The position numbers and the translations under genes are program-made. A DNA stretch of 64,000 nt from Neobacillus massiliamazoniensis (GTDB lineage Bacteria; Bacillota; Bacilli; Bacillales; Cytobacillaceae): positions 186,001 through 250,000 of the forward strand of contig NZ_CVRB01000004.1 in assembly GCF_001048695.1 (NCBI RefSeq), in the 5' to 3' direction. The stretch's first letter is position 1. Each line of letters starts with the position of its first letter. Under the pieces are notes generated by a model that was not told the DNA's origin, searched no databases, and worked only from the letters and a program-made list of their open reading frames with translations. Shown piece after piece: positions 1-64,000 of this stretch.

Positions 1-767
1 TCAATGAATGCAAAATGAAATTTAGCGGTTTTTCTACGGAGAACTTGAAAACCAAATTTTACGAATCGCGTGCTTTTATAATGATCCTTTAAAATGACAC
101 GCTTTTTGGCAACTCTTACTGCTTCGCTCATGACTTCATCGTCCAAATCATCTCGAAGAGCAAAATGGCCCAATGTCTTAATTCCATCTGATTCAAGAAT
201 ATTTTCTTCAAACATGGGATCAAAATATACGCAATCAACGGATGAGTTGGGTAAGTGTTTTAAATACTCCAGTGCTTTTGCATATTTCACTTTAATTCTT
301 TTCATCGCGAAATTCATGGAAGAAAGACCGGAATCCCAAGACTTCAATCCATCATTAACAATAAACTCCAAGTATTTTTGGCCTTCTATTCCCGTTACGC
401 TTCCTTCTTTCCCAACGAGGAAGCTTGCAACAATTGAGTCTGAGGCAAGACCTAGGGTGCAATCTAGAAGAGACATTCCTTTTGATAATTGTGCGGCTTC
501 GGCAAATGGGTCATGTTCACCATTTAATAAACGCTTGATTCTAAACATAGCCGAATTTGGATGAAAGAAAAATGGGGTAGAGCAGCCATTTTGGAATAAT
601 TCAAGCCGCTCTTTGCCGATGACAATGCAATCGCTGTTTAATTCCTCTTGCAAAAGCAGAATGGATTTCTTCCTTCGATCAATATAAGGCACTCCGAGTT
701 GTATCGCTATTTCTTTTGCGCTCTCCATCATAAATGAATTTGTTCTGCCAGCTGTTGTTACAAACAT
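1..767 (-). CDS. Class I SAM-dependent methyltransferase, YpiP/RsmJ-like (3' end cut by window)
   Basis: The frame starts at the ATG at 767 (MFVTTAGRTN) and stays open to the window edge, giving 255 codons. Only a short C-terminal end seems to be missing. The middle holds a SAM-binding motif I (LLDCTLGLASDSIVASFLVG), and further on VDCVYFDPMFE, a DPMF signature typical of RsmJ-type rRNA guanine methyltransferases. The N-terminus (SAKEIAIQLGVPYIDRR) matches the DUF548/RsmJ-like fold. The substrate is not shown by the sequence; rRNA is an inference from the family. It matches the B. subtilis ypiP position near brxA. A repeat element lies directly upstream. Confidence 0.75.
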   Translation of the reverse strand, partial: MFVTTAGRTNSFMMESAKEIAIQLGVPYIDRRKKSILLLQEELNSDCIVIGKERLELFQNGCSTPFFFHPNSAMFRIKRLLNGEHDPFAEAAQLSKGMSLLDCTLGLASDSIVASFLVGKEGSVTGIEGQKYLEFIVNDGLKSWDSGLSSMNFAMKRIKVKYAKALEYLKHLPNSSVDCVYFDPMFEENILESDGIKTLGHFALRDDLDDEVMSEAVRVAKKRVILKDHYKSTRFVKFGFQVLRRKTAKFHFAFI

Positions 768-796
768 ATGATCATCCTATCTAAATAGTAAAAGAA

Positions 797-1039
797 GGCT
801 TTGTTAAACCTGCCTTTTGATTTGCGCTCAAGAAGCGAGCATCCGCGGGCGTTCCGGGGAGCCTCCTAGGCGCTTAAGCGCCTGTGGGGTCTCCCCTGCC
901 CCGTACTCCCGCAGGACGTTGAATAAACATCCTTGAATTAACACCGCACGAAGGAAATGTGATAGCATTTTCGAGGATCTCGCGCCTTCCGCTCCAATCA
1001 ACATAGTTTCAAAAATCAACAATGACCTTTAACACAGGC
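797..1039 (+). mobile_element. MITE-like repeat element, 8-bp-TSD family, copy 1
   Basis: A 243-bp non-coding element with terminal inverted repeats (GGCTTTGTTAAAC at the left, TTTAACACAGGC at the right). It is flanked by the exact 8-bp direct repeat TAAAAGAA (789-796 and 1040-1047). The interior carries the GC-rich palindromic module CCGCGGGCGT...GGGGAGCCTCCT...GGGGTCTCCCC shared by all copies in this window, plus an AT-richer insert ending in a small GC hairpin. Short open frames across it are artefacts of its base composition. Confidence 0.85.
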
Positions 1040-1067
1040 TAAAAGAAAAGGATGTTTTTTAACATCC

Positions 1068-1505
1068 TTAAGAGCAGTGTGCTGCAAATGCCGTTTTAAG
1101 ATTTTCCATAACAGCTTCCATTGTGTTTCCTTCAATATCATGGCGCGGGATAAAATGAACAACCTCTTTACCTTTTAATAAGGCCATAGATGGGCTAGAT
1201 GGCTCAATGCCTTTAAAGTACTCACGCATTTTGGCCGTTGCCTCTTTATCTTGACCTGCAAAAACTGTTACAAGTGAGTCCGGTTTTTTCTCGCTATTGA
1301 GGACAACCTGAGTTACTGCTGGGCGTGCCAACCCACCGGCACATCCACAGACGGAATTGACAACAACAAGAGTTGTGCCGTTTGTGTGTTCTATGAATTG
1401 TTCTACCTCTTCATCAGTAGTTAGCTCTTTAAACCCTGCATTAGTCAATTCCTGCCGCATCGGCAAGACCATTTGTTTCATAAATTCTTCGTATGCATTT
1501 GACAT
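1068..1505 (-). CDS. brxA: Bacilliredoxin BrxA (YphP family)
   Basis: A 145-residue thioredoxin-fold protein of the DUF1094/YphP family. The redox motif Cys53-Gly-Cys55 is visible in VNSVCGCAGGLARP, the CGC form typical of bacilliredoxins. In B. subtilis this family removes bacillithiol from S-bacillithiolated proteins in the cytosol; that role is taken from the family. The C-terminal half (VTVFAGQDKEATAKMREYF...PSSPSMALLKGKEVV) matches the family throughout. It stands alone between two repeat elements. Confidence 0.92.
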   Translation of the reverse strand: MSNAYEEFMKQMVLPMRQELTNAGFKELTTDEEVEQFIEHTNGTTLVVVNSVCGCAGGLARPAVTQVVLNSEKKPDSLVTVFAGQDKEATAKMREYFKGIEPSSPSMALLKGKEVVHFIPRHDIEGNTMEAVMENLKTAFAAHCS

Positions 1506-1542
1506 TCTAACATCACTCCGTATCTATAGTTTTTATTTTGTT

Positions 1543-1619
1543 GGCCCTGTTAAATATGGATGTTGATCTCAGCTCCAATCAACATAGTAAAAAAATCAAC
1601 AATGTTCTTTAACATATCC
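1543..1619 (+). mobile_element. Deleted remnant of the 8-bp-TSD repeat family, copy 2
   Basis: A 77-bp derivative that keeps both ends of the family (GGCCCTGTTAAA... and ...TCTTTAACATATCC) and the AATCAACA segments. The GC-rich palindrome is gone. The flanks ATTTTGTT (1535-1542) and ATTTTTTA (from 1620) resemble a decayed 8-bp duplication. It lies in the brxA upstream region, so it may separate brxA from its promoter or supply part of its leader. Confidence 0.6.
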
Positions 1620-1643
1620 ATTTTTTAAAAAAATTAATTTCAT

Positions 1644-2780
1644 TTACTCGTCTGTTTTTCTCAATTCAGTCATTTGCTTCCAAACCGATCCTTTTGCCTC
1701 TTCGCCCCCTTCAATTCGTTCAACTGCCATTTTTATTTGCATGCTAACTTCAAATTCTGAGTCATCTTCTGCCGCTTTTAAAGCAGGGAGTGCTTTTTCA
1801 TCGCCAACCTCGTATAAAAACATCGCTGCCCGCCAGCGCACCAATTTACTCTCATCCAATAAAGCCTCAACCATTTTGTCTTGTGCCTCTTTAAAGCCTA
1901 AATCTGATAAGCAATCTCCGGCCGTCCTGCGAACAGCTACGGTTTTGTCCTTTAATGCTTTGTACAAAAGTGGCAATACAGATGAATCTTTGATCATACC
2001 AAGGTAAACAGTTGCCAATCTACGGATTGATGGCTTTTCGTCAGTTAACGCTTTTTCGAGGACAGGTAAATCCTCCAGTTCAGGATCATCCATTTGTTCG
2101 AGAAGCATGTAACGAACATGCCAATCAGGATGATTTAAATTTTCTAAAGCTATTTTTTTTCGGGCTCGATTCGTCTTCGCTTCCTGAATGGTTTCTTTTA
2201 ACTGTGCTTTCTCTACTAATTTTTCAAGTCTATCTATAGGGTAGGCTGCAATGATTTCATCCACCACATCCTGACCAATCTGATCAAACTCTCCATAACG
2301 GACTCCTTGATTTTGCCACTTCCGTAAAAGGATATAATTGTCTTCAGGGAGCTGTGCCCGCTCCCTTGCCTTCAAAAAGTATTCTGGCATACCAAATCTT
2401 TTTTCAACGGAATCATTAGACAGCTTTACTTGGAGAGGAATCTCCTTAAATACTTGCACTTCAACCTTTATTTCCCCAAAATGTTCATCAATAATTTTTG
2501 TGGAAGGTGCAGCCTCATCATTGCTTTCTCCAAAAGCTAGACGAACCTTTGGCAAAAGGCCCTTCCAATCAAACTTTGCATTTCTTTCAACAGCAAGAAA
2601 ATCTGCAACATGATAAACACCTTTGATGCCCTCGATTTGAAGGATGGCCTGAATAACTGAAGGAGCATCTGTTGCGGTATCTTTTTTGTAATTATGACTT
2701 TTTCCCATTGGAAGCTCTTCATCTAAAAGAATTTTCATTGTATTCGGGCTTGGAGTTGGCTCAATCGCCTTAATTTTCAA
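1644..2780 (-). CDS. ypgR: NifU-N / HEAT-repeat protein, CvfC/YpgR family
   Basis: 378 residues. About residues 1-85 form a scaffold NfuA/NifU N-terminal domain (MKIKAIEPTPSPNTMKI, then VIQAILQIEGIKGVYHVADF). Residues about 200-365 are helical HEAT-like repeats (LENLNHPDWHVRYMLLEQ, RLATVYLGMIKDSSVLPLL, VRRTAGDCLSDLGFKEA). This is the architecture of the conserved virulence factor C family, B. subtilis YpgR. The molecular role is not established; Fe-S or protein scaffolding is only suggested by the N-terminal domain. It lies between brxA and the ABC-F/ypgQ pair. Confidence 0.85.
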   Translation of the reverse strand: MKIKAIEPTPSPNTMKILLDEELPMGKSHNYKKDTATDAPSVIQAILQIEGIKGVYHVADFLAVERNAKFDWKGLLPKVRLAFGESNDEAAPSTKIIDEHFGEIKVEVQVFKEIPLQVKLSNDSVEKRFGMPEYFLKARERAQLPEDNYILLRKWQNQGVRYGEFDQIGQDVVDEIIAAYPIDRLEKLVEKAQLKETIQEAKTNRARKKIALENLNHPDWHVRYMLLEQMDDPELEDLPVLEKALTDEKPSIRRLATVYLGMIKDSSVLPLLYKALKDKTVAVRRTAGDCLSDLGFKEAQDKMVEALLDESKLVRWRAAMFLYEVGDEKALPALKAAEDDSEFEVSMQIKMAVERIEGGEEAKGSVWKQMTELRKTDE

Positions 2781-3009
2781 GATATCATCACCCTTATTCT
2801 GATGTATTCATTGTAACTTTATCATATTGAATACAATTCATTCATTTTACATGCCTATAAAGCAAAGAAAAATATCATTCAATAAATAGCAATAGCTGTC
2901 CATCATCTGGCCCTTCGATACCAAAAACTAATGAATAAAGCGTGTATTTATCGAATTATTATTGCAGGAGAAATTATGCTTTTAAGGCTAACAAGGTGAT
3001 TCTACATTC
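2781..3009. other. Intergenic gap with a coding-like fragment
   Basis: AT-rich spacer between ypgR and the ABC-F gene. On the minus strand about 2882-2950 reads as YTLYSLVFGIEGPDDGQLLLFIE followed by a stop. That is an ordinary-looking protein end, but no start codon or ribosome binding site precedes it in frame. It may be the tail of a deleted gene. Nothing else was recognised. Confidence 0.25.
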
Positions 3010-4893
3010 CTACTCAGCAAGTTCTGCTAAATACGACCAGCGTTCAATTAATTGTTCCAGCTTTGTATTTAATTCCATTTCCTGCTTCATCAATTCCTGC
3101 GCTTTCGTAAAGTCACTACCCGTTTTTTCCATTTCTAAAACAATTTCCTCAAGTCTTGCTTCTGTATTAGCAATTACCTCATCAATTTCTTCCCATTCTT
3201 TTTGCTCTAAATAGGACATTTTTTTCTTTTTTTCTTTTACCTGAGGTTTAGATGGTTGCTTAGAAACTAGTTGTGATTTTTCAGTTCCAATAGAAGTTTC
3301 CTTTTCGAGATATTCACTGTAGCATCCGTAAAAAGAATCAATTTTCCCTTTGCCTTGCAATACTAATAGCTGTTCAGCAGCTTTATCAAGAAAATATCGG
3401 TCATGCGATACTGTGATGACAACTCCAGGAAATTCCTCTAAATAATCCTCAAGAACTGTTAATGTCTGAGTATCTAGATCATTTGTCGGTTCATCAAGCA
3501 ATAGGACATTTGGTGCGGACATTAAAAGCTTTAACAGGTATAATCGTCTTTTTTCTCCCCCTGACAGCTTGCGGATGAGTGTCCCATGGGTAAATGGAGG
3601 GAATAGGAAGCGCTCAAGCATTTGGGCAGCGGAAATGGTCTTTCCATCAGAGGTCTCCACGATTTGAGCAGTCTCTTTTATATATTCAATCATCCGCTTA
3701 TTTTCATCCATATCTTCACTTTCTTGGGTATAATAAGCGATTTTTACTGTCTGACCAATAAGATATTCACCTTCATCGAGAGGAATTTTTCCAGTAAGTA
3801 TATTTAATAGCGTGGATTTTCCAGTTCCATTTCTGCCGATGATGCCAATCCTGTCGCCCGGTTTTACCAGTAAATCAAAGTGATCTAGGATTGTTTTTTC
3901 TCCATATCGTTTCGATCCATCCTTTATTTCAAACACTTGCTTTCCAAGCCTGCTTCCATTTAATGAGATATCCAGTTTTTCAACACTTGGTTTTCCACTT
4001 GAAAGCTTTTCATCCAGTTCTTCAAATCTCCCGATCCGTGCTTTTTGCTTTGTCGATCTTGCTTGAGCACCCCGTCTAATCCACTCAAGCTCTCTTCTGT
4101 ATAAGTTTTTTCTTTTTTCAAAGGTCGCTGCTTCATTCTCTTCACGAATTGCCTTTGCTTCTAAAAAGGCAGCATAATTACCTTTGTAGCTGTATATGTT
4201 TCCACCGTCTAATTCAAACATTCTGTTCGTTACTCTATCTAAGAAATAGCGGTCATGGGTTACGAGTAAGATAGAGCCCTTATACCTGCTCAAGTAATCT
4301 TCGAGCCATTTTACTGAATCAAAATCTAGATGGTTCGTCGGTTCATCAAGAATAAGTAGATCTGGTTCTGCAATGAGAACCTGTGCCAATGCGACCCGTT
4401 TTTTTTGACCGCCAGATAGCTCTCCTATTTTCTTTGAGAAATCATCAATTCCTAATTTCATTAAAATTGTCTTAGCATTTGTACTTGCATTCCATGCGTC
4501 AAGGGCATCCATTTGTTTATGTAATTGAAAAAGCGATTCCTGAAGAGATGAGTCTGTCGGGAATGAATTCAGTTTGATTAACAGACTTTCGTATTCTCTC
4601 ATCAGCTTCAATATCGGTGCATCGCCATGAAAAACTTGTTCAAGCACAGTTCGACTCTTCTCTAGTTCTGGTTGCTGTTCCAAAAAGGAAATCGAATAAT
4701 CTTTACTTGAGCTTATTTTTCCATCATCTGGTGTATCTTTTCCTGACACTATTTTTAATAACGATGATTTCCCAGTACCATTCACACCAATGAGGCCTAC
4801 ACGTTCTTTTTCTCCGATGGTAAAGGAAATATTCTTAAATAATTGTTTTTCTCCATACGTTTTCGAAACGTTTTCAACTGTTAACATTTTCAT
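3010..4893 (-). CDS. ABC-F family ATPase, YfmR/Uup-like
   Basis: 627 residues with two ABC ATPase domains and no membrane segment, so a soluble ABC-F protein that acts on ribosomes. The first domain has Walker A GVNGTGKS (about residues 37-44), signature LSGGQKKR and Walker B LLILDEPTNHLD. The second has GRNGTGKST, LSGGEKRR and VLLLDEPTNDLD. An interdomain linker rich in Arg and Lys (RRELEWIRRGAQARSTKQKAR) and a C-terminal coiled coil (KKKMSYLEQKEWEEIDEVI) match YfmR/Uup. YfmR helps translation of difficult sequences in B. subtilis; antibiotic resistance is less likely but not excluded. It overlaps the upstream ypgQ by 4 nt, so the two are co-translated. Confidence 0.85.
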   Translation of the reverse strand: MKMLTVENVSKTYGEKQLFKNISFTIGEKERVGLIGVNGTGKSSLLKIVSGKDTPDDGKISSSKDYSISFLEQQPELEKSRTVLEQVFHGDAPILKLMREYESLLIKLNSFPTDSSLQESLFQLHKQMDALDAWNASTNAKTILMKLGIDDFSKKIGELSGGQKKRVALAQVLIAEPDLLILDEPTNHLDFDSVKWLEDYLSRYKGSILLVTHDRYFLDRVTNRMFELDGGNIYSYKGNYAAFLEAKAIREENEAATFEKRKNLYRRELEWIRRGAQARSTKQKARIGRFEELDEKLSSGKPSVEKLDISLNGSRLGKQVFEIKDGSKRYGEKTILDHFDLLVKPGDRIGIIGRNGTGKSTLLNILTGKIPLDEGEYLIGQTVKIAYYTQESEDMDENKRMIEYIKETAQIVETSDGKTISAAQMLERFLFPPFTHGTLIRKLSGGEKRRLYLLKLLMSAPNVLLLDEPTNDLDTQTLTVLEDYLEEFPGVVITVSHDRYFLDKAAEQLLVLQGKGKIDSFYGCYSEYLEKETSIGTEKSQLVSKQPSKPQVKEKKKKMSYLEQKEWEEIDEVIANTEARLEEIVLEMEKTGSDFTKAQELMKQEMELNTKLEQLIERWSYLAELAE

Positions 4894-5537
4894 ACTTTAC
4901 CATTCCATTCTTGAAAAAAATGTGTCAAAAAGGATTCCATCATGTTTTGACGTATTTCAGCCATTTCTTTAGCCCTAGTTGTATTTAGTAATTCTTTTAG
5001 TTTCAGCAATTTTTCATAAAAATGATGAATAGTGGTCGATTTACCACTTCGATATTCTTCCAAACTCATTTCTTCTCGGACACTGAATTTAGGGTCGTAT
5101 ATAGGTTGTCCTTTTTTCCCGCCGTATGCGAACGCTCTGGCAATACCGATGGCACCGATTGCATCCAACCGGTCGGCGTCTTGAACGATTTTAGCCTCAA
5201 TTGAAACAAGCTCTGTTTTTCTGCCGCCTTTATAGGAAATGGATTTAATGATTTGGTTAATATGATCTTTATCTTCATCAGTTAATGGGATAGTTTTTAA
5301 AAAGCTTGCTAGTTTTAAGTCTCCCATTTCCGCACTTGTATTTAGCTTTTCATCAGGTATATCGTGGAGAAGTGCAGCCATTTCAATAATGAAAGGGTCC
5401 CCACTCTTCTCATACTGCCAGATATGCAAAGCATTTTTTCTAACTCTGTCAATATGAAACCAATCATGTCCGGTAGCATCTTCCCCTAATTCGTTACGAA
5501 CATAATTTTCTGTTTGTTCGATGATTAGTTCTTTCAT
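4890..5537 (-). CDS. ypgQ: HD-domain phosphohydrolase, YpgQ-like
   Basis: The chosen start is the ATG at 5537 (MKELIIEQTENYV), preceded by AAGGCAGGTGC; the frame is open 27 codons further upstream without a ribosome binding site. That gives 215 residues. HD-superfamily metal ligands are visible: HDWFHIDRV, AALLHDIPD and QDADRLDAIGAIG. B. subtilis YpgQ hydrolyses nucleoside triphosphates to pyrophosphate and monophosphate; the same activity is inferred here. Its stop overlaps the ABC-F start by 4 nt. Confidence 0.85.
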   Translation of the reverse strand: MKELIIEQTENYVRNELGEDATGHDWFHIDRVRKNALHIWQYEKSGDPFIIEMAALLHDIPDEKLNTSAEMGDLKLASFLKTIPLTDEDKDHINQIIKSISYKGGRKTELVSIEAKIVQDADRLDAIGAIGIARAFAYGGKKGQPIYDPKFSVREEMSLEEYRSGKSTTIHHFYEKLLKLKELLNTTRAKEMAEIRQNMMESFLTHFFQEWNGKV

Positions 5538-5650
5538 TTTTGCACCTGCCTTTATCCTTGATATTTTATCAAGAAAATTAAGAATAGCGCAAGGCAGCTG
5601 GTGCTGGACAATTCTCACAGTGTAAAGATATAAATTCTGTTTTATAAAAA

Positions 5651-5894
5651 GGCTGTGTTAAACTTGCCTGTTGATTTGTGCTCAAGAAGCGAGCATCCGC
5701 GGGCGTTCCGGGGAGCCTCCTCGGCGCTTAAGCGCCTGTGGGGTCTCCCCTGCCCCGTACTCCCGCAGGACATTGAATTACATCCTTGAATCCGCCCACG
5801 CACGAAGGAAATGCGATAGCATTTTCGAGGAGTCTCGCGCCTTCCGCTCCAATCAACATAGTTTCAAAAATCAACTATGACCTTTAACACAGCC
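5651..5894 (+). mobile_element. MITE-like repeat element, 8-bp-TSD family, copy 3
   Basis: 244 bp with ends GGCTGTGTTAAAC and TTTAACACAGCC, flanked by an exact 8-bp direct repeat TATAAAAA (5643-5650 and 5895-5902). The interior has the GC-rich palindrome followed by the AT-richer insert and CGCCTTCCGCTCCAATCAACA. It lies upstream of the ypgQ/ABC-F operon. Confidence 0.88.
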
Positions 5895-5905
5895 TATAAA
5901 AAAGA

Positions 5906-6016
5906 AGGATGCCCCAAACAAAGTGCTAGACCTCTCAACCTTTAATATATAGCTGAACTTTGCCTAATAAGCAGCTATTTTAAATGTTAAGCGAGAGGTC
6001 AGACCCTTTTGGAACA
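5906..6016 (+). mobile_element. Second MITE-like family, copy A (about 110 bp)
   Basis: The segment begins GGATGCCCCAAAC and ends CCCTTTTGGAACACCC. Its two halves are imperfect inverted repeats (AGACCTCTCAAC near the left, AGCGAGAGGTCAGACC near the right). The reverse complement of 53886-53991 aligns with it over the whole length, including AATATATAG and TGAACTTTGC. No transposase and no clear target duplication was seen. It sits immediately after the stop of the 6021-6536 gene and could act as its terminator. Confidence 0.65.
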
Positions 6017-6020
6017 CCCT

Positions 6021-6536
6021 TTATAAGCGTCTTAATGTCGTGATCATAAATTCTAACATATCGACTAGATCATCGATTTGCTCTTCTCTTATGACGCGAT
6101 CAAATTCGACTGTTATGAAATCTACTTGTTTTTCATTTGGCGCTAATGGATTGTATTGAACAATTTGAGAAATTTTTCTCTTTGGTCCCCAAATATCCTG
6201 AAGCGTTTTTTCAATTGCTTTAAAATCCTCGTTAACTTCTGTATCATGAATCAAAAATTGAAGGATAATCTCGCAGCCTGCAAGATTTTTTGGCATAAAG
6301 TCTGACAGAAGCTCGGCAGCTAAATTACCAAGCTGTGATTCCATTATTATTTTGGCGGAAATTTTCCTTCTATTACCTTCTGCCAACTCAAATGTTAATT
6401 CAAAACACCGGGACATTTTGGCCATATTAATTAAATCATTTCGGTCAGTAATAACGATTTCGCCACTTATGTCCAAATCATAAAGGGCCCCTTGCATTAC
6501 TACCTTCATATTTTCAAAGGCAGTTGGATCAAACAT
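6021..6536 (-). CDS. Unrecognised conserved-looking protein next to fhs
   Basis: 171 residues, acidic, with no signal peptide or membrane segment. The N-terminal half reads like a beta-rich domain (MQGALYDLDISGEIVITDRNDLINMAK, CFELTFELAEG). The C-terminal part is helical (EEQIDDLVDMLEFMITTLRRL). I do not recognise the family. The start follows AGGTGAAGTGG at good spacing. It begins 22 nt after the stop of fhs on the same strand, so it is very probably co-transcribed with it. Confidence 0.6.
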   Translation of the reverse strand: MFDPTAFENMKVVMQGALYDLDISGEIVITDRNDLINMAKMSRCFELTFELAEGNRRKISAKIIMESQLGNLAAELLSDFMPKNLAGCEIILQFLIHDTEVNEDFKAIEKTLQDIWGPKRKISQIVQYNPLAPNEKQVDFITVEFDRVIREEQIDDLVDMLEFMITTLRRL

Positions 6537-6558
6537 AATTCCACTTCACCTCAAATCT

Positions 6559-8247
6559 TTAGAACAGCCCCAAAGCATTTCCATTTTCATCAACATCCAT
6601 TTTCAAGGCTGCAGGTTTTTTTGGAAGCCCCGGCATTGTCATAACATCTCCAGTTAAGGCAACAATAAAGCCGGCGCCGATAGATGGCTTAAACTCTCTT
6701 ACAGTAATGGTAAAGTCCATTGGCCTGCCTAGTTTTGCTGGATCATCGGATAATGAGTATTGTGTTTTGGCCATACATACCGGTAAATTAGACCAACCAA
6801 ATTGTTCAAATTCAAGTAATTGTTTTTTTGCTTTTGACGAAAATTCTACATTCTTACCGCCATATACTTGTTGAACAATCGTTATTACCTTCTTTTCAAT
6901 CGAATCAGATAACTCATATAAAGGATGAAACTGGTTTTGTTCCTTTTCAATCACGGTTAACAGCTTTTCAGCAAGCTCGATTCCACCCTCTCCGCCTTTT
7001 TCCCAAACCTCTGTTAAAGCTACTGGAACATCCTCAAGTTTACACCAATCTAGCAAGGTTTTAACCTCAAGGTCCGTGTCTGTGATGAATTTATTTATTG
7101 CAACGACGACTGGTATTCCAAAACTTTTAATGGTCTCAATATGTTTTTGTAGGTTAGCAAATCCCAATGTCAACGCTGCGATATTTTCCTTTACTAATTC
7201 TGATTTTTGTACCCCACCATGCATCTTTAACGCACGAATTGTAGCGACAACAACAACTGCTTCCGGCTTTATTCCAGCACTTCTTGATTTAATATGTAAA
7301 AATTTCTCGGCTCCTAAATCCGCTCCAAAGCCACCTTCCGTGATTACATAATCAGCGAGCTTGGAAGCGGCAATCGTTGCTATGACACTGTTACATCCAT
7401 GTGCAATATTAGCAAAGGGGCCTCCGTGAATAAGCGCTGGCGTATGTTCGATAGTCTGGACTAGATTGGGTTTCACTGCATCCTTCAATAAAAGGGTCAG
7501 CGCCCCTTCAACACCGAGGTCTCCGACTGTAACAGGTTCCTTTTTATCATTATAGGCAACTACCATTCGTGATAAGCGCAATTTTAAATCCTTTATGTCC
7601 TTAGCCAAACATAAAACTGCCATTATTTCTGAGGCCACTGTGATATCAAAACCATCTTCCCTTGGAACGCCTTGGAGAGGACCGCCAAGTCCAATAATCA
7701 CCTTTCGTAATGCCCGGTCGTTTAAATCAACAGCGCGTTTCCAAACAATCCTGCGCTGGTCAATTCGCAGTTCATTCCCTTGCTGGAGGTGATTATCAAT
7801 TAAGGCTGCAAGGGCGTTATTTGCTGTGGTTATTGCATGCAGGTCACCGGTAAAATGTAAATTGATATCTTCCATCGGTAGCACCTGTGCATATCCACCC
7901 CCAGTTGCACCGCCTTTTATCCCCATCGTCGGTCCGAGTGAAGGCTCACGCATGGCAATCATTGCTTTTTTTCCTAATTGGGTAAAGGCATCGCCAAGTC
8001 CTACAGTAACGGTTGATTTCCCTTCACCCGCAGGAGTTGGGTTAATAGAGGTAACAAGAATAATTTTCCCGCTTTCTTTTGTTTTTATTTTTGCAAGGGC
8101 TTCATTGGAAAGTTTCGCCTTGTATTTCCCATATAACTCAAGATCATTTTCTTCTAAACCAATCTTCCTAGCAATCTCAACAATTGGTTTCATAGTTGAT
8201 TCTTGTGCAATTTCAATGTCTGACTTTACTTTTGTAATTGCTTCCAA
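6559..8247 (-). CDS. fhs: Formate-tetrahydrofolate ligase
   Basis: Makes 10-formyl-tetrahydrofolate from formate, THF and ATP in one-carbon metabolism. The P-loop-like motif [18 protein letters not shown] is near the N-terminus, and the family signatures [20 protein letters not shown] and [14 protein letters not shown] are present. I chose the TTG at 8247 ([17 protein letters not shown]): it has AGAGAGGG at proper distance and gives 562 residues, the usual length. An ATG at 8283 adds 12 residues without a good ribosome binding site. Fhs is absent from B. subtilis 168, so this is an accessory gene in an otherwise conserved block. Confidence 0.95.
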
Positions 8248-8409
8248 AACAGATCCCTCTCTTTTCTTTATATTGAATGACAACTCTAATTTTATTGTAA
8301 CAAATTAACTGTTTTTTTCCTTCATTAATTTTGAACAATTTATTATCTTTTCTGAATTAACAATAATGTATATAATAATATTGAATTTTTCAAAAATACT
8401 TTTCACTTA

Positions 8410-8437
8410 TTGACATCATCGCTTTAAGCTTTATAAT
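8410..8437 (+). promoter_or_regulatory. Sigma-A promoter of metA
   Basis: TTGACA (8410-8415), 16-nt spacer, TATAAT (8432-8437): consensus hexamers about 45 bp before the metA start. I looked for an S-box (SAM riboswitch) or T-box in the leader and saw none; the leader is too short for either. Confidence 0.75.
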
Positions 8438-8480
8438 TCAGAATAATGAGATTAATTGTAACGAGAAAGGGGATGGTCAC

Positions 8481-9389
8481 TTGCCTATTAACATTCCAAA
8501 GCTCTTACCCGCACGAGAAATTTTAGAGCAGGAAAATATTTTTATAATGGATGATGAACGTGCAACTGGTCAGGATATCAGGCCGTTAAATATCTTAATC
8601 TTGAATTTAATGCCTGAAAAAGAGAAAGCAGAAACACAACTGTTAAGATTATTGGGAAATACCCCATTACAAGTAAATGTTACTTTTCTTAAAACCCATA
8701 CCTATGAATCCACTCATACAAGCAAGCAGCATCTAGAGCAATTTTACAAAACCTTTTCCGAAATGAAACATCAGCGATTTGACGGAATGATAATAACAGG
8801 GGCACCTGTTGAGCTGTTAGATTTTGAACAAGTGAAATATTGGCAGGAATTAACCAATATTATGGAATGGACAAAAACAAATGTTACCTCAACATTGCAT
8901 ATATGCTGGGGAGCTCAGGCAGCACTCTACTATCATTATGAGATTGGAAAGTTTGAATTGGATCGAAAATGCTCTGGAATTTATCCACATCGAATTTTCG
9001 AACAAAATGATATTCTATTACGAGGATTCGATGATCATTTTTATGCTCCCCATTCTCGCTATACTGATGTATCTATTGAAGCAATAAAGGGGCATCCGGA
9101 ATTAAAATTGCTTGCAGCTTCAATGGAGGCAGGTGCATTATTAATTGCTTCTCGTGACCGAAAGCATGTTATGATCACGGGTCATTTAGAGTATGAATCT
9201 GATACTCTCGCACAGGAATATGCCAGAGACATTAATAAAGGGTTAGAAATTCATATTCCAGAAAACTATTTTCCAAATAATGATCCCAGTCTTCCACCCA
9301 TAAACAGTTGGAGAGCCCATGGCCATTTATTCTTCTCTAATTGGCTTAATTATTATGTCTATCAAGAAACACCCTTTATATGGGAATAA
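8481..9389 (+). CDS. metA: Homoserine O-acetyltransferase MetA
   Basis: 302 residues, starting at a TTG (8481) with AAAGGGGAT upstream. It acylates homoserine for methionine synthesis. The catalytic Cys142 lies in [14 protein letters not shown], and the HLEYES motif carries the conserved His and Glu. Residue 111 is Glu ([12 protein letters not shown]); in this family Glu111 goes with acetyl-CoA use and Gly111 with succinyl-CoA, so acetyltransferase activity is inferred. It has its own promoter. Its terminator was split by the IS1182-type element that follows. Confidence 0.95.
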
Positions 9390-9415
9390 CAAGAAAGCAT
9401 CGGCAACCAGCCGAT

Positions 9416-9453
9416 CAGGCTGTCGAAAAACCCTCGGCAGCCTCTTATTTTAT
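9416..9453 (+). terminator. Inward-facing terminator hairpin at left end of the IS element
   Basis: AGGCTGTCGAAAAACCCTCG followed by GCAGCCTC then TTATTTTATT. The hairpin plus T-rich run reads into the element from the metA side. The equivalent end in the 42880 and 59837 copies is AGGCTGTCGAAAAACTTTCG then ATAGCCTTTTATTT. Confidence 0.55.
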
Positions 9454-9703
9454 TCAATCACTTTAACAAATCACCGCGTTATTTCGTTGTAATATTATTA
9501 GTATATATCGGCTTTCAACATGTCTGTTGATAGGCGCTCCAGGCACTTCGCTTTCCGCGGGCGTGCCGGGGAGCCTCCTCGTCGCTTCGCTCCTGCGTGG
9601 TCTCCCCTGCCCCGTATTCCCGCAGGAGTCTTCGTGCCTTCCGCGCCAATCAACAGAGTGTTTCAATAAGACCTTCAACTCAACTAATAAATATTAAAAA
9701 GAC

Positions 9704-10218
9704 GTGGTGAAATCAACGTTTAATCCAAAAGAGTCTAGCCAAAGTGAATATGAATTTGTGTCTATTGATGAATTAGTTCCTAACGAACATCTCTTCCGTT
9801 TGATCGATAAATATATTGATTTTTCTTTCCTTCTTGAAAAAGTTCGCCCTTTTTTTTGCGATGACAACAGTCGCCCTACTAATCCCCTTATTCTTTTTAA
9901 AATGATGTTTATTGGTTATCTTTACGGCATACGTTCTGAGATTTCAACTAGAAAGGGAAATAAAAATGAACAATACCTACCGCTAGTTCTTAGGTTTGAA
10001 ATTCCATGATCCGGTTCCCCATCACTCTACAATTAATCGTCAACATCGTTTTAAGACACTGATATCTTTCAGGAAATTTTTGATGAAATATTTCTTCAGG
10101 CAATCAATCACATTATGGTCGGTGGTCGTGATTTATTTACGGATTCAACTAATTTAAAAGCAATTGCAAATAAACACAAGTTTACAAAACAAGAAGTGGA
10201 AGTGGTTGCAATACTTTA
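9704..10218 (+). pseudogene. IS1182-family transposase remnant
   Basis: The first 78 codons read as an IS1182-family N-terminus (SIDELVPNEHLFRLIDKYID, then LILFKMMFIGYLYGIRSE). Homology continues in other frames. After a frameshift near 9945 it reads QLEREIKMNNTYR, then an in-frame TAG where Trp is expected, then FLGLKFHDPVPHHSTINRQ. After another frameshift near 10065 it reads DIFQEIFDEIFLQ, DLFTDSTNLKAIANK and a stop. The C-terminal catalytic part is missing. It is non-functional and cannot mobilise the element by itself. Confidence 0.85.
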
Positions 10219-10544
10219 GGTTGATTTACCTCCCTGTTGATTGGAGCGGAGGGCACTCGACTCCTGCGGGATAGAGAGGTCACTGGAGACCCCACAGGCG
10301 CCAAAGCGCCGAGGAGGCTCCAGGACCTCCCCGCGGAAAGCGAGTGTCCCGGAGCGGAAATCAACAGGCCCATTTGCATGAACAATCAATAAATTTAGTA
10401 TATAGATTCTGACAAAATAAAAAATTGCCGAGAAAAATACCCTTTCTCGACAATCTGATCTGCAACCAGTCCGATGCTTTTTTATTCCCGATTTGGTTAT
10501 TTTTCTAAAATAAAGAAAGAATAAAGATTAAAAGGAGGTTTTAT

Positions 10545-10757
10545 ATGGAAAAAATAGTGGCTGTTCACCGTAATTATTTTGGAGATATTATTAGCTTTGT
10601 TACATCCAATGGAAGAGTTATTTCCTATCAAAAGGCATTGCTTGAAGCAGAAAATGGTTTGCTTCAAGGTGTTCAGACAAAGGCGGGAGACGTTGGTAAT
10701 CTAGTCTTATATCCTGAGCTGGAGCAATCTTTTGACCATTATCCAGAGTTATTTTAA
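10545..10757 (+). CDS. DUF3892 family small protein
   Basis: 70 residues (MEKIVAVHRNYFGDIISFVT...). The pattern of an initial beta-strand with GDIISF and GRVISYQKALLEAENG matches DUF3892, small cytosolic Bacillus proteins of unknown function. AAAAGGAGG lies 7 nt before the ATG. A strong hairpin terminator follows at 10760-10790. It is a single-gene unit between the IS remnant and mntR. Confidence 0.75.
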   Translation: MEKIVAVHRNYFGDIISFVTSNGRVISYQKALLEAENGLLQGVQTKAGDVGNLVLYPELEQSFDHYPELF

Positions 10758-10759
10758 AA

Positions 10760-10790
10760 GCACCTAGCATTGAAACTAGGTGCTCCTTTT
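10760..10790 (+). terminator. Terminator of the DUF3892 gene
   Basis: GCACCTAG-cattgaaa-CTAGGTGC followed by TCCTTTT. An 8-bp perfect stem starts 3 nt after the stop codon. Confidence 0.8.
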
Positions 10791-10849
10791 AAAAACAGAA
10801 TTTATATTATTTGACAATTCAAGAATTGTTTAGGACATTAGGCGATGTT

Positions 10850-11275
10850 CTAATCTTCACTTTCATTTTGTTTTTGAATTTCTTTTAAAGCATCTATTCT
10901 TGTATGGTCTTCTTCAAAAAACTGAACAAGATCGCCAATTCTGTCGATTGAGTCCCAGCTTAAATGATGCTCAATGCCCTCAACATCGTGATAAATATTT
11001 TCATCTTTTACCCCGATTATATTTAATAGTTGTTCAAGAAGTTCATGCCTATATACAAGACGTTTCCCAATTTTTTTCCCTTTTGCTGTCAGTACGAATC
11101 CTCGATACTTTTCATAAACCAGATATTCATCTTTATCGAGCTTTTGAACCATTTTTGTTACTGAGGAGGGATGAACAGATAACGCTTCAGCAATATCAGA
11201 AACTCGAGCGTATCCTTTTTCTTCAATTAAAATATAAATTTGTTCTATATAATCTTCCATACTAGGTGTTGGCAT
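10850..11275 (-). CDS. mntR: Manganese-responsive regulator MntR (DtxR family)
   Basis: 141 residues from the ATG at 11275 ([12 protein letters not shown]), which has GGAGG upstream; an in-frame extension to 11335 is not needed. Metal ligands of B. subtilis MntR are conserved: Asp8 and Glu11 near the start, His in [11 protein letters not shown], and Glu/Glu/His in [10 protein letters not shown]. The winged helix ([20 protein letters not shown]) is intact. It represses Mn2+ uptake genes when Mn is replete; none of its usual targets is in the window. Confidence 0.95.
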
Positions 11276-11369
11276 CCCATACCCTCCAATAAAATTCATC
11301 ATTAAAAGTTTACTATAGATAAAATTAAGTGACAAGGCTCTTTATCACATTCAATTCATCACAAGAACA

Positions 11370-13538
11370 TCAATTTAAAGATGTAGTTTCAAATAAAAAC
11401 CGAACTATTTTTTCATTTTCATCGATAATCAACCGGGCATTAAAGACCTTATCATTTTTTGTAAACCCTTCAATCAATTCGGTCTTTCCTTCATTTAGCA
11501 GTAACTTGATATTTTTTTGCGTGATATTTTTTCCTAATATTTTTTTTGAAATCGTAAAATTACAATGGTTTTTTTGATAATTCGTGCAGCCATAAAAATT
11601 CCCCTTGTCAACAATTGAACCGTCACATTTCTTACAAGGTCCTAGTTTAGTAAATGCTTTTTTCTTTGGACTTTGCTTTGCGGGGGTGAACTCTTGTCTT
11701 TCTTTCTCGGAAAAGTCCCAGCTTGAGGCATGATCTTTCCCAATCGCAATTAAATGGTGAACCATTTTTTCCGTTTGTTCCATAAAATTCTTTGGAGAAG
11801 CGGCACCATCCGATATTTCCTTTAGCTTCTGCTCCCATTTCGCCGTCATTTCTGGGGAGGCAAGAATTTCGTCACCAATCGCCTTTATCAATATTTTTGC
11901 TTTTGAGGTCGCATAAACTAAATTCTTGCTTACTTCAATATATTTCCGATCCTTGAGCATGGTAATAATTCCGGCCCTTGTTGCCTCTGTTCCAAGCCCC
12001 TCTGTTTTGGAAAGAATTTTTTCTAATTCTTTATCTTCAATATGTTTCCCTGCCGTTTTCATGACTGTAATGAGTTGTCCTTCTGTGTACCGCTTAGGGG
12101 GCTGGGTTTGGCTTTCTTTTACATCCACTTTTAAAGTCTGTCCTTTTTCATCTTTTGTAAGCAGAGGAAGTGCGGTTTCATCGTCATTGTCTTTTTGATG
12201 GATCACTTTCCTCCATCCATCTTCAATTTGAACTTTTCCCTTGGAAATAAAGGTTGCTCGCCCATCAACCAGAGTTGTGACAGTTGTATATTCAACAATT
12301 GCTTTTTGATAGTGCGCAGCAATTAAGCTTTTCACAATCAAATCATAGATTTTCTGTTCCTCGGCCCCCATTTTATCAAAATTCGGTATTTGTTCAGTCG
12401 GAATAATGGCATAGTGGTCCGTTACCTTTTTTTCATTCACATAGCGCTTGTTATGTGAGATCGAAGGAATTGGCAGAGGGAAAAATGATGCATAACTATT
12501 AAGTTTACTCATTTTATTAAGAATCTCAGGAAATGTATTGGCTTCTTCAATTGTCACATAACGAGAATCTGAACGTGGGTATGAGACATGTCCTTTTTGA
12601 TAAAGTTTTTGCGTTACATCAAGCGTTTTTTGGGGAGAGAATTTAAAGAGTCTATTTGCATCTGCTTGAAGTGCCGACAGATTGTAAAGCAACGGAGGAA
12701 AAAATTCTTTTCTCTCAGATAGAACGTCGGAAACCTCCGCCGGCTTACCTTTGCAAAATTCGGCCACTTTTTCTGCTAAATCTTTCGTTGACACTCGCGA
12801 TTCGCCATTATTCTGCCATTTTCCAGAATATTTTTTGCTGTTTATTGAGAAAGATGCCACCACTTCCCAAAACGGCTCAGCCTTAAAATTCTCAATCTCT
12901 AATTCCCTTTTCACAATAAGGGCAAGTGTAGGGGTTTGCACACGTCCTACGGAAAAGACATCCGCAAAGCCTTGCTCCTTCAATAGCAAGCTATAAAGAC
13001 GTGAAGCGTTCATACCAACGACCCAGTCAGCGCATGCTCTCGTATATGCTTCAAAAAACAGGCTCCTGGTCTCACTTTCTTCTAACAGTTTTTTAAATCC
13101 TTCTCTAATGGCATTAGGAGTTAGTGAAGAAATCCAAAGCCTTTTCATTGGTTTTTTACAATGAATTAAACGGAGGATATTCCGAATAATTAATTCTCCT
13201 TCCCGACCAGCATCGCCAGCATGAATGATTTCAGATACCTCAGAATGAGAAGCTAATTTTTTAATGACTGCAAACTGTTTTAGTTTATCTTTTGTTACTT
13301 CATATTCGAAATGTGCCGGTATCATAGGAAGAGTATCAAATGACCACTTTTTCCAACTTGGCTGATACTTTTCAGGAGGGACAAGTTGACATAAATGTCC
13401 AATAGCCCATGTCACATACGCTCCCTTATTAAAAACATCATTAGGAAAAATTTCAATGAAACCATTTTGTTTTTTATGTTTAAAGATGGAGGCCAATGTA
13501 GACCCTTGGTCCGGTTTTTCGGCAATGATTAATTTCAT
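11370..13538 (-). CDS. topB: DNA topoisomerase III (type IA)
   Basis: 722 residues from the ATG at 13538 (MKLIIAEKPDQG), with AAAAAGGGTG upstream. The Toprim domain has EKP and the DAGREGELIIR acidic motif; the active-site tyrosine is in HVSYPRSDSRYV. One Cys-rich zinc ribbon follows near residue 630 (CKKCDGSIV...CTNYQKNHC), and a C-terminal TopoIII extra domain ends the protein. It relaxes or decatenates DNA during replication and recombination. It is monocistronic. Confidence 0.95.
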   Translation of the reverse strand: MKLIIAEKPDQGSTLASIFKHKKQNGFIEIFPNDVFNKGAYVTWAIGHLCQLVPPEKYQPSWKKWSFDTLPMIPAHFEYEVTKDKLKQFAVIKKLASHSEVSEIIHAGDAGREGELIIRNILRLIHCKKPMKRLWISSLTPNAIREGFKKLLEESETRSLFFEAYTRACADWVVGMNASRLYSLLLKEQGFADVFSVGRVQTPTLALIVKRELEIENFKAEPFWEVVASFSINSKKYSGKWQNNGESRVSTKDLAEKVAEFCKGKPAEVSDVLSERKEFFPPLLYNLSALQADANRLFKFSPQKTLDVTQKLYQKGHVSYPRSDSRYVTIEEANTFPEILNKMSKLNSYASFFPLPIPSISHNKRYVNEKKVTDHYAIIPTEQIPNFDKMGAEEQKIYDLIVKSLIAAHYQKAIVEYTTVTTLVDGRATFISKGKVQIEDGWRKVIHQKDNDDETALPLLTKDEKGQTLKVDVKESQTQPPKRYTEGQLITVMKTAGKHIEDKELEKILSKTEGLGTEATRAGIITMLKDRKYIEVSKNLVYATSKAKILIKAIGDEILASPEMTAKWEQKLKEISDGAASPKNFMEQTEKMVHHLIAIGKDHASSWDFSEKERQEFTPAKQSPKKKAFTKLGPCKKCDGSIVDKGNFYGCTNYQKNHCNFTISKKILGKNITQKNIKLLLNEGKTELIEGFTKNDKVFNARLIIDENEKIVRFLFETTSLN

Positions 13539-13748
13539 ATAAAAAAACACCCTTTTTAAAAAAACGTCCAGATTACATTTTACTCGCTATCTTCATTAAA
13601 TGAAAAGTAGAATGATAAAAGTATTTAAATTGAGCATTTATTGGGATAGAAATAATAGTTACACCTTCATTTTAGCAAACATTCCTTATCTAATTTTCAG
13701 AATTTTTGTCAGATTTAGTACAAAGCTTATTGAATAATATTATTCTAA
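13539..13748. other. Gap between topB and the repeat element
   Basis: About 210 bp of AT-rich sequence, presumably holding the topB promoter on the minus strand. No small gene, RNA or strong hairpin was recognised. Confidence 0.4.
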
Positions 13749-13992
13749 GGCTGTGTTAAAGGTTATTGTTGATTTTGTAACTATGTTGATTGGAGCGGAA
13801 GGTGCGAGATCCTCGAAAATGCTATCGCATTTCCTTCGTGCGGTGTAGATTCGAAGAAGCTGATTCAATGTCCTGCGGGAGTACGGAGCAGGGGAGACCC
13901 TTCAGGCGCTTAAGCGCCGAGGAGGCTCCCCGGACCGCCCGCGGAAAGCGAAGCGCCTGGAGCGGAAATCAACAGGCAAATTTATCACAGCC
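13749..13992 (-). mobile_element. MITE-like repeat element, 8-bp-TSD family, copy 6 (inverted)
   Basis: 244 bp, opposite in orientation to most copies, with ends GGCTGTGTTAAAGG and TTATCACAGCC. It is flanked by an exact 8-bp direct repeat TATTCTAA (13741-13748 and 13993-14000), the cleanest duplication in the window. It sits about 75 bp upstream of the cspD promoter. Confidence 0.9.
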
Positions 13993-14065
13993 TATTCTAA
14001 AGAAAAAGGGAAAAGATTTGAAATAGAAGTTTCAGATAGTTTAAACTAAAAATCTTCACCATTCC

Positions 14066-14094
14066 TTGACTGTCCAATTCGGTTATTGTATATT
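14066..14094 (+). promoter_or_regulatory. Sigma-A promoter of cspD with long leader
   Basis: TTGACT (14066-14071), 17-nt spacer, TATATT (14089-14094). Transcription would start near 14101, giving a leader of about 107 nt before the ATG. Long structured leaders are usual for bacterial csp mRNAs and control translation at low temperature; that role here is inferred. Confidence 0.65.
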
Positions 14095-14207
14095 TAATAC
14101 ATCATGTATGAAATCGAATTCAAAAAAAAAATCTGATTGATTCATGATAATATTTACCATTGGCATCTAATATAGGGGTGTCTTAAAGGCTTAGGAGGAA
14201 GTAGTAA

Positions 14208-14408
14208 ATGCAAAACGGTAAAGTTAAATGGTTTAATAATGAAAAGGGTTTCGGTTTTATCGAAGTTGAAGGCGGCGACGATGTATTCGTACATTTCAGC
14301 GCAATTACAGGTGATGGCTTTAAATCACTAGAAGAAGGTCAAGAAGTTTCTTTTGAAATCGTTGAAGGAAACCGTGGACCTCAAGCTGCAAACGTTGCAA
14401 AACTTTAA
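14208..14408 (+). CDS. cspD: Cold shock protein (CspD)
   Basis: 66-residue single cold-shock domain: [20 protein letters not shown] contains RNP1 (KGFGFIEV), and DVFVHFSAI contains RNP2. It binds single-stranded RNA and DNA as a chaperone in the cytosol. TTAGGAGGAAG is at ideal distance. A terminator follows. The position matches the B. subtilis cspD locus between metA and ypeQ. Confidence 0.95.
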
Positions 14409-14420
14409 TCTTATAAATCA

Positions 14421-14449
14421 AAGGCTGACGATTTGACGTCAGCCTTTTT
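14421..14449 (+). terminator. Terminator between cspD and the convergent zinc-finger gene
   Basis: AAGGCTGAC...GTCAGCCTT followed by TTTA; a 9-bp stem with a short loop 12 nt after the cspD stop. Confidence 0.8.
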
Positions 14450-14452
14450 ACT

Positions 14453-14638
14453 TTAGTTAAGCTTTTTCCCATATTCCTGAAGTTTTTCTCCGATAGTACA
14501 TTGTGTGATGCAAAAGCGGTGTGCTACTCTTCTACCACCTTCTTTTTTTAAATGCTTATGTAAAAAGCATTCCTCACAGTACATATTCATCAACACTTCC
14601 ACATGATCCAATAATTCCCTTCTAATCATGTTTTTCAC
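14453..14638 (-). CDS. ypeQ: Small zinc-finger protein, YpeQ-like
   Basis: 61 residues with four cysteines and flanking histidines (MYCEECFLHKHL, then AHRFCITQCTIGEKLQEYGK), matching the zf-C2HCIx2C family that includes B. subtilis YpeQ. It probably binds Zn2+; the function is unknown. It is convergent with cspD and lies 21 nt downstream of the RNase H gene. Confidence 0.8.
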   Translation of the reverse strand: MKNMIRRELLDHVEVLMNMYCEECFLHKHLKKEGGRRVAHRFCITQCTIGEKLQEYGKKLN

Positions 14639-14659
14639 AAAAAGATTGCACCCCTCTTT

Positions 14660-15316
14660 TCATAGGATTAATGTTTTAGCGAAAATTTCTTTTCCCTCTA
14701 ATGCCTGGGTCGCCAATTTATCCGCTTCTTTATTATCTTTTCTTGGAATGACCGTAAATTTGGGCTTAATCCCAAGGGCCTTTATTTTTTCTTCAATTCT
14801 ATCAAGCCACCGATTTAACACATCTTCATAGCATGGCCATTCCCCTTCGAGCTGCTTTAAAATCCCTTGTGAGTCTCCTTTAAATTCACACGGAATATGT
14901 TGGACGCCTAAGTCCTCAATTATATTTAGCGCATAATATAATGCGGCATATTCCGCTTCATTATTTGATTCGAGTTCATCAAAAGATTCGTTGGCTCGAA
15001 TTCGGTATTTCTTCTTTCCTTGCTTAAAAAAAACAACGGCTCCAAGTCCTGCTTTATTTGTTTCCTTTTGAAATCCCCCATCAAAATAAACGATCATTTC
15101 ATGAGGATCTTCTTCTATTTCGACTACTAACTTTTTCAATTCCTTCAGAATCCAGGAAGTGCCAATTTCATCATAAAAAAATAATTCGGTTATGTTCCCC
15201 TGTTTTTCTAGTTCTTCACCCATTTGGAGTGCCACTTCCCCAGATACCCATTCGGTTGAAACCTGAACCTTTTCGCTTCCTTTTATTTTGTACTTCCATT
15301 CCAATTTATATTTCAT
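14660..15316 (-). CDS. Ribonuclease H-like protein (YpeP/YpdQ type)
   Basis: 218 residues from the ATG at 15316 (MKYKLEWKYKIKG), with GAAAGG upstream. The N-terminal ~80 residues form a separate small domain. The C-terminal part is an RNase HI fold with the four acidic residues: Asp in IVYFDGGFQ, Glu in SNNEAEYAALYYAL, Asp in FKGDSQGIL and Asp in KEADKLATQAL. It is expected to cleave RNA in RNA-DNA hybrids. It matches the ypdQ/ypeP locus of B. subtilis. Confidence 0.85.
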   Translation of the reverse strand: MKYKLEWKYKIKGSEKVQVSTEWVSGEVALQMGEELEKQGNITELFFYDEIGTSWILKELKKLVVEIEEDPHEMIVYFDGGFQKETNKAGLGAVVFFKQGKKKYRIRANESFDELESNNEAEYAALYYALNIIEDLGVQHIPCEFKGDSQGILKQLEGEWPCYEDVLNRWLDRIEEKIKALGIKPKFTVIPRKDNKEADKLATQALEGKEIFAKTLIL

Positions 15317-15515
15317 TATTTTCAGCCTTTCATGTTTATTCTCTTCTATATTTAGTGCCAACTTGAATATTGAAAAGTATATTTTTTTATTCCTTATTTT
15401 TATCATACCCACTTATTCATTCGTGTTAAAATAAAAAATTTTCTGCATGACAATTTTAAAATATGCTAAACTTTCAATACATCCTTATTTTGTTAGAAAG
15501 CTGGGGGCTTACAAC

Positions 15516-16448
15516 GTGAAAAAACCAATCCTTGCAGATTTTAGTTTACTGATTGTTACGGTCATTTGGGGACTGTCATTTGTTTTAGTCCAAAATGCCA
15601 TAGATTTTCTCGCACCAATATCCTTTAATGGAATCCGTTTTTCAATTGCTGCTGTTTTACTATTTCTATGCCTTATCATTTTTGACAAGAAGCAACTTAA
15701 GCAAATAAATAGGAAATTAGTTTTAGCAGGTATGTTCCTCGGAATTTGGCTATTTCTCGGTTATATAACTCAGACCATTGGACTAATCTATACAACTACT
15801 TCTAAAGCAGGGTTTATTACTGGGCTCAACGTTGTTCTAGTTCCAGTATTTTCTCTATTTATTCTTAAGCAGTATCCAAACAGAAATGCTGTAATTGGAA
15901 TTATAATTGCAACCATTGGCTTATTTTTGCTTACAATGACAGATGTAACCTCACTAAATAAAGGTGACGGATGGGTATTTCTTTGCGCTATATTTTTTGC
16001 ACTGCAAATTATTTTTACAGGTAAATATAGCAGCAAATACCCGACATTACTATTAACTGTTATTCAAATTGGTACTGTAGCAGTCTTGTCAGTCATTTTT
16101 TCTTTCCTGTTTGAGGATTGGGAAAAGTCGTTTAATCCAAAAATTTTGTTTTCTAATGATGTTTTATTCGCCTTGTTTATTACTAGTATTTTTGCAACAG
16201 CAATTGCCTTTTTTGTTCAAACTAATTTTCAAAAATATACATCAGCGACAAGAGTTGCTTTAATTTTCGCAATGGAGCCGGTGTTTGCAGCAATTGCAGG
16301 GTATTTTTGGGCACATGAACGCCTTTCCTCAAATGCACTATTTGGTTGTTGCCTCATCTTCTTGGGAATGGTGTTTGCAGAACTTCCGATAACTAATCTT
16401 TCATTTCTAAGAAAAAGGAAAAGCATTAAAGACATAAAAACTCCCTAA
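15516..16448 (+). CDS. EamA/DMT-family membrane transporter
   Basis: 310 residues from the GTG at 15516 (MKKPILADFSLLIVTVIWG), chosen for the GGGGG at 15503-15507; the frame is open further upstream. About ten hydrophobic helices form two EamA repeats; WGLSFVLVQNAI in the first and TRVALIFAMEPVFAAIAGYF in the second are typical. It is a drug/metabolite exporter of unknown substrate in the cytoplasmic membrane. Monocistronic. Confidence 0.85.
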   Translation: MKKPILADFSLLIVTVIWGLSFVLVQNAIDFLAPISFNGIRFSIAAVLLFLCLIIFDKKQLKQINRKLVLAGMFLGIWLFLGYITQTIGLIYTTTSKAGFITGLNVVLVPVFSLFILKQYPNRNAVIGIIIATIGLFLLTMTDVTSLNKGDGWVFLCAIFFALQIIFTGKYSSKYPTLLLTVIQIGTVAVLSVIFSFLFEDWEKSFNPKILFSNDVLFALFITSIFATAIAFFVQTNFQKYTSATRVALIFAMEPVFAAIAGYFWAHERLSSNALFGCCLIFLGMVFAELPITNLSFLRKRKSIKDIKTP

Positions 16449-16580
16449 ATAAAATTAACTATAATTAGAAGAGGATACTATGTCCAATGAGAGGGCGTAT
16501 ATCCTCTTTTTTCTTTCATTGTGTTCAGGAGTGACCTAGACCCCTGTTATTAATAAAATACCATAATTCAACTGGAATAC

Positions 16581-16609
16581 TTTACAAATAATTAAATAAG
16601 AGATATTAT
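16581..16609 (+). promoter_or_regulatory. Promoter of the tetR gene
   Basis: TTTACA (16581-16586), 17-nt spacer, TATTAT (16604-16609). The -10 box abuts the operator palindrome, so bound TetR would block initiation. Confidence 0.65.
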
Positions 16610-16630
16610 ACATACATATAAATGTATGTA
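16609..16630 (+). promoter_or_regulatory. TetR operator 1
   Basis: Inverted repeat TACATACAT-ATAA-ATGTATGTA with perfect 9-bp arms, directly before the ribosome binding site of tetR. The same arms recur at 17324-17345 before the ABC operon. It is inferred as the autoregulatory site. Confidence 0.8.
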
Positions 16631-16644
16631 AGGAGGATAGCATC

Positions 16645-17280
16645 TTGCCAAGAAATAAATATCCAGAAATTACGGAAAAACGAATTTTGGATACAGCAAC
16701 AAAGTTGTTTTTAGAAAAGGGATGGGAAGAAACAACCATTCAGAATATTGTAGATGAATTAGGCGATTTAACAAGAGGTGCATTTTACCATCATTTTAAA
16801 TCTAAAGAGGATATTATTGACGCTGTTCTCAATCAGCTGGCAGTAGACAACGACCCGTTCAAAAAAGCTAAAAATATCTCTGGATTAAACGGACTGGAAA
16901 AGTTGAGAATGGCATTTTTACTATCATTTGAAAATATTGGGCAGTTAGAAGCTGTCAAAACGATCCCAACGATTCTAAACAACCCAAAATTAATCGCCAA
17001 ACAATTACAGGACTGTATCCATTTAGGAGCTCCTGATATTCTAGCCTTTATCGAAGAAGGTGTTTTAGATGGTTCTATTTCTGTTCAATATCCTAAGCAG
17101 ACATCTGAAACATTTATGCTGCTGACCAATATTTGGTTAAGCCCTATTATCTATTCAGTGGATACGGAAGAATATTTACTAAAAGCAAAACATTTACAAG
17201 AATTATTTAATGGTATCGGGCTTCCAGTGATCGATGACCAGATACTTGCTACCCTTGAAAAATTTATAAAAATATTTTAG
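16645..17280 (+). CDS. TetR-family repressor of the adjacent ABC exporter
   Basis: 211 residues, starting at a TTG (16645) 10 nt after AGGAGGA. The N-terminal helix-turn-helix is clear (EKRILDTATKLFLEKGWEET, then GDLTRGAFYHHFKSKEDII). The C-terminal ligand domain is divergent, so the inducer cannot be guessed. Two identical-arm palindromes flank it, one over its own promoter and one over that of the ABC genes, which points to control of both. Confidence 0.9.
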   Translation: MPRNKYPEITEKRILDTATKLFLEKGWEETTIQNIVDELGDLTRGAFYHHFKSKEDIIDAVLNQLAVDNDPFKKAKNISGLNGLEKLRMAFLLSFENIGQLEAVKTIPTILNNPKLIAKQLQDCIHLGAPDILAFIEEGVLDGSISVQYPKQTSETFMLLTNIWLSPIIYSVDTEEYLLKAKHLQELFNGIGLPVIDDQILATLEKFIKIF

Positions 17281-17323
17281 ATTTCTGAGTGGACTGCCAT
17301 TGGGCGGTTTGCTTTTACACATT

Positions 17324-17345
17324 TACATACATATATATGTATGTA
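17324..17345 (+). promoter_or_regulatory. TetR operator 2 (ABC operon)
   Basis: TACATACAT-ATAT-ATGTATGTA, a perfect palindrome 22 bp before the ABC ATPase start and just before its AGGAGGA. A TTTACA lies upstream at about 17314, so the operator overlaps the likely promoter. Confidence 0.82.
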
Positions 17346-17367
17346 AACATTTTAGGAGGAATTCGAC

Positions 17368-18105
17368 ATGGAAAATGAAACTTCTGTAAAAATATCTGGA
17401 TTAGTCAAAACCTTCAATCAAAAAGAAGTCATAAAGAATTGTAACATGACCGTTTCAAAAGGAAGCGTTTACGGCCTGTTGGGTGTAAATGGAGCTGGAA
17501 AAACTACCATTTTTAAAATGCTAATGGGATTACTTCAGCCCACTGCCGGACACATAGAGATTTTCGGCAAGGATATTCAAGTTGATAAAAATAGTATTTT
17601 AAGGAATGTAGGAAGCATGATAGAAACTCCCATTTTTTATGAACATTTATCCGCTATTGAAAATTTAGAAATTCATCTTTCCTATATGGGTATTCAAAAT
17701 ACAGATATTCAAAAAACATTAGGAATAGTTGGGTTACATGATATTGGCAATCAACCTGTTTCTGAATTTTCTTTGGGTATGCGTCAGCGTTTAGGGATTG
17801 CAAGAGCAATCATCCATCAGCCAAAACTTTTGATTTTGGATGAGCCGATTAACGGGCTAGATCCAGTGGGAATCCGTGAAATGAGGAAGCTTTTTCAAGA
17901 CCTTGTAAAAATACATGATATGACTGTACTTGTTTCCAGCCACATTTTAAGTGAAATCGAACATATCGCAGATGTCATCGGAATTATAGCAGATGGAAGC
18001 ATTGTTGAAGAAATAGAGTTATCCACTATCGAAAAGGATTTTGCAGAAGGTTTAGAAGAATATTTTTTTAATATTGTGAATGGAGGAATGAAACAAAATG
18101 CTTAA
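17368..18105 (+). CDS. ABC transporter ATPase, BcrA-like exporter
   Basis: 245 residues. Walker A GVNGAGKTT (about residues 39-47), signature FSLGMRQRLG, Walker B LLILDEPINGLDP and switch His (VLVSSHILSEIEHI). The domain order and short C-terminus fit the bacitracin/lantibiotic-type export ATPases. It overlaps the permease start by 8 nt. An export role, perhaps antibiotic resistance, is inferred from family and TetR control. Confidence 0.9.
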   Translation: MENETSVKISGLVKTFNQKEVIKNCNMTVSKGSVYGLLGVNGAGKTTIFKMLMGLLQPTAGHIEIFGKDIQVDKNSILRNVGSMIETPIFYEHLSAIENLEIHLSYMGIQNTDIQKTLGIVGLHDIGNQPVSEFSLGMRQRLGIARAIIHQPKLLILDEPINGLDPVGIREMRKLFQDLVKIHDMTVLVSSHILSEIEHIADVIGIIADGSIVEEIELSTIEKDFAEGLEEYFFNIVNGGMKQNA

Positions 18106-18805
18106 CTTATTGAAACTTGAATTGAAAAAGACCAATATTCGTACATACATCATTTCAGCCTTTATTATAGGAATCTGTATGTTGGGATTTATTTATCTTT
18201 TCGCCTATGCTCCACATATTGAGCCAAAAGACCAAGATTTAAAAATGTTTGCAGGATATGAAAATATCATACCACTATTTAGCACAATCTGTATGTTTGC
18301 TTTCAGCTTATTATCATCTGCTATGTTTTCAAAAATAGTAATTGAAGAATATGCTGGGAAACGGACCTTACTACTATTCTCATACCCTATCAGCAGAAAA
18401 AAGGTTTTTCTGGCAAAGATCGCTGTGGTTTCACTGTTTGTAGCAGCTGCAATGATCATCTCTAGCATCAGTATATTTATTATTTTTGGTATTAGTGAAT
18501 CCATTTCCCCATTGGTAGATGGAAACATCACTTTTGGAATAATAAGTAGGGCTGCCAAAACCACATTTTATATGTCTATTTCTGCTATAGCTGTTGGTAT
18601 TATTGCTATGGCAATCGGCTTTATAAAAAAGTCTATTCCAACTACTATTATATCCTCAGTCTTACTTTGCTCTCTTCTAAGTAACATCGTGGTAGGTACT
18701 ATTTCTTCGGATAGTCCCATCATTATTTTTACAATCATTCTTGTTTTTATAAGTGTTATCGTCATCAACATAATGACAAGAAAGATTAACTACATGGAGG
18801 TATAG
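18098..18805 (+). CDS. ABC transporter permease, ABC-2 type
   Basis: 235 residues with six hydrophobic segments, starting MLNLLKLELKKTNIRTYI. IEEYAGKRTLLLFSYPISRKKVFLAKI is the usual cytosolic loop of ABC-2 permeases paired with BcrA-type ATPases. It is translationally coupled to the ATPase. Confidence 0.85.
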   Translation: MLNLLKLELKKTNIRTYIISAFIIGICMLGFIYLFAYAPHIEPKDQDLKMFAGYENIIPLFSTICMFAFSLLSSAMFSKIVIEEYAGKRTLLLFSYPISRKKVFLAKIAVVSLFVAAAMIISSISIFIIFGISESISPLVDGNITFGIISRAAKTTFYMSISAIAVGIIAMAIGFIKKSIPTTIISSVLLCSLLSNIVVGTISSDSPIIIFTIILVFISVIVINIMTRKINYMEV

Positions 18806-18810
18806 CAAGT

Positions 18811-19029
18811 ATGGAACAAAAAATAGAAAATGCAATAGATTATACTCTTGAAAACCTCGCCCCGCTATTTTACCGATCTAGTATAATAATAGGCATTCTT
18901 TTAGCTTTATTAGGACTTTTATTATATTTCCGTAAATCATCCAAAAAGAAATTAAAAACTGTCAGCTTGATTACTATAGGAATAGGCATATTCGCAATAC
19001 TAAGCGGTATTATGCAAATGAAATACTAA
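18811..19029 (+). CDS. Small two-TM membrane protein of the ABC cassette
   Basis: 72 residues: a short amphipathic N-terminus, a membrane helix (SSIIIGILLALLGLLLYF), a basic loop (RKSSKKKLK) and a second helix (LITIGIGIFAILSGIM). It lies 5 nt after the permease stop, so it belongs to the operon. It may be an accessory subunit; I do not recognise a family. Confidence 0.7.
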   Translation: MEQKIENAIDYTLENLAPLFYRSSIIIGILLALLGLLLYFRKSSKKKLKTVSLITIGIGIFAILSGIMQMKY

Positions 19030-19054
19030 TTTGAAAATCGGCTCTTTTTGAAAA

Positions 19055-19361
19055 GGCTGTGTTAAATCTTATCGTTGATTTTGCCACAGTTGATTGGCGT
19101 GGAAGGTGCTTCGCTTTCCGCGGGCGTGCCGGGGAGCCTCCTCAGCGCTTTAGCGCCTGCGGGGTCTCCCGCAGGACATTGAATTACATCCTTGAATCCG
19201 CCCACGCACGAAGGAAATGCGATAGCATTTTCGAGGAGTCGAGCACCTTCCGCTCCAATCAACAGGCCAACTAGCATTGACAATGAGTTAATAAAAATCG
19301 GTATTTTAGTTCGCGACAAAATAAAAAATTGCCGAGAAAAATACCATTTCTCGACAATCTG
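19055..19361 (+). mobile_element. Hybrid repeat element (left end of one family, right end of the other), copy 7
   Basis: Left end GGCTGTGTTAAATC as in the 8-bp-TSD family. The right end is the AAAAAATTGCCGAGAAAA...TCTCGACAATCTG arm of the terminator-inserting family. A hairpin (GGTATTTGCA...TGTAAATACC, then TTTATTTTTTT) follows the right end at 19361-19398, as expected for a terminator target, but no matching copy is seen at the left. It looks like a recombinant or left-truncated copy. Confidence 0.6.
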
Positions 19362-19457
19362 GGTATTTGCATATCTCTAATTTGTAAATACCTTTATTTT
19401 TTTAGTGTTTTTAAAAATTAGGTCTTGATAAGCGTAGACCAGGGCGTTTTCTTTTAT

Positions 19458-19730
19458 TTAAATTGCTATAAGCTCATTTTCTTTGATGAACTTTAGTGCT
19501 TGTTGTCTAGTTATGATTTCATTTGACATAAATGTTTCAAGCAATGACATATAAAAACTGCCATCAAAGTTTTTTTGTGCTTTTAATGTTAGTTCAATGG
19601 CAGTATTAATTAATTCATTAGAGGCATTTGTATAATGCTTTCCAAAGTAGATAAAACCAATGGCATCCTCTTCAAATTGAAACCCTTTTCCTTTCAAGTA
19701 ATGCAAGTATTCCTCAACTGTCCATACCAA
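19458..19730 (-). CDS. Conserved hypothetical protein (possibly DUF6123)
   Basis: 90 residues from a TTG at 19730 (MVWTVEEYLHYLKGKGF), chosen because TGGAGGGAA precedes it at good distance; the frame is open to 19763. Soluble and mostly helical, with FIYFGKHYTNASNELINTAI and FDGSFYMSLLETFM. I believe this is a small Bacillus-specific family of unknown function; the DUF number is from memory. It stands alone. Confidence 0.6.
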   Translation of the reverse strand: MVWTVEEYLHYLKGKGFQFEEDAIGFIYFGKHYTNASNELINTAIELTLKAQKNFDGSFYMSLLETFMSNEIITRQQALKFIKENELIAI

Positions 19731-19898
19731 TATGAATTCCCTCCAAACAATCAAGAACATCATTTAAAATCTTAACGTAAAATGTGACCAGTTTCTATAC
19801 TTTTTGTAAATATATTCATTTTCCCCCTCCGCTCTAGTATGAAAAAATTTTGATTTTTACTCATCGAAATGGAAATACTAACTGGACTGGAGGTGAAG

Positions 19899-20039
19899 AT
19901 GTTGAGCAAAGATGCACCTAAAAACCGCGGCGTTAAAGCTCCTAGTGCCACTCCTCAAGGATATGGGCAGGATGCGGAATTTGCTGCAGAGCCAAAGAGT
20001 AAACTTGAAAATGCCGCTAAAAAGAAAAATACAAAATAA
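19899..20039 (+). CDS. sspL: Small acid-soluble spore protein L-like
   Basis: 46 residues (MLSKDAPKNRGVKAPSATPQ..., ending KSKLENAAKKKNTK). The TPQG motif and the basic tail KLENAAKKKNTK match B. subtilis SspL, a minor SASP of the spore core made under sigma-G. CTGGAGGTGAAG supplies the ribosome binding site. Its place beside ypcP is the same as in B. subtilis. Confidence 0.8.
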   Translation: MLSKDAPKNRGVKAPSATPQGYGQDAEFAAEPKSKLENAAKKKNTK

Positions 20040-20068
20040 GAAAATGTCACGACCTATATATAAAAAAC

Positions 20069-20100
20069 GGGCTATCCCTTGGGGACAGCCCTTATGTTTT
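20069..20100. terminator. Bidirectional terminator between sspL and ypcP
   Basis: GGGCTATCCC-ttg-GGGACAGCCC stem, with T-rich sequence on the plus side and a run of A on the other, suitable for both convergent genes. Confidence 0.7.
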
Positions 20101-20122
20101 ACGTTTTGAATTAGGAATCGGT

Positions 20123-21016
20123 TTACGAAACAAACGCTTCATCAAGAGGAAGCAGACTCTGGCTGCCTCGCAGCTCTATATCCATTAATTTTGCAAGTGC
20201 TTTATCTCTTTCAATCCTTAGGCCAGCCTGTTCTAGCTCACAGCGGACTGGAACATCGCATTTAATTTCTGCTAGCTTACGTGATAAATGAAGCATTTCT
20301 AAATCCTGCTCAATTTTTGATTTATTTGATTTGGAAAGCCGATCAATATTTGCAATAATTCCCTCTACATGCTCAAATTCCTTTAATAGCTTCAGAGCAG
20401 TCTTTTCACCAATTCCCTTCACACCAGGGTAATTATCACTTGGATCCCCCATCAAAGCTTTTAGGTCGATCATTTGTCGTGGCATAATTCCTTTTTCTTC
20501 AAAGAATGTTTTTGGTGTGTGCACATGGTAATTGCCGAATCCTTTTTTCAGCAAAATAACAGATACCCTTTCATCAAGAAGCTGAAGGATATCTTGATCA
20601 CCGGTCAAAATGTACACATTCACATAATCCTTCATTTGATTGGCAATGGTACCAATGCAATCATCTGCTTCGAAACCTGCCAAACCGATATTTGGAATAT
20701 CGAATGAAGCGACAACCTCTTTGACTAAATCGAATTGCGGAATTAATTCAGTTGGAGCCTCACCACGATTTCCTTTATAATCGGCAAACATTTCTGTTCG
20801 AAATGTTTTACTTCCCATATCCCAACATACAGCTAAATGGGATGGCTTAAACGATTGTATTGCGGTAAATAGATGCTTTACAAAACCGTAAATTCCATTC
20901 GTTGGTATCCCTTTTGAATTTATCATAAATTGCCCTGTAACCGCCGTTGCGTAATAAGCGCGGAATAACAGAGCCATCCCGTCAACAAGCATTAACGAAG
21001 GCTTTTGGTTATCCAT
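20123..21016 (-). CDS. ypcP: 5'-3' exonuclease, PolI N-terminal type (YpcP)
   Basis: 297 residues, a stand-alone FEN/5'-nuclease. Metal-binding acidic clusters are visible: VDGMALLFRA, GFEADDCIGTIA, LTGDQDILQLL and LMGDPSDNYPGVKGIGEKTA, the last leading into the helix-hairpin-helix. It removes RNA primers or flaps and overlaps in role with PolA. AGGAGGTC precedes the ATG. Monocistronic. Confidence 0.92.
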   Translation of the reverse strand: MDNQKPSLMLVDGMALLFRAYYATAVTGQFMINSKGIPTNGIYGFVKHLFTAIQSFKPSHLAVCWDMGSKTFRTEMFADYKGNRGEAPTELIPQFDLVKEVVASFDIPNIGLAGFEADDCIGTIANQMKDYVNVYILTGDQDILQLLDERVSVILLKKGFGNYHVHTPKTFFEEKGIMPRQMIDLKALMGDPSDNYPGVKGIGEKTALKLLKEFEHVEGIIANIDRLSKSNKSKIEQDLEMLHLSRKLAEIKCDVPVRCELEQAGLRIERDKALAKLMDIELRGSQSLLPLDEAFVS

Positions 21017-21087
21017 GTTAGACCTCCTTTTTCCGTGTTTCCTAAAACAACACGTTTGGTTATTATAACATAAATCGGGCCCTAAAT

Positions 21088-21915
21088 TTACTCTATTTCG
21101 TTATCCTCATAGGAAATCCAGTCGCTAAAGCTGCCGACATATAGCTTAACTTTTTCAAATCCAGCCTCTTTTAGTGATAAGAAATTAGGCACAGCCGTAA
21201 CCCCAGAACCACAATAAACAATCAGCTGCTTCTCCCGGTCAATATCAGCAAATCTTTCCATCTGTTCCTCAGCTGATTTAATATGGCCGTCCCTTAAACC
21301 TTCCATCCAAGGCTTATTAACAGCCCCAGGGATATGTCCAGCTTTTTTATCTATCGGCTCTTCAATTCCTAAATATCGTTTCTGTTCACGAGAATCAATT
21401 AAAATAACATGATCTTGCTGTTGCATTACAACTTCTTTCACTTCTTCCATTGTAGCCAACAAGTCCGAATCGATGCTTGCATTAAATTTTGTTTTTTCAA
21501 AGAAAGGAATTTTGGTTGTAGTCGGATAACTCGCGTTCACCCATTCCTTAATACCTCCATTAAGGACATACGCTTTTTCATGACCGAAATAACGTAGGAG
21601 CCACCAAAATCGTGCGGCATATGGTCCATCACCGTTATCGTAAGCAATAACTAATGTATTTTCATCAATACCTGCTTTTTCAAGCTTTTCGATAAATTGA
21701 TCAACATCCGGCATTGGGTGCCGTCCACCATGAACACCTACAGTCCCTGAGCAATCTTTTTCAAGATCAAAATAAACTGCCCCAGGGATATGACCTTCAC
21801 GATACTCTAATCCACCTTTTTCAGGATTCGCTAACGAAAACCGGCAATCCACAATTCTTACCTGTTGATCATCCAAACGCTTCAAGAGCCATTCCTTTTT
21901 AACAACATATTTCAA
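21088..21915 (-). CDS. Sulfurtransferase with two rhodanese domains
   Basis: 275 residues. The N-terminal inactive rhodanese domain reads RIVDCRFSLANPEKG...REGHIPGAVYFDLEKD; the C-terminal domain has the active loop VYCGSGVTAVPN with the catalytic Cys. It is of thiosulfate or 3-mercaptopyruvate sulfurtransferase type; the CGSGVTA loop fits the mercaptopyruvate form better, though substrate is inferred. It begins 27 nt after the dynA stop on the same strand, so it may share transcripts with it. Confidence 0.9.
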   Translation of the reverse strand: MKYVVKKEWLLKRLDDQQVRIVDCRFSLANPEKGGLEYREGHIPGAVYFDLEKDCSGTVGVHGGRHPMPDVDQFIEKLEKAGIDENTLVIAYDNGDGPYAARFWWLLRYFGHEKAYVLNGGIKEWVNASYPTTTKIPFFEKTKFNASIDSDLLATMEEVKEVVMQQQDHVILIDSREQKRYLGIEEPIDKKAGHIPGAVNKPWMEGLRDGHIKSAEEQMERFADIDREKQLIVYCGSGVTAVPNFLSLKEAGFEKVKLYVGSFSDWISYEDNEIE

Positions 21916-21942
21916 GCAAAACCCCTCCTATTTGCCTTACTT

Positions 21943-24900
21943 TTATTGATTTTGGCCTAATTTCTTTTGAATTTCTTTTAATTCCTCTACTGAGACTCCT
22001 CCATCTAATGCTGATAAATAACTAAAATAGAAATTATCCATTTCTTCGTTCATATGATGCAATAGACGGCTAAATTCACTTGTTAAGACTTGTGTGTAAT
22101 GATGATTTAAGCGAGCTGACTCTTCTTGTAAATATTGGTCTGCATACCCGTCTAAAATATTCTGAAGTTCTTCACTCATTAATCGCTTTTCATTTTTCTC
22201 GAAAAAGGATTTTGGGTTTTTAAAATAAGAAATAGCTTTTACAAAAATCTGTTTCTCCATATTGCTAAAGGCAGACTGAAAATCGATATCCTTTTCGTGT
22301 TTAATATCAAATTCAGAAAACGAAAGATCTGGATTAATTTCTTGTAAATTTCTTGTGAGCATAGATTGATATTCCAATAATACTTTTTCTAAAAACCTGT
22401 CCAAACGGACGGTGGTTGCTCTCATCTCTTGGGCAAAATCAAAACCAAGTCCTTCTAAAAATTCATCCAGAGCTGTTTGTAAGGCTTTTTTCAAGTTGCG
22501 ACCATCATCTCGAAGAACAGAAGGGTTGAAAGACTCTTTAAAGAAATCACTAAAGCGAAGAAATACTCTGCGTTTAATGTAATAAACCAATTCATTTGAT
22601 TCATGTAGTAGCCGAGTTAATATATTATCAACTATTTGCTTTTCAACTAGCTCACGAATCACAACTTTTTGTATTTCGATATCCTTACGTTTTTGTTCCT
22701 TTATCGACTGATCCTCTTGCGAACTTTGAATAAGCCTTCCTAGCATTTCTTGGACACGCATTAATTCGCTTCCAGCAGAGGTAATAGCCATTTCAGTTAA
22801 ATCGCTAGAAATAAAATGATAAAATGCCTGTTCAAATTCCGGCATTCCAGAATCGAAGGCAACATTTGATTCCGTTTTTTCTTTCATCGCCAGTAAACTT
22901 GATAAAGAATAAAGGTGAGGTTTATTGATCCCGTATTTTCCAAGCTGCTCTTTAACATATTCCGATACAGCTTCTTGTTCCTCATCATTTTCAGCAAGGT
23001 CAATCGCATTGATGATAAAGAACATTTTATCCATTTGGAAGGACTCTTTCACCCTGCCCAACTGGATCAAGAATTCCCTGTCTGCTTTGGAAAAAGCATG
23101 GTTATAGTAGGTAACAAAAAGAATTGCATCCGAATTCTTGATATATTCAAATGCTACCCCAGTATGCCTAGCATTAATGGAATCTGCTCCGGGAGTATCA
23201 ACAAGGGTAATTCCCTTCCTTGTTAATTCACAGTCATAGTAAAGCTCAATCCATTCAACATAACAAGATTTTTCTTCCTTAGCGACAAACTCAGCAAATT
23301 CATTAAGGTTCGTTTCAATCGTTGTACCAAGCATTCCTATATGCGATTCATAGCCATTTTTAAATGCCATTAAAAAGGAAAAATGGGTTTTCTCTAAAAC
23401 ATCCTTTTGACCTTTTTGCATCACTTGGTCAATTTTACTCGAAGCATCTGTAAAATCTTGTGCCATTAAATCAAAGACCTTTAAAGATCGGTTCAAATCA
23501 GCCAGCATTGCGTCTTTTTCTTTAAATTTAACGAGAACAGTTCCGTGCGAATATTGTTCAGTAATTGGCTTAATTTTATTTATTGCTGCAGTTGTAGGGT
23601 TAGGTGATACCGGCAGTACCTTCTCGCCCATTAATGCATTTGCAAAAGAAGATTTACCCGCACTAAAAGCCCCAAATAATGCAACCGTAAAACCCTTATT
23701 CGCTAATCTTTCCGCTTTTTCATCAAGTTCCTTGGCAAGTTTCGCAAAACCGGGCACACTTATAATAGAATCTGATGCTAATTTAAGTCGGTCAACCATC
23801 TTATTTTGCTGGCCATTGTTTTGTTGAATTTCCAAGTTTTGATTTTTTAAAGTGGTGGATGTTTTTCTCGTTACAGGTTCAGGTTTATCCACAATTATTT
23901 CAAAATTCCCCTTTATAACCTCAAACTCTTCCTCCACATGATTAAAAAGCTGGTAATCATCTCTTTCCAACGGTATTTGCTGCAAAAGTCCTTCTATCTC
24001 TTGTTCCCTTCTTACCTGTTGATCTTCAAATGCTTTTAGCTCTGCAAATGCGTCGACGTATTTCCCAACTCTCGTTAATTCCTGTTTCTCTCGTTCTTCT
24101 AATTTAGATGCCTTTTCTTTCAAGGTATCAAAAAGAAAACTCTTAAAGTCCTCTACATTGTTTCTCGCCAATTTCTTCAATCCATTGGCTAATTCATCGG
24201 TGTAATGCAGAACATATTCACCGGAAAGGCGGGCACCTGATTTTACGGCATTGATTAATAACTCAACTGGAACATCTAATGTCATTGATTGTGCTTTTGC
24301 CAATAGTTCCCCTTGATCAAGCTGATGTTGTTTGATGAAAGAAATTAAATATTCTCGTATATGCCACTCAAGCTGTGACTTTGTTTTGTCAGAAATGTCT
24401 TGATAAAGCTTTTCAAGCCTTGTAGCTCTCTCTTCCTCAGTCTTTTGCTTGGAAAAAAGGAAGCCAACCTTGAATTCTCGCTGTTGGGATTCTAGAAAAG
24501 ACTCTGCTAAGGATCTTGTTTGAAATGGCATTAAATAGGCATTATTAATGATTTGAACTGTTTTATCTGTAAATTCTTTTTCTGAATCCTCTAAGCTTTT
24601 CGAAATGGTTTGAAGAGACATTTCAATATGATGATAAGAATCTTTAATTGCCGTTCTTTCTGTCTCAGATAGGTCATGCAAAATTTCTATTTTAGGCTGC
24701 AACAGATCTTCATTGACCTTACGAACGTATTCAATATGGTCTTGAGCAATTTTTTTCAAAGAGTGGAAGATAGATGGTAATAATGCTTGTTCTTTTTGAT
24801 TTAATTTGTCAGCTATAAACTGCTTCAGTTCATCAAATTCGTTAAAGGTATGTTCAGGATGCTTTAACGACGTATAAAAAATACGTGAAGGCTTTACCCC

Positions 24901-25590
24901 CCATGCTGCAAACGAATCAACAACGCTTTTTTGAAAATCTTGAAAACTCAATTCTTCACTATTGTGCTTATCAATTTGGTTAATAACTAAATAGATTTCT
25001 TTTCCGGCTTCCACCAACTCTTTTGTAAATAAAAAATTCAACTCAGCCTGGACATGATTATAGTCCATTACATAAAAGATGAGATCAGCAAGATGCATGG
25101 CTGATTCCGTAGCCACCCTATGGGCATCATCTGCAGAATCGATGCCAGGAGTGTCCATTATTACTGTATTGATCGGTAATTGAGAATCAGCATAGCTAAT
25201 TTCGATTTCATTTATTTGATCACCATCTTTGCAGTAGTTTTTAACTAATTGGTAATCATATGGTGCCAAATAAAGCCGAGGTTTTGCGTGTTTAAAAAAT
25301 ACCTTTGCGTACTCTTCCCCTGTTTTTATTTTTACAAGATTGGCACTTGTTGGGATCGGACTTGACGGCAGCAAATTCTCGCCAATTACTTGATTAATCA
25401 TTGTTGATTTCCCGGCCGAAAAATGACCACAAAATGCAATCATAAATTCTTGATTTTCAAGTTTTTTTGCTAACTGTTTTACCTTTTCAGCATTGGATAG
25501 GTCATTTTGCTGAATGAAGTATTCATATATTGCTATCATTTTACTTTTTAATGTTTGAACCGTTTCCTGTGAATAAGTTGTTTGAACCAT
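21943..25590 (-). CDS. dynA: Double-headed dynamin-like GTPase DynA (YpbR)
   Basis: 1215 residues, an internal fusion of two dynamin-like proteins. The first GTPase has G1 CGHFSAGKSTMIN (about residues 54-66) and G3 DTPGIDSADD; the second has GAFSAGKSSFAN and G3 DTPGADSINA. Long helical stalk regions follow each GTPase, with little Cys or signal sequence. B. subtilis DynA tethers and fuses membranes and protects against phage- or antibiotic-caused membrane damage; this role is inferred by orthology and locus. Confidence 0.95.
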   Translation of the reverse strand: MVQTTYSQETVQTLKSKMIAIYEYFIQQNDLSNAEKVKQLAKKLENQEFMIAFCGHFSAGKSTMINQVIGENLLPSSPIPTSANLVKIKTGEEYAKVFFKHAKPRLYLAPYDYQLVKNYCKDGDQINEIEISYADSQLPINTVIMDTPGIDSADDAHRVATESAMHLADLIFYVMDYNHVQAELNFLFTKELVEAGKEIYLVINQIDKHNSEELSFQDFQKSVVDSFAAWGVKPSRIFYTSLKHPEHTFNEFDELKQFIADKLNQKEQALLPSIFHSLKKIAQDHIEYVRKVNEDLLQPKIEILHDLSETERTAIKDSYHHIEMSLQTISKSLEDSEKEFTDKTVQIINNAYLMPFQTRSLAESFLESQQREFKVGFLFSKQKTEEERATRLEKLYQDISDKTKSQLEWHIREYLISFIKQHQLDQGELLAKAQSMTLDVPVELLINAVKSGARLSGEYVLHYTDELANGLKKLARNNVEDFKSFLFDTLKEKASKLEEREKQELTRVGKYVDAFAELKAFEDQQVRREQEIEGLLQQIPLERDDYQLFNHVEEEFEVIKGNFEIIVDKPEPVTRKTSTTLKNQNLEIQQNNGQQNKMVDRLKLASDSIISVPGFAKLAKELDEKAERLANKGFTVALFGAFSAGKSSFANALMGEKVLPVSPNPTTAAINKIKPITEQYSHGTVLVKFKEKDAMLADLNRSLKVFDLMAQDFTDASSKIDQVMQKGQKDVLEKTHFSFLMAFKNGYESHIGMLGTTIETNLNEFAEFVAKEEKSCYVEWIELYYDCELTRKGITLVDTPGADSINARHTGVAFEYIKNSDAILFVTYYNHAFSKADREFLIQLGRVKESFQMDKMFFIINAIDLAENDEEQEAVSEYVKEQLGKYGINKPHLYSLSSLLAMKEKTESNVAFDSGMPEFEQAFYHFISSDLTEMAITSAGSELMRVQEMLGRLIQSSQEDQSIKEQKRKDIEIQKVVIRELVEKQIVDNILTRLLHESNELVYYIKRRVFLRFSDFFKESFNPSVLRDDGRNLKKALQTALDEFLEGLGFDFAQEMRATTVRLDRFLEKVLLEYQSMLTRNLQEINPDLSFSEFDIKHEKDIDFQSAFSNMEKQIFVKAISYFKNPKSFFEKNEKRLMSEELQNILDGYADQYLQEESARLNHHYTQVLTSEFSRLLHHMNEEMDNFYFSYLSALDGGVSVEELKEIQKKLGQNQ

Positions 25591-25661
25591 CTTTTTACCC
25601 CTTAACTAACATAATAATGTTATTATTTTATACGATAATTCAAACTTTTCCTATCTATATG

Positions 25662-25696
25662 TCTAAAAAAAAAGAAAAGCCAGGGATCCCTGGCTT
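25662..25696 (-). terminator. Terminator of the Fur-boxed micropeptide gene
   Basis: Perfect palindrome AAGCCAGGGATCCCTGGCTT followed, on the minus strand, by TTCTTTTTTTTT. It begins 13 nt after the micropeptide stop. Confidence 0.85.
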
Positions 25697-25709
25697 AATA
25701 AGAATGATA

Positions 25710-25790
25710 TTAGACGTTTACATTTTTTAAGACGTGTCTCATAACAAATGCATAAATGATTACCGTTCCGAGGGCAAAAGCAATTGTCAT
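25710..25790 (-). CDS. 26-residue membrane micropeptide under Fur-box control
   Basis: Reads MTIAFALGTVIIYAFVMRHV followed by LKNVNV and a stop: one membrane helix and a short basic tail, inside out. AAGGAAGGTG precedes the ATG at 25790 by 7 nt. A consensus promoter, two Fur boxes and a perfect terminator frame it, so it is a complete transcription unit despite its size. I do not recognise the peptide. B. subtilis makes small Fur-regulated peptides (FbpA-C), but no sequence likeness to them is claimed. Confidence 0.65.
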   Translation of the reverse strand: MTIAFALGTVIIYAFVMRHVLKNVNV

Positions 25791-25819
25791 ATGTAGCACC
25801 TTCCTTAACAAATTCCGAT

Positions 25820-25834
25820 TGAGAATGATTTTCA
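25820..25834 (-). promoter_or_regulatory. Fur box 2 of the micropeptide
   Basis: TGAGAATGATTTTCA, 13 of 15 to the 7-1-7 core TGATAATNATTATCA, within a longer run of GAGAATGATTTTCATTC. It lies downstream of the promoter, near the start of the transcript. Confidence 0.7.
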
Positions 25835-25846
25835 TTCATTGAATTA

Positions 25847-25875
25847 ATTTTAGCACCAGTGATAATCATTTTCAA
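25847..25875 (-). promoter_or_regulatory. Promoter of the micropeptide overlapped by Fur box 1
   Basis: On the minus strand TTGAAA, 17-nt spacer, TAAAAT. The Fur box (25860-25874 on the plus strand, TGATAATCATTTTCA, 14 of 15 to the core) covers the -35 element and part of the spacer, so Fur-Fe would block polymerase. Confidence 0.72.
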
Positions 25876-25885
25876 TACTAAATTG

Positions 25886-26467
25886 TTACTTGTCACATTT
25901 ATTTAACAATATCGGTAGAAAGCGACTGCAATGTTGAAACACGCTATCATATTCTGTTAGTTTCTGAAGAGCTCTTTCCTCCTCTGGAATCCGAATAGAA
26001 AGAACGATTACATTTACTATCGTAAATATAATGGCAGTGATATAAGCGCTGAACAGAATGGGAATCACAATAAACTCAATAGAAACAACAAAATAATTTG
26101 GATGCTTTATATAACGGTAGGGTCCCCTTTTGATTACCTTCGCATTTGCCAAAACGATAATTTTTGTATTCCAATACCTCCCTAGTGATGAAATAGCCCA
26201 CACTCTCACTAACTGTATAATGATGAACAAGAATAAAATCAGAGGCCAAAGGGGTGAGAGGGCACGGTTTAAAAAAATTTTTTCAAAAAAGAAGGAAATG
26301 AAAAACAAAATATGCATCAAAACTATGTAACGATAATGATTAGAACCAAATTCAATTGCCCCCTTCTTCTTCATCCAATTTTCATTATGTCTAGCGATAA
26401 AAAGCTCCACTATTCGCTGTGAAATAATGATCATATAAAAAATAAGAAATGGTATTATATCTTGCAA
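25886..26467 (-). CDS. bpsB: Isoprenylcysteine methyltransferase-like protein BpsB (YpbQ)
   Basis: 193 residues with about five membrane helices; the C-terminal RGPYRYIKHPNYFVVSIEF is the ICMT/PEMT SAM-binding signature. In B. subtilis YpbQ/BpsB O-methylates alkylpyrones made by BpsA. It starts directly after the bcsA stop (26468), so it is coupled with it. The membrane location fits lipidic substrates. Confidence 0.88.
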   Translation of the reverse strand: MQDIIPFLIFYMIIISQRIVELFIARHNENWMKKKGAIEFGSNHYRYIVLMHILFFISFFFEKIFLNRALSPLWPLILFLFIIIQLVRVWAISSLGRYWNTKIIVLANAKVIKRGPYRYIKHPNYFVVSIEFIVIPILFSAYITAIIFTIVNVIVLSIRIPEEERALQKLTEYDSVFQHCSRFLPILLNKCDK

Positions 26468-27556
26468 TTAGATCCACCTCAATAATAGCAGTTCTGAACT
26501 AAATCCCGGTCCAAGGGCAGTACATAGCCCCATTTCCCCTGCTTGAATTTGCTGCTCCATAACTCGTCTTAATACATACAAAATGGTTGCAGAGGACATA
26601 TTTCCATATTGTCGCAATACATCTAATGAAATATTAACCATTTCAGGGGAAATTCCCAGTGAAGAAATATAGGCATCCAGGACCTTTTTTCCGCCTGGAT
26701 GGGCAACAAAATGATTTATTTTGCTTAGTGTCAGTGTATGTTCATCAAGAAATTCACTAACATTAGGCTTCAGCCATTCTTCAATGATATGGGGTATATC
26801 TTGTGAAAAAATGACAAACAGTCCACTATTCTTTATCGCCCAGCCCATTACATCCAGAGAATTCGGCATTAAAGTCGATTGAGTGGCGATAATGGAAGGA
26901 GAAGTTTCTCGTTTTCTAATTTCCTCAATTGGAACGGCATCACCACAAACTAAGCAGCAGGCTATTCCATCAGCGAATAGAGAGGTACCTATTAAATTGC
27001 TCTTTGATAAATCGTTCCGCTGAAACGTTAAACTGCAAAGCTCTACAGCTAGCACTAAAACCTTTGCTTTTGGAAAAGCACGACAATATTCATACGCCCT
27101 AGAAAGCCCAGCTGCACCGCCTGCACAGCCTAACCCAAAGATTGGGATTCGCTTCATATGAGAATGAAATGGCAGCAGATTCATAATCCTAGCATCAATG
27201 CTTGGAGTTGCAATGCCAGTTGTTGAAATAAAAAAGCATGCATCAATTTCCTCGTATGCAACGTTTTTTTTTAAAAAAGTGCTGTTGTTTAGACACTTTT
27301 CAATGGCTTCTTTACCCAAAGTTACTGCGGATTCAATGTATGCATGATTCTTCTCCTCAAACGACCTTTCCACTTTAAACCAACCGATATCTTTAACAAA
27401 ATGCCGTTTTTCGATTTGACCATTTTGAAAGGCTTTTAAAAGTCGATCAATATCTTTAAAGGAATCAGCAAATAATTCTCTTGCAAAGAGAGATGCCTCA
27501 GTTTGCTGTATTTCATATGGCGGTTGTGCTTCGGCAATGGAAATAATTGTTGGCAT
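26468..27556 (-). CDS. bcsA: Type III polyketide synthase (BcsA/BpsA), chalcone synthase-like
   Basis: 362 residues. The catalytic triad of type III PKS is visible: Cys144 in IFGLGCAGGAAGLSRA, His in NHFVAHPGGKKVLDAY and Asn in RQYGNMSSATILY. It condenses long-chain acyl-CoA with malonyl-CoA to alkylpyrones (family knowledge). GAAGGAGTTC precedes the ATG. First gene of a two-gene unit with bpsB. Confidence 0.93.
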   Translation of the reverse strand: MPTIISIAEAQPPYEIQQTEASLFARELFADSFKDIDRLLKAFQNGQIEKRHFVKDIGWFKVERSFEEKNHAYIESAVTLGKEAIEKCLNNSTFLKKNVAYEEIDACFFISTTGIATPSIDARIMNLLPFHSHMKRIPIFGLGCAGGAAGLSRAYEYCRAFPKAKVLVLAVELCSLTFQRNDLSKSNLIGTSLFADGIACCLVCGDAVPIEEIRKRETSPSIIATQSTLMPNSLDVMGWAIKNSGLFVIFSQDIPHIIEEWLKPNVSEFLDEHTLTLSKINHFVAHPGGKKVLDAYISSLGISPEMVNISLDVLRQYGNMSSATILYVLRRVMEQQIQAGEMGLCTALGPGFSSELLLLRWI

Positions 27557-27634
27557 TTTTAGAACTCCTTCAGATCATAAGTAAGGATATTTTTACCATT
27601 CACACAAAAGTTATTCCTTTCTTATTTAAATAAA

Positions 27635-27865
27635 AAGGCACTGTTAAACTTGTCTGTTGATTTCCGCTCTAGTGGCGGTTCGGGGAGCCTCCTCGGCGCT
27701 ATTGCGCCTGCGGGGTCTCCCCTGCCCCGTACTCCCGCAGGACATTGAATTACATCCTTGAATCCGCCCACGCACGAAGGAAATGCGATAGCATTTTCGA
27801 GGAGTCGAGCGCCTTCCGCTCCAATCAACATAGTGGAAAAATCAACAATGAGCTTTAACATAGCC
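27635..27865 (+). mobile_element. MITE-like repeat element, 8-bp-TSD family, copy 8
   Basis: 231 bp with ends GGCACTGTTAAAC and TTTAACATAGCC, flanked by an exact 8-bp direct repeat AATAAAAA (27627-27634 and 27866-27873). The first part of the GC palindrome is shortened. It lies upstream of bcsA. Confidence 0.85.
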
Positions 27866-27869
27866 AATA

Positions 27870-27898
27870 AAAAAAAGCTTCCCTGCTGATGGGGAAGC
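27870..27898 (-). terminator. Minus-strand terminator downstream of the zinc-ribbon gene
   Basis: On the minus strand GCTTCCCC-atcagca-GGGAAGC followed by TTTTTTTTATT. It supports a transcript reading leftwards from about 28.1 kb. The repeat copy 8 inserted right at its T-tract. Confidence 0.75.
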
Positions 27899-28029
27899 AA
27901 ACGTTTTGAAGGTTGTTGTTGTGCAATTTGATTATAACCTGAATATTAATTTCGATTCACTGCGAAATCTTTTCCAAATTACTAACTGTGCTTCTGAAAA
28001 CCATACGATCCTGCTAAATATACGGCAGC

Positions 28030-28155
28030 TTATTGTTTTTCTGATTGCTTTTGAACCTCTATATTAATCTTATTATTCGCTAATGACCCGCAAATTTTAC
28101 AGTATACTTCTTCATTATAAAGAAGTCGGCAATGCTCGCAATAATATTTCTCCAA
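28030..28155 (-). CDS. Putative zinc-ribbon small protein
   Basis: 41 residues if started at the TTG at 28155 (MEKYYCEHCRLLYNEEVYCK, then ICGSLANNKINIEVQ...). Two CxxC pairs separated by 11 residues form a plausible zinc ribbon. A GTG at 28170 is an alternative start. The ribosome binding site is weak (GAGTGGGG). A strong terminator downstream on the same strand (27870-27898) argues that something is transcribed here. No function is assigned. Confidence 0.45.
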   Translation of the reverse strand: MEKYYCEHCRLLYNEEVYCKICGSLANNKINIEVQKQSEKQ

Positions 28156-28263
28156 AATGGCCCCACTCACTTTCCAATATAACTAAAGCATTTAATTTAG
28201 TTTATTTTCCATCATTACGATTGTTACAAAATATTATTGAAATTAAATCCATCATACGAATGA

Positions 28264-28320
28264 TGTGAATATTCACAATATCTCCACATTTAGTCTCGCT
28301 TCCTTGTGATATTAATCACT
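28264..28320. promoter_or_regulatory. Two CRP/FNR-type dyads upstream of the ba3 oxidase operon
   Basis: TGTGAATATTCACA (28264-28277, perfect palindrome, 4-nt centre) and TGTGA-TATTAA-TCACT (28305-28320, the 6-nt spacing used by Bacillus Fnr/CRP-type proteins). The operon start is about 150 bp away and promoter candidates (TATATA near 28354, TATTAT near 28417) lie between. They suggest oxygen- or redox-linked control. Confidence 0.55.
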
Positions 28321-28470
28321 GTAAAATCAAGTTATTACTATTAACATAGTGTTTATATAAGGAATGAATAATTTGTGAACTTTGAATTTACATATTTTAC
28401 TTTTTCAATTGTTTTGTATTATGAAAGAGAACTTATTATTTTCTTAATATTTCAAAGGGGGTTTTAAGGG

Positions 28471-28620
28471 ATGGCAAAAGTAGAAATGAAAACGAAACAC
28501 AAAACTGAAGTAGAAGACAGTTCTTCTCTTAAAGGGACGCTTGTGTCCGTTTTCTTTGTAGGGATCTTCATCATTGTCACTTGGGTAGGGGTCTACTACT
28601 TATACAATAACCGGTTTTAA
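28471..28620 (+). CDS. cbaD: ba3-type cytochrome oxidase subunit IIa
   Basis: 49 residues: a hydrophilic N-terminus (MAKVEMKTKHKTEVEDSSSL) and one membrane helix (LVSVFFVGIFIIVTWVGVYYLY). The size, topology and place directly before subunit II match the small subunit IIa of Thermus-type ba3 oxidase. AAAGGGGG is at suitable distance. First gene of a three-gene operon. Confidence 0.75.
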   Translation: MAKVEMKTKHKTEVEDSSSLKGTLVSVFFVGIFIIVTWVGVYYLYNNRF

Positions 28621-28640
28621 AGATAGAGGGGGGATAATAT

Positions 28641-29117
28641 ATGCACATGCATAAATTTGAAAAAATTTGGCTTATTTTCGGAATCGGTGCACTAGTCGTT
28701 TTCTTAGCAACAATTGGCATAAGCGCATTCTACCTTGGAAATAAGCCCGCCAGCTGTTTAACGACGATTGATCCAAACACGGTTGGTCAAAAAGAGCCTT
28801 TTAATGCACCTGGTCTTCATAAGGTTGAAGGAAAGGATTGGGATTATGAATTAGTCTTTGTCGCCCAAGCATTCGCTTTTAATCCAATGGAAGTGAAAGT
28901 TCCTCTTGGTGCAAAAGTAAGAGTGATCGCCACTACAAAAGACGTTGTTCATGGCTTTGAGGTAGCCGGAACAAATATTAATATGATGCTTGAACCAGGC
29001 TATATTAGCGAATACACAACAACCTTCAACAAGTCCGGTGAATATTTAGTTGTTTGTAATGAATATTGTGGTGCAGGACACCATTTAATGAGTGCGAAAA
29101 TTGAGGTGGAAAAATAA
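28641..29117 (+). CDS. cbaB: ba3-type cytochrome c oxidase subunit II
   Basis: 158 residues: an N-terminal membrane anchor (about residues 12-34) and an external cupredoxin domain. The CuA ligands are all present: His in VVHGFEVAG and the CNEYCGAGHHLM motif (two Cys, Glu, His, Met). It accepts electrons from cytochrome c at the outer face. Its stop overlaps the subunit I start by 1 nt. Confidence 0.92.
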   Translation: MHMHKFEKIWLIFGIGALVVFLATIGISAFYLGNKPASCLTTIDPNTVGQKEPFNAPGLHKVEGKDWDYELVFVAQAFAFNPMEVKVPLGAKVRVIATTKDVVHGFEVAGTNINMMLEPGYISEYTTTFNKSGEYLVVCNEYCGAGHHLMSAKIEVEK

Positions 29118-30772
29118 TGGTGAACTCGATGGCAAAAATAAAAGTCGATCCTCGTGATGCAAAGCTTTCGATGGCACATTTTTATGTTGCCTTTGCCGCT
29201 TTAGCGATTGGTGGTCTAATGGGATTATTACAAACCCTTGTCCGTTCAGGAAAATTTGAACTTCCCGCGGGCATTGGATATTACGAAGTATTAACCGTCC
29301 ATGGCGTCTTGATGGGGCTTGTGTTAACAACCTTCTTTATTATGGGATTTCAGCATGCAGCAGTAAGTAGAACAGCTGGTACATACTCAAATGCCGCCCG
29401 ACGCACCGGTTGGATTGGTTTTTGGGTTATGCTTGCCGGAACAGCCATGGCTGCCACTATGATCCTTCTTAATCAAGCATCCGTACTCTATACCTTCTAT
29501 GCACCATTGCAAGCTCATTGGATTTTTTATTTAGGGTTAACATTTGTAGTTGTGGGCAGTTGGATTGATGGAGTCGCCCAAATTATGATGTACGCAAAAT
29601 GGCGGAAAAATAACCCTGGTAAACCTAGTCCATTGTTAACCTTCATGTCGATAATTAATACTGTTCTATGGATTGTAGCTACACTTGGCGTTGCCGCAAC
29701 TGTGTTATTCCAGCTGCTACCTTGGTCAATGGGATTGGTTCCTACAGTAAACGTTCTAGTCAGCCGTACATTATTTTGGTATTTTGGGCACCCGCTTGTG
29801 TATTTTTGGTTACTTCCTGCCTATATGTGCTGGTATGCCGTCATTCCAAAAGTAATTGGCGGAAAAATCTTCTCGGATTCTTTAGCTCGGTTGTCCTTTA
29901 TTTTATTCTTACTCTTCTCAATTCCTGTTGGCTTTCACCATCAATTAACAGAACCAGGAATTGATCCGGCGTGGAAATTCCTTCAGGTTATCTTAACTTT
30001 CTTGGTTGTAATCCCGTCATTAATGACTGCATTTTCTTTATTTGCTACCTTTGAAAGAGCTGGTCGTGCAAAAGGAGCTACAGGGCTTTTAGGTTGGATT
30101 AAAGTTCTTCCTTGGGGTGATGCCCGTTTTACAGTTCCTTTTATCGGGATGGTTGCGTTTATCCCTGCAGGTGCCGGTGGTATTGTAAATGCTTCCAATC
30201 AAATGGATCAAGTTGTTCATAATACCATTTGGATCACAGGTCACTTCCATCTAACTTTAGCTACATCCGTAGTATTAACTTTCTTTGGAATTTCCTACTG
30301 GCTTGTTCCACATTTAACAGGCCGTAAATTAACAAAAGCAATGAATAAATTAGCCATTATCCAAGCATGGATTTGGTTTGTTGGGATGGTTTTCATGTCA
30401 GGAGCTATGCATCTTGAAGGTCTTTTAGGGGGACCAAGACGTTCTGCCTTTTCAACTTATGGTGGGGCTAAACAAGCTGCTGAATGGATTCCATATCAAA
30501 TTGCCCAAGCAGTAGGTGGTTCCATTCTTTTCATCGGCATCATTTTAGTGCTCATCATTTTCATTAACTTAGCTTTCTTTGCTCCTAAAGGTGAAGAGGA
30601 ATTCCCTGTTGGAGAGGCAGAAAATACTGAGGAAGCAGCACCAATGGTATTTGAAAACTGGAAATTATGGCTAGGGCTTACAGCGGCTCTTATCCTTTTT
30701 GCCTATACAATACCATTTATCGATATCATCCAGAACTCACCTCCAGGTGTGAAAGGGTATAAAACCTGGTAG
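29117..30772 (+). CDS. cbaA: ba3-type cytochrome c oxidase subunit I
   Basis: 551 residues, about 13 membrane helices. Haem and CuB ligands: His in LTVHGVLMGL, HPLVYFWLLPAY (CuB His with the Tyr cross-link), HHQLTEPG, and TGHFHLTLATS. It reduces O2 to water with proton pumping; the B-type family has high O2 affinity. The start GTG/ATG region overlaps subunit II. A terminator follows at 30790-30820. Confidence 0.95.
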   Translation: MVNSMAKIKVDPRDAKLSMAHFYVAFAALAIGGLMGLLQTLVRSGKFELPAGIGYYEVLTVHGVLMGLVLTTFFIMGFQHAAVSRTAGTYSNAARRTGWIGFWVMLAGTAMAATMILLNQASVLYTFYAPLQAHWIFYLGLTFVVVGSWIDGVAQIMMYAKWRKNNPGKPSPLLTFMSIINTVLWIVATLGVAATVLFQLLPWSMGLVPTVNVLVSRTLFWYFGHPLVYFWLLPAYMCWYAVIPKVIGGKIFSDSLARLSFILFLLFSIPVGFHHQLTEPGIDPAWKFLQVILTFLVVIPSLMTAFSLFATFERAGRAKGATGLLGWIKVLPWGDARFTVPFIGMVAFIPAGAGGIVNASNQMDQVVHNTIWITGHFHLTLATSVVLTFFGISYWLVPHLTGRKLTKAMNKLAIIQAWIWFVGMVFMSGAMHLEGLLGGPRRSAFSTYGGAKQAAEWIPYQIAQAVGGSILFIGIILVLIIFINLAFFAPKGEEEFPVGEAENTEEAAPMVFENWKLWLGLTAALILFAYTIPFIDIIQNSPPGVKGYKTW

Positions 30773-30789
30773 AAACAATAGATTTTTAT

Positions 30790-30820
30790 AGAGGCTAACT
30801 CACATGAGTCAGCCTCTTTC
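30790..30820 (+). terminator. Terminator of the ba3 oxidase operon
   Basis: AGAGGCTAACTC-acat-GAGTCAGCCTCT followed by TTCATT; convergent with ypwA, whose stop is at 30830. Confidence 0.8.
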
Positions 30821-30829
30821 ATTAACTTA

Positions 30830-32338
30830 TTAGTTTAATTGATATATTTTCCGATACTTATCATTAAGATAATCAATGAGATACTGGGCATTTAGACCTT
30901 CACCCGTTACATCATTTAAAATTTCAAGCGGTTTTTTCAACTTACCATATTGATGAATATTATTCGTCAGCCATTCTTTAATCGGTGTCAAATCTCCATT
31001 CTCAAGAAGTTGATCAAAGTTTGGAAGCTCCTCAAGCATTTTATGCTTAAATTGAGCGGCATACATATACCCTAGTGCATAGGAAGGGAAATAACCAAAG
31101 CTACCTCCTGCCCAATGAACATCCTGAAGAACACCTTTTGCATCAAGATCAGGCCGAATTCCAAAGTATTCCTCATACATATCATTCCAAATCTGTGGAA
31201 GATCCTTTACTTCTATTTCACCATTAAATAACCCTTTTTCAATTTCATAGCGAATAATTATATGTAATGGATAGGTTAGTTCATCTGCCTCAATCCTAAT
31301 AAAGGAAGGCTTAGATTCATTAATGGCGTTATAGAAATCCTCAATTGTCACTTGATCAAACTGTCCACTTGCATAAGTTTTTAACAGATCATAATGGTGC
31401 TTCCAAAACGAAAAACTTCTTCCTACTATATTTTCATAGAATAGTGATTGAGATTCATGAATTCCCATTGAGGTTCCATCGCACAATGGGGTGCCTATCA
31501 AATCTTTTGCGATATTTTGCTCATATAAAGCGTGACCACCCTCATGAATGGTGCCAAACACGGCAATTCGGAAATCTTGTTCATCGTATCTTGTCGTAAC
31601 ACGAACATCCCCTGGGTTTAAGCCTATGGCAAAAGGATGAACGGTTTCATCTAATCTGCCGGCATTAAAGTTGTAACCCATCTTTTTAAGAATTTCTAAA
31701 CTGAACTGACGCTGATTTTCCTTAGGAAATTTATGATAAAGAAACTCGGTTTTAGGCTTGGCAGCTACTTCCGATATCTGTTTGACTAAAGGGACAATCC
31801 TTTCGCTTAATTGTGAGAACACCCTGTCTAAAATTTCGACAGTGACACCAGGCTCGTATAAGTCTAATAAAACGTTATATCTGTTTCCTTCGTGGCCCCA
31901 GTAATCGACGAATCGCTTTGTCATCGCTACTAATTTTTCCAAATAAGGGCTAAATAGGCTAAAATCAGATTTTTCCCGTGCTTCCTCCCAAACACTTTCT
32001 GCCTTAGATTGAAGAACAACATATTCTTTATATTCTTCTTCTGGAATTTTTTTATTTCTTTCATATTCCTTTTTACATTCTTTAAGAATTTTTCTAGTCG
32101 TATCGGTAATGGCTTCTTTAGTTAGATTGGCTATGTATGCTGCCATTTCCTCGGATGTGGACATTTTAAAAACCTCGGAGGATAGCATTCCGATAACTTC
32201 TGACCTTTGCTCTACCCCCTGTTTTGGTGCTCCTGTCCGTAAATCCCAATAAAGCAATCCAAGCGCCTCATTATAGGAAGTCATTTTTTTTACATAAGCT
32301 AAAAATTCTTTTTCTAATTGATCAACTTTCTGACTCAT
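30830..32338 (-). CDS. ypwA: M32 family metallocarboxypeptidase (Taq type, YpwA)
   Basis: 502 residues from the ATG at 32338 (MSQKVDQLEKEFLAYV) with AAAAGGGGGGAAT upstream. The zinc-site HEGGH lies in FGTIHEGGHALYEQ, with the downstream Glu in GIHESQSLFYENIVGR; the DxRxT motif is in GDVRVTTRY. It removes C-terminal residues from peptides in the cytosol. Monocistronic. Confidence 0.95.
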   Translation of the reverse strand: MSQKVDQLEKEFLAYVKKMTSYNEALGLLYWDLRTGAPKQGVEQRSEVIGMLSSEVFKMSTSEEMAAYIANLTKEAITDTTRKILKECKKEYERNKKIPEEEYKEYVVLQSKAESVWEEAREKSDFSLFSPYLEKLVAMTKRFVDYWGHEGNRYNVLLDLYEPGVTVEILDRVFSQLSERIVPLVKQISEVAAKPKTEFLYHKFPKENQRQFSLEILKKMGYNFNAGRLDETVHPFAIGLNPGDVRVTTRYDEQDFRIAVFGTIHEGGHALYEQNIAKDLIGTPLCDGTSMGIHESQSLFYENIVGRSFSFWKHHYDLLKTYASGQFDQVTIEDFYNAINESKPSFIRIEADELTYPLHIIIRYEIEKGLFNGEIEVKDLPQIWNDMYEEYFGIRPDLDAKGVLQDVHWAGGSFGYFPSYALGYMYAAQFKHKMLEELPNFDQLLENGDLTPIKEWLTNNIHQYGKLKKPLEILNDVTGEGLNAQYLIDYLNDKYRKIYQLN

Positions 32339-32457
32339 AATTATTCCCCCCTTTTCCTTCACCTTTTTAATTTTATCACAGTTTTCAGAAAAATAGATGT
32401 TGCAAAAATACAACAGAATTAAAGTTTGTTATAAAATAATGTATAGGGGGAGTTTTT

Positions 32458-32610
32458 ATGAGAGAATTAGTTGGGACTTGCACCTGCTGCAATAAGGACA
32501 TCTTTTGTTTAGATGGTTTTTTTAATGGAGTTATTACTGACGAAAAAGAGATTTATTGTTTTGATTGCTATAAAATCAAGGAAAAAAAAGGAGAAAATCT
32601 CCAAAGCTAA
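32458..32610 (+). CDS. Small Cys-rich hypothetical protein
   Basis: 50 residues (MRELVGTCTCCNKDIFCLDG, then FFNGVITDEKEIYCFDCYKI...). Cysteines in CTCC and CFDC form a likely zinc ribbon. TAGGGGGAG precedes the ATG. It runs divergently from ypwA. Its last codons form part of the terminator shared with ypvA. No family was recognised. Confidence 0.65.
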   Translation: MRELVGTCTCCNKDIFCLDGFFNGVITDEKEIYCFDCYKIKEKKGENLQS

Positions 32611-32634
32611 CTCTTGGGGATTTCCTCCTTTTAT
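32586..32634. terminator. Bidirectional terminator between the Cys-rich gene and ypvA
   Basis: AAAGGAGAAAATCTCCA...TGGGGATTTCCTCCTTTT; the left arm is inside the end of the 32458-32610 gene and ypvA ends at 32640. Confidence 0.7.
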
Positions 32635-32639
32635 TTTTC

Positions 32640-34562
32640 TTATTCTCTTGGTTTTGTTGGTAAAGTCTCTTTAATCTTCAATAAAACATTGCTGTCCATT
32701 TCATCTTCTATGAAAATGTGGACGACTCCTCTGTCATTCTCACTTCTAATCAGTCTCCCGACACCTTGCCTTAACCGTAGAAGCATATACGGCAAATCAA
32801 CATTATTGAATGGGTTTTCCACCCCATCCCTTTTGGCAGTAAAGACAGGATCATCAGGTGGAAAGGGTAAGGAAAAAATAAGGACGTTTTCCAGTGAACG
32901 ACCGGGGATATCAAGACCTTCCCAAAGATGGATTGAACAAAGTATTGCGTGCTCTTCATTTTGAAACTTGGAGACAAGCGTACTGATCTCCTCATCTCCT
33001 TCAAAATAAACAGGATATTCAAGTTTTTTTGACAGAAATTGCTTTACTTGCTCCAATTCCCTTTTATTATTTAAGAGAATAAGTGCCCGACCTTCGCTTT
33101 GATTAATTTGATCCAATAGATAGTTCATTTTTTCTTCCAGGCCATCCGTTGGAAACGATGGGAGGTAAATTTCCATCCTCTCGTCATAGTCAAAAGGTGA
33201 TGTGACGGAAAAGGACAAGTATTTATCAATACCAAGTGTCCGGCTCAAATATTCAAATGACTTTTGGCTAGACAAGGTGGCAGATGAAAAAATATATGGC
33301 TTCTTTTGCGAGAAAACCTCATTTCTTAATATTTCTTCCACCAATTTTGGCATGATAACCAATGTCCGTTCTCCATTCACTTCTTCAAACCAAATGATGC
33401 CGTTCATTCCTGAAATAAATAGTGATAATGAATAAGTAATTTGCTCCAAATACTCTTCAACAATTTTTAAATCATATTCATTGATCATAAATAATTCGCT
33501 TTCAAAAACCAATTCTTCTTCAAGTTCCTGAAGTAATGCCAGCAATTTTTTGCCAGACTCAATCACCATCGGATCCTTGGTTATTACTTGTTTTTCTGAG
33601 CTGGTAGAAGCTTCAGAGAACCTTGAAAGCAAAGCAAAAAATTCTTCATTTTCTATAAGGGCTTCTTCAATCGTATACAATGTTTTCTCGCGAACATCAT
33701 TTTCCATTAGCCTTGTAAGCAATGTTTCAAGAGTATAATCAGTAAAACGATAGCTTAATGCTTTTTGGGCTGCAAATTCGAGCAAATGGCCTTCATCGAA
33801 AACGACCGAACTGTGGTCAGGTAAGAGCGGCAGCTGTCCTTCACGCTTTCGAGCCTCTTTTGTCCAAATATGTTCCATATAAAAGTCATGTGAACAAATA
33901 ATTAAATCCTTTGAATGGCGATAATATTCGCGATGGAGGGTAAGCCCGCAACGATGGCGCTTTTCACAGGAAAAACAATCTTGAAGGGAATCCCAGTTTA
34001 TTTTCCCCCACATTTCATCCGTTAAGGATGGATATTCCTTACGATCACCATATTTCTCGAAAATCCGCATCGATCCATCATTATGAACGAAATCAGGCAG
34101 TTGCTCGTAAATAACGGCAACTTCATCGGAAAGATCTGTGGATTTCACATAATCTAATTTTTTCAAGCATAAATATTGATCTCTGGATTTAGCTAACCGG
34201 ACATCAATATTCAGTCCAAGAACGTTTTCAAGCTTTGAAATATCCCCTTCTTTTTTTACTAGCTGTTCGATCAAGGTTTCATCCGCGCATGCAATAACCG
34301 CGGGTCGATTAGTATATCGTGCATACATGATCGCATATAGCAAGTAAACAATTGTTTTCCCTGTGCCAACCCCTGCTTCAGCAAACATGACTTGTTTATC
34401 CTTAAAAGCTTTTTCTAGCTGAAAAGCCATAAAGATTTGTTCGTCCCTTAGTTCAAATCCGGCCTCAGGAAAAATATCATAAAATAAGTCTCCAATCCAT
34501 TCACTAAGCTTGTCATAAAAGGATTCAGTTTTAGAAACGACAAATGGTATCCGGTTTTGCAT
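32640..34562 (-). CDS. ypvA: ATP-dependent DinG-like helicase YpvA
   Basis: 640 residues, an XPD/DinG-type superfamily 2 helicase without exonuclease domain. Walker A EAGVGTGKTIVYLLYA, DEGH box in VVFDEGHLLEFA, and motif VI LRLRQGVGRLIRSENDRG. Cysteines between Walker A and DEGH (CLKKL, CFSCEKRHRC) fit a 4Fe-4S cluster as in XPD/DinG. It unwinds DNA or RNA-DNA hybrids; its precise role is unknown. It lies just downstream of rlmL, with only a 29-codon open frame between. Confidence 0.9.
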   Translation of the reverse strand: MQNRIPFVVSKTESFYDKLSEWIGDLFYDIFPEAGFELRDEQIFMAFQLEKAFKDKQVMFAEAGVGTGKTIVYLLYAIMYARYTNRPAVIACADETLIEQLVKKEGDISKLENVLGLNIDVRLAKSRDQYLCLKKLDYVKSTDLSDEVAVIYEQLPDFVHNDGSMRIFEKYGDRKEYPSLTDEMWGKINWDSLQDCFSCEKRHRCGLTLHREYYRHSKDLIICSHDFYMEHIWTKEARKREGQLPLLPDHSSVVFDEGHLLEFAAQKALSYRFTDYTLETLLTRLMENDVREKTLYTIEEALIENEEFFALLSRFSEASTSSEKQVITKDPMVIESGKKLLALLQELEEELVFESELFMINEYDLKIVEEYLEQITYSLSLFISGMNGIIWFEEVNGERTLVIMPKLVEEILRNEVFSQKKPYIFSSATLSSQKSFEYLSRTLGIDKYLSFSVTSPFDYDERMEIYLPSFPTDGLEEKMNYLLDQINQSEGRALILLNNKRELEQVKQFLSKKLEYPVYFEGDEEISTLVSKFQNEEHAILCSIHLWEGLDIPGRSLENVLIFSLPFPPDDPVFTAKRDGVENPFNNVDLPYMLLRLRQGVGRLIRSENDRGVVHIFIEDEMDSNVLLKIKETLPTKPRE

Positions 34563-34612
34563 CGATTTCCTCCAAAAAAGAATAGCGCCCTAAAAGACGC
34601 TTATCCTTAAAT

Positions 34613-35755
34613 TTATTCATTTGTTCTAGGGGGCTTTCTTCCCCAATATTGATAAAGATCAGTTCGAATAAAGCCATTAAAGAGCTTTCTTTTCTTTGTT
34701 GCTGGTTTTCCGTAAAATTGCTCAAATTCTTCATTTGATGTCAAGATATATATAGACCAAGTATCAAGTATACTAAATGCTTGCCCCATTTCCTTGTACA
34801 TTTGCTCAACTTCTTTTTTCTCTCCGAGCCTTTCGCCATAAGGAGGATTACCAACAATAACTCCATATTCCTTTTTCGTTGAAATATCTTTTACTTGCAT
34901 TTGCTTGAAATTGATTAAATCGCCAAAGCCCGCTTCATTTGCATTTTCCTGAGCGATCTTTACCATTCGATGATCAATATCTGAACCGGTTATATCAAGC
35001 GGCTGATCATAATTCGCAAGGTCCTCGGCTTCCGCACGAACATCCTCCCAAACTTTTGATGGGATCCAGTTCCAACTTTCTGAAACAAATTCACGGTTAA
35101 AGCCAGGGGCAATGTTCTGACCGATTAATGCTGCTTCAATTGGAATTGTTCCCGAACCACAGAATGGATCAATAAAAGGTCGGTCAGGTTTCCAATTTGT
35201 CAGCATAACGAGTGCTGCTGCAATCGTCTCTTTTAATGGTGCCCCTCCCTGATCTGCGCGATAGCCGCGTTTATGCAAACCTAAACCGCTTGTATCAATA
35301 GTGATGGTGGCAATATCTTTTAACATGGAAACTTCAATTCGAAACAAACCACCTGTTTCCTCGAACCAAGTATTCCTTTTGTAATGATTTTTCAATCTTT
35401 CAACAACTGCCTTTTTAACAATAGCCTGACAGTCAGAAATACTGAATAATTTGGATTTAATAGATTTCCCGTCGACAGGAAAAGCAGCATCCTCCGGCAG
35501 GTATTTTTCCCAAGGCAATGCCTTTGTTTTTTCAAATAATTCATCAAAAGTAAGTGCCTTGAATTCTCCAACCTTTATTTTGACCCTAGCAGCCGTTCTA
35601 AGCCATAAATTTGAGCGAGCGATGGCATACTCATCACCCTTAAAACTAACTTTCCCGTTGTCTACCTCGCACTCGTATCCAAGTGCTCGAACTTCTTTGG
35701 CGACTAAGGCTTCAAGCCCCATCGCTGCGGTTGCAATTAGTTGATATGTTCCCAT
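34613..35755 (-). CDS. ypsC: 23S rRNA guanine-N2 methyltransferase, RlmL-like (YpsC)
   Basis: 380 residues from the ATG at 35755 (MGTYQLIATAAMGLEALVAK) with AAGGGTG upstream; an upstream in-frame extension is hydrophobic and unlikely. N-terminal THUMP domain (about residues 45-155), then a UPF0020 methyltransferase with FIDPFCGSGTIPIEAAL (motif I), GSDIDHRMVKIA and the catalytic NPPYGERLG. It methylates 23S rRNA (family knowledge). rnpB lies just upstream. Confidence 0.92.
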   Translation of the reverse strand: MGTYQLIATAAMGLEALVAKEVRALGYECEVDNGKVSFKGDEYAIARSNLWLRTAARVKIKVGEFKALTFDELFEKTKALPWEKYLPEDAAFPVDGKSIKSKLFSISDCQAIVKKAVVERLKNHYKRNTWFEETGGLFRIEVSMLKDIATITIDTSGLGLHKRGYRADQGGAPLKETIAAALVMLTNWKPDRPFIDPFCGSGTIPIEAALIGQNIAPGFNREFVSESWNWIPSKVWEDVRAEAEDLANYDQPLDITGSDIDHRMVKIAQENANEAGFGDLINFKQMQVKDISTKKEYGVIVGNPPYGERLGEKKEVEQMYKEMGQAFSILDTWSIYILTSNEEFEQFYGKPATKKRKLFNGFIRTDLYQYWGRKPPRTNE

Positions 35756-35839
35756 GTTTTCACCCTTATTTACTTCGTTATTATGTATATTTATTAACAA
35801 AAATCCATGAATGAATACGAATATCAGTTCAATAAAAAC

Positions 35840-35868
35840 ATAAATAGCCCTCCAAATTAGGAGAGCCA
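35840..35868 (-). terminator. rnpB terminator
   Basis: Minus strand GGCTCTCC-taattt-GGAGGGCT followed by ATTTATGTTTTTATT, about 20 nt after the RNase P RNA 3' end. Confidence 0.75.
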
Positions 35869-35888
35869 AAAGTTTTAGATTACTTTCC

Positions 35889-36307
35889 CATTAAAAACGT
35901 TCTATAAGCCATGTTCTGTACCAAAGTACTTCAAACGACCATTCATGTCTCGTACTAAGGCGGCAATCATCTATCTACAGATTCAATTTGGAATCTGTCC
36001 TTCTCCTTGTTGATTTCCTCAGAGAAAGTGCCCCTACCATAATTTGGGTTTCTCGCTCGTGGGGTTTACCCGTTCCACCCTTTCCATTTCTAGAAAGGCA
36101 TCGTCACTGTGGCACTTTTAAAGGTACTCATACCATATCCCAATAGAGACTTAGGTATTTTCCCAGCCGTCAGTTGAGATTCTCCCCAACTGCCCTAGCT
36201 TATGAATTCACTAGGCACGAACACTACGGACATCTCAGACCGTGCGAGCATGGACTTTCCTCTACAATTCGCTAATAGCTCTTGCAGCGATTACCCGAAC
36301 GTAATTA
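35889..36307 (-). ncRNA. rnpB: RNase P RNA, Bacillus (B) type
   Basis: On the minus strand it begins ACGTTCGGGTAATCGCTGC and carries the universal pieces GAGGAAAGTCCATGCTCGCA, AGTGCCACAGTGACGA, GGTAAACCCC-ACGAGCGAGAAA and AGATAGATGATTGCCGCC. It ends ACAGAACATGGCTTATAGAA. About 415 nt, as in B. subtilis. It is the catalytic RNA that removes 5' leaders from tRNA precursors. Its place between gpsB and ypsC is conserved. An open frame at 36202-36387 on the other strand is spurious. Ends are approximate to a few bases. Confidence 0.96.
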
Positions 36308-36322
36308 ATGAATACATTTTTT

Positions 36323-36351
36323 ATTATATGTATTTCATTACATTTATTCAA
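36323..36351 (-). promoter_or_regulatory. Sigma-A promoter of rnpB
   Basis: Minus strand TTGAAT (36351-36346), 17-nt spacer, TATAAT (36328-36323); the start would be near 36316, a few bases before the mature RNase P RNA. Confidence 0.75.
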
Positions 36352-36383
36352 TGGTTTATTTTAGGAAATTCGGGTACAATTTG

Positions 36384-36686
36384 TTAATCGTATAGCTTAT
36401 TTCCAAACACATGTTTTTCTAGATTAGATAACCGTTTTAATATATCGAAATTAGTTGTCCCTGCTGGCTGAGCCGCAGGCTGCCTTCTTGAAGATTCTTC
36501 AAGCTGTTTGCGCAAGCGAAGATTTTCTTGCTGAAGATCCTCAACTTCCTGATGAAAGGTTTCATAATCCTTAATAACCAAATCCAAAAATTTATCAACT
36601 TCTTCTTGTTTATATCCCCTAACACCAGACTTAAACTCTTTTTCTAAAATATCCTTTGCCGTTAATTTTACTTTATCAGCAAGCAT
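36384..36686 (-). CDS. gpsB: Cell-division protein GpsB (DivIVA family)
   Basis: 100 residues. The DivIVA-type N-terminus is clear ([19 protein letters not shown], then [15 protein letters not shown]), followed by a coiled coil ([18 protein letters not shown]), a linker and a short C-terminal helix. It binds penicillin-binding proteins at septum and wall; a PBP1 gene (ponA) is also in this window. AGGTGAATTG precedes the ATG. Confidence 0.95.
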
Positions 36687-36830
36687 TCAATTCACCTCAA
36701 AGTTCGCCAATCATTATTTATTATTTTTCCAAAAAGTTATGCGTTTGTCAATTTTCTTTTTTCAACGATCCCAATTGTTCACTTATTTTATCATTTCAAT
36801 ATATGAAAAAACAGCTTAAATATACCATGA

Positions 36831-37397
36831 TTAAAAATCAGATAGCTTTAATTGCTCTTCTTCGACGATTAATTGTAAATCATAAAAGGTTATAAGCTCA
36901 ATTGGATATGAGTGTCCGCTCTGATAATGCAACGCCATTTCATATAAGTATTTTGGGCTTCCTTCTTTTTCATGGTCATAAAGAAGGAGAAGTCCATTGC
37001 TTTTTTCGATTAAAAACTGATTTTTTAATCGGAATTGCCACGGTTTCTCGTAGCCCTTTTTCGTTACAGAATCAATAAAGTCCGCTTGCGATAATACAGA
37101 TTCATACCATTCCTTGTTAGTTTCGTTCCATGAGGCTTCTTGATCCAAAAAAGGAGTAATGACAGCAAGTTTCAGATCTGGATATTCCAGTTGTAGCTCA
37201 AATATCACTTCAGCTGCCCACAACTCTACCCCAAGTTGACCACTGATTAACACCCATTCAAGACCTTCATCTAGCCTTGGAATTAGCGTTTTCTTTATTG
37301 CCGCTTTGATATAGGATACTGATGAATGGTCTTTTTGAAATATCCCTAATTCATATGGTTTATACCCTGATATTGTAAGTACCTTAGTCAAGAACAT
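36831..37397 (-). CDS. ypsA: YpsA, SLOG-superfamily protein (DUF1273)
   Basis: 188 residues. The Rossmann-like SLOG fold shows in [21 protein letters not shown] and [21 protein letters not shown], with [29 protein letters not shown] at the end. B. subtilis and staphylococcal YpsA affect cell division and oxidative stress; the ligand is unknown. Neighbour order gpsB-ypsA is conserved. Confidence 0.9.
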
Positions 37398-37478
37398 TCA
37401 CCCTAATGGACAAAATTTTTAAAATGGACAAACATTTTCTAAACAAAAGCATATCATATTATAAACATAAATTAAAAA

Positions 37479-37505
37479 ACAAGGGCTTAAAAAGCCCTTG
37501 TAAAT
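37479..37505 (-). terminator. cotD terminator
   Basis: Minus strand ACAAGGGCT-tttt-AAGCCCTTGT followed by TTTTTAATTT, 11 nt after the cotD stop. Confidence 0.8.
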
Positions 37506-37515
37506 AAAATTTTTC

Positions 37516-37920
37516 TTAATAATAGCCTGGGCCCATTGGACCTGGACCCATCGGACCCGGACCCATCGCACCCGGACCCATCGCACCTGGTCCCATCGCA
37601 CCTGGTCCCATTGCTCCTGGTCCCATTGCTCCTGGTCCCATCATTGGTCCAGCACCATATCCTGGTCCCATCATTGGTCCAGCACCAAATCCCGGTCCGA
37701 AAGGCATAGGACCTGGGCAACAATCTATATGCTGATGACAAGGTTGTTCACAACATGAAGCAGTTTCTGTACAGTAATGTTTATGTTGGTACATATGATG
37801 ATTGATAGTTGTTGCATGAATTGGATGAATGTGAGGGACCACCGTCGATGAGAAGGTGTTGTTCACGATGTTGGTAGTGGGATGAATGATTGGCGGTGTT
37901 ACATTTGTTCCATAATACAT
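37516..37920 (-). CDS. cotD: Spore coat protein CotD with collagen-like tail
   Basis: 134 residues. The N-terminal 75 match CotD: IIHPTTNIVNNTF, then His- and Cys-rich HHMYQHKHYCTETASCC and CHQHIDCCPG. The tail is a low-complexity run of GPG-rich units: two GYGAGPMM-type units, then repeated GPGAM units and three GPGPM-type units, ending GPGYY. It is an inner-coat structural protein made late in sporulation. The 12-bp DNA repeats underneath are near-identical and prone to copy-number change. Confidence 0.88.
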   Translation of the reverse strand: MYYGTNVTPPIIHPTTNIVNNTFSSTVVPHIHPIHATTINHHMYQHKHYCTETASCCEQPCHQHIDCCPGPMPFGPGFGAGPMMGPGYGAGPMMGPGAMGPGAMGPGAMGPGAMGPGAMGPGPMGPGPMGPGYY

Positions 37921-38005
37921 CCTTAAGCTCTCCCTTCATTTATTCTGTTTACATTAACAGCCTATGAAGATGGGGTAACTCTTGTACTAAGGAAAATACC
38001 TATTT

Positions 38006-38350
38006 TTAAGAATAAAAAGCACAAGCGCCTTGATCAGCCCCGATACAGGGAGACTTGGCACTGATAAGTGCCTTAGTCTCCCTTAATGCGTACAGAAGGC
38101 GATAGCCTTCTGTAGCCAAGCATAAGACGAGCCGGCAGGATGCCTGCACCACAGCATAATCATCTTTGTAGGCATGCGACGAGGTGAACATTTACTTCTC
38201 CGATTTTGCTTTGCCGCAGGAGCAAGAATCAAGATAAAAATTAATATTATTTGGCTTATGACCTCGAGAGGCTAGGCGCTCCGCCGAAAAACTCACGTTT
38301 TTCGGCGTGCGAGGTATCGCTTCCGAAGCTTACTCTTATGGAGCTGGATT
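38006..38350. repeat. Composite repeat region (AAGCGCCTTGATCAG family with insertions)
   Basis: Starts AAAAGCACAAGCGCCTTGATCAGCCCCGA and resumes near 38265 as GAGGCTAGGCGCTCCGCC, ending GGAGCTGGA near 38345. Compared with the compact copy at 46881, about 230 bp is inserted between the two halves. The insert has small hairpins (AGAAGGC-gata-GCCTTCT; CCGAAAAACTCACGTTTTTCGG). No gene was recognised in 37921-38438. Confidence 0.6.
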
Positions 38351-38438
38351 CAGCTAACTTAATCAAAGTTACTCACACCTAAATGAATCTATAAATTCCT
38401 AGAGCATAAGAAAAGCCACAGAGAATGTCCCTGATGGC

Positions 38439-39704
38439 TTAACCTGTATGTTTAGCGGATTTTATCAATAATCGTTTTAATCTTACTTCGAGCTGGTCTA
38501 ATGAGATCTGCGACGGGAGCTTCGGAAGCTGTTGTGATTGTTCAATTAACTTAATTGCTTTTTGACAATAATCAATCGCGAACCTAACATCTTTTAACCG
38601 GTGCTCATGAATTTTAGCCAGTTCAACAAAGGCTACAAGTATCAACTTTAGGTCCTTTGAATCGACAACCCCCAAAAAACATTTTCGTGCTTTTTCCCAT
38701 TGACGGTCTTTCTTATATTGAAAAGCAAGAGTTAATTTCGCTTGGTACGAAGTTAGATCATCACCTTCCACCAGATTTGATAATACCTTTTCTGCTTCTA
38801 GTTTTTCTCCCAAAACAGAATACCAGCGTCCGACTTCAAATGATTCCTTTCTTGTTTGATTGATATCAAGCCCATGCAATTGAAAGGTGAGATGTGTATA
38901 TAAAGTAATGAGTGAAAGGATATCCGTTTCATTATGCTTTAAGATGCCGATCATTCCGTCCGGTTGTTTGCTTTCGACAAAATCAAAATATATCATAGGT
39001 GCTAAATAACCTGGAATATCATCTATCCTCTCCACTCCTAACACCTCTTTTTCTACAACTGCTAATTTTAACCGTTCCAACTTATGCTTCCATAACCTTT
39101 TTGCTGCATGCAATAAATCGAAATGTCCAAACGCCGGCAGCTTTGGTACATGTTCCCTAACAAGAGTATGGCGTGTTTTCACTTGAGGCCAATCAAATGA
39201 TTTTCCATTATAAGTGACAAGAGTTTTATAATTAACTCTTTCTAAAAAGCTGTGATATAAAGGAACCTCTGCACCAGGATGAGGTAAAATATGCTGCCTT
39301 AAAATAAGCTCATCACCTGAAACACTGGCATATCCCAGTAGAAAAATAACATTCCCTGTTCCGCCACCCAATCCGGTGGTTTCAGTATCAAAGAAGAATA
39401 ATTCCTCCGCCCTATGCCCTTCAGCCGATAAGGGATGGCTAAACGGCTTCTGATTCCAGATTTCAATAGCCGTGAGGAAATCACTAAAACGATAATGCCC
39501 GTGCTTTATAGATAATGGATATTTAACCTCTCGAATAAGACAGTATTCTTGGTCGAAATAATAAGGCATTACATTTTCTTTTTCCCACCGTTCACAAAAT
39601 GGAATCTCAATCTTGGAAGGTTCAGGTTTTATTACACTCTTTTCTCTTTCTTCCCCTAATGAAAGATGCGGCTTTAAACGATTTAATTTATTTTTTAAAG
39701 ACAT
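38439..39704 (-). CDS. mrfB: Exonuclease MrfB (YprB)
   Basis: 421 residues. A DnaQ-like 3'-5' exonuclease core begins FFDTETTGLGGGTGNVIFLLG and includes LVTYNGKSFDWPQVKTRH and LKHNETDILSLITLY, giving the acidic metal ligands. TPR-like helices follow (from about residue 280). In B. subtilis MrfB acts with MrfA in repair of mitomycin C adducts. It begins 2 nt after the mrfA stop, so one operon. Confidence 0.92.
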   Translation of the reverse strand: MSLKNKLNRLKPHLSLGEEREKSVIKPEPSKIEIPFCERWEKENVMPYYFDQEYCLIREVKYPLSIKHGHYRFSDFLTAIEIWNQKPFSHPLSAEGHRAEELFFFDTETTGLGGGTGNVIFLLGYASVSGDELILRQHILPHPGAEVPLYHSFLERVNYKTLVTYNGKSFDWPQVKTRHTLVREHVPKLPAFGHFDLLHAAKRLWKHKLERLKLAVVEKEVLGVERIDDIPGYLAPMIYFDFVESKQPDGMIGILKHNETDILSLITLYTHLTFQLHGLDINQTRKESFEVGRWYSVLGEKLEAEKVLSNLVEGDDLTSYQAKLTLAFQYKKDRQWEKARKCFLGVVDSKDLKLILVAFVELAKIHEHRLKDVRFAIDYCQKAIKLIEQSQQLPKLPSQISLDQLEVRLKRLLIKSAKHTG

Positions 39705-39706
39705 TT

Positions 39707-41992
39707 TTATACATCCTTCGTTTCTTGGAAGAGGAATGATTCGATAATGGCGAGAGTGTCCTTTTTAGCCGTTTCGCTTCCCCCGTCTGTTCCTATGCAC
39801 GAAGGGCAGCCAGCTTCACAACGGCAATGAGTAATCATTTTTTTTGTTTCTGTAAGGACCTCCAGCATACCGGTATATATTTTCTCACTTAAGCCAATTC
39901 CCCCTGGATAGCGATCATAAAAGAAAATAGTTGGCTTTTCATTATGGTCTGCCTTTACTTGGGGGACGACATGGATATCTTGAGGATCAGACATGACAAA
40001 TAATGGGGCAATATGATTTAAAGCATGAGCTGCTCCAATAAGACCTTGGTCTATACGATCATTCCCCATTCCCTTTAAGGGTTTACTAAGAGAAATCCAC
40101 GCGGCATTCGTATGAAGTTCTTCTTCAGGAAGATGGATAGGTCCTGAGCCGATATTTTCATGGGTTTCAAATTTAATTTTTTTAAAAATAGTTGCCATTG
40201 CCCTAACACTGACATCACCATAACCGATTTCCATATTGTCCCTTTGATTAAGCTGATCTACCTCAAGTACTTTTAATTGAACAGCTAAATTTGCATCAGT
40301 GAAATAATCAACATCGACTTCCCGGACAAAAGCCTTCTTTTCATCCCAATCAAGCTTTTCTACTTGAAATTGAGTACCTTGGTGTAAATAAATTGCTTCT
40401 TCATGGAGCAGGGTCATCGCTGAAAAGCGGTCCATTTCACCTATTACTCTTACATTCGCCACATCCGTTTGGTCAACAATCACGATATTTTCTTGTGAAG
40501 CAGACCTTAAACTGATATTATGGGCTGGAAAAGAATCATTCATCCAATACCATTTATCTCCATTTCGATAAAGAACTCGTTCCTCTGTCAAGTACTCAAG
40601 CAATTCGTCAGTATCTACAGTGCTGAACTTTTCACCAGCCTTAAAGGGTAGCTCATATGCGGCACATTTCATATGATCAATTAAAATAATCAGATTATCA
40701 GGATTAATTCTTGCAGTTTCCGGGCTATTATGAAAAAAGTAGTCTGGATTCTGAATCATATATTGATCGAGAGGACTTGAACTTGCAACCATAATAACAA
40801 GGGACTCTCCATGCCTTCTTCCCGCTCTGCCAGCCTGCTGCCAAGCACTAGAAATCGTTCCTGGATAGCCAGTCATAATACAAACCTGTAGCTGCCCGAT
40901 ATCTACACCTAGCTCAAGTGCGTTTGTACTGACTACACCCACTATTTCACCTGAACGGAGGCCTTTTTCAATCCTTCTTCTCTCTGTTGGCAGATAGCCA
41001 CCGCGATAACCCATAATTGATTTCGATCCCAGTTGATTTTTTACTAATTCCTGCAAATAAGTCAAAATAATTTCGACTCTTACCCTGCTTCTAGCAAAAA
41101 CAATTGTTTGAATTTTATTTTTTAATAGTTCACCAGCTATTTTCCTAACCTCAAGGGTAGCACTTTTTCTAATGTTTAAAGGTTTATTTACAATTGGCGG
41201 GTTGTAGAAAAGAAAATGCTTTATCCCGCTTGGAGCTCCATTATTATCAATCAAGTGCATCTTTTCATCGGTTAATTTTTCAGCAAGCTCAAGCGGGTTT
41301 GCAATAGTTGCTGACGTACAAATAAATATAGGGTTACTCCCATAATATTGACAAATACGCTTCAACCTTCTAATTACGTTAGCAACATGGCTGCCAAATA
41401 CACCTCTATATGTATGGAGTTCGTCAATTACAACAAATTTCAAGTTTTCAAAGAGAGAAACCCATTTTGTATGATGGGGTAGGATTCCGGAATGAAGCAT
41501 ATCTGGATTGGTAATCACCACGTGTCCTGCTTTTCTCACCCGCTGGCGAATATTTGCTGGTGTATCCCCGTCATATGTATAACTGTTGATTTCAACACCT
41601 GCCGCTTGAATAATTTCGTTGATTTCACTTTTTTGATCCTGAGCAAGTGCTTTGGTCGGAAACATGTAAAGTGCTCGTGAATTTGGATCTGTAATGATAG
41701 TTTGCAAGACGGGAAGATTGTAGCATAATGTTTTTCCAGACGCTGTTGGAGTAACGGCTACGATACTATTTCCTGAAATTATCTTTTCATAAGCTGATTT
41801 TTGATGAGTGTATAGTTCACGAATCCCCTTGCCAGCAAGGGATTCTCTTAAAGCAAGGTGAAGGTCTTCAGGTAGTTCGCTCGTTTGGGCCGGTTTTGCT
41901 TCTAATGTACGCCATGTGACGATTTGATCTTTAAATTCACTGTTTAATTTTAATTCTGTCAAAATTTCCTGTAAGTTTTTTTTCAATTTCAT
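39707..41992 (-). CDS. mrfA: DEAD-box-like DNA helicase MrfA (YprA)
   Basis: 761 residues from the ATG at 41992 (MKLKKNLQEILTELK) with GAGGTGAG upstream. Walker A TPTASGKTLCYNLPV, DELH box in VVIDELHTYRGVFGSH, motif SATIANP and motif VI QQAGRAGRRHG. The C-terminal MZB domain has the zinc cysteines in HCRCEAGCPSCIGTDGG. MrfA unwinds damaged DNA in a UvrA-independent repair pathway for mitomycin lesions (B. subtilis knowledge). Confidence 0.95.
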   Translation of the reverse strand: MKLKKNLQEILTELKLNSEFKDQIVTWRTLEAKPAQTSELPEDLHLALRESLAGKGIRELYTHQKSAYEKIISGNSIVAVTPTASGKTLCYNLPVLQTIITDPNSRALYMFPTKALAQDQKSEINEIIQAAGVEINSYTYDGDTPANIRQRVRKAGHVVITNPDMLHSGILPHHTKWVSLFENLKFVVIDELHTYRGVFGSHVANVIRRLKRICQYYGSNPIFICTSATIANPLELAEKLTDEKMHLIDNNGAPSGIKHFLFYNPPIVNKPLNIRKSATLEVRKIAGELLKNKIQTIVFARSRVRVEIILTYLQELVKNQLGSKSIMGYRGGYLPTERRRIEKGLRSGEIVGVVSTNALELGVDIGQLQVCIMTGYPGTISSAWQQAGRAGRRHGESLVIMVASSSPLDQYMIQNPDYFFHNSPETARINPDNLIILIDHMKCAAYELPFKAGEKFSTVDTDELLEYLTEERVLYRNGDKWYWMNDSFPAHNISLRSASQENIVIVDQTDVANVRVIGEMDRFSAMTLLHEEAIYLHQGTQFQVEKLDWDEKKAFVREVDVDYFTDANLAVQLKVLEVDQLNQRDNMEIGYGDVSVRAMATIFKKIKFETHENIGSGPIHLPEEELHTNAAWISLSKPLKGMGNDRIDQGLIGAAHALNHIAPLFVMSDPQDIHVVPQVKADHNEKPTIFFYDRYPGGIGLSEKIYTGMLEVLTETKKMITHCRCEAGCPSCIGTDGGSETAKKDTLAIIESFLFQETKDV

Positions 41993-42145
41993 GGAACTCA
42001 CCTCATACATCTATTCTAACGAATAAACGTTCGCTGAAAAAGAAGAAATTCTAATTATTTTTTTCCATTTTTGCTGAATTCTTATCATGTGGTTCATAAC
42101 TATAAGTGGTAAAATTAACGAAAGGATGTATAAGTAGGTGATTAA

Positions 42146-42844
42146 ATGAAGAATGAAGATATAAAAAAGGTACTCTCTGAATTCACCATTTTTCAAGAAT
42201 TAAATGATGATGAATTATCAAAAATTGTTGATATCGCCATAACAAGAGAATGGAAAAAAATGAGTCATCTTTTTCACCAGGGAGACAGGCTTGAAAATGT
42301 CTATTTTATCATTGATGGTAAAATCAAGATCTATAAAAGCGATGTAAATGGCAGAGAGCAACTTGTTGCGATTATGAAGAAAGGTGAAATGTTCCCGCAT
42401 GTTGGTTTTTTTAGAAAGGGAAACTATCCCGCCTATGCGGAAGTTCTAGAAACATCCACACTAATCACGATCCCAATCTCCCAATTTGAAAGGGTGTTAA
42501 TAGAACACCCTGAGCTTTGTATCAAGGTGTTCAACGTTCTAGGAGAAAAAATTGTTGACCTGCAGGACCGCCTGGAAGAACAGATTCTAAACAATACTTA
42601 TGAACAAATAATAAAGCTCCTAATCCGCCTCGGGAAAAAACATGGCAGGGAGCTTGATGATGGACGGGTTCTGCTTAAAACTGAATTTACAAACAAAGAC
42701 CTAGCCAATATGATTGGGACAACGAGAGAAACCATTAGCCGAACATTAACGAAAATGAAAAAAGATGAACTAATTGAAGTGGCTGATGATGGAAATATGT
42801 TATTAGATATTGAATCCCTCTTGGGGGAAATTGACTTAATCTAA
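42146..42844 (+). CDS. Crp/Fnr-family regulator, probable regulator of hcp
   Basis: 232 residues: a cyclic-nucleotide-binding-like domain (about residues 15-130), a long dimer helix and a winged HTH. The recognition helix has R-E-T-I-S-R (IGTTRETISRTLTKM), as in CRP, which predicts TGTGA half-sites; such sites occur at hcp and upstream of the ba3 oxidase. The only Cys is in HPELCIKVF, so it lacks the Fe-S cysteines of B. subtilis Fnr. Its ligand is unknown. It is convergent with hcp. Confidence 0.85.
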   Translation: MKNEDIKKVLSEFTIFQELNDDELSKIVDIAITREWKKMSHLFHQGDRLENVYFIIDGKIKIYKSDVNGREQLVAIMKKGEMFPHVGFFRKGNYPAYAEVLETSTLITIPISQFERVLIEHPELCIKVFNVLGEKIVDLQDRLEEQILNNTYEQIIKLLIRLGKKHGRELDDGRVLLKTEFTNKDLANMIGTTRETISRTLTKMKKDELIEVADDGNMLLDIESLLGEIDLI

Positions 42845-42850
42845 ATAAAA

Positions 42851-42879
42851 ACCCGCAGAATAATTAAATCCTGCGGGTT
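42851..42879. terminator. Terminator of the Crp/Fnr gene, left half of a duplicated hairpin
   Basis: ACCCGCAG...CCTGCGGGTT, 7 nt after the stop codon. A related hairpin (ACCCGCAAATCATCC then TGCGGGTTTT) stands on the other side of the element at 43266-43290 and serves hcp. Confidence 0.75.
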
Positions 42880-43265
42880 CAGGCTGTCGAAAAACTTTCG
42901 ATAGCCTTTTATTTCATTCACTTTATTTAACAATTCACCGCGTTAATTTATTATAATTTTATATAGGCTGTACGATAGGTCTGTTGATTTGCGCTCAAGA
43001 AGCTCGCTTACCGTGGGCGTGCCGGGGAGCCTCCTCGGCGCTTTGGCGCCTGCGGGGTCTCCCCCTGCCCCGTACTTCCGCAGGACATTGAATCATCATC
43101 TTTGAATCAACTCCGCACGAAGGAAACGCGATAGCATTTTCGAGGATCGAGCGCCTTCCGCTCCAATCAACAGGCTAGCATTGACAATTAGTTAATAAAA
43201 ATCGGGATTTTAGTTCACGACAGAATAAAAAATTGCCGAGAAAAATATCTTTTCTCGACAATCTG
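42880..43265 (+). mobile_element. Terminator-inserted MITE, copy 9
   Basis: 386 bp with the same ends as the IS1182-type remnant: CAGGCTGTCGAAAAACTTTC and TTTTCTCGACAATCTG. It includes the subterminal TTTAACAATTCACCGCGTTAA and GTTAATAAAAATCGGGATTTT segments and one GC-rich module. No transposase. It sits between two versions of the crp/hcp terminator hairpin. Confidence 0.8.
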
Positions 43266-43290
43266 ACCCGCAAATCATCCTGCGGGTTTT
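43266..43290 (-). terminator. hcp terminator, right half of the duplicated hairpin
   Basis: ACCCGCA-aatcatcc-TGCGGGTTTT with AT-rich sequence; it lies 5 nt after the hcp stop. Stem sequence is that of 42851-42879 but the loop is 6 nt shorter. Confidence 0.65.
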
Positions 43291-43294
43291 ATTA

Positions 43295-44593
43295 TTATTT
43301 TGCAGAAAGCTGAAGCATTTCTTCCATATCCTCTTTTGCTGTGCCAATCAATTTTAAGTTAAAGGTATCTTGAAGTACCTTTAATACTCCTTCTGAAATA
43401 AATTCAGGCGGTTTTGGTCCAATGCGAATATCTTGAATACCTAAGCTAAATAGCCCTAAAAGAATGGCTACTGCTTTTTGCTCAAACCATGATAAGACGA
43501 TGCTGACCGGAAGATCGTTTACTTCACATTCAAAGGCATCGGCAAGTGCTTTGGCAATTTTTACGGTAGAAACAGAGTTATTACATTGTCCTAGGTCAAT
43601 ATAACGCGGAATGTTAGTGCCAGGAACTACTCCGTAATCAACGTCATTAAAACGGAACTTTCCGCAGGATGTCGTCAAAATGACGGTTTCCGGAGGAAGA
43701 GATGTTGCTAGTTCTCTATAATAGTCTCCGCCATGTCCTGGTGCATCACAACCGGCGATGACGAAGAAACGTTTGATTTTGCCTTCCTTAACAGCTGCAA
43801 TCACTTCAGGAGCTAAACCAAGGACTGTCTCATGATGGAATCCAGTAAGCAATGTTTCATTGGATTCAACTGAAGCTTCAGGAAGCTCTAATGCTTTTTC
43901 AATTAAAGCTGAAAAATCATCATTTACGATCTTTTGCACATTTTCAAGACCAGCCACCTCATAAGAGAACATTCTATTTGCATAGGATCCCTTAATTGGC
44001 ATTACACAGTTTGTAGTTGCTAAAATCGCACCAGGAAATTGTTCGAAGAGTCGGCGCTGGTCATACCAGGCTTTTCCGATATTTCCTTTAAGATGGGCAT
44101 ATTTTTTTAGAGCTGGATAACCGTGTGCAGGAAGCATTTCGGAATGGGTGTAAATATTGATTCCTTTTCCTTCTGTCTGCTTCAATAATTCTTCTAAAGC
44201 GAATAGATTATGCCCTGTCACAACAATACATTTGCCCTCAATCTTGTTTTGAGTCACCCGAATCGGCTCAGGAATGCCTAAACGCTTCGTATGGGCTTCA
44301 TCTAACATTTCCATTACTCGGACAGCAGATTGCCCCACTTTCATGGCCATTTCGATATGTTCATTCAGATTAAAGTTTGAATTTGTTAATGTCATGTAAA
44401 GTGCTTCATGGGTTGTCGAATCCACAAAAGGATCCGTAAACCCTAATTGATTTGCATGTGTTCGATAGGCAGCAATTCCTTTTAATCCAAAAATGATCGT
44501 ATCCTGTAAGCTTGCAATTGTTTCATCTTTTCCACATACACCGATTACTTTACATCCACCAGTTGGCGTTTGTTCACATTGATAACAGAACAT
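43295..44593 (-). CDS. hcp: Hybrid-cluster protein (hydroxylamine reductase), short class
   Basis: 432 residues against about 550 for the enterobacterial form, so the class III type lacking the N-terminal three-helix bundle insertion. The N-terminal cluster cysteines are in MFCYQCEQTPTGGCKVIGVC; hybrid-cluster ligands include VVTGHNLFALEELL, ATTNCVMP, IAGCDAPGHGGD, TTSCGKFRFN and DLGQCNNS. The protein reduces hydroxylamine in vitro and handles NO in cells (family knowledge). GAAAGAGGTG precedes the ATG. Confidence 0.93.
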   Translation of the reverse strand: MFCYQCEQTPTGGCKVIGVCGKDETIASLQDTIIFGLKGIAAYRTHANQLGFTDPFVDSTTHEALYMTLTNSNFNLNEHIEMAMKVGQSAVRVMEMLDEAHTKRLGIPEPIRVTQNKIEGKCIVVTGHNLFALEELLKQTEGKGINIYTHSEMLPAHGYPALKKYAHLKGNIGKAWYDQRRLFEQFPGAILATTNCVMPIKGSYANRMFSYEVAGLENVQKIVNDDFSALIEKALELPEASVESNETLLTGFHHETVLGLAPEVIAAVKEGKIKRFFVIAGCDAPGHGGDYYRELATSLPPETVILTTSCGKFRFNDVDYGVVPGTNIPRYIDLGQCNNSVSTVKIAKALADAFECEVNDLPVSIVLSWFEQKAVAILLGLFSLGIQDIRIGPKPPEFISEGVLKVLQDTFNLKLIGTAKEDMEEMLQLSAK

Positions 44594-44653
44594 TTATCTA
44601 CACCTCTTTCAATAATCTTCTGCTTAAGCTTACAAAGACAGAAGTGTCGAAGG

Positions 44654-44697
44654 TGTGATTCAAATCACTTTATAATGGTTTGTAACAAAATGTTCAA
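44654..44697 (-). promoter_or_regulatory. hcp promoter with a TGTGA-N6-TCACT dyad at the start site
   Basis: Minus strand TTGAAC, 17-nt spacer, TATAAA (44674-44669). The dyad TGTGA-TTCAAA-TCACT (44654-44669 on the plus strand) abuts the -10 box and covers the expected start. Such a position suits a repressor; an activator would need another promoter. Confidence 0.65.
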
Positions 44698-44782
44698 AAA
44701 GTTGTGACAAAAATTCGACCGCACATACCTAGTTCTATAAACATATAATACAATGTGAAAATTGGGAAGGAGAGGGATTATT

Positions 44783-45268
44783 ATGTCTTCAACGCCATCA
44801 AATAATAATAAAAAGAACATAAAAAATAATGACTCGAAACCTTTCGGAGAAATAATGAAAACAATGAACGATATTTTTAATGAAAAACCGATTCGCGGAC
44901 TTTTACAATCGATGGATGAATTTTTTAAAAATCCGTTCCCTAATAGTCCGACCTTTCATGTTGATACGATCGAAACTAAGAACGAATATCTAATTTCCGC
45001 TGAACTGCCCGGTGTCAAAAAGGAGCAAATCCATCTAAATGTTATTGGAAACTATATCACCATTTCTGTTGAAGATAAGGTGATTGAAGCAGAAGAAGAT
45101 GAAATTAATCAAATATACAGACGCAAATTATCACGGCAGCAATCCTCAAGAACCATTTCACTCCCGCAGCCAATAAATGAAAATAAAATTAGTGCTTCCT
45201 ATCGAGATGGTTTATTACAAGTTAGAATTCCTCTTGAAAAAGGTAAAACCATTCTATTGGAAGAGTAG
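44783..45268 (+). CDS. Small heat-shock protein, Hsp20 family
   Basis: 161 residues from the ATG at 44783 (MSSTPSNNNKKNIKNND) with AAGGAGAGGG upstream. The alpha-crystallin domain runs from about residue 55 (FHVDTIETKNEYLISAELPG) to ISASYRDGLLQVRIPLEKG, with the A-x-x-x-G-v-L motif as SYRDGLLQV. It is an ATP-independent holdase, related to B. subtilis YocM/CotM. Polar Asn/Lys-rich N-terminus. It diverges from hcp. Confidence 0.88.
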   Translation: MSSTPSNNNKKNIKNNDSKPFGEIMKTMNDIFNEKPIRGLLQSMDEFFKNPFPNSPTFHVDTIETKNEYLISAELPGVKKEQIHLNVIGNYITISVEDKVIEAEEDEINQIYRRKLSRQQSSRTISLPQPINENKISASYRDGLLQVRIPLEKGKTILLEE

Positions 45269-45334
45269 CCCTAATCATTCAATTTATGAAGTAAAACAGA
45301 CGGATTGAAAATCAGCCGTCTGTTTTTCATTCTA

Positions 45335-45868
45335 TTAAACTTTAAACATACCGCCAAACCCTTTAACAAGTGTTGATACTTGGTTAACAGCGTTCATCAT
45401 TTGCCCTGCTGTATTCATCATTTTGTTAAAGTCAACCGACCCATCTTGAGATTTAAAGGAGTTTAAAAATGAATTCATACCACCTGGTTGCTTCAACATC
45501 ATATTATTTTTAGGGTATGGATTCATCATTGCCATTCCGTTCATAGGCATATACGAATTTGGAACTATTTCCTCATGAGGCTGCAGCGGATTAGAAAAAA
45601 GAAATTGTGAATCCTTTTGTTGATACGGCTGATTTGCAATTAGGGGGTTTTGTGGACCCAAGTCGAATGGCTGTTGTGGATAAAAAGGGCTCTGCTGCTG
45701 AAAAGTATTCCACTGATAATTTTGATGTAGAGGCTGATAAGGATTAGGCTGATTACGATTAATCTGCATTTGATACCAATAATCGTAAATCGGTGCACCA
45801 TGCATCATTTGCCCCGAGTATCCATAATCAACGTAATTACTTTGTCTTCTATTTCTAAACATGGGCAA
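45335..45868 (-). CDS. Spore coat-type protein, YppG-like
   Basis: 177 residues, very rich in Asn, Gln, Pro and Met (NRNQPNPYQPLHQNYQW and similar). The C-terminal domain is defined (FLNSFKSQDGSVDFNKMMNT, then MMNAVNQVSTLVKGFGGMF), the part shared by YppG and related Bacillus coat proteins. The start is a TTG at 45868 (6 nt after GGAGGAG) or the ATG two codons later. The yppF gene next to it agrees with the B. subtilis order. Confidence 0.7.
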   Translation of the reverse strand: MPMFRNRRQSNYVDYGYSGQMMHGAPIYDYWYQMQINRNQPNPYQPLHQNYQWNTFQQQSPFYPQQPFDLGPQNPLIANQPYQQKDSQFLFSNPLQPHEEIVPNSYMPMNGMAMMNPYPKNNMMLKQPGGMNSFLNSFKSQDGSVDFNKMMNTAGQMMNAVNQVSTLVKGFGGMFKV

Positions 45869-46050
45869 ACATCTCCTCCGCGAATGTCATTACTACAAAC
45901 TATGAAGAAAATGGGGAATGGTGATTAATTTGTTTGCTTCTTCCAATGTCAAAAATACAAGAATTTTGTCTGAAGTTTAAATTTTTTAAAAACTAAAAAA
46001 TCCTTTTAATTCATGGTACGATTAAAAAAATGATGAAGGAGGAGCTATTT

Positions 46051-46260
46051 ATGAATATTCTTGAATTAAAAAGCAGATTTATAATAAGTCGAGATTACAC
46101 CACAGATGATGCTAATTCTTTATTGGATTTTGCCAAGAAAGCATATATTCACAATGAAATTGACATCAAAGAATATCGCCTTCTTGTCCGTGAGCTTGAA
46201 AACTTAGGAGCGGTTATACCCGACGACTATAAAGCAAACTCCCTCATCGAATACTCTTAA
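46051..46260 (+). CDS. yppF: YppF-like small protein
   Basis: 69 residues from the ATG at 46051 (MNILELKSRFIISRDYTTDD) with AAGGAGGAGC upstream. Helical; LLDFAKKAYIHNEIDIKEYRLLVRELENLGA matches the YppF family of unknown function. A hairpin terminator (GAGATGC...GCGTCTC then TTTTCTTTTTTT) follows at 46275-46305. Confidence 0.7.
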   Translation: MNILELKSRFIISRDYTTDDANSLLDFAKKAYIHNEIDIKEYRLLVRELENLGAVIPDDYKANSLIEYS

Positions 46261-46324
46261 AACTTTTTGACTAGAGATGCTTAGAAAAGCGTCTCTTTTC
46301 TTTTTTTATTCACTCCATAAAGCC

Positions 46325-46579
46325 TTATGCTCCTTTTACTTGGACCGAGGGGTACCCCAAGTCCTTACTGTCTGGGGAATGACGATGGATAAGTTTTTCT
46401 TCTATCAATGATAGTTTATTTACAGCGATGAATATTTTCCCTAGCTCTTCATTGTTTAATCTAGTACGTTGTTTCGAGAATGATGCAACGAGGGCAAGTT
46501 CTAATTCTTCTAATTGATCATAAATTTTTGACAACGTCGAAATCAGTTCTTCTTTTTCAGTCAATGATTTATTCATCAT
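46325..46579 (-). CDS. Small helical hypothetical protein
   Basis: 84 residues, largely one or two long helices (EEKEL-type heptads: KEELISTLSKIYDQLEELEL), ending VQVKGA. GCGAGGAGG precedes ATGATG. Its position suits the yppD/yppE slot of B. subtilis but I cannot assign it. Confidence 0.6.
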   Translation of the reverse strand: MMNKSLTEKEELISTLSKIYDQLEELELALVASFSKQRTRLNNEELGKIFIAVNKLSLIEEKLIHRHSPDSKDLGYPSVQVKGA

Positions 46580-46768
46580 AAAAACCTCCTCGCGTAATTA
46601 ATTAGTATAATTCTCTTTCCAGTTCTTTGCATCCTTCCCTCTTGACAAAACTAGAAGCTATTCAACAAAGATAGTGTCTATGTGTCATTTCCTTATTTCC
46701 ATTTCGACATTTATCCTATACTCGCATGAAAAAAGTAAAACCGTACAAGCTAAAGATTGGAGGTGTTA

Positions 46769-46879
46769 ATGATGGTAAAAAATGATAAACAAAACAAAAA
46801 GCAAGGACGTTCTGTGACAGATAAAAAAACTGGCTACGGTGATAAAAAGACCGAAGGGCCTAATATCCCATCTACTTAA
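46769..46879 (+). CDS. sspM: Small acid-soluble spore protein M-like
   Basis: 36 residues (MMVKNDKQNKKQGRSVTDKK then TGYGDKKTEGPNIPST). The terminal GPNxPST and lysine-rich body match SspM. A minor spore-core protein made in the forespore. TGGAGGTG precedes the start. Same neighbourhood as in B. subtilis. Confidence 0.75.
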   Translation: MMVKNDKQNKKQGRSVTDKKTGYGDKKTEGPNIPST

Positions 46880-46880
46880 A

Positions 46881-47070
46881 AAAGCGGATGCGCCTTGATC
46901 AGCCCCGAGGGGCTAGGCGCAGGAGCTAGACAATAAGAAAAGCGGAAGCGCCTTGATCAGCGAGCAGGAGATAGACAATAAAGCGGAAGCGCCTTGATCA
47001 GCGCGCTGGAGCTGGACAATAAGAAAAGCGCAAGGCGCCCTTTTAGCGAAGTTCACTAGTCGCTGGGCGC
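46881..47070. repeat. Tandem cluster of AAGCGCCTTGATCAG repeats with terminator
   Basis: Three head-to-tail partial units: AAAAGCGGATGCGCCTTGAT at 46880, AAAAGCGGAAGCGCCTTGAT at about 46937 and AAAGCGGAAGCGCCTTGATC at about 46980. Each ends GGAGATAGACAAT or similar. A fourth, GCGCAAGGCGCCC...GGGCGCCTTGTC (47027-47076), is a long hairpin that reads as the yppC terminator on the minus strand. Other members are at 38006 and 51548. Confidence 0.7.
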
Positions 47071-47075
47071 CTTGT

Positions 47076-48050
47076 CTATTTACCTTCTACTATTTTATAC
47101 AATGAGAGAATTAATTGAAGCTGATTGGATTTCGTTATATACCAATCAGTAAGATGAATCGGGTGATGATGGCAGGCAGGAAAATATATCCACAATGGTG
47201 ATACACTCCTCTTTTTACTCCAATCCTCGTACACATGCCGCCCATGCTCTATAATTGGGAAGGTTGTCCTTAGCATGGGAGTTTTCCTTAATGTCTTTAT
47301 TCTAAAGTATTGTTCATAATCATACCGAGAGCCCGTATGTGCCGTCTTCTCAGCAAATTCATAAAAATATGGAAATAACCTAGGATGAAACAGAATACTT
47401 GCTAGCCGTTTTCCAAGATTAATCCTTTTGGATAAAGTTCTGAAACCATTAACACTTGCACCATATACTTCTCCCCCACATGTTGGAAATAACACACTGC
47501 TAAAATGGAGCCAATCTTGAAAGGTAAAGAAAAAAGAATGAAATACTTTTTTCTTATAAATCGGATGTTCTATAACCGGTGATTGAATTACATTTTGTTC
47601 ATTAATGATTAATGCAGTCATCAGCCTGTTTTGATCTGCTTCCCTCCAATACCGTTGCCACTCCCTTTGAATAAAGCCTGAAGCATGAAAATATTGAAGT
47701 AAATGAAACATTGGTTTGTTAATTTTCGTCGAATACTGATAGAGCAATAACTGTGGAAATACATCGTGAAAAATGAGCCAATTAGCCCGTTCATAGGTAA
47801 GAAAAAGCTGTTTTCTGATTTTCGAACCCATAAGTTGGGGAAAGATGGAACCCTCGAGGTCACACATATTCCAGCCCCCATTCCTTGAAACCATGCTTGC
47901 TAAAAATGCCCAAATAATATCCGGGTTCTTTTTAAAATAGTTAAAATAGGCTTCTGTTCTGGAAATATTATCAAAATTTTTTTTTTCCGTTTCGTTTCCA
48001 ATTTGACGAATGAGCTCTATCTCCTGTATTGTAAGATGATTCATGGCCAT
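47076..48050 (-). CDS. yppC: YppC, DUF2515 protein
   Basis: 324 residues, soluble, basic, aromatic-rich. WAFLASMVSRNGGWNMCDLEG and YERANWLIFHDVFPQLLLYQ are family hallmarks; function unknown. It is divergent from recU, as in B. subtilis, and ends in the repeat cluster. Confidence 0.85.
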   Translation of the reverse strand: MAMNHLTIQEIELIRQIGNETEKKNFDNISRTEAYFNYFKKNPDIIWAFLASMVSRNGGWNMCDLEGSIFPQLMGSKIRKQLFLTYERANWLIFHDVFPQLLLYQYSTKINKPMFHLLQYFHASGFIQREWQRYWREADQNRLMTALIINEQNVIQSPVIEHPIYKKKVFHSFFFTFQDWLHFSSVLFPTCGGEVYGASVNGFRTLSKRINLGKRLASILFHPRLFPYFYEFAEKTAHTGSRYDYEQYFRIKTLRKTPMLRTTFPIIEHGRHVYEDWSKKRSVSPLWIYFPACHHHPIHLTDWYITKSNQLQLILSLYKIVEGK

Positions 48051-48236
48051 CTTCCTTTAATTGAATTCAAAGTAGACTTTTAGAAAAAATTGATTTATAT
48101 TTGCGAAATAAGAATCATGCTAACTTATGAAAAGTACGATATCTTATATTTATTAAAGTGCGATGGTCATTTATTTTTATTCATACAAATTCCATCTAGA
48201 TTTGATATGATAAGATAAGTTTGTGAGGTGCTTATC

Positions 48237-48848
48237 ATGTTTGTTAATTATCCGAATGGAAAACGATTTATTCCAAGAACAAAAGAAACAGAAGCGAGAG
48301 TGAAGAATATAAAAAATAATTCATTTAGTAATCGAGGAATGACCCTTGAAGAAGATTTAAATGAATCGAACGAATATTATAGAAACATTAAAATGGCCGT
48401 CATCCATAAAAAACCGACACCTGTGCAAATTGTTCAAGTCGATTATCCTAATCGGAGTGCGGCAGTCATTAAGGAGGCCTATTTTAAACTGGCTTCAACT
48501 ACCGACTATAATGGTGTCTATAAAGGAAAATATATTGATTTTGAGGCAAAGGAAACGCAAAATGAAACATCCATTCCATTAAAAAATTTCCATCAACATC
48601 AGATTGACCATATGAGAGATTGTCTCGCCCAAGGTGGAATTTGTTTTGTCATTCTTCGGTTTACTAGATTTGATCAGGTGTATTTACTTGAGGCAAAGCA
48701 TCTTCTTACATTTTGGGATAGAATGACCAATGGTGGAAGAAAATCGATAACCAAGGAAGAAATCGAACAGTTCGGGCACTACATTCCGCTTGGATTTCAA
48801 CCAAGAATTGACTATATTAGTATAATAGATATGTTGATATTTTCTTAG
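48237..48848 (+). CDS. recU: Holliday junction resolvase RecU
   Basis: 203 residues from the ATG at 48237 ([15 protein letters not shown]), 7 nt after GAGGTG; a GTG three codons earlier is an alternative. Core motifs [38 protein letters not shown] (catalytic Asp, Glu, Lys) and [21 protein letters not shown]. It cuts Holliday junctions in recombination and chromosome segregation. It is 37 nt from ponA, the conserved recU-ponA operon. Confidence 0.95.
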
Positions 48849-48885
48849 GAAAATTCTTTGATGTACAGAAAGGAAGGAACTTAAT

Positions 48886-51522
48886 ATGGCAGAACAATAT
48901 AAATCCAGAGAGGAGCGCCGAAAAAATCTCCAAGCCAAGGGAAATCCAAAGCAAAAGAAAAAGAAAAAGAGTAGAGGCTTATTTAAGAAAATTTTTCTAT
49001 CACTTGTGGCCCTTGGAATTGTGATGATGTTGGCCGTAGCTGGTGTCTTTGCCTATTTTATAAAAGATGCTCCAAAGCTTGATCCTAAATTATTATCAGA
49101 ACCTATACCTTCAAAAATATTAGATAAAGATGGAAATCAAATAGCTGAGGTTGGGGGAGTCAATCGGGAATATGTCGCCTATAAAGATATTCCTAAGCAA
49201 ATGGAGGATGCTGTTTTGGCGACAGAGGACTATCGCTTTTATCAGCACCATGGAATTGACCCAATTCGCCTTGGTGGTGCAATCTTAGCCAATTTCACTC
49301 ATGGCTTTGGTGCAGAGGGTGGGAGTACCATCACGCAACAGGTTGTCAAAAACTCCTTCTTGACTAATCAAAAAACAATAAAAAGAAAAGTTCAAGAAGC
49401 ATGGCTTTCTTATCAGTTAGAACAAAAATATACAAAACATCAAATTTTTGAAATGTATGTAAATAAAGTATATGTGTCTGAAAACAGCTACGGCATTGCA
49501 ACAGCAGCTGAGATTTATTTTGGAAAACCACTGAAGGATTTAACACTTCCAGAATATGCATTAATCGCAGGATTACCGCAAAGCCCTAATAATTATAATC
49601 CATTTACACATCCGGATTTAGCTGAAAAAAGACGTAACATCGTTTTATCATTAATGAATCAGCATGGCTATATTTCTAAACAACAAATGGAAGAAGCCCA
49701 AAAAGTTCCAGTTCAATCAGAAATAGTGAAGGAAGACCAACGCAAACGTGACGAAAAGCCGTATGATTCCTTTGTAGATGCTGTTATCGATGAAGTTAAA
49801 AATACAACGAATTTTGATATTAACACTGATGGTCTTACGATATATACAACATTGGATTCAAAAGCGCAAACATATGTCTATAATATTTTAAATTCAAAAG
49901 ACATTATTAATTATCCGGATGACCAATTCCAAGCAGGGATTACCCTTCTGGATACGAAAACAGGTGAAATTCGTGCTATTGGTGGCGGAAGAAACCAACA
50001 GGTTAAACGTGGATTTAACTATGCAATTGACACTAAGAGGCAGCCTGGTTCTACAATCAAACCAATTTTAGATTATGGACCAGCAATCGAATACCTTCAT
50101 TGGGGCACCTATCAACCAATTGAAGATAAGCCGGTTACCTATTCAACAGGACAAACATTTCGTAACTGGGATAACCAGTATAAGGGGTTAATGACAATCA
50201 GACAAGCGCTTGCAATGTCACGAAATTCCCCTGCGGTCCAAACCTTGCAGCAGGTCGGATTAGATCAGGCGAAAAACTTTGCTGTTAATTTAGGGATTCC
50301 GTTAAAAGACATTTATGAATCCTATGCTATTGGAGGATTAAAGGATGGTGTATCTCCGCTTGAAATGGCAGGAGCATACAGTGCTTTTGGTAATAAAGGG
50401 ATTTACACAAAACCTCATACCATAACTAAAATTAAACTTCGAGATGGAACAGTTATTAGCAATACTCCTGAACCGAAAGTAGCGATGAAGGACTCAACTG
50501 CCTTTATGGTAACAGACATGTTAAAAAGTGTTCTTAAGTATCCAGGTACAGGCGTTGCTGCAAATATTCCTGGTCTCCCAGTTGCAGGTAAAACAGGAAC
50601 AACGAACTATACCCAGGACGAAATTAATAAATGGAATATTCCAGATGGAGCATATCCAGATATATGGTTTGCGGGCTACACAACCAATTATACGTGCTCA
50701 ATATGGACTGGGTATCCGGATAGAAAGACGGCAATTTCGCCTAAGAATCAAACAATTGCTCAGTCACTCTTTAAAAATATCATGGCATATGTTTCTCAAG
50801 ATATTAATACCCCTGATTTTACAATGCCGAACAGCGTTCAACCGGTTCGAATTGAAAAGGGCTCTATGCCACCGGTATTAGCGAGTGATAATACTCCTGA
50901 TAGTGAAGTGCTTACCGAATATGCCGTAAAAGGGTATGCACCTAAGACTGTATCTACTAAATATTCCAAACTCGATGCACCAACAAACCTTTCGGCTAAT
51001 TATGATGCTGCAAGTAATGAAATGGTGTTAAATTGGAATTACAATAATACTGCAAATGCTAATGTTCAATTCGCCGTTACGAGTGATGATGGTACAGGAG
51101 CAAAAAATTACACAACCAATCAAAATACAATAAGAATTCCTGTTGTCCCAGGTGGAAAATATGCGATAACGGTTGTGGCGAAAACAGACAGTAATACTAG
51201 TGACCCTATCTCAACAACCTTTACTGTTCCTGCAAAGGATAACAATCAAGGAAATGGGAACGGTAATGGTAATGGTAATGGTAACGGTAACGGTAACGGT
51301 AATGGTAACGGTAATGGGAATGGGAACGGGAACGGGAACGATAGTGGGTCCAATCCTAATCAGCCGGTAACACCACCTGGTGGAGGTACTGGTGGTACTG
51401 GCGGTGGTACTGGTGGTACCGGTGGAGGTTCCGGCACTGGTGGTACTGGCGGTGGCACTGGCGGTACTGGCGGTGGCACTGGTGGTACTGGCGGTGGCAC
51501 TGGTTCCGGTCCAAAGCCATAA
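48886..51522 (+). CDS. ponA: Penicillin-binding protein 1A/1B (class A) with long Gly/Asn/Thr tail
   Basis: 878 residues. Basic cytosolic tail, membrane helix (about 35-60), GT51 transglycosylase (ATEDYRFYQHHGIDPIRLGG, GSTITQQVVKN) and transpeptidase with PGSTIKP (active Ser), SRNSPAVQ (SxN) and GKTGTTNY. A fibronectin-III-like domain (about residues 700-780) leads to a low-complexity end: about 13 Gly-Asn dipeptides, then GGT/GGGTGG runs ending GSGPKP. It polymerises and crosslinks peptidoglycan; GpsB is its known partner. The tail is coded by 6-bp and 9-bp repeats. Confidence 0.96.
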   Translation: MAEQYKSREERRKNLQAKGNPKQKKKKKSRGLFKKIFLSLVALGIVMMLAVAGVFAYFIKDAPKLDPKLLSEPIPSKILDKDGNQIAEVGGVNREYVAYKDIPKQMEDAVLATEDYRFYQHHGIDPIRLGGAILANFTHGFGAEGGSTITQQVVKNSFLTNQKTIKRKVQEAWLSYQLEQKYTKHQIFEMYVNKVYVSENSYGIATAAEIYFGKPLKDLTLPEYALIAGLPQSPNNYNPFTHPDLAEKRRNIVLSLMNQHGYISKQQMEEAQKVPVQSEIVKEDQRKRDEKPYDSFVDAVIDEVKNTTNFDINTDGLTIYTTLDSKAQTYVYNILNSKDIINYPDDQFQAGITLLDTKTGEIRAIGGGRNQQVKRGFNYAIDTKRQPGSTIKPILDYGPAIEYLHWGTYQPIEDKPVTYSTGQTFRNWDNQYKGLMTIRQALAMSRNSPAVQTLQQVGLDQAKNFAVNLGIPLKDIYESYAIGGLKDGVSPLEMAGAYSAFGNKGIYTKPHTITKIKLRDGTVISNTPEPKVAMKDSTAFMVTDMLKSVLKYPGTGVAANIPGLPVAGKTGTTNYTQDEINKWNIPDGAYPDIWFAGYTTNYTCSIWTGYPDRKTAISPKNQTIAQSLFKNIMAYVSQDINTPDFTMPNSVQPVRIEKGSMPPVLASDNTPDSEVLTEYAVKGYAPKTVSTKYSKLDAPTNLSANYDAASNEMVLNWNYNNTANANVQFAVTSDDGTGAKNYTTNQNTIRIPVVPGGKYAITVVAKTDSNTSDPISTTFTVPAKDNNQGNGNGNGNGNGNGNGNGNGNGNGNGNGNGNDSGSNPNQPVTPPGGGTGGTGGGTGGTGGGSGTGGTGGGTGGTGGGTGGTGGGTGSGPKP

Positions 51523-51547
51523 ACTCCTTCTCATTTAATTTAAATAA

Positions 51548-51591
51548 GAAAAGCTCCAGCGCCTTGGTCAGGCGCTGAAGCTGGACAGAAG
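51548..51591 (+). repeat. Single AAGCGCCTTG-type repeat after ponA
   Basis: AAAAGCTCCAGCGCCTTGGT then CAGGCGCTGAAGCTGGACAG, a short hairpin unit (AGCGCC-ttggtca-GGCGCT) of the same family as 46881. Confidence 0.6.
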
Positions 51592-51628
51592 AAAAAGCGT
51601 CTACCGATTTGGTCTAGACGCTTTTTTT
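51592..51628. terminator. Bidirectional terminator of ponA and ypoC
   Basis: AGCGTCTA-ccgatttggtc-TAGACGCT flanked by A and T runs on either side. The ypoC stop codon (51601-51603) and its last codons lie inside the stem. Confidence 0.8.
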
Positions 51629-52122
51629 AATATGCTTTTCTTAACGTAAAGTTTCTCTTGCTCCACAATCAATTCAGAAAGCTGTCGGAACGAATGAAAC
51701 AAATTGGGTCTTGACATAATAAACGCCAATCTTTCGCTAAGATTGACAGGCTGATAGACTAGAGGAATAGAAGGAATTGGTTCCTTTAGTAAAACAGGCA
51801 GATCATTCGACCAAAATAATAATTGAATAAATAAGCCAATTCCTTTTTTCATCGCTAATCGGGCGTTGTTTTGATCACGATTTCGGTATAATTCCTCAAG
51901 CTGATTTTTAACCACTTCCCACTCATCCATTAGAAAGAGAAACGCTTCCTCTTGATTTTCCCAAGGCTTCCAACCATCCATTCCATGATAATAAAGCAGC
52001 TCATAGACAAAGTTATCTGTTAAATTTCTCTCCGTCATCTCCATTTTTATCCTATCGGATGAAAAAAAGAAGCCGTTTTTTAATTCAGGTGGTACAGAAA
52101 GAGTAATAAATCGATTATCCAT
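51601..52122 (-). CDS. ypoC: YpoC family protein
   Basis: 173 residues, soluble, helical. FLFLMDEWEVVKNQLEELYR and MKKGIGLFIQLLFWSNDLPV fit the YpoC family (helix-rich, function unknown), which always travels with nth. Its ATG overlaps the nth stop (ATGGATAA), so translation is coupled. Confidence 0.82.
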   Translation of the reverse strand: MDNRFITLSVPPELKNGFFFSSDRIKMEMTERNLTDNFVYELLYYHGMDGWKPWENQEEAFLFLMDEWEVVKNQLEELYRNRDQNNARLAMKKGIGLFIQLLFWSNDLPVLLKEPIPSIPLVYQPVNLSERLAFIMSRPNLFHSFRQLSELIVEQEKLYVKKSILKKASRPNR

Positions 52123-52777
52123 TTAGTTCGGCACTGCCTTTCATTCTCTTTTTTCCCTCTCTGCAAAGCTCTAGCAACGGACAACTTGGGCATTGTGGAT
52201 TTTGCGCCTTACAATGATAGCGGCCAAAAAAAATTAAGCGGTGATGGGTTACGGACCATTCCTCTTTTGGAACCTTCCTCATTAAGGTCTTTTCAACCTC
52301 TAGCACAGAATCCTTCCAACGGCAGATTCCAAGGCGCTTCGTCACTCTTTCGACATGGGTATCCACTGCAATTGCTGGAACGTTAAAAGCAACAGAAACT
52401 ACAACATTCGCTGTTTTTCTGCCAACACCCGGAAGCTTGGTCAGTTCATCGCGATCAATTGGAAGTTCACCTTGAAATTCATTTAATAGCATTTGACAAA
52501 GGCTTTGAATATTCTTTGCTTTGTTTCGATATAGGCCAATTGAGTGAATATCGTTTTGCAATACTTCAAGTGAAACCTTTAGATAATCTTGTGGTGTTTT
52601 GTATTTTTCAAACAATCCTTTTGTCACTTTGTTTACAAGGACATCTGTGCATTGTGCTGATAATGATACAGCGATAATAAGTTCAAATGGATTCGAATGA
52701 TTTAATTCACAATGAGCGTTAGGAAACATGTCCCCAATTTGATCAAGACAATATCTTATTTGAGTGTTATTTAACAT
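52115..52777 (-). CDS. nth: Endonuclease III
   Basis: 220 residues. Helix-hairpin-helix LTKLPGVGRKTANVVV with the catalytic Lys, then the catalytic Asp in PAIAVDTHVERVTKRLG. The 4Fe-4S cysteines follow C-x6-C-x2-C-x5-C (HCKAQNPQCPSCPLLELC). A DNA glycosylase/AP lyase for oxidised pyrimidines. Confidence 0.96.
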   Translation of the reverse strand: MLNNTQIRYCLDQIGDMFPNAHCELNHSNPFELIIAVSLSAQCTDVLVNKVTKGLFEKYKTPQDYLKVSLEVLQNDIHSIGLYRNKAKNIQSLCQMLLNEFQGELPIDRDELTKLPGVGRKTANVVVSVAFNVPAIAVDTHVERVTKRLGICRWKDSVLEVEKTLMRKVPKEEWSVTHHRLIFFGRYHCKAQNPQCPSCPLLELCREGKKRMKGSAELNG

Positions 52778-52799
52778 CTATTTCACCTTCTATCAATTC

Positions 52800-53039
52800 G
52801 ACTGTGTTAAACTTGCCTGTTGATTTGCGCTCCAGGCTTCGCTTTCCGCGGGCGTTCCGGGGAGCCTCCTCGGCGCTTAAGCGCCTGTGGGGTCTCCCGC
52901 CCCGTACTCCCGCAGGACGTTGAATCAGCATCCTTGAATCAACACCGCACGAAGGAAATGCGATAGCATTTTCGAGGATCTCGCGCCTTCCGCTCCAATC
53001 AACATAGTTTCAAAAATCAACAATGACTTTAACACAGCC
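52800..53039 (+). mobile_element. MITE-like repeat element, 8-bp-TSD family, copy 10
   Basis: 240 bp with ends GACTGTGTTAAAC and TTTAACACAGCC, flanked by ATCAATTC (52792-52799) and ATCAATTA (53040-53047), 7 of 8 identical. It lies between dnaD and nth, so it splits what is a tight dnaD-nth-ypoC cluster in B. subtilis. Confidence 0.85.
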
Positions 53040-53064
53040 ATCAATTAAATTCGTTTATGAAAAG

Positions 53065-53100
53065 CAATAAAACGAGAGGCTGTTCTCTCTCGTTTTATTG
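53065..53100 (-). terminator. dnaD terminator including the stop codon
   Basis: CAATAAAACGAGAG...CTCTCGTTTTATTG, a 14-bp stem with a short loop. The dnaD stop (53095-53097) is within the right arm. It would separate dnaD from nth. Confidence 0.75.
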
Positions 53101-53796
53101 CTCTAACCAATTGTAGAAAGGAACGGAAGACGGCTGATACGACTCTTCCTGTTTGGTACGATGCTGAGTTTGCTTTTGTCGGAATTTTCGTCCATGATTT
53201 TTAGCTTGGTCAATCGTTTTTATGCCATTTTTCTTCCACTCAAACAAAATGCGATCAATATAACGGAAATTCAATTTTCCTGACATCACTGCTTCCCTTA
53301 AGGCTGCTTTGATAATGATGGGATCATGGTGGTCATCATCCATCCACATGGAGAGCGATTCACATTCAAATGGTGATAAAGGGCGGCCAAATTCCTTCTC
53401 GAAGCAAGTGTATACGTCTGATTCTTCTGCCTTTTTGCTCTTTTCTTTATCATTTTGGGAGCTGATTAAAAACTGGTCAACAAGCCTTTCCCATAATGGT
53501 TTTAAGGAATACTTCTCATAACGAATTCCCTCGCTTGAAACCTCATCGATAATTTCAAGCAACCCTCTTTGAACAAGCTTTCTAAGCATATCATTACAGT
53601 CTAGAACGGAAATGGTCATGCGGGATGAAAGCTCTTCGGGTGTAGGAAATGCATTTCCCTTTTCAATAAATGAAAGAATATTTAATAAAAGAACAAGTTC
53701 ATATTCATTTAAATGAACATTACGATATTGAGATAATAAAACAGCAGGAAACGTTATATTCCCTTCTTCAATCCATGATAATAGATTAGATTTCAT
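53095..53796 (-). CDS. dnaD: Replication initiation protein DnaD
   Basis: 233 residues. The N-terminal winged-helix domain (FPAVLLSQYRNVHLNEYELV) and the C-terminal DnaD/DnaB-like domain (CFEKEFGRPLSPFECESLSMW, then YIDRILFEWKKNGIKTIDQAK) are both present, with a basic tail. It loads the helicase at oriC and restarts forks with DnaB/DnaI. A downstream terminator suggests a separate unit from nth. Confidence 0.93.
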   Translation of the reverse strand: MKSNLLSWIEEGNITFPAVLLSQYRNVHLNEYELVLLLNILSFIEKGNAFPTPEELSSRMTISVLDCNDMLRKLVQRGLLEIIDEVSSEGIRYEKYSLKPLWERLVDQFLISSQNDKEKSKKAEESDVYTCFEKEFGRPLSPFECESLSMWMDDDHHDPIIIKAALREAVMSGKLNFRYIDRILFEWKKNGIKTIDQAKNHGRKFRQKQTQHRTKQEESYQPSSVPFYNWLEQ

Positions 53797-53885
53797 CCTA
53801 ATTACACCTCCCCCTCAGTATAACATGAACAAACAATCCGGGTAAGAGTATTAGCCCTCCAGCTTTGGCAAAGGAATGCAAAAAA

Positions 53886-53991
53886 AGGATGTCTCAAAAG
53901 GGTCGCTCAACAATCAATATATAGTCGCATATTAAGCAAAGTTCAACTATATATTCTAGGTTGAGGGATCTGACTCTTTGATTTGGACATC
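53886..53991 (-). mobile_element. Second MITE-like family, copy B (inverted relative to copy A)
   Basis: Begins GGATGTCTCAAAAGGGTC and ends GACTCTTTGATTTGGACATCC. Its reverse complement aligns along its full length with 5906-6016. The inner arms CGCTCAAC and GTTGAGGGATC are inverted repeats. It occupies the gap between dnaD and aspB where asnS stands in B. subtilis. Confidence 0.68.
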
Positions 53992-54019
53992 CACTTTACA
54001 TTGATATTTTGTTCAAATT

Positions 54020-55213
54020 TTACTTTTCAAGCTTTGAATTTACAAACCGATGGATCCTACCTACTGCTTCTTCTAATTGTTCGAGTGAAGTTGCATAGGA
54101 TAGGCGAATGTTGTCCGGAGTCCCAAAACCTGATCCTGGAATGACAGCTACTTTCGCTTCAACAAGTAATGCTTCAACAAATTCATCCACATTTGGATAA
54201 CCGGTTTGTTGTGCTGCTTCCTTAACGTTAGGAAATAAATAAAATGCCCCTTGTGGTTTCACACAAGTAAAACCCGGTATTGAGACTAACTGATCAAAGA
54301 TGATCTCTAACCTATCCTCAAAAGCTTGACGCATTTCTTCTACAGGCTCTTGTGGACCATTGTAAGCTGCAATGGCTGCAAATTGCGCCGTGGTTGTTGG
54401 GTTAGATGTGCTATGACTGGCAAGATTCGTCATTGCCTCAATAATTTGTTTATTTCCGGCTGCATAACCAATTCTCCAGCCAGTCATGGAATGTGATTTA
54501 GAAACACCGTTAATAATAATGGTTTGTTCTTTTAATTCCGGAGAAATTTGTGCAATGGAAATATGCTTGTGATGACCATAGATAAGTTTTTCATAAATTT
54601 CATCGGAAATAATTAAAATGTTTTCACGAAGGCAAATATCTCCAATTCCTTGAAGTTCTTCCTTCGTATAGATAACACCTGTTGGATTGCTAGGTGAATT
54701 TATAATGATTGCCCTAGTTTTGTTTGTAATGGCGTTTTGTAATTGATCAGGTGTTATCTTAAATTGATTTTCTTCAGAACCTTCAATATATACTGGGACC
54801 CCGCCAGCCAGTTTAACTTGTTCCGGATAGCTAACCCAATATGGCGAAGGAATGATGACCTCATCACCATCATTTAAGATAACCTGAAATAACGTATATA
54901 GAGCATGTTTAGCACCATTTGCAACGATGATTTCATTTGGCTTGTAAGTTAGCCCGTGATCACGTTGTAATTTATCAATAATGGCTTTTTTTAAGGCTGG
55001 TAGGCCTGCTGAAGGTGTATATTTTGTATGCCCTTCATTCATGGAACGAAATGCAGCATCTAATATATGCGCGGGCGTATTAAAGTCAGGCTCCCCAGCA
55101 CCTAAACCAATTACATCTTCACCTTGCTCTTTTAACATCTTCGCTTTTGCAGTAATGGCCAATGTTGTTGAGGGGGTGAGTGCCATTACTCTATTTGCAA
55201 GTTTTAATTCCAT
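54020..55213 (-). CDS. aspB: Aspartate aminotransferase AspB
   Basis: 397 residues, class I PLP transaminase. LGAGEPDFNTPAHI and NSPSNPTGVIYTKEE are subgroup Ib marks; the PLP lysine is in NGVSKSHSMTGWRIGYAAG; the substrate Arg is in DNIRLSYATS. It interconverts oxaloacetate and aspartate. CAGGAGG lies before the ATG. It follows ypmB by 28 nt, so one transcript. Confidence 0.95.
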   Translation of the reverse strand: MELKLANRVMALTPSTTLAITAKAKMLKEQGEDVIGLGAGEPDFNTPAHILDAAFRSMNEGHTKYTPSAGLPALKKAIIDKLQRDHGLTYKPNEIIVANGAKHALYTLFQVILNDGDEVIIPSPYWVSYPEQVKLAGGVPVYIEGSEENQFKITPDQLQNAITNKTRAIIINSPSNPTGVIYTKEELQGIGDICLRENILIISDEIYEKLIYGHHKHISIAQISPELKEQTIIINGVSKSHSMTGWRIGYAAGNKQIIEAMTNLASHSTSNPTTTAQFAAIAAYNGPQEPVEEMRQAFEDRLEIIFDQLVSIPGFTCVKPQGAFYLFPNVKEAAQQTGYPNVDEFVEALLVEAKVAVIPGSGFGTPDNIRLSYATSLEQLEEAVGRIHRFVNSKLEK

Positions 55214-55241
55214 GCCAATATTCCTCCTGTCTCCTATTTAA

Positions 55242-55724
55242 CTAAAAGTTTTCAATCTTCTTCAGCCATTCACCTGTGTCAAATTGAACATAATAATAAT
55301 TTATTAAATTATTGTCAGAACGGTAATAAATTTCCCAAAGAGGAATATTTTTTTCCATCCCAAGGCGAACAGAAATAATTTTTTTTGGCTTTTTTTCTTG
55401 TAAAAGCTTATCGATGGCATCATTTTGTGTAAGACCATCCTTAGCTTTTTTAACAATTACTTTTTTCGTCTTTTGAGGAATCCAAACGATAATTTTTTCA
55501 CCTTTTTTATTTTTTCCTTCTATCACATCAACGGACTCTAAGCCATTATATATATGAAAATCATCAACTTGGCTTAATTGAACCTTATCCTTTGCAAGTG
55601 CAACAGCTTTTTTTTCTTCTGTCTTTAAAGGAGAAACAGCGGTAAAATAAACTTTTATTAAAACCCCAACAAAGACCAATACAAATAAAACCAGAAAAAT
55701 AATCCATTTTTTCATGTCTTTCAA
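55242..55724 (-). CDS. ypmB: YpmB, membrane-anchored PepSY-like protein (DUF5590)
   Basis: 160 residues: one N-terminal membrane helix (WIIFLVLFVLVFVGVLIKVYF) and an external domain with two PepSY-type repeats (KAVALAKDKVQLSQVDDFHIY, KDGLTQNDAIDKLLQEKKP). Extracytoplasmic. Function unknown; the family is always near aspB in Bacillus. Confidence 0.85.
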   Translation of the reverse strand: MKDMKKWIIFLVLFVLVFVGVLIKVYFTAVSPLKTEEKKAVALAKDKVQLSQVDDFHIYNGLESVDVIEGKNKKGEKIIVWIPQKTKKVIVKKAKDGLTQNDAIDKLLQEKKPKKIISVRLGMEKNIPLWEIYYRSDNNLINYYYVQFDTGEWLKKIENF

Positions 55725-55730
55725 CCTTTT

Positions 55731-55904
55731 CTATGTACGATAAATGGTAAAAATCGCCTTATTTTGATCTTCCATATCAAGGGCTAACCCAAACATAAGG
55801 TCTTTATCCTTTAAGGTTCGATTAAGAGTATCAACAATTTTATATAAATCCGGTCCATACTGGATTTTTACTGTTGATAAAACTTCTATCTTGCTCTCCA
55901 TCAT
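55731..55904 (-). CDS. ypmA: YpmA family small protein (DUF4264)
   Basis: 57 residues (MMESKIEVLSTVKIQYGPDL, then YKIVDTLNRTLKDKDLMFGL and ALDMEDQNKAIFTIYRT). The first or second Met may be the start; AATGGAGGAAC precedes. YpmA of B. subtilis has the same length and neighbours. Function unknown. It lies 6 nt before ypmB. Confidence 0.78.
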   Translation of the reverse strand: MMESKIEVLSTVKIQYGPDLYKIVDTLNRTLKDKDLMFGLALDMEDQNKAIFTIYRT

Positions 55905-55956
55905 TGTTCCTCCATTATCATAAAGAATCTACTCACTCATTATAGCAGGTTAGGAG

Positions 55957-56844
55957 TTAAATAATCCTAAAACATTCTCGCAATCCGAAATTTTTATAAT
56001 CACTGCCATCTTCAAGGATCGTGAAGACTTCATAATGTGATTTCGTGAATTTGATTGTCACCGTTCCATGCGTTTTTGTAAAATATACTTCTGACCAAGT
56101 TTTAAGTAAATCACTTATAAGTTCCGGATTCGGATGGTGATTTCCACCTGCAGTTAAAATGGAGATTTGTGAATCGACATGTTTAACTAGTTTTTCAGAT
56201 AGTAAATCTTCATTCGCATTAGCGGGAACCTTAAAAACCTTGATCTCGCCGAGGTTTTTAGTTAGTAATTTTTCCTTAGCATGTTGGCTAAAAGAGGACA
56301 TTAGAAAAAGATGATGCTTGAAAAACTGCAGCGTAAAATCTAATCCCTCATTTTTTTCACTTCCTACATATTGAACGACAGCTGATAGTTCAGGAAAAAG
56401 CTCCGTTTTTGTTTCTTCTTTCCAAGATTTTATCACGATTTGATTGCCAACGTCTAAATTTTCAGCAATTTGTTTTGTTATTTGTTGCGAACTCGCTATT
56501 TCCTTTATATGGTATCTATTAACAAGGTGGTTTACTTGTTCTAAATGAAGTGCATGTGCACCCGTCAAAATCAGCATGGTAACCTTTTTTACATCATATA
56601 AAGAAAGCCACCTGTCCATTTCTCTCTTAGACTGTCCGCCTCCAACATTCACCAATATATTCTGATTATTAGGACCTTGGATCAGTGTTGCTTCACCATC
56701 AGATAGTCGAAAAAAACTGATCGCCATTTCATGGCTTCTTATATTTAAATCGATTTTTTCAACATTCCCGGAAAAAGACTTTCCAGCCAGTGCAATGGAA
56801 GTACATTGAAGAAAAATAACCACTAAAATAAGGAATATTCTCAT
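55957..56844 (-). CDS. Secreted metallo-beta-lactamase-fold protein lacking metal ligands
   Basis: 295 residues with a signal peptide (MRIFLILVVIFLQCTSIALA). The pattern is that of the ComEC-type MBL domain: AISFFRLSDGEATLIQGPNN, ILVNVGGG, VKKVTMLILTGAHALHLEQV, and later HLFLMSSFSQHAKEKLL. Where active members have LTHxHxDH, this has ILTGAHALHLEQ, and DTGGG is VNVGGG, so the metal site seems lost. It may be a pseudoenzyme or binding protein. It sits between ypmA and dinG. Confidence 0.65.
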   Translation of the reverse strand: MRIFLILVVIFLQCTSIALAGKSFSGNVEKIDLNIRSHEMAISFFRLSDGEATLIQGPNNQNILVNVGGGQSKREMDRWLSLYDVKKVTMLILTGAHALHLEQVNHLVNRYHIKEIASSQQITKQIAENLDVGNQIVIKSWKEETKTELFPELSAVVQYVGSEKNEGLDFTLQFFKHHLFLMSSFSQHAKEKLLTKNLGEIKVFKVPANANEDLLSEKLVKHVDSQISILTAGGNHHPNPELISDLLKTWSEVYFTKTHGTVTIKFTKSHYEVFTILEDGSDYKNFGLRECFRII

Positions 56845-56899
56845 TGATTTAATCCTCCTATACTTACGTATAGGATGCGGAGAATTACCAAATTTTATT

Positions 56900-59701
56900 T
56901 CATAGCCATTTGTAAATGAACTCTATCAATTCGTTTATATTCCCCCTTTTAACAGGTACGGACGGAATTGATTTTAAAAAGGCTCCACCGTATTTAGTGG
57001 TGACAATTCTTTTATCAAAAACAACCATAATTCCTCGGTCTGAATTTGTGCGAATTAAGCGACCAAACCCTTGCTTAAAGCGAAGAATGGCTTCTGGCAA
57101 TGAATAATCGTAAAAAGCATTACCCCCATGATTTTTTATAAACTGACATTTTGCCTCAGTTAATGGCTCAGCAGGAGGGCTAAATGGAAGTCTAACAACA
57201 ACCAAGCAGGATAAATCCTCTCCCGGTATGTCTACACCTTCCCAAAAGCTACTTGTCCCAAAGAGAATGGCTTTATCAAATGCTTTGAAATTTCTTGTTA
57301 ACCGCGAGCGACTTCCACTTGTAATACCTTGGGCAATCATAACGAAATCAGTTAAAAAACCACTCTCTTTAATTAAATCGTACGTTTTTCTCAGCATGTC
57401 ATTGGCAGTAAACAGTATAAGCATCCTGCCCTTTGTTGCTTCAGCGATCGTAATAATATGTTCTGATATAGCTACAACATATTCATCTAACGAAACGGAA
57501 TTGACCTCTGGTAAATCCTCTGGAATCAAAAGTTGGACCTGATTTTCATATTGGAACGGTGAAGGAATCGTCATTTTTATGGTGTCAACCGAATCGAGTC
57601 CTATTTCCTTTACAAAATAATCAAACGTATGATTCACCGTTAAAGTTGCTGACGTAATGACTACCCCTTTTTTCTGTTTAAAAAGCTTTTCCTTTAAGGA
57701 AGCTGCAACGGTGGCCGGCTGGGCAAAAAAAGTGGTGACATTTTGCGGTGAACGAGTATCAAATTCAATCCACTTAACAAAATTAGATTCTAATATAAAG
57801 CATTCCTTAATGGTATGTCTAAGCTCCGTGAGATCAGTGACAAAGGAAACGATTTCTTCCAACTTGCTTTTTTGTTCATTTTTATATAAGTCTTTTTGTT
57901 TTTCAAGGAGATCCAACCGGTTTCTAATTCCATTTTCCAGATCTTTCATTAAAAAAGCGAAGCGTTCTGCACTGTGTATAAGAGCAGCCATTTCTTTACT
58001 GTGTTCACGTGTCGAAAAACGCACTTTAACACGGGAAGTGCCTTTTAAATTTTGAGACATTGATTTTGCATAAATTGCGATTAACTTAAAAAAATCATCC
58101 ATCTCATAGAATAAGTCAGCAACCAATTGATTCAATTCAAATGTCTGATCTATCTTTTCTCTTTGTACGGGTAACAAGTCCAATAGTTCCTCAAGATGAA
58201 AAAACAGCTGTCTTTGTTCATATTGACCAAACTGACCTAATAACAACCGAGTAGATAAATAATCTAATGAATGACCAAAAAATTGACTTGCTTGCTTTTC
58301 AAGATGGTGACCCTCATCAATTATGCAAAAATCAGATGGCGGTAAAATCGAGTTTTCTCCTGAAAGATCGCTTAATAATAATGAATGGTTGGTAATAATC
58401 AGATCTGCATCTTGCGCCGCTTTTTTGGCTTTACTATAAAAATCTTTCGTTTGCCACTCTTTATTTTGTAAAAATACAACTTGTTCATTTTTTATTTTAT
58501 TCCAGTAATGAAGCCCGCCACTCGAAAGGTTCAATTCATCCTTATCACCTGTTTCAGTTTCCAACAGCCAAACAAGAATTTGCATTTTCGTTAAGGATGT
58601 ATCATAATTTTCGTTTTCTTCCAATAATGTTTGCTTAAACCGTTCTAAGCTTATATAATTATTTCTTCCTTTAAGTAGAACAGTGTTAAGCTTAAAAGGA
58701 AGGATTTTCGTAAGAATGGGAATTTCGTTTTTTAATATCTGTTCCTGAAGTTGAATCGTGTGGGTACTGATCACGATCGGGAGTCCTTTTTGTTTTGCAA
58801 AATAGGCAGCTGGTAATAAATATCCGAGCGATTTACCAACGCCAGTCCCCGCTTCAATTAACGTGTGTCTTTCTTCTTGAAAGGCCTTATAAACTCCATC
58901 CATCATCTCATATTGCCCAGTTCTTTTTTCAAAGCTTGAAAAACCCTTTTTTATAAGTTCTATCTTTTCCGTATGATCAGCAGGATAGTCAACCTCACCT
59001 TTGGCCCCGTTTTCCTCCATCATTTCGGTGCGTTTATGTAGGGCCAAGCCTTTAAAGATTTCAATGGATTCAGGGAGGCTCTCAATCGTCTTATCTTTGT
59101 CTACCATTATTTCATCCAGTAATTGCTGCAAGTCACTTTTAAGACCCCCAGATAAAGTTGATAGCTGCAGAAGAAGTGTTCTTGGGAGTAAAGACAAGCT
59201 CCTTAAAAAAATAAGAAAGAGCTCTGCCGTCACTAGGGCATCACTGTCAGCCTGATGTGGACGATCATGGTTTAAATTCTCAAGCTCAGCTAAATTAGAA
59301 AGCTTATAACTGTCTGCGGTAGGATAAAGGATTCGCGCCATTTCAACAGTATCTAGAACAGGTCCAAAGAAACCGTCAAAACCAGAATGGATGAGCTCTT
59401 CCTGTAGAAAAGATAAGTCAAATAATACATTATGCGCAACAAAGTAAGCTCCATCAAGGAGATCGCCAATTACAGGAGCAATTTCAGAAAATAATGGAGC
59501 ATCTTTCACCATTTCATCATTCAATCCAGTCAATTCTTCAATAAAGACTGGTATTGGTTTTTCTGGATTGACCAGAGTAGAGTACTGTTTTGTAATCATT
59601 CCATTTTCAATGACTACTGCAGCAAATTGAATGATTTTGTCACCTTTCTTTGGAATGTTCCCTGTAGTTTCCAAATCAATCACAACAAATTTATATTTCA
59701 T
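56900..59701 (-). CDS. dinG: DinG: exonuclease-helicase fusion
   Basis: 933 residues from the ATG at 59701 (MKYKFVVIDLETTGNIP). A DnaQ-like exonuclease (DLETTG, VAHNVLFDLSFL, HQADSDALVTAELF) at about 1-165, then a helicase: Walker A EAGTGVGKSLGYLLPA, DEGH in CIIDEGHHLEKQ and LRFKQGFGRLIRTNSDRG. No 4-Cys cluster is seen, as in Gram-positive DinG, which acts as a 3'-5' exonuclease. Upstream lies an inserted repeat element. Confidence 0.94.
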   Translation of the reverse strand: MKYKFVVIDLETTGNIPKKGDKIIQFAAVVIENGMITKQYSTLVNPEKPIPVFIEELTGLNDEMVKDAPLFSEIAPVIGDLLDGAYFVAHNVLFDLSFLQEELIHSGFDGFFGPVLDTVEMARILYPTADSYKLSNLAELENLNHDRPHQADSDALVTAELFLIFLRSLSLLPRTLLLQLSTLSGGLKSDLQQLLDEIMVDKDKTIESLPESIEIFKGLALHKRTEMMEENGAKGEVDYPADHTEKIELIKKGFSSFEKRTGQYEMMDGVYKAFQEERHTLIEAGTGVGKSLGYLLPAAYFAKQKGLPIVISTHTIQLQEQILKNEIPILTKILPFKLNTVLLKGRNNYISLERFKQTLLEENENYDTSLTKMQILVWLLETETGDKDELNLSSGGLHYWNKIKNEQVVFLQNKEWQTKDFYSKAKKAAQDADLIITNHSLLLSDLSGENSILPPSDFCIIDEGHHLEKQASQFFGHSLDYLSTRLLLGQFGQYEQRQLFFHLEELLDLLPVQREKIDQTFELNQLVADLFYEMDDFFKLIAIYAKSMSQNLKGTSRVKVRFSTREHSKEMAALIHSAERFAFLMKDLENGIRNRLDLLEKQKDLYKNEQKSKLEEIVSFVTDLTELRHTIKECFILESNFVKWIEFDTRSPQNVTTFFAQPATVAASLKEKLFKQKKGVVITSATLTVNHTFDYFVKEIGLDSVDTIKMTIPSPFQYENQVQLLIPEDLPEVNSVSLDEYVVAISEHIITIAEATKGRMLILFTANDMLRKTYDLIKESGFLTDFVMIAQGITSGSRSRLTRNFKAFDKAILFGTSSFWEGVDIPGEDLSCLVVVRLPFSPPAEPLTEAKCQFIKNHGGNAFYDYSLPEAILRFKQGFGRLIRTNSDRGIMVVFDKRIVTTKYGGAFLKSIPSVPVKRGNINELIEFIYKWL

Positions 59702-59817
59702 ATTATTAAAACACCCCAAACCTTTATCAATAGATAAAGTAACATAAAAAAAAACAAATTAAAAAGAAAAATAATAATGAATATGTTCATTATATAAAAT
59801 AGTGATAAAAAAAGAAA

Positions 59818-59836
59818 AATCCCTGATTTGGGGATT
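59818..59836. terminator. Left copy of the duplicated panD terminator hairpin
   Basis: AATCCCTGATTTGGGGATT, with TTTTTC reading leftwards on the minus strand. The right copy is at 60200-60218 (AATCCCCGATTTGGGGATT), 18 of 19 identical. Confidence 0.75.
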
Positions 59837-60199
59837 CAGGCTGTCGAAAAACTTTCGATAGTCTTTTATTTCATTCACTTTCTTTAACAATTCACCGCAT
59901 TAATTTATTTTAATATCATTAATTTATAGGCTGTTCAATAGGTCTTTTGATTTGCGCTCAAGAAGCGAGCATCCGCGGGCGTGCCGGGGAGCCTCCTCGG
60001 CCCCGTACTCCCGCAGGACATTGAATTACATCCTTGAATCCGCGCACGAAGGATATGCGATAGCATTTTCGAGGAGTCGAGCGCCTTCCGCTCCAATCAA
60101 CAGGCTAGCTAGCATGGACAATTAGTTAATAAAAATCGGGATTTTAGTTCACGACAAAATAAAAAATTGCCGAGAAAAATACCCTTTCTCGACAATCTG
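59837..60199 (+). mobile_element. Terminator-inserted MITE, copy 11
   Basis: 363 bp with ends CAGGCTGTCGAAAAACTTTC and TTTCTCGACAATCTG and one GC module that lacks part of its centre. It stands between the two copies of the panD terminator hairpin, giving a 19-bp direct repeat. No transposase. Confidence 0.85.
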
Positions 60200-60218
60200 A
60201 ATCCCCGATTTGGGGATT
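60200..60218 (-). terminator. Right copy of the panD terminator hairpin, overlapping the stop codon
   Basis: AATCCCCGATTTGGGGATT; panD ends at 60217. On this side the T-tract that should follow on the minus strand is replaced by the element end (CAGATTGTCGAG). Confidence 0.65.
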
Positions 60219-60600
60219 AAATAATGGTAAGTGCCGGTTCAGAATGAATTAATTCTTTGATACGATTGTTCTCATCCATTATAGCAACTTTCGGTTTGTG
60301 TTTGGAGACTTCTTCTTGTGGAACAAGTACATATGAGATAATAATGACAATATCCCCTTTTTGAACAAGGCGGGCTGCTGCACCATTGAGACAAATGACG
60401 CCGCTTCCTCTTTCACCTGGAATGATATAGGTTTCAAGTCGTGCACCATTATTATTATTGACGATTTGTACTTTTTCATTGGCCATCATTCCAACCGCAT
60501 CTAATAAGTCCTCGTCAATTGTAATACTGCCGACATAATTTAAATTCGCCTCTGTGACGGTTGCGCGATGGAGTTTACCATTCATCATTGTACGAAACAT
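60217..60600 (-). CDS. panD: Aspartate 1-decarboxylase PanD
   Basis: 127 residues. The self-cleavage site Gly-Ser is in [19 protein letters not shown], giving the pyruvoyl group; [27 protein letters not shown] is conserved. It makes beta-alanine for pantothenate. It lies 5 nt after panC in the panB-panC-panD operon. Confidence 0.96.
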
Positions 60601-60605
60601 AAATT

Positions 60606-61463
60606 TTAATCCTCCCTAGTTCCTTCAAAAATCATGTTGTCTATTAAACGAATATTTGAAAACCTCACAGCTAATGCAATGATAAAGCGACCATCTAATT
60701 TTTCTAAAGGTTCTAAATGTGGATAAGTGAGAATGTTAACATAATCCACTTTTGCATTAGGAGCAGGTGAAATGAGATCATTGATAACATTTACAATATG
60801 ATCTGGATTTCTTTCCCCGTCCTCTATTGCTTTTTTCGCAGCCTGTAGGCTTTTATATAGTACTATAGCTTGCTTTCGGTCATCAGAAGTAAGATGGACA
60901 TTTCTCGAGCTTTTTGCCAGACCGTCCTTTTCTCTGACAATGTCAACAGGTACAATCTTAACAGGAATATTGAGATCCGTAATTAATCCTTCAATGATGG
61001 CAACCTGTTGGGCATCCTTTTTCCCAAAGTAAGCTCGTGTTGGCATGACAAGATTAAATAACTTGGTAATCACGGTTGCAACCCCGTCAAAATGCCCCGG
61101 ACGAGATTTGCCGCATAAAACATTCGTTCGTCTATGAACAGCGACGGTTACTGAAGATGACTGAGGATACATTTCTTCAACTGACGGGTAAAACAGATAA
61201 TCAACCTTTTCACTCTCAGCTAAAGCACGATCCCTCTCAAAATCTCTTGGATAGGTAGCGTAATCTTCATTTGGCCCAAATTGCAATGGGTTTACAAATA
61301 TACTTAAAACGACGATATCATTTTCCTCTCTTGCTTCCTTTATCAGAGTTAAATGACCTTCATGCAAAAATCCCATTGTCGGGACAAAACCTATCGTTTT
61401 TGACATGCTTCTCTGTTTGCAAATTTCTGATTGTATCTCGTTAATAGATGTGATGACCTTCAT
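60606..61463 (-). CDS. panC: Pantothenate synthetase PanC
   Basis: 285 residues. The HIGH-type motif is in [40 protein letters not shown] and [13 protein letters not shown] form the pantoate site, and KMSKS-like [10 protein letters not shown] follows. It joins pantoate and beta-alanine with ATP. It overlaps panB by 4 nt. Confidence 0.96.
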
Positions 61464-62296
61464 ACTTTACCCCCGTACAATGCTTTCAGCTCTTGTTCTT
61501 TCATTGTGAATGAGTGTTTATCTTCTGGAAAAAGATTGTTTTTAACATCCGCTGTATATGATTCGATTGATTCATTTATTAATGGATTGAGAGAAGTGTA
61601 CTGTTTTACGAATTTAGGGACGCGTTCAACACCATAGCCTAAAATATCGTGGAAAACAAGCACTTGACCATCTACGTCAATTCCAGCACCAATCCCAATA
61701 ACAGGTATGGAAACAGACTTTGTCACTTCATTCGCAAGCTGCTTTGGAACACATTCAAGTACTAAAGCAAAAGCTCCCGCTTCCTCAACCCTTTTGGCAT
61801 CCGCGATTAATTTTCTTGCTTCTGACGATTCTTTCGCTTGAACTTTATAACCGCCTAACACGCCAACAGATTGAGGGGTTAGTCCTAAATGGCCGCAAAC
61901 AGGAATCCCTGCTCGTGTAAGAGCTGAGATCTTTTCAATAACACCTTCTGCACCTTCAAGTTTAACAGCATTAGCTCCTGTTTCTTGAATAAGCCTGCCG
62001 GCATTTACTAATGCATCCTTGATTGTTAGGTGGTAGGTTAAAAACGGCATATCCACTACGATGAACGAATTCTTTGCACCACGTTTAACAGCTTTTGTAT
62101 GATGAATCATGTCCTCCATCGTAACCGGAACGGTTGATTCGTACCCGAGGACGACCATTCCAAGCGAGTCACCTACTAATATCATGTCTACACCGCTTTG
62201 CTCAGCAAGTTTTGCAGAAGGATAATCATAGGCTGTAATCATAACGATCTTTTCATTACTTTCCTTCATTTTCGAAAAATCCGTCGTTTGCTTCAT
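61460..62296 (-). CDS. panB: Ketopantoate hydroxymethyltransferase PanB
   Basis: 278 residues from the ATG at 62296 ([16 protein letters not shown]), 7 nt after AGGAGG; the frame runs on upstream through the leader RNA but that part does not resemble Pan[20 protein letters not shown] and [19 protein letters not shown] are family marks; the metal ligands are in VGDS, VDMPF and LEGA. First pantothenate step, using methylene-THF. Confidence 0.95.
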
Positions 62297-62346
62297 CATT
62301 TTCCCTCCTTTTGTGGAAGAGGAAATAAAACAAATCTGCATTAGAG

Positions 62347-62381
62347 CAAAAAAAAAGGATCCATCTGAAGGCAGAGGATCC
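62347..62381 (-). terminator. Attenuator terminator in the panB leader
   Basis: Minus strand GGATCCTCTG-ccTT-CAGATGGATCC followed by TTTTTTTTT. It lies between the pan RNA and the panB ribosome binding site, so read-through is needed for panBCD expression. Confidence 0.85.
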
Positions 62382-62404
62382 CGTAACTCTTTCGCATGTT
62401 CCAT

Positions 62405-62505
62405 CCCTCTGTCCCGGTCCGTTACACGGATCTAGGCAGAAACCATTTAGTTTTCACGTTTTAAAACCAGGTGCAGTTCCAAATGGATACTGCCCATTGC
62501 CATGA
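62405..62505 (-). ncRNA. pan-motif RNA, candidate riboswitch of panBCD
   Basis: The leader on the minus strand holds two tandem stem-loops. The first is GGGCAGTATCCATTTGGAAC then TGCACC. The second is CTGCCTAGATCCGTGTAACG then GACCGGGACAG, both with unpaired adenosines in the stem. This is the layout of the published pan motif, found before panB in Firmicutes. The ligand is unknown. The attenuator that follows makes transcriptional control likely. Confidence 0.75.
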
Positions 62506-62533
62506 ATTATAACAAAATGTATGAAAAGTGCAA
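62506..62533 (-). promoter_or_regulatory. Promoter of the panBCD operon
   Basis: Minus strand TTGCAC, 16-nt spacer, TATAAT (62511-62506), placed right after birA so that the transcript starts just before the pan RNA. Confidence 0.72.
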
Positions 62534-62542
62534 GATGGAATT

Positions 62543-63532
62543 TTACAACTCAATATCTGCAGAGTAGATAGAATGAATCTTACCGTGTTGATCCTCCAAC
62601 TGCAGGACCCCTTCATCCGTAATTCCAAGGGCTTTACCTTCTATCGTAGTCGTTAATGTCCTTGCACGAATCTGCTTACCAATACTTATAGCATAGCTTT
62701 CCCATAATAATTTTATGGGGAAGAATCCCTCATCTAAGTATAGAAAATATAGCTTCTCTATATTCGCAAAAATATGTTTAATTAAATTCGCTCGCGTAAT
62801 CACTTCTCCTTTTTCAATGAAAAGCGAAGTAGCAATAGTTTGCAGTTCGTTAGGAAAATCCTCTTGTTTCTGGTTTACATTCATTCCAATACCGATTATA
62901 GTCGAGTGAATTCGGTCCGCTTCGGCATGAAGCTCTGTTAAAATGCCTGTTACCTTTTTCCCGTTAATCAGGATATCATTCGGCCACTTTATCTCAGGAA
63001 TTAACCCTGTCATCTCTTCAATCGCCTGAACAACTGCTACCGCGGTTAATAACGTCAGCTGTGGCGCCTTAGTTAATGGTATCTGCGGGCGAAGAATGAG
63101 ACTCATCCAAATACCGGTATATTTTGGTGAATGCCATTTGCGATCCATTCTTCCCCTGCCAGAAATCTGTTCCTCTGCTATTACAACCGTTCCTTCTGGT
63201 ACATTCTCGTATGCTAGCTGATGAGCGATTTTTTGGGTGGATTCCACACTTTCTTCGTAAAAAATGTTCTTGCCGATAAACTTTGTTTTCAAGCCAAGCC
63301 TAATTTCATCAGCAGTTAGTTTTTCTGGTGTTCTTATGATTCTGTATCCTTTTCTTCTAACCGCTTCCAATTCAAAGCCTTCTCTTCTTAATTCTTCGAT
63401 ATGCTTCCAAACTGCTGTCCTCGAACAGCCAATTAAATCTGCAATATACTGCCCTGATAGAAAGGAATCGCCGGCATTGGTGAAGGCGTCTAGCAATTCT
63501 TTTCTTAGTTCTGATTGCACTCCATCAGCCAC
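62543..63532 (-). CDS. birA: Biotin-protein ligase / biotin repressor BirA
   Basis: 329 residues. The N-terminal HTH (SGQYIADLIGCSRTAVWKHI) marks the bifunctional type that also represses biotin genes. The ligase core has EEQISGRGRMDRKWHS (biotinyl-AMP loop), IKWPNDILINGKKVTGIL with the catalytic Lys, and a C-terminal SH3-like cap. AAGGAG is 6 nt before the ATG. It overlaps the end of cca by 28 nt. Confidence 0.95.
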   Translation of the reverse strand: MADGVQSELRKELLDAFTNAGDSFLSGQYIADLIGCSRTAVWKHIEELRREGFELEAVRRKGYRIIRTPEKLTADEIRLGLKTKFIGKNIFYEESVESTQKIAHQLAYENVPEGTVVIAEEQISGRGRMDRKWHSPKYTGIWMSLILRPQIPLTKAPQLTLLTAVAVVQAIEEMTGLIPEIKWPNDILINGKKVTGILTELHAEADRIHSTIIGIGMNVNQKQEDFPNELQTIATSLFIEKGEVITRANLIKHIFANIEKLYFLYLDEGFFPIKLLWESYAISIGKQIRARTLTTTIEGKALGITDEGVLQLEDQHGKIHSIYSADIEL

Positions 63533-64000
63533 TCCTTAATTTTTCTTTTATCATTTACTATTTTTCTATCTAAGATGGCTTGCTCAATAGTGAAAAGTGT
63601 CTCTTTAAGCCACGGACCTCCTTTTTGATTAAACCAAGCCATTAACTCAACACCGTTAACGTCGATTTCAGATCGATTCTTTATCGGTAGATCTTCATAC
63701 AAATTTAGCCATTTTTGAATTGTTTCATTCTCTTTATTTCCTTTTAATACTTGATAAAGCTTTTCAACAGATAAAATGATGGTACTTCCGGAAGTATATA
63801 AATCATAGACTGTCCATTCTTGTTCTAATCTTTTATGAAGATAAAATAATATGAGTTGAATTTCCCTTATTTCTTTAAGGGGAAGTCGCCAATTTCGTAA
63901 AAACGTCTCCATTTGCTTACCTTTGTACTTCAAACAAAAAACAAGTAATGACCACATTTCATGTATAGCTAAATCCTGTAATTCATAGGAAAGGATTTCT
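63505..64000 (-). CDS. cca: CCA-adding enzyme (tRNA nucleotidyltransferase), C-terminal part
   Basis: The frame is open from the window edge to the stop at 63505 (165 codons). Only the C-terminal helical tRNA-binding body is seen (SYELQDLAIHEMWSLLVFCL, LYTSGSTIILSVEKLYQVLK, VNGVELMAWFNQKGGPWLKE, IVNDKRKIKEWLMECNQN), with the VNGxDL-type motif of class II bacterial enzymes. The catalytic N-terminal half lies outside. The birA-cca pair is conserved. Confidence 0.88.
   Translation of the reverse strand, partial: EILSYELQDLAIHEMWSLLVFCLKYKGKQMETFLRNWRLPLKEIREIQLILFYLHKRLEQEWTVYDLYTSGSTIILSVEKLYQVLKGNKENETIQKWLNLYEDLPIKNRSEIDVNGVELMAWFNQKGGPWLKETLFTIEQAILDRKIVNDKRKIKEWLMECNQN

Follow-up and report, generated by a model that had tools for sequence, protein, structure and literature searches.

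An internally deleted IS1182-family element behind metA and the probable duplication of target stem-loops by its clade

The target duplications produced by DDE transposases normally have a characteristic length, which is determined by the distance between two active sites. In a 64,000-nt stretch of Neobacillus massiliamazoniensis DNA (the window), an insertion element splits the terminator of metA and has a copy of the terminator's hairpin core at each border, which raises the question of what determined the length of the duplicated unit and why the insertion occurred at a terminator. Most probably, the element is a deletion derivative of the IS1182 family whose clade uses DNA hairpins as insertion sites and leaves one copy of the stem-loop on each side. 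Comparison among relatives supports this: hairpins are duplicated in many clade members, the repeats are symmetric about the dyad and vary in length, and orthologous metA loci have a single hairpin.

The element behind metA

The gene metA (homoserine O-succinyltransferase, ORF at 8481-9389 on the plus strand, Pfam HTS, E 1.1e-139) supplied the terminator that served as insertion target; the other neighbor of the element is a DUF3892 gene (10545-10757, Pfam). The element itself (9416-10457, plus strand, 1042 bp) is recognized from its ends, flanks and relatives as internally deleted and non-autonomous. It starts with CAGGCTGTCGAAAAAC at 9416 and finishes with TTTCTCGACAATCTG at 10457, which confirms the extent given by the sequence-only reading that first drew attention to it, and it is bounded at these positions by terminal inverted repeats (CAGGCTGTCGA / TCGACAATCTG) common to its relatives. 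Each end also forms a terminator-like hairpin that reads inward (left, 9417-9443, plus strand, fold z -5.9; right, 10422-10456, minus strand, z -5.8).

The duplicated hairpin core reads ATCGGCAACCAGCCGAT in its left copy (9399-9415), which has a folding energy of -8.2 kcal/mol (z -4.1). The right copy, ATCTGCAACCAGTCCGAT (10458-10475), differs from the left one by one substitution and one insertion, folds at -1.2 kcal/mol (z -0.2) and is absent from a terminator scan of the window; because it no longer folds, it is regarded as decayed. It is followed by GCTTTTTTATT, and at 10476-10486 (plus strand) lie the T-tract of the original metA terminator and the base of its outer stem. Outside the left copy stands AAAGC and outside the right copy GCTTT, both unduplicated, and the ancestral stem was probably longer than the duplicated unit, continuing outward through these two motifs. 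The proposal of a hairpin at both borders is thus borne out on the left, and on the right only as a recognizable copy, whereas the proposal that the whole hairpin was duplicated appears to fail at metA, where the outer AAAGC/GCTTT pairs stay single on either side. Since both border copies are present, the locus does not show the IS1272-type replacement, in which the hairpin is deleted without duplication.

An N-terminal transposase remnant (9704-10009, plus strand) matches the IS1182 profile NF033551 with 56 bits (E 2.7e-15) over positions 3-73 of 488, a fragment when compared with the family cut-off of 270 bits and with the relatives L261 (474 bits) and L101 (480 bits); the transposase had been called broken from the sequence, correctly. 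When stops are read through, transposase pieces extend to profile position 159, to about 10195. The closest open relative, L058, encodes a 463-aa transposase that shares 61 of 72 residues with the remnant. The window element aligns at 80% with both parts of L058, which is about 855 bp longer in the middle, and this alignment on both sides of a missing middle identifies the window element as a deletion derivative. Its ends are kept, its transposase is incomplete and an open transposase exists in L058, as in a non-autonomous derivative. A second copy (95%) lies at G000:C1:382136, and the element's own genome contains no IS1182 transposase match above the cut-off that is free of stops. Presumably, an intact relative mobilized the deletion derivative into the metA terminator. 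L058 has the borders GCACCGCTTTTGCGGTGC / GCACCGCTTTGCGGTGC, with the left hairpin GCACCGC-TTTT-GCGGTGC and an identical right one with one loop base fewer; there are two copies of its right end, separated by an assembly gap, and it is the outer copy that the hairpin adjoins.

The domains DUF772 and DDE_Tnp_1_6 were found in all four relatives tested, and the short window remnant alone has no Pfam match at E 0.001. The best structural matches of an AlphaFold transposase model (pLDDT 82) are Tn5 and piggyBac (best E 2.4e-3, none at or below 0.001), weakly suggesting a DDE-type fold nearest to these two; a sequence search of solved structures gave nothing significant (best E 0.17). On the manner in which the target is recognized, the model is not decisive.

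The element also contains a GC-rich repeat of about 140 nt in two inverted copies (9514-9669 and 10234-10367). The repeat occurs in at least 33 other places of the genome (40 of 305 candidates scored), with related stretches of the window near 842-916, 5696-5870, 13871-13978, 27681-27846 and 52807-52917. L101, L058, L064 and L071 contain matches as well, and further ones lie within or next to the elements of L081 and L121; there was no Rfam match at the gathering threshold.

The empty site was sought in 23 congeneric relatives in which metA was located; the stop search resolved 22, and the 75 nt after the gene were inspected. Thirteen of the 22 have one terminator, with the 5′ arm GCATCGG as in the duplicated core (two of the 13, L237 and L239, are identical over the 75 nt), in agreement with the expectation that empty sites carry a single hairpin. 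The remaining resolved relatives show other hairpins or none that is clear. In L244 (G006), the same type of IS has inserted independently at that genome's own, different metA terminator, where the sequence stops inside the element; the hairpin resembles the one at the empty site of L250 (G014). The comparisons yielded no before/after pair in which the flanks are nearly identical. ISCfr1 in E. coli, considered as a source of such pairs, matches 334 records, and the six examined share the left neighbor gene and are uninformative. All seven ISCfr1 copies seen (E. coli L348-L353, Leclercia L343) have this same left neighbor, with a DUF3883 / NO VEIN domain, which gives the impression that gene and element move together.

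Stem-loop repeats among relatives

Two further complete copies in the window, both on the plus strand, have a hairpin at both borders: a 386-bp miniature relative (42880-43265; hairpins 42850-42879, z -5.4, and 43266-43287, z -4.1) and a 363-bp one (59837-60199) with the flanks AATCCCTGATTTGGGGATT / AATCCCCGATTTGGGGATT, which are 18/19 identical and fold more weakly (z -1.6 and -2.0). A right-end remnant of a related copy (19257-19361, plus strand) is followed by a hairpin and T-tract at 19362-19400. A search of the genome with the end pattern (up to two mismatches) gave 13 places, and the nine with both ends were examined (L046, L047, L048 and L050 were left out). Five of the nine have an ungapped repeat of 15-21 bp (13/15, 16/17, 18/18, 18/19 and 19/21 identical), and three have a similar hairpin bearing substitutions and indels (L042, which is the metA element, L043 and L045). 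One of the five, L041, duplicates only half a hairpin, and L039, the last of the nine, has no repeat at its borders.

A larger set came from a scan of 60 congeneric genomes, several of them copy-rich: 60 of the listed copies were taken from five genomes, one of which gives two element types. These relatives have the same kind of ends (CAGRCTGTCGA or CAGACTGTAGA), and the ends were fixed by the shared motifs, not by the hairpins. Direct repeats of 16-55 bp, in 20 distinct lengths, flank 58 of the 60 copies. The pairing test (p<0.01) was passed by 57 of the 58 repeats; six edge pairs were attained by 1.8% (k=22) and 1.4% (k=28) of random flank windows. In 54 of 58 cases, the center of the repeat falls exactly on the dyad of the hairpin, and in 56 it lies within half a base of it; the other two are 5.5 and 11 bases off. 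The hairpin sequence is specific to each site and, in most copies, identical on both sides. Of the two exceptions, L095 has different hairpins at its two borders, as after recombination between copies, and L098 has a hairpin on one side only. The repeat in this clade is the stem-loop itself, centered on the dyad, as the window copies at 42880 and 59837 also show and as the metA copy shows with a decayed right side. Because intact relatives duplicate hairpins in the same way, repeat length appears to follow the shape of the folded DNA, not a fixed distance.

Under an eight-base rule for tracts outside the repeat (n=58), 12 sites have a T-tract on the right only, 12 an A-tract on the left only, 30 both and four neither; under a looser rule, in which the tract may overlap the stem end, all 58 have one or the other. 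None of the 58 lies within an open 300-nt frame, compared with 62% of random window positions. Among 31 perfect hairpins of the window, 17 have a tract and ten lie in an open frame; relative to the 21 outside open frames, tracts are enriched at the 58 sites (Fisher p 1.4e-6, with hairpin definitions that differ between the two sets). The preference for terminator hairpins with duplication, which had been proposed from the metA locus alone, thus holds for 58 of 60 copies, and the suggested inspection of flanks bears it out for elements with either type of end.

Across the phylum, 71 of 398 genomes have a match above the family cut-off. A strict stem-loop test was passed by 62 of 120 loci, in which all IS1182 clades are mixed and which were pooled from four sets of 30, 40, two and 48; outside the 60-copy set the end-finder scores repeats, and copies without a repeat are harder to place. 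Among the 62, five have neither a T- nor an A-tract and six have an open frame across the site. Of 80 loci in named species, 48 were tested, eight are in genomes matched to G010 and G031, and the other 24, most of them cut by contig ends, were left out. In this nearest clade, 37 of the 48 tested loci have a strict stem-loop repeat, five more have an off-centre hairpin by eye (L280, L294, L298, L300 and L302) and six have no hairpin repeat. Strict cases include Cytobacillus, Lysinibacillus, Sporosarcina, Exiguobacterium, Enterococcus, Tetragenococcus, Butyrivibrio, Anaerostipes, Lacrimispora and Romboutsia. One stem-loop insertion (L196, G407) lies in a palindrome that resembles the end sequence of an IS1182 clade without duplication and that has neither tract.

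Folded DNA as a putative target

A fairly likely route to these repeats starts with extrusion of the palindrome into a cruciform. The transposon would use its two 3′ ends to attack both 5′ feet of this structure across the four-way junction, after which repair of the gaps would copy the stem-loop. The feet of a cruciform are always together at the junction, which would explain symmetric cuts at a variable distance, an outcome that is hard to reach on linear duplex. Moreover, the junction can migrate, and in a longer stem the attack may then take place at an internal point; the outer stem pairs left outside the repeat at metA fit such a partly migrated junction. A/T-rich flanks should favor cruciform extrusion. 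Terminators are likely to be the usual targets because, in these genomes, no cruciform-prone sequence is commoner than a perfect GC-rich stem flanked by A/T tracts, and genes would be spared as a consequence, perhaps with some help from the terminator-like ends of the element, which face inward. The requirement itself is probably a DNA palindrome rather than termination, as the five tractless targets among the 62 strict loci suggest.

Alternatively, the target could be the termination complex, with the transposase or a host factor recognizing RNA polymerase paused at an intrinsic terminator. The presence of a tract at every site in the five genomes, above what is seen for window hairpins in general, would fit such recognition, but the tractless sites and the six open frames found elsewhere do not. 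Furthermore, element orientation relative to the tract is even (12 to 12), and the strand cuts are symmetric about the dyad, which is unexpected for a complex that moves in one direction, so that we consider this explanation improbable. Somewhat less improbable, though still unlikely, is recognition in linear duplex, where a dimeric transposase would read the palindrome and cut the A/T-rich edges of a GC-rich block without any cruciform. The outer edge pair of the repeat is A..T in 46 of the 58 cases, as this would predict, and the mostly constant 9-bp repeat of the loop-duplicating clades described below (14 of 17), near the dyad, fits ordinary duplex geometry. The range of 16-55 bp in the stem-loop clade argues against it, since a dimer bound rigidly to B-DNA would have to span varying distances.

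That no duplication took place at all, the two hairpins having stood there beforehand as tandem terminators or having arrived with the element, is hardly credible. The substitution and insertion that separate the metA copies, of which the left alone folds, would be compatible with it. Tandem terminators are, however, opposed by the single terminator with the same stem arm after metA in 13 of 22 resolved relatives and by the site-specific hairpins of the 60-copy set, mostly identical on both sides; carriage by the element is rejected because each site has its own sequence.

A clade with duplications of 16-55 bp that track the hairpin makes structure-directed integration directly testable, and the duplications may record which palindromes fold into hairpins or cruciforms inside living cells. 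A rule for recognizing such elements is also suggested, namely a long repeat of variable length that is itself a stem-loop; their insertions should spare genes and preserve one copy of the hairpin or more.

Insertion modes and known systems

Long variable repeats, given in the sequence-only reading as a trait of IS1182 elements at large, are found in the stem-loop clade, but other clades have mostly 9 bp, 4 bp or no repeat. In 17 insertions from other IS1182 clades, the repeats are 4-9 bp long (9 bp in 14, several of which read 7 in another register). In 16 of the 17, with folds judged by eye, the short repeat sits at the tip of a hairpin whose stem is split to both sides; L190 is weak. These loop-type sites were folded because the strict symmetric score failed for most such targets: fold z ranges from -10 to +1, with z ≤ -2 in five of 17, and the score for stems outside the repeat reached p<0.01 in four of 12 (L147, L150, L151 and L185). 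Three loop-type insertions in G028 (L141-L143) each lie at the tip of a similar long GGGGACAGTCCCCC hairpin, and repeated palindromes of this kind may be used as landing sites. The clade that contains IS1182 itself has no repeat, and many of its 17 loci have A-rich left and T-rich right flanks. Short repeats unrelated to hairpins, which would speak against hairpin duplication, occur in three copies of another group (L154-L156, 4 bp, no hairpin).

These modes cluster on the transposase tree, as far as labels set beforehand from the flanks can tell. A tree of 66 rows, 55 of them labeled, needs five changes of mode, compared with 21.9 after shuffling (none of 200 shuffles as low); near-copies inflate this clustering, the label "no repeat" rests on absence, L302 is labeled stem-loop though off-centre, and L058 is among the 11 unlabeled rows. 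A first tree, which included the long-branch rows L219 and L059 that were left out of the second, needed ten changes for four labels (shuffled mean 28.5). The transposase of ISEfa7 falls within the stem-loop-duplicating clade on the tree. At two E. faecium plasmid sites, ISEfa7 is bordered by a hairpin on its right side and no direct repeat flanks it; in E. mundtii, where the transposase is almost identical, the element is flanked by a stem-loop repeat of 25 bp.

Palindromic or terminator-associated targets are known from other mobile elements. Group IIC introns insert beside intrinsic-terminator hairpins; these are retroelements that act through RNA and, unlike the present elements, are not known to duplicate the hairpin. 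IS231 and REP-targeting IS elements prefer palindromic targets, with duplications that are of fixed length or absent as far as is known, whereas in the present clade the length is set by the stem-loop.

Within the IS1182 family, stem-loop replacing transposition is described for IS1272 and TnSha1 (PMC5678879, PMC4923244), which resemble the present elements in using hairpin targets without shared sequence, several of them confirmed terminators. In these papers, IS1272 removes the stem-loop wholly or partly without target duplication, whereas the present elements keep and duplicate it. The 2017 scheme assigns replacement to attack at the 3′ foot (IS1272), and suggests that attack at the 5′ foot may duplicate the stem-loop and attack at the loop may duplicate the loop, the last two being its possible pathways b and c (PMC5678879). 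Some IS1182 members are said to target palindromic sequences (Siguier et al. 2015, as cited in PMC5678879 and PMC4923244), for which that report gave no detailed data according to PMC5678879. ISPse1 has 4-bp repeats (PMC3281130), a short ordinary duplication that resembles L154-L156 and differs from the stem-loop clade, and the family is described as inserting with or without duplication and recognizing sequence or DNA structure (PMC12056078). No report of natural stem-loop or loop duplication was found in the titles and abstract openings of the open literature (ISfinder and subscription papers lay outside this scope), and no hairpin duplication is reported in passages of PMC3281130, PMC9208149, PMC8868234, PMC10383233, PMC10969869 and PMC3852290. 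Hairpin targeting in the IS1182 family is already known from IS1272, and natural stem-loop duplication is apparently new within the open literature searched.

There are about even chances that the scheme extends to the family as a whole: IS1182-family transposases would integrate into extruded cruciforms rather than into linear duplex, and the site of attack in each clade (5′ foot, apical loop or 3′ foot) would decide between stem-loop duplication, loop duplication and replacement, with repeat length set by folded DNA and not by active-site spacing. The pathways drawn up for IS1272 in 2017 would then exist in nature.

On its minus strand, the window also encodes a bacterial RNase P class B (35900-36302) and a pan motif (62405-62496), both ordinary.
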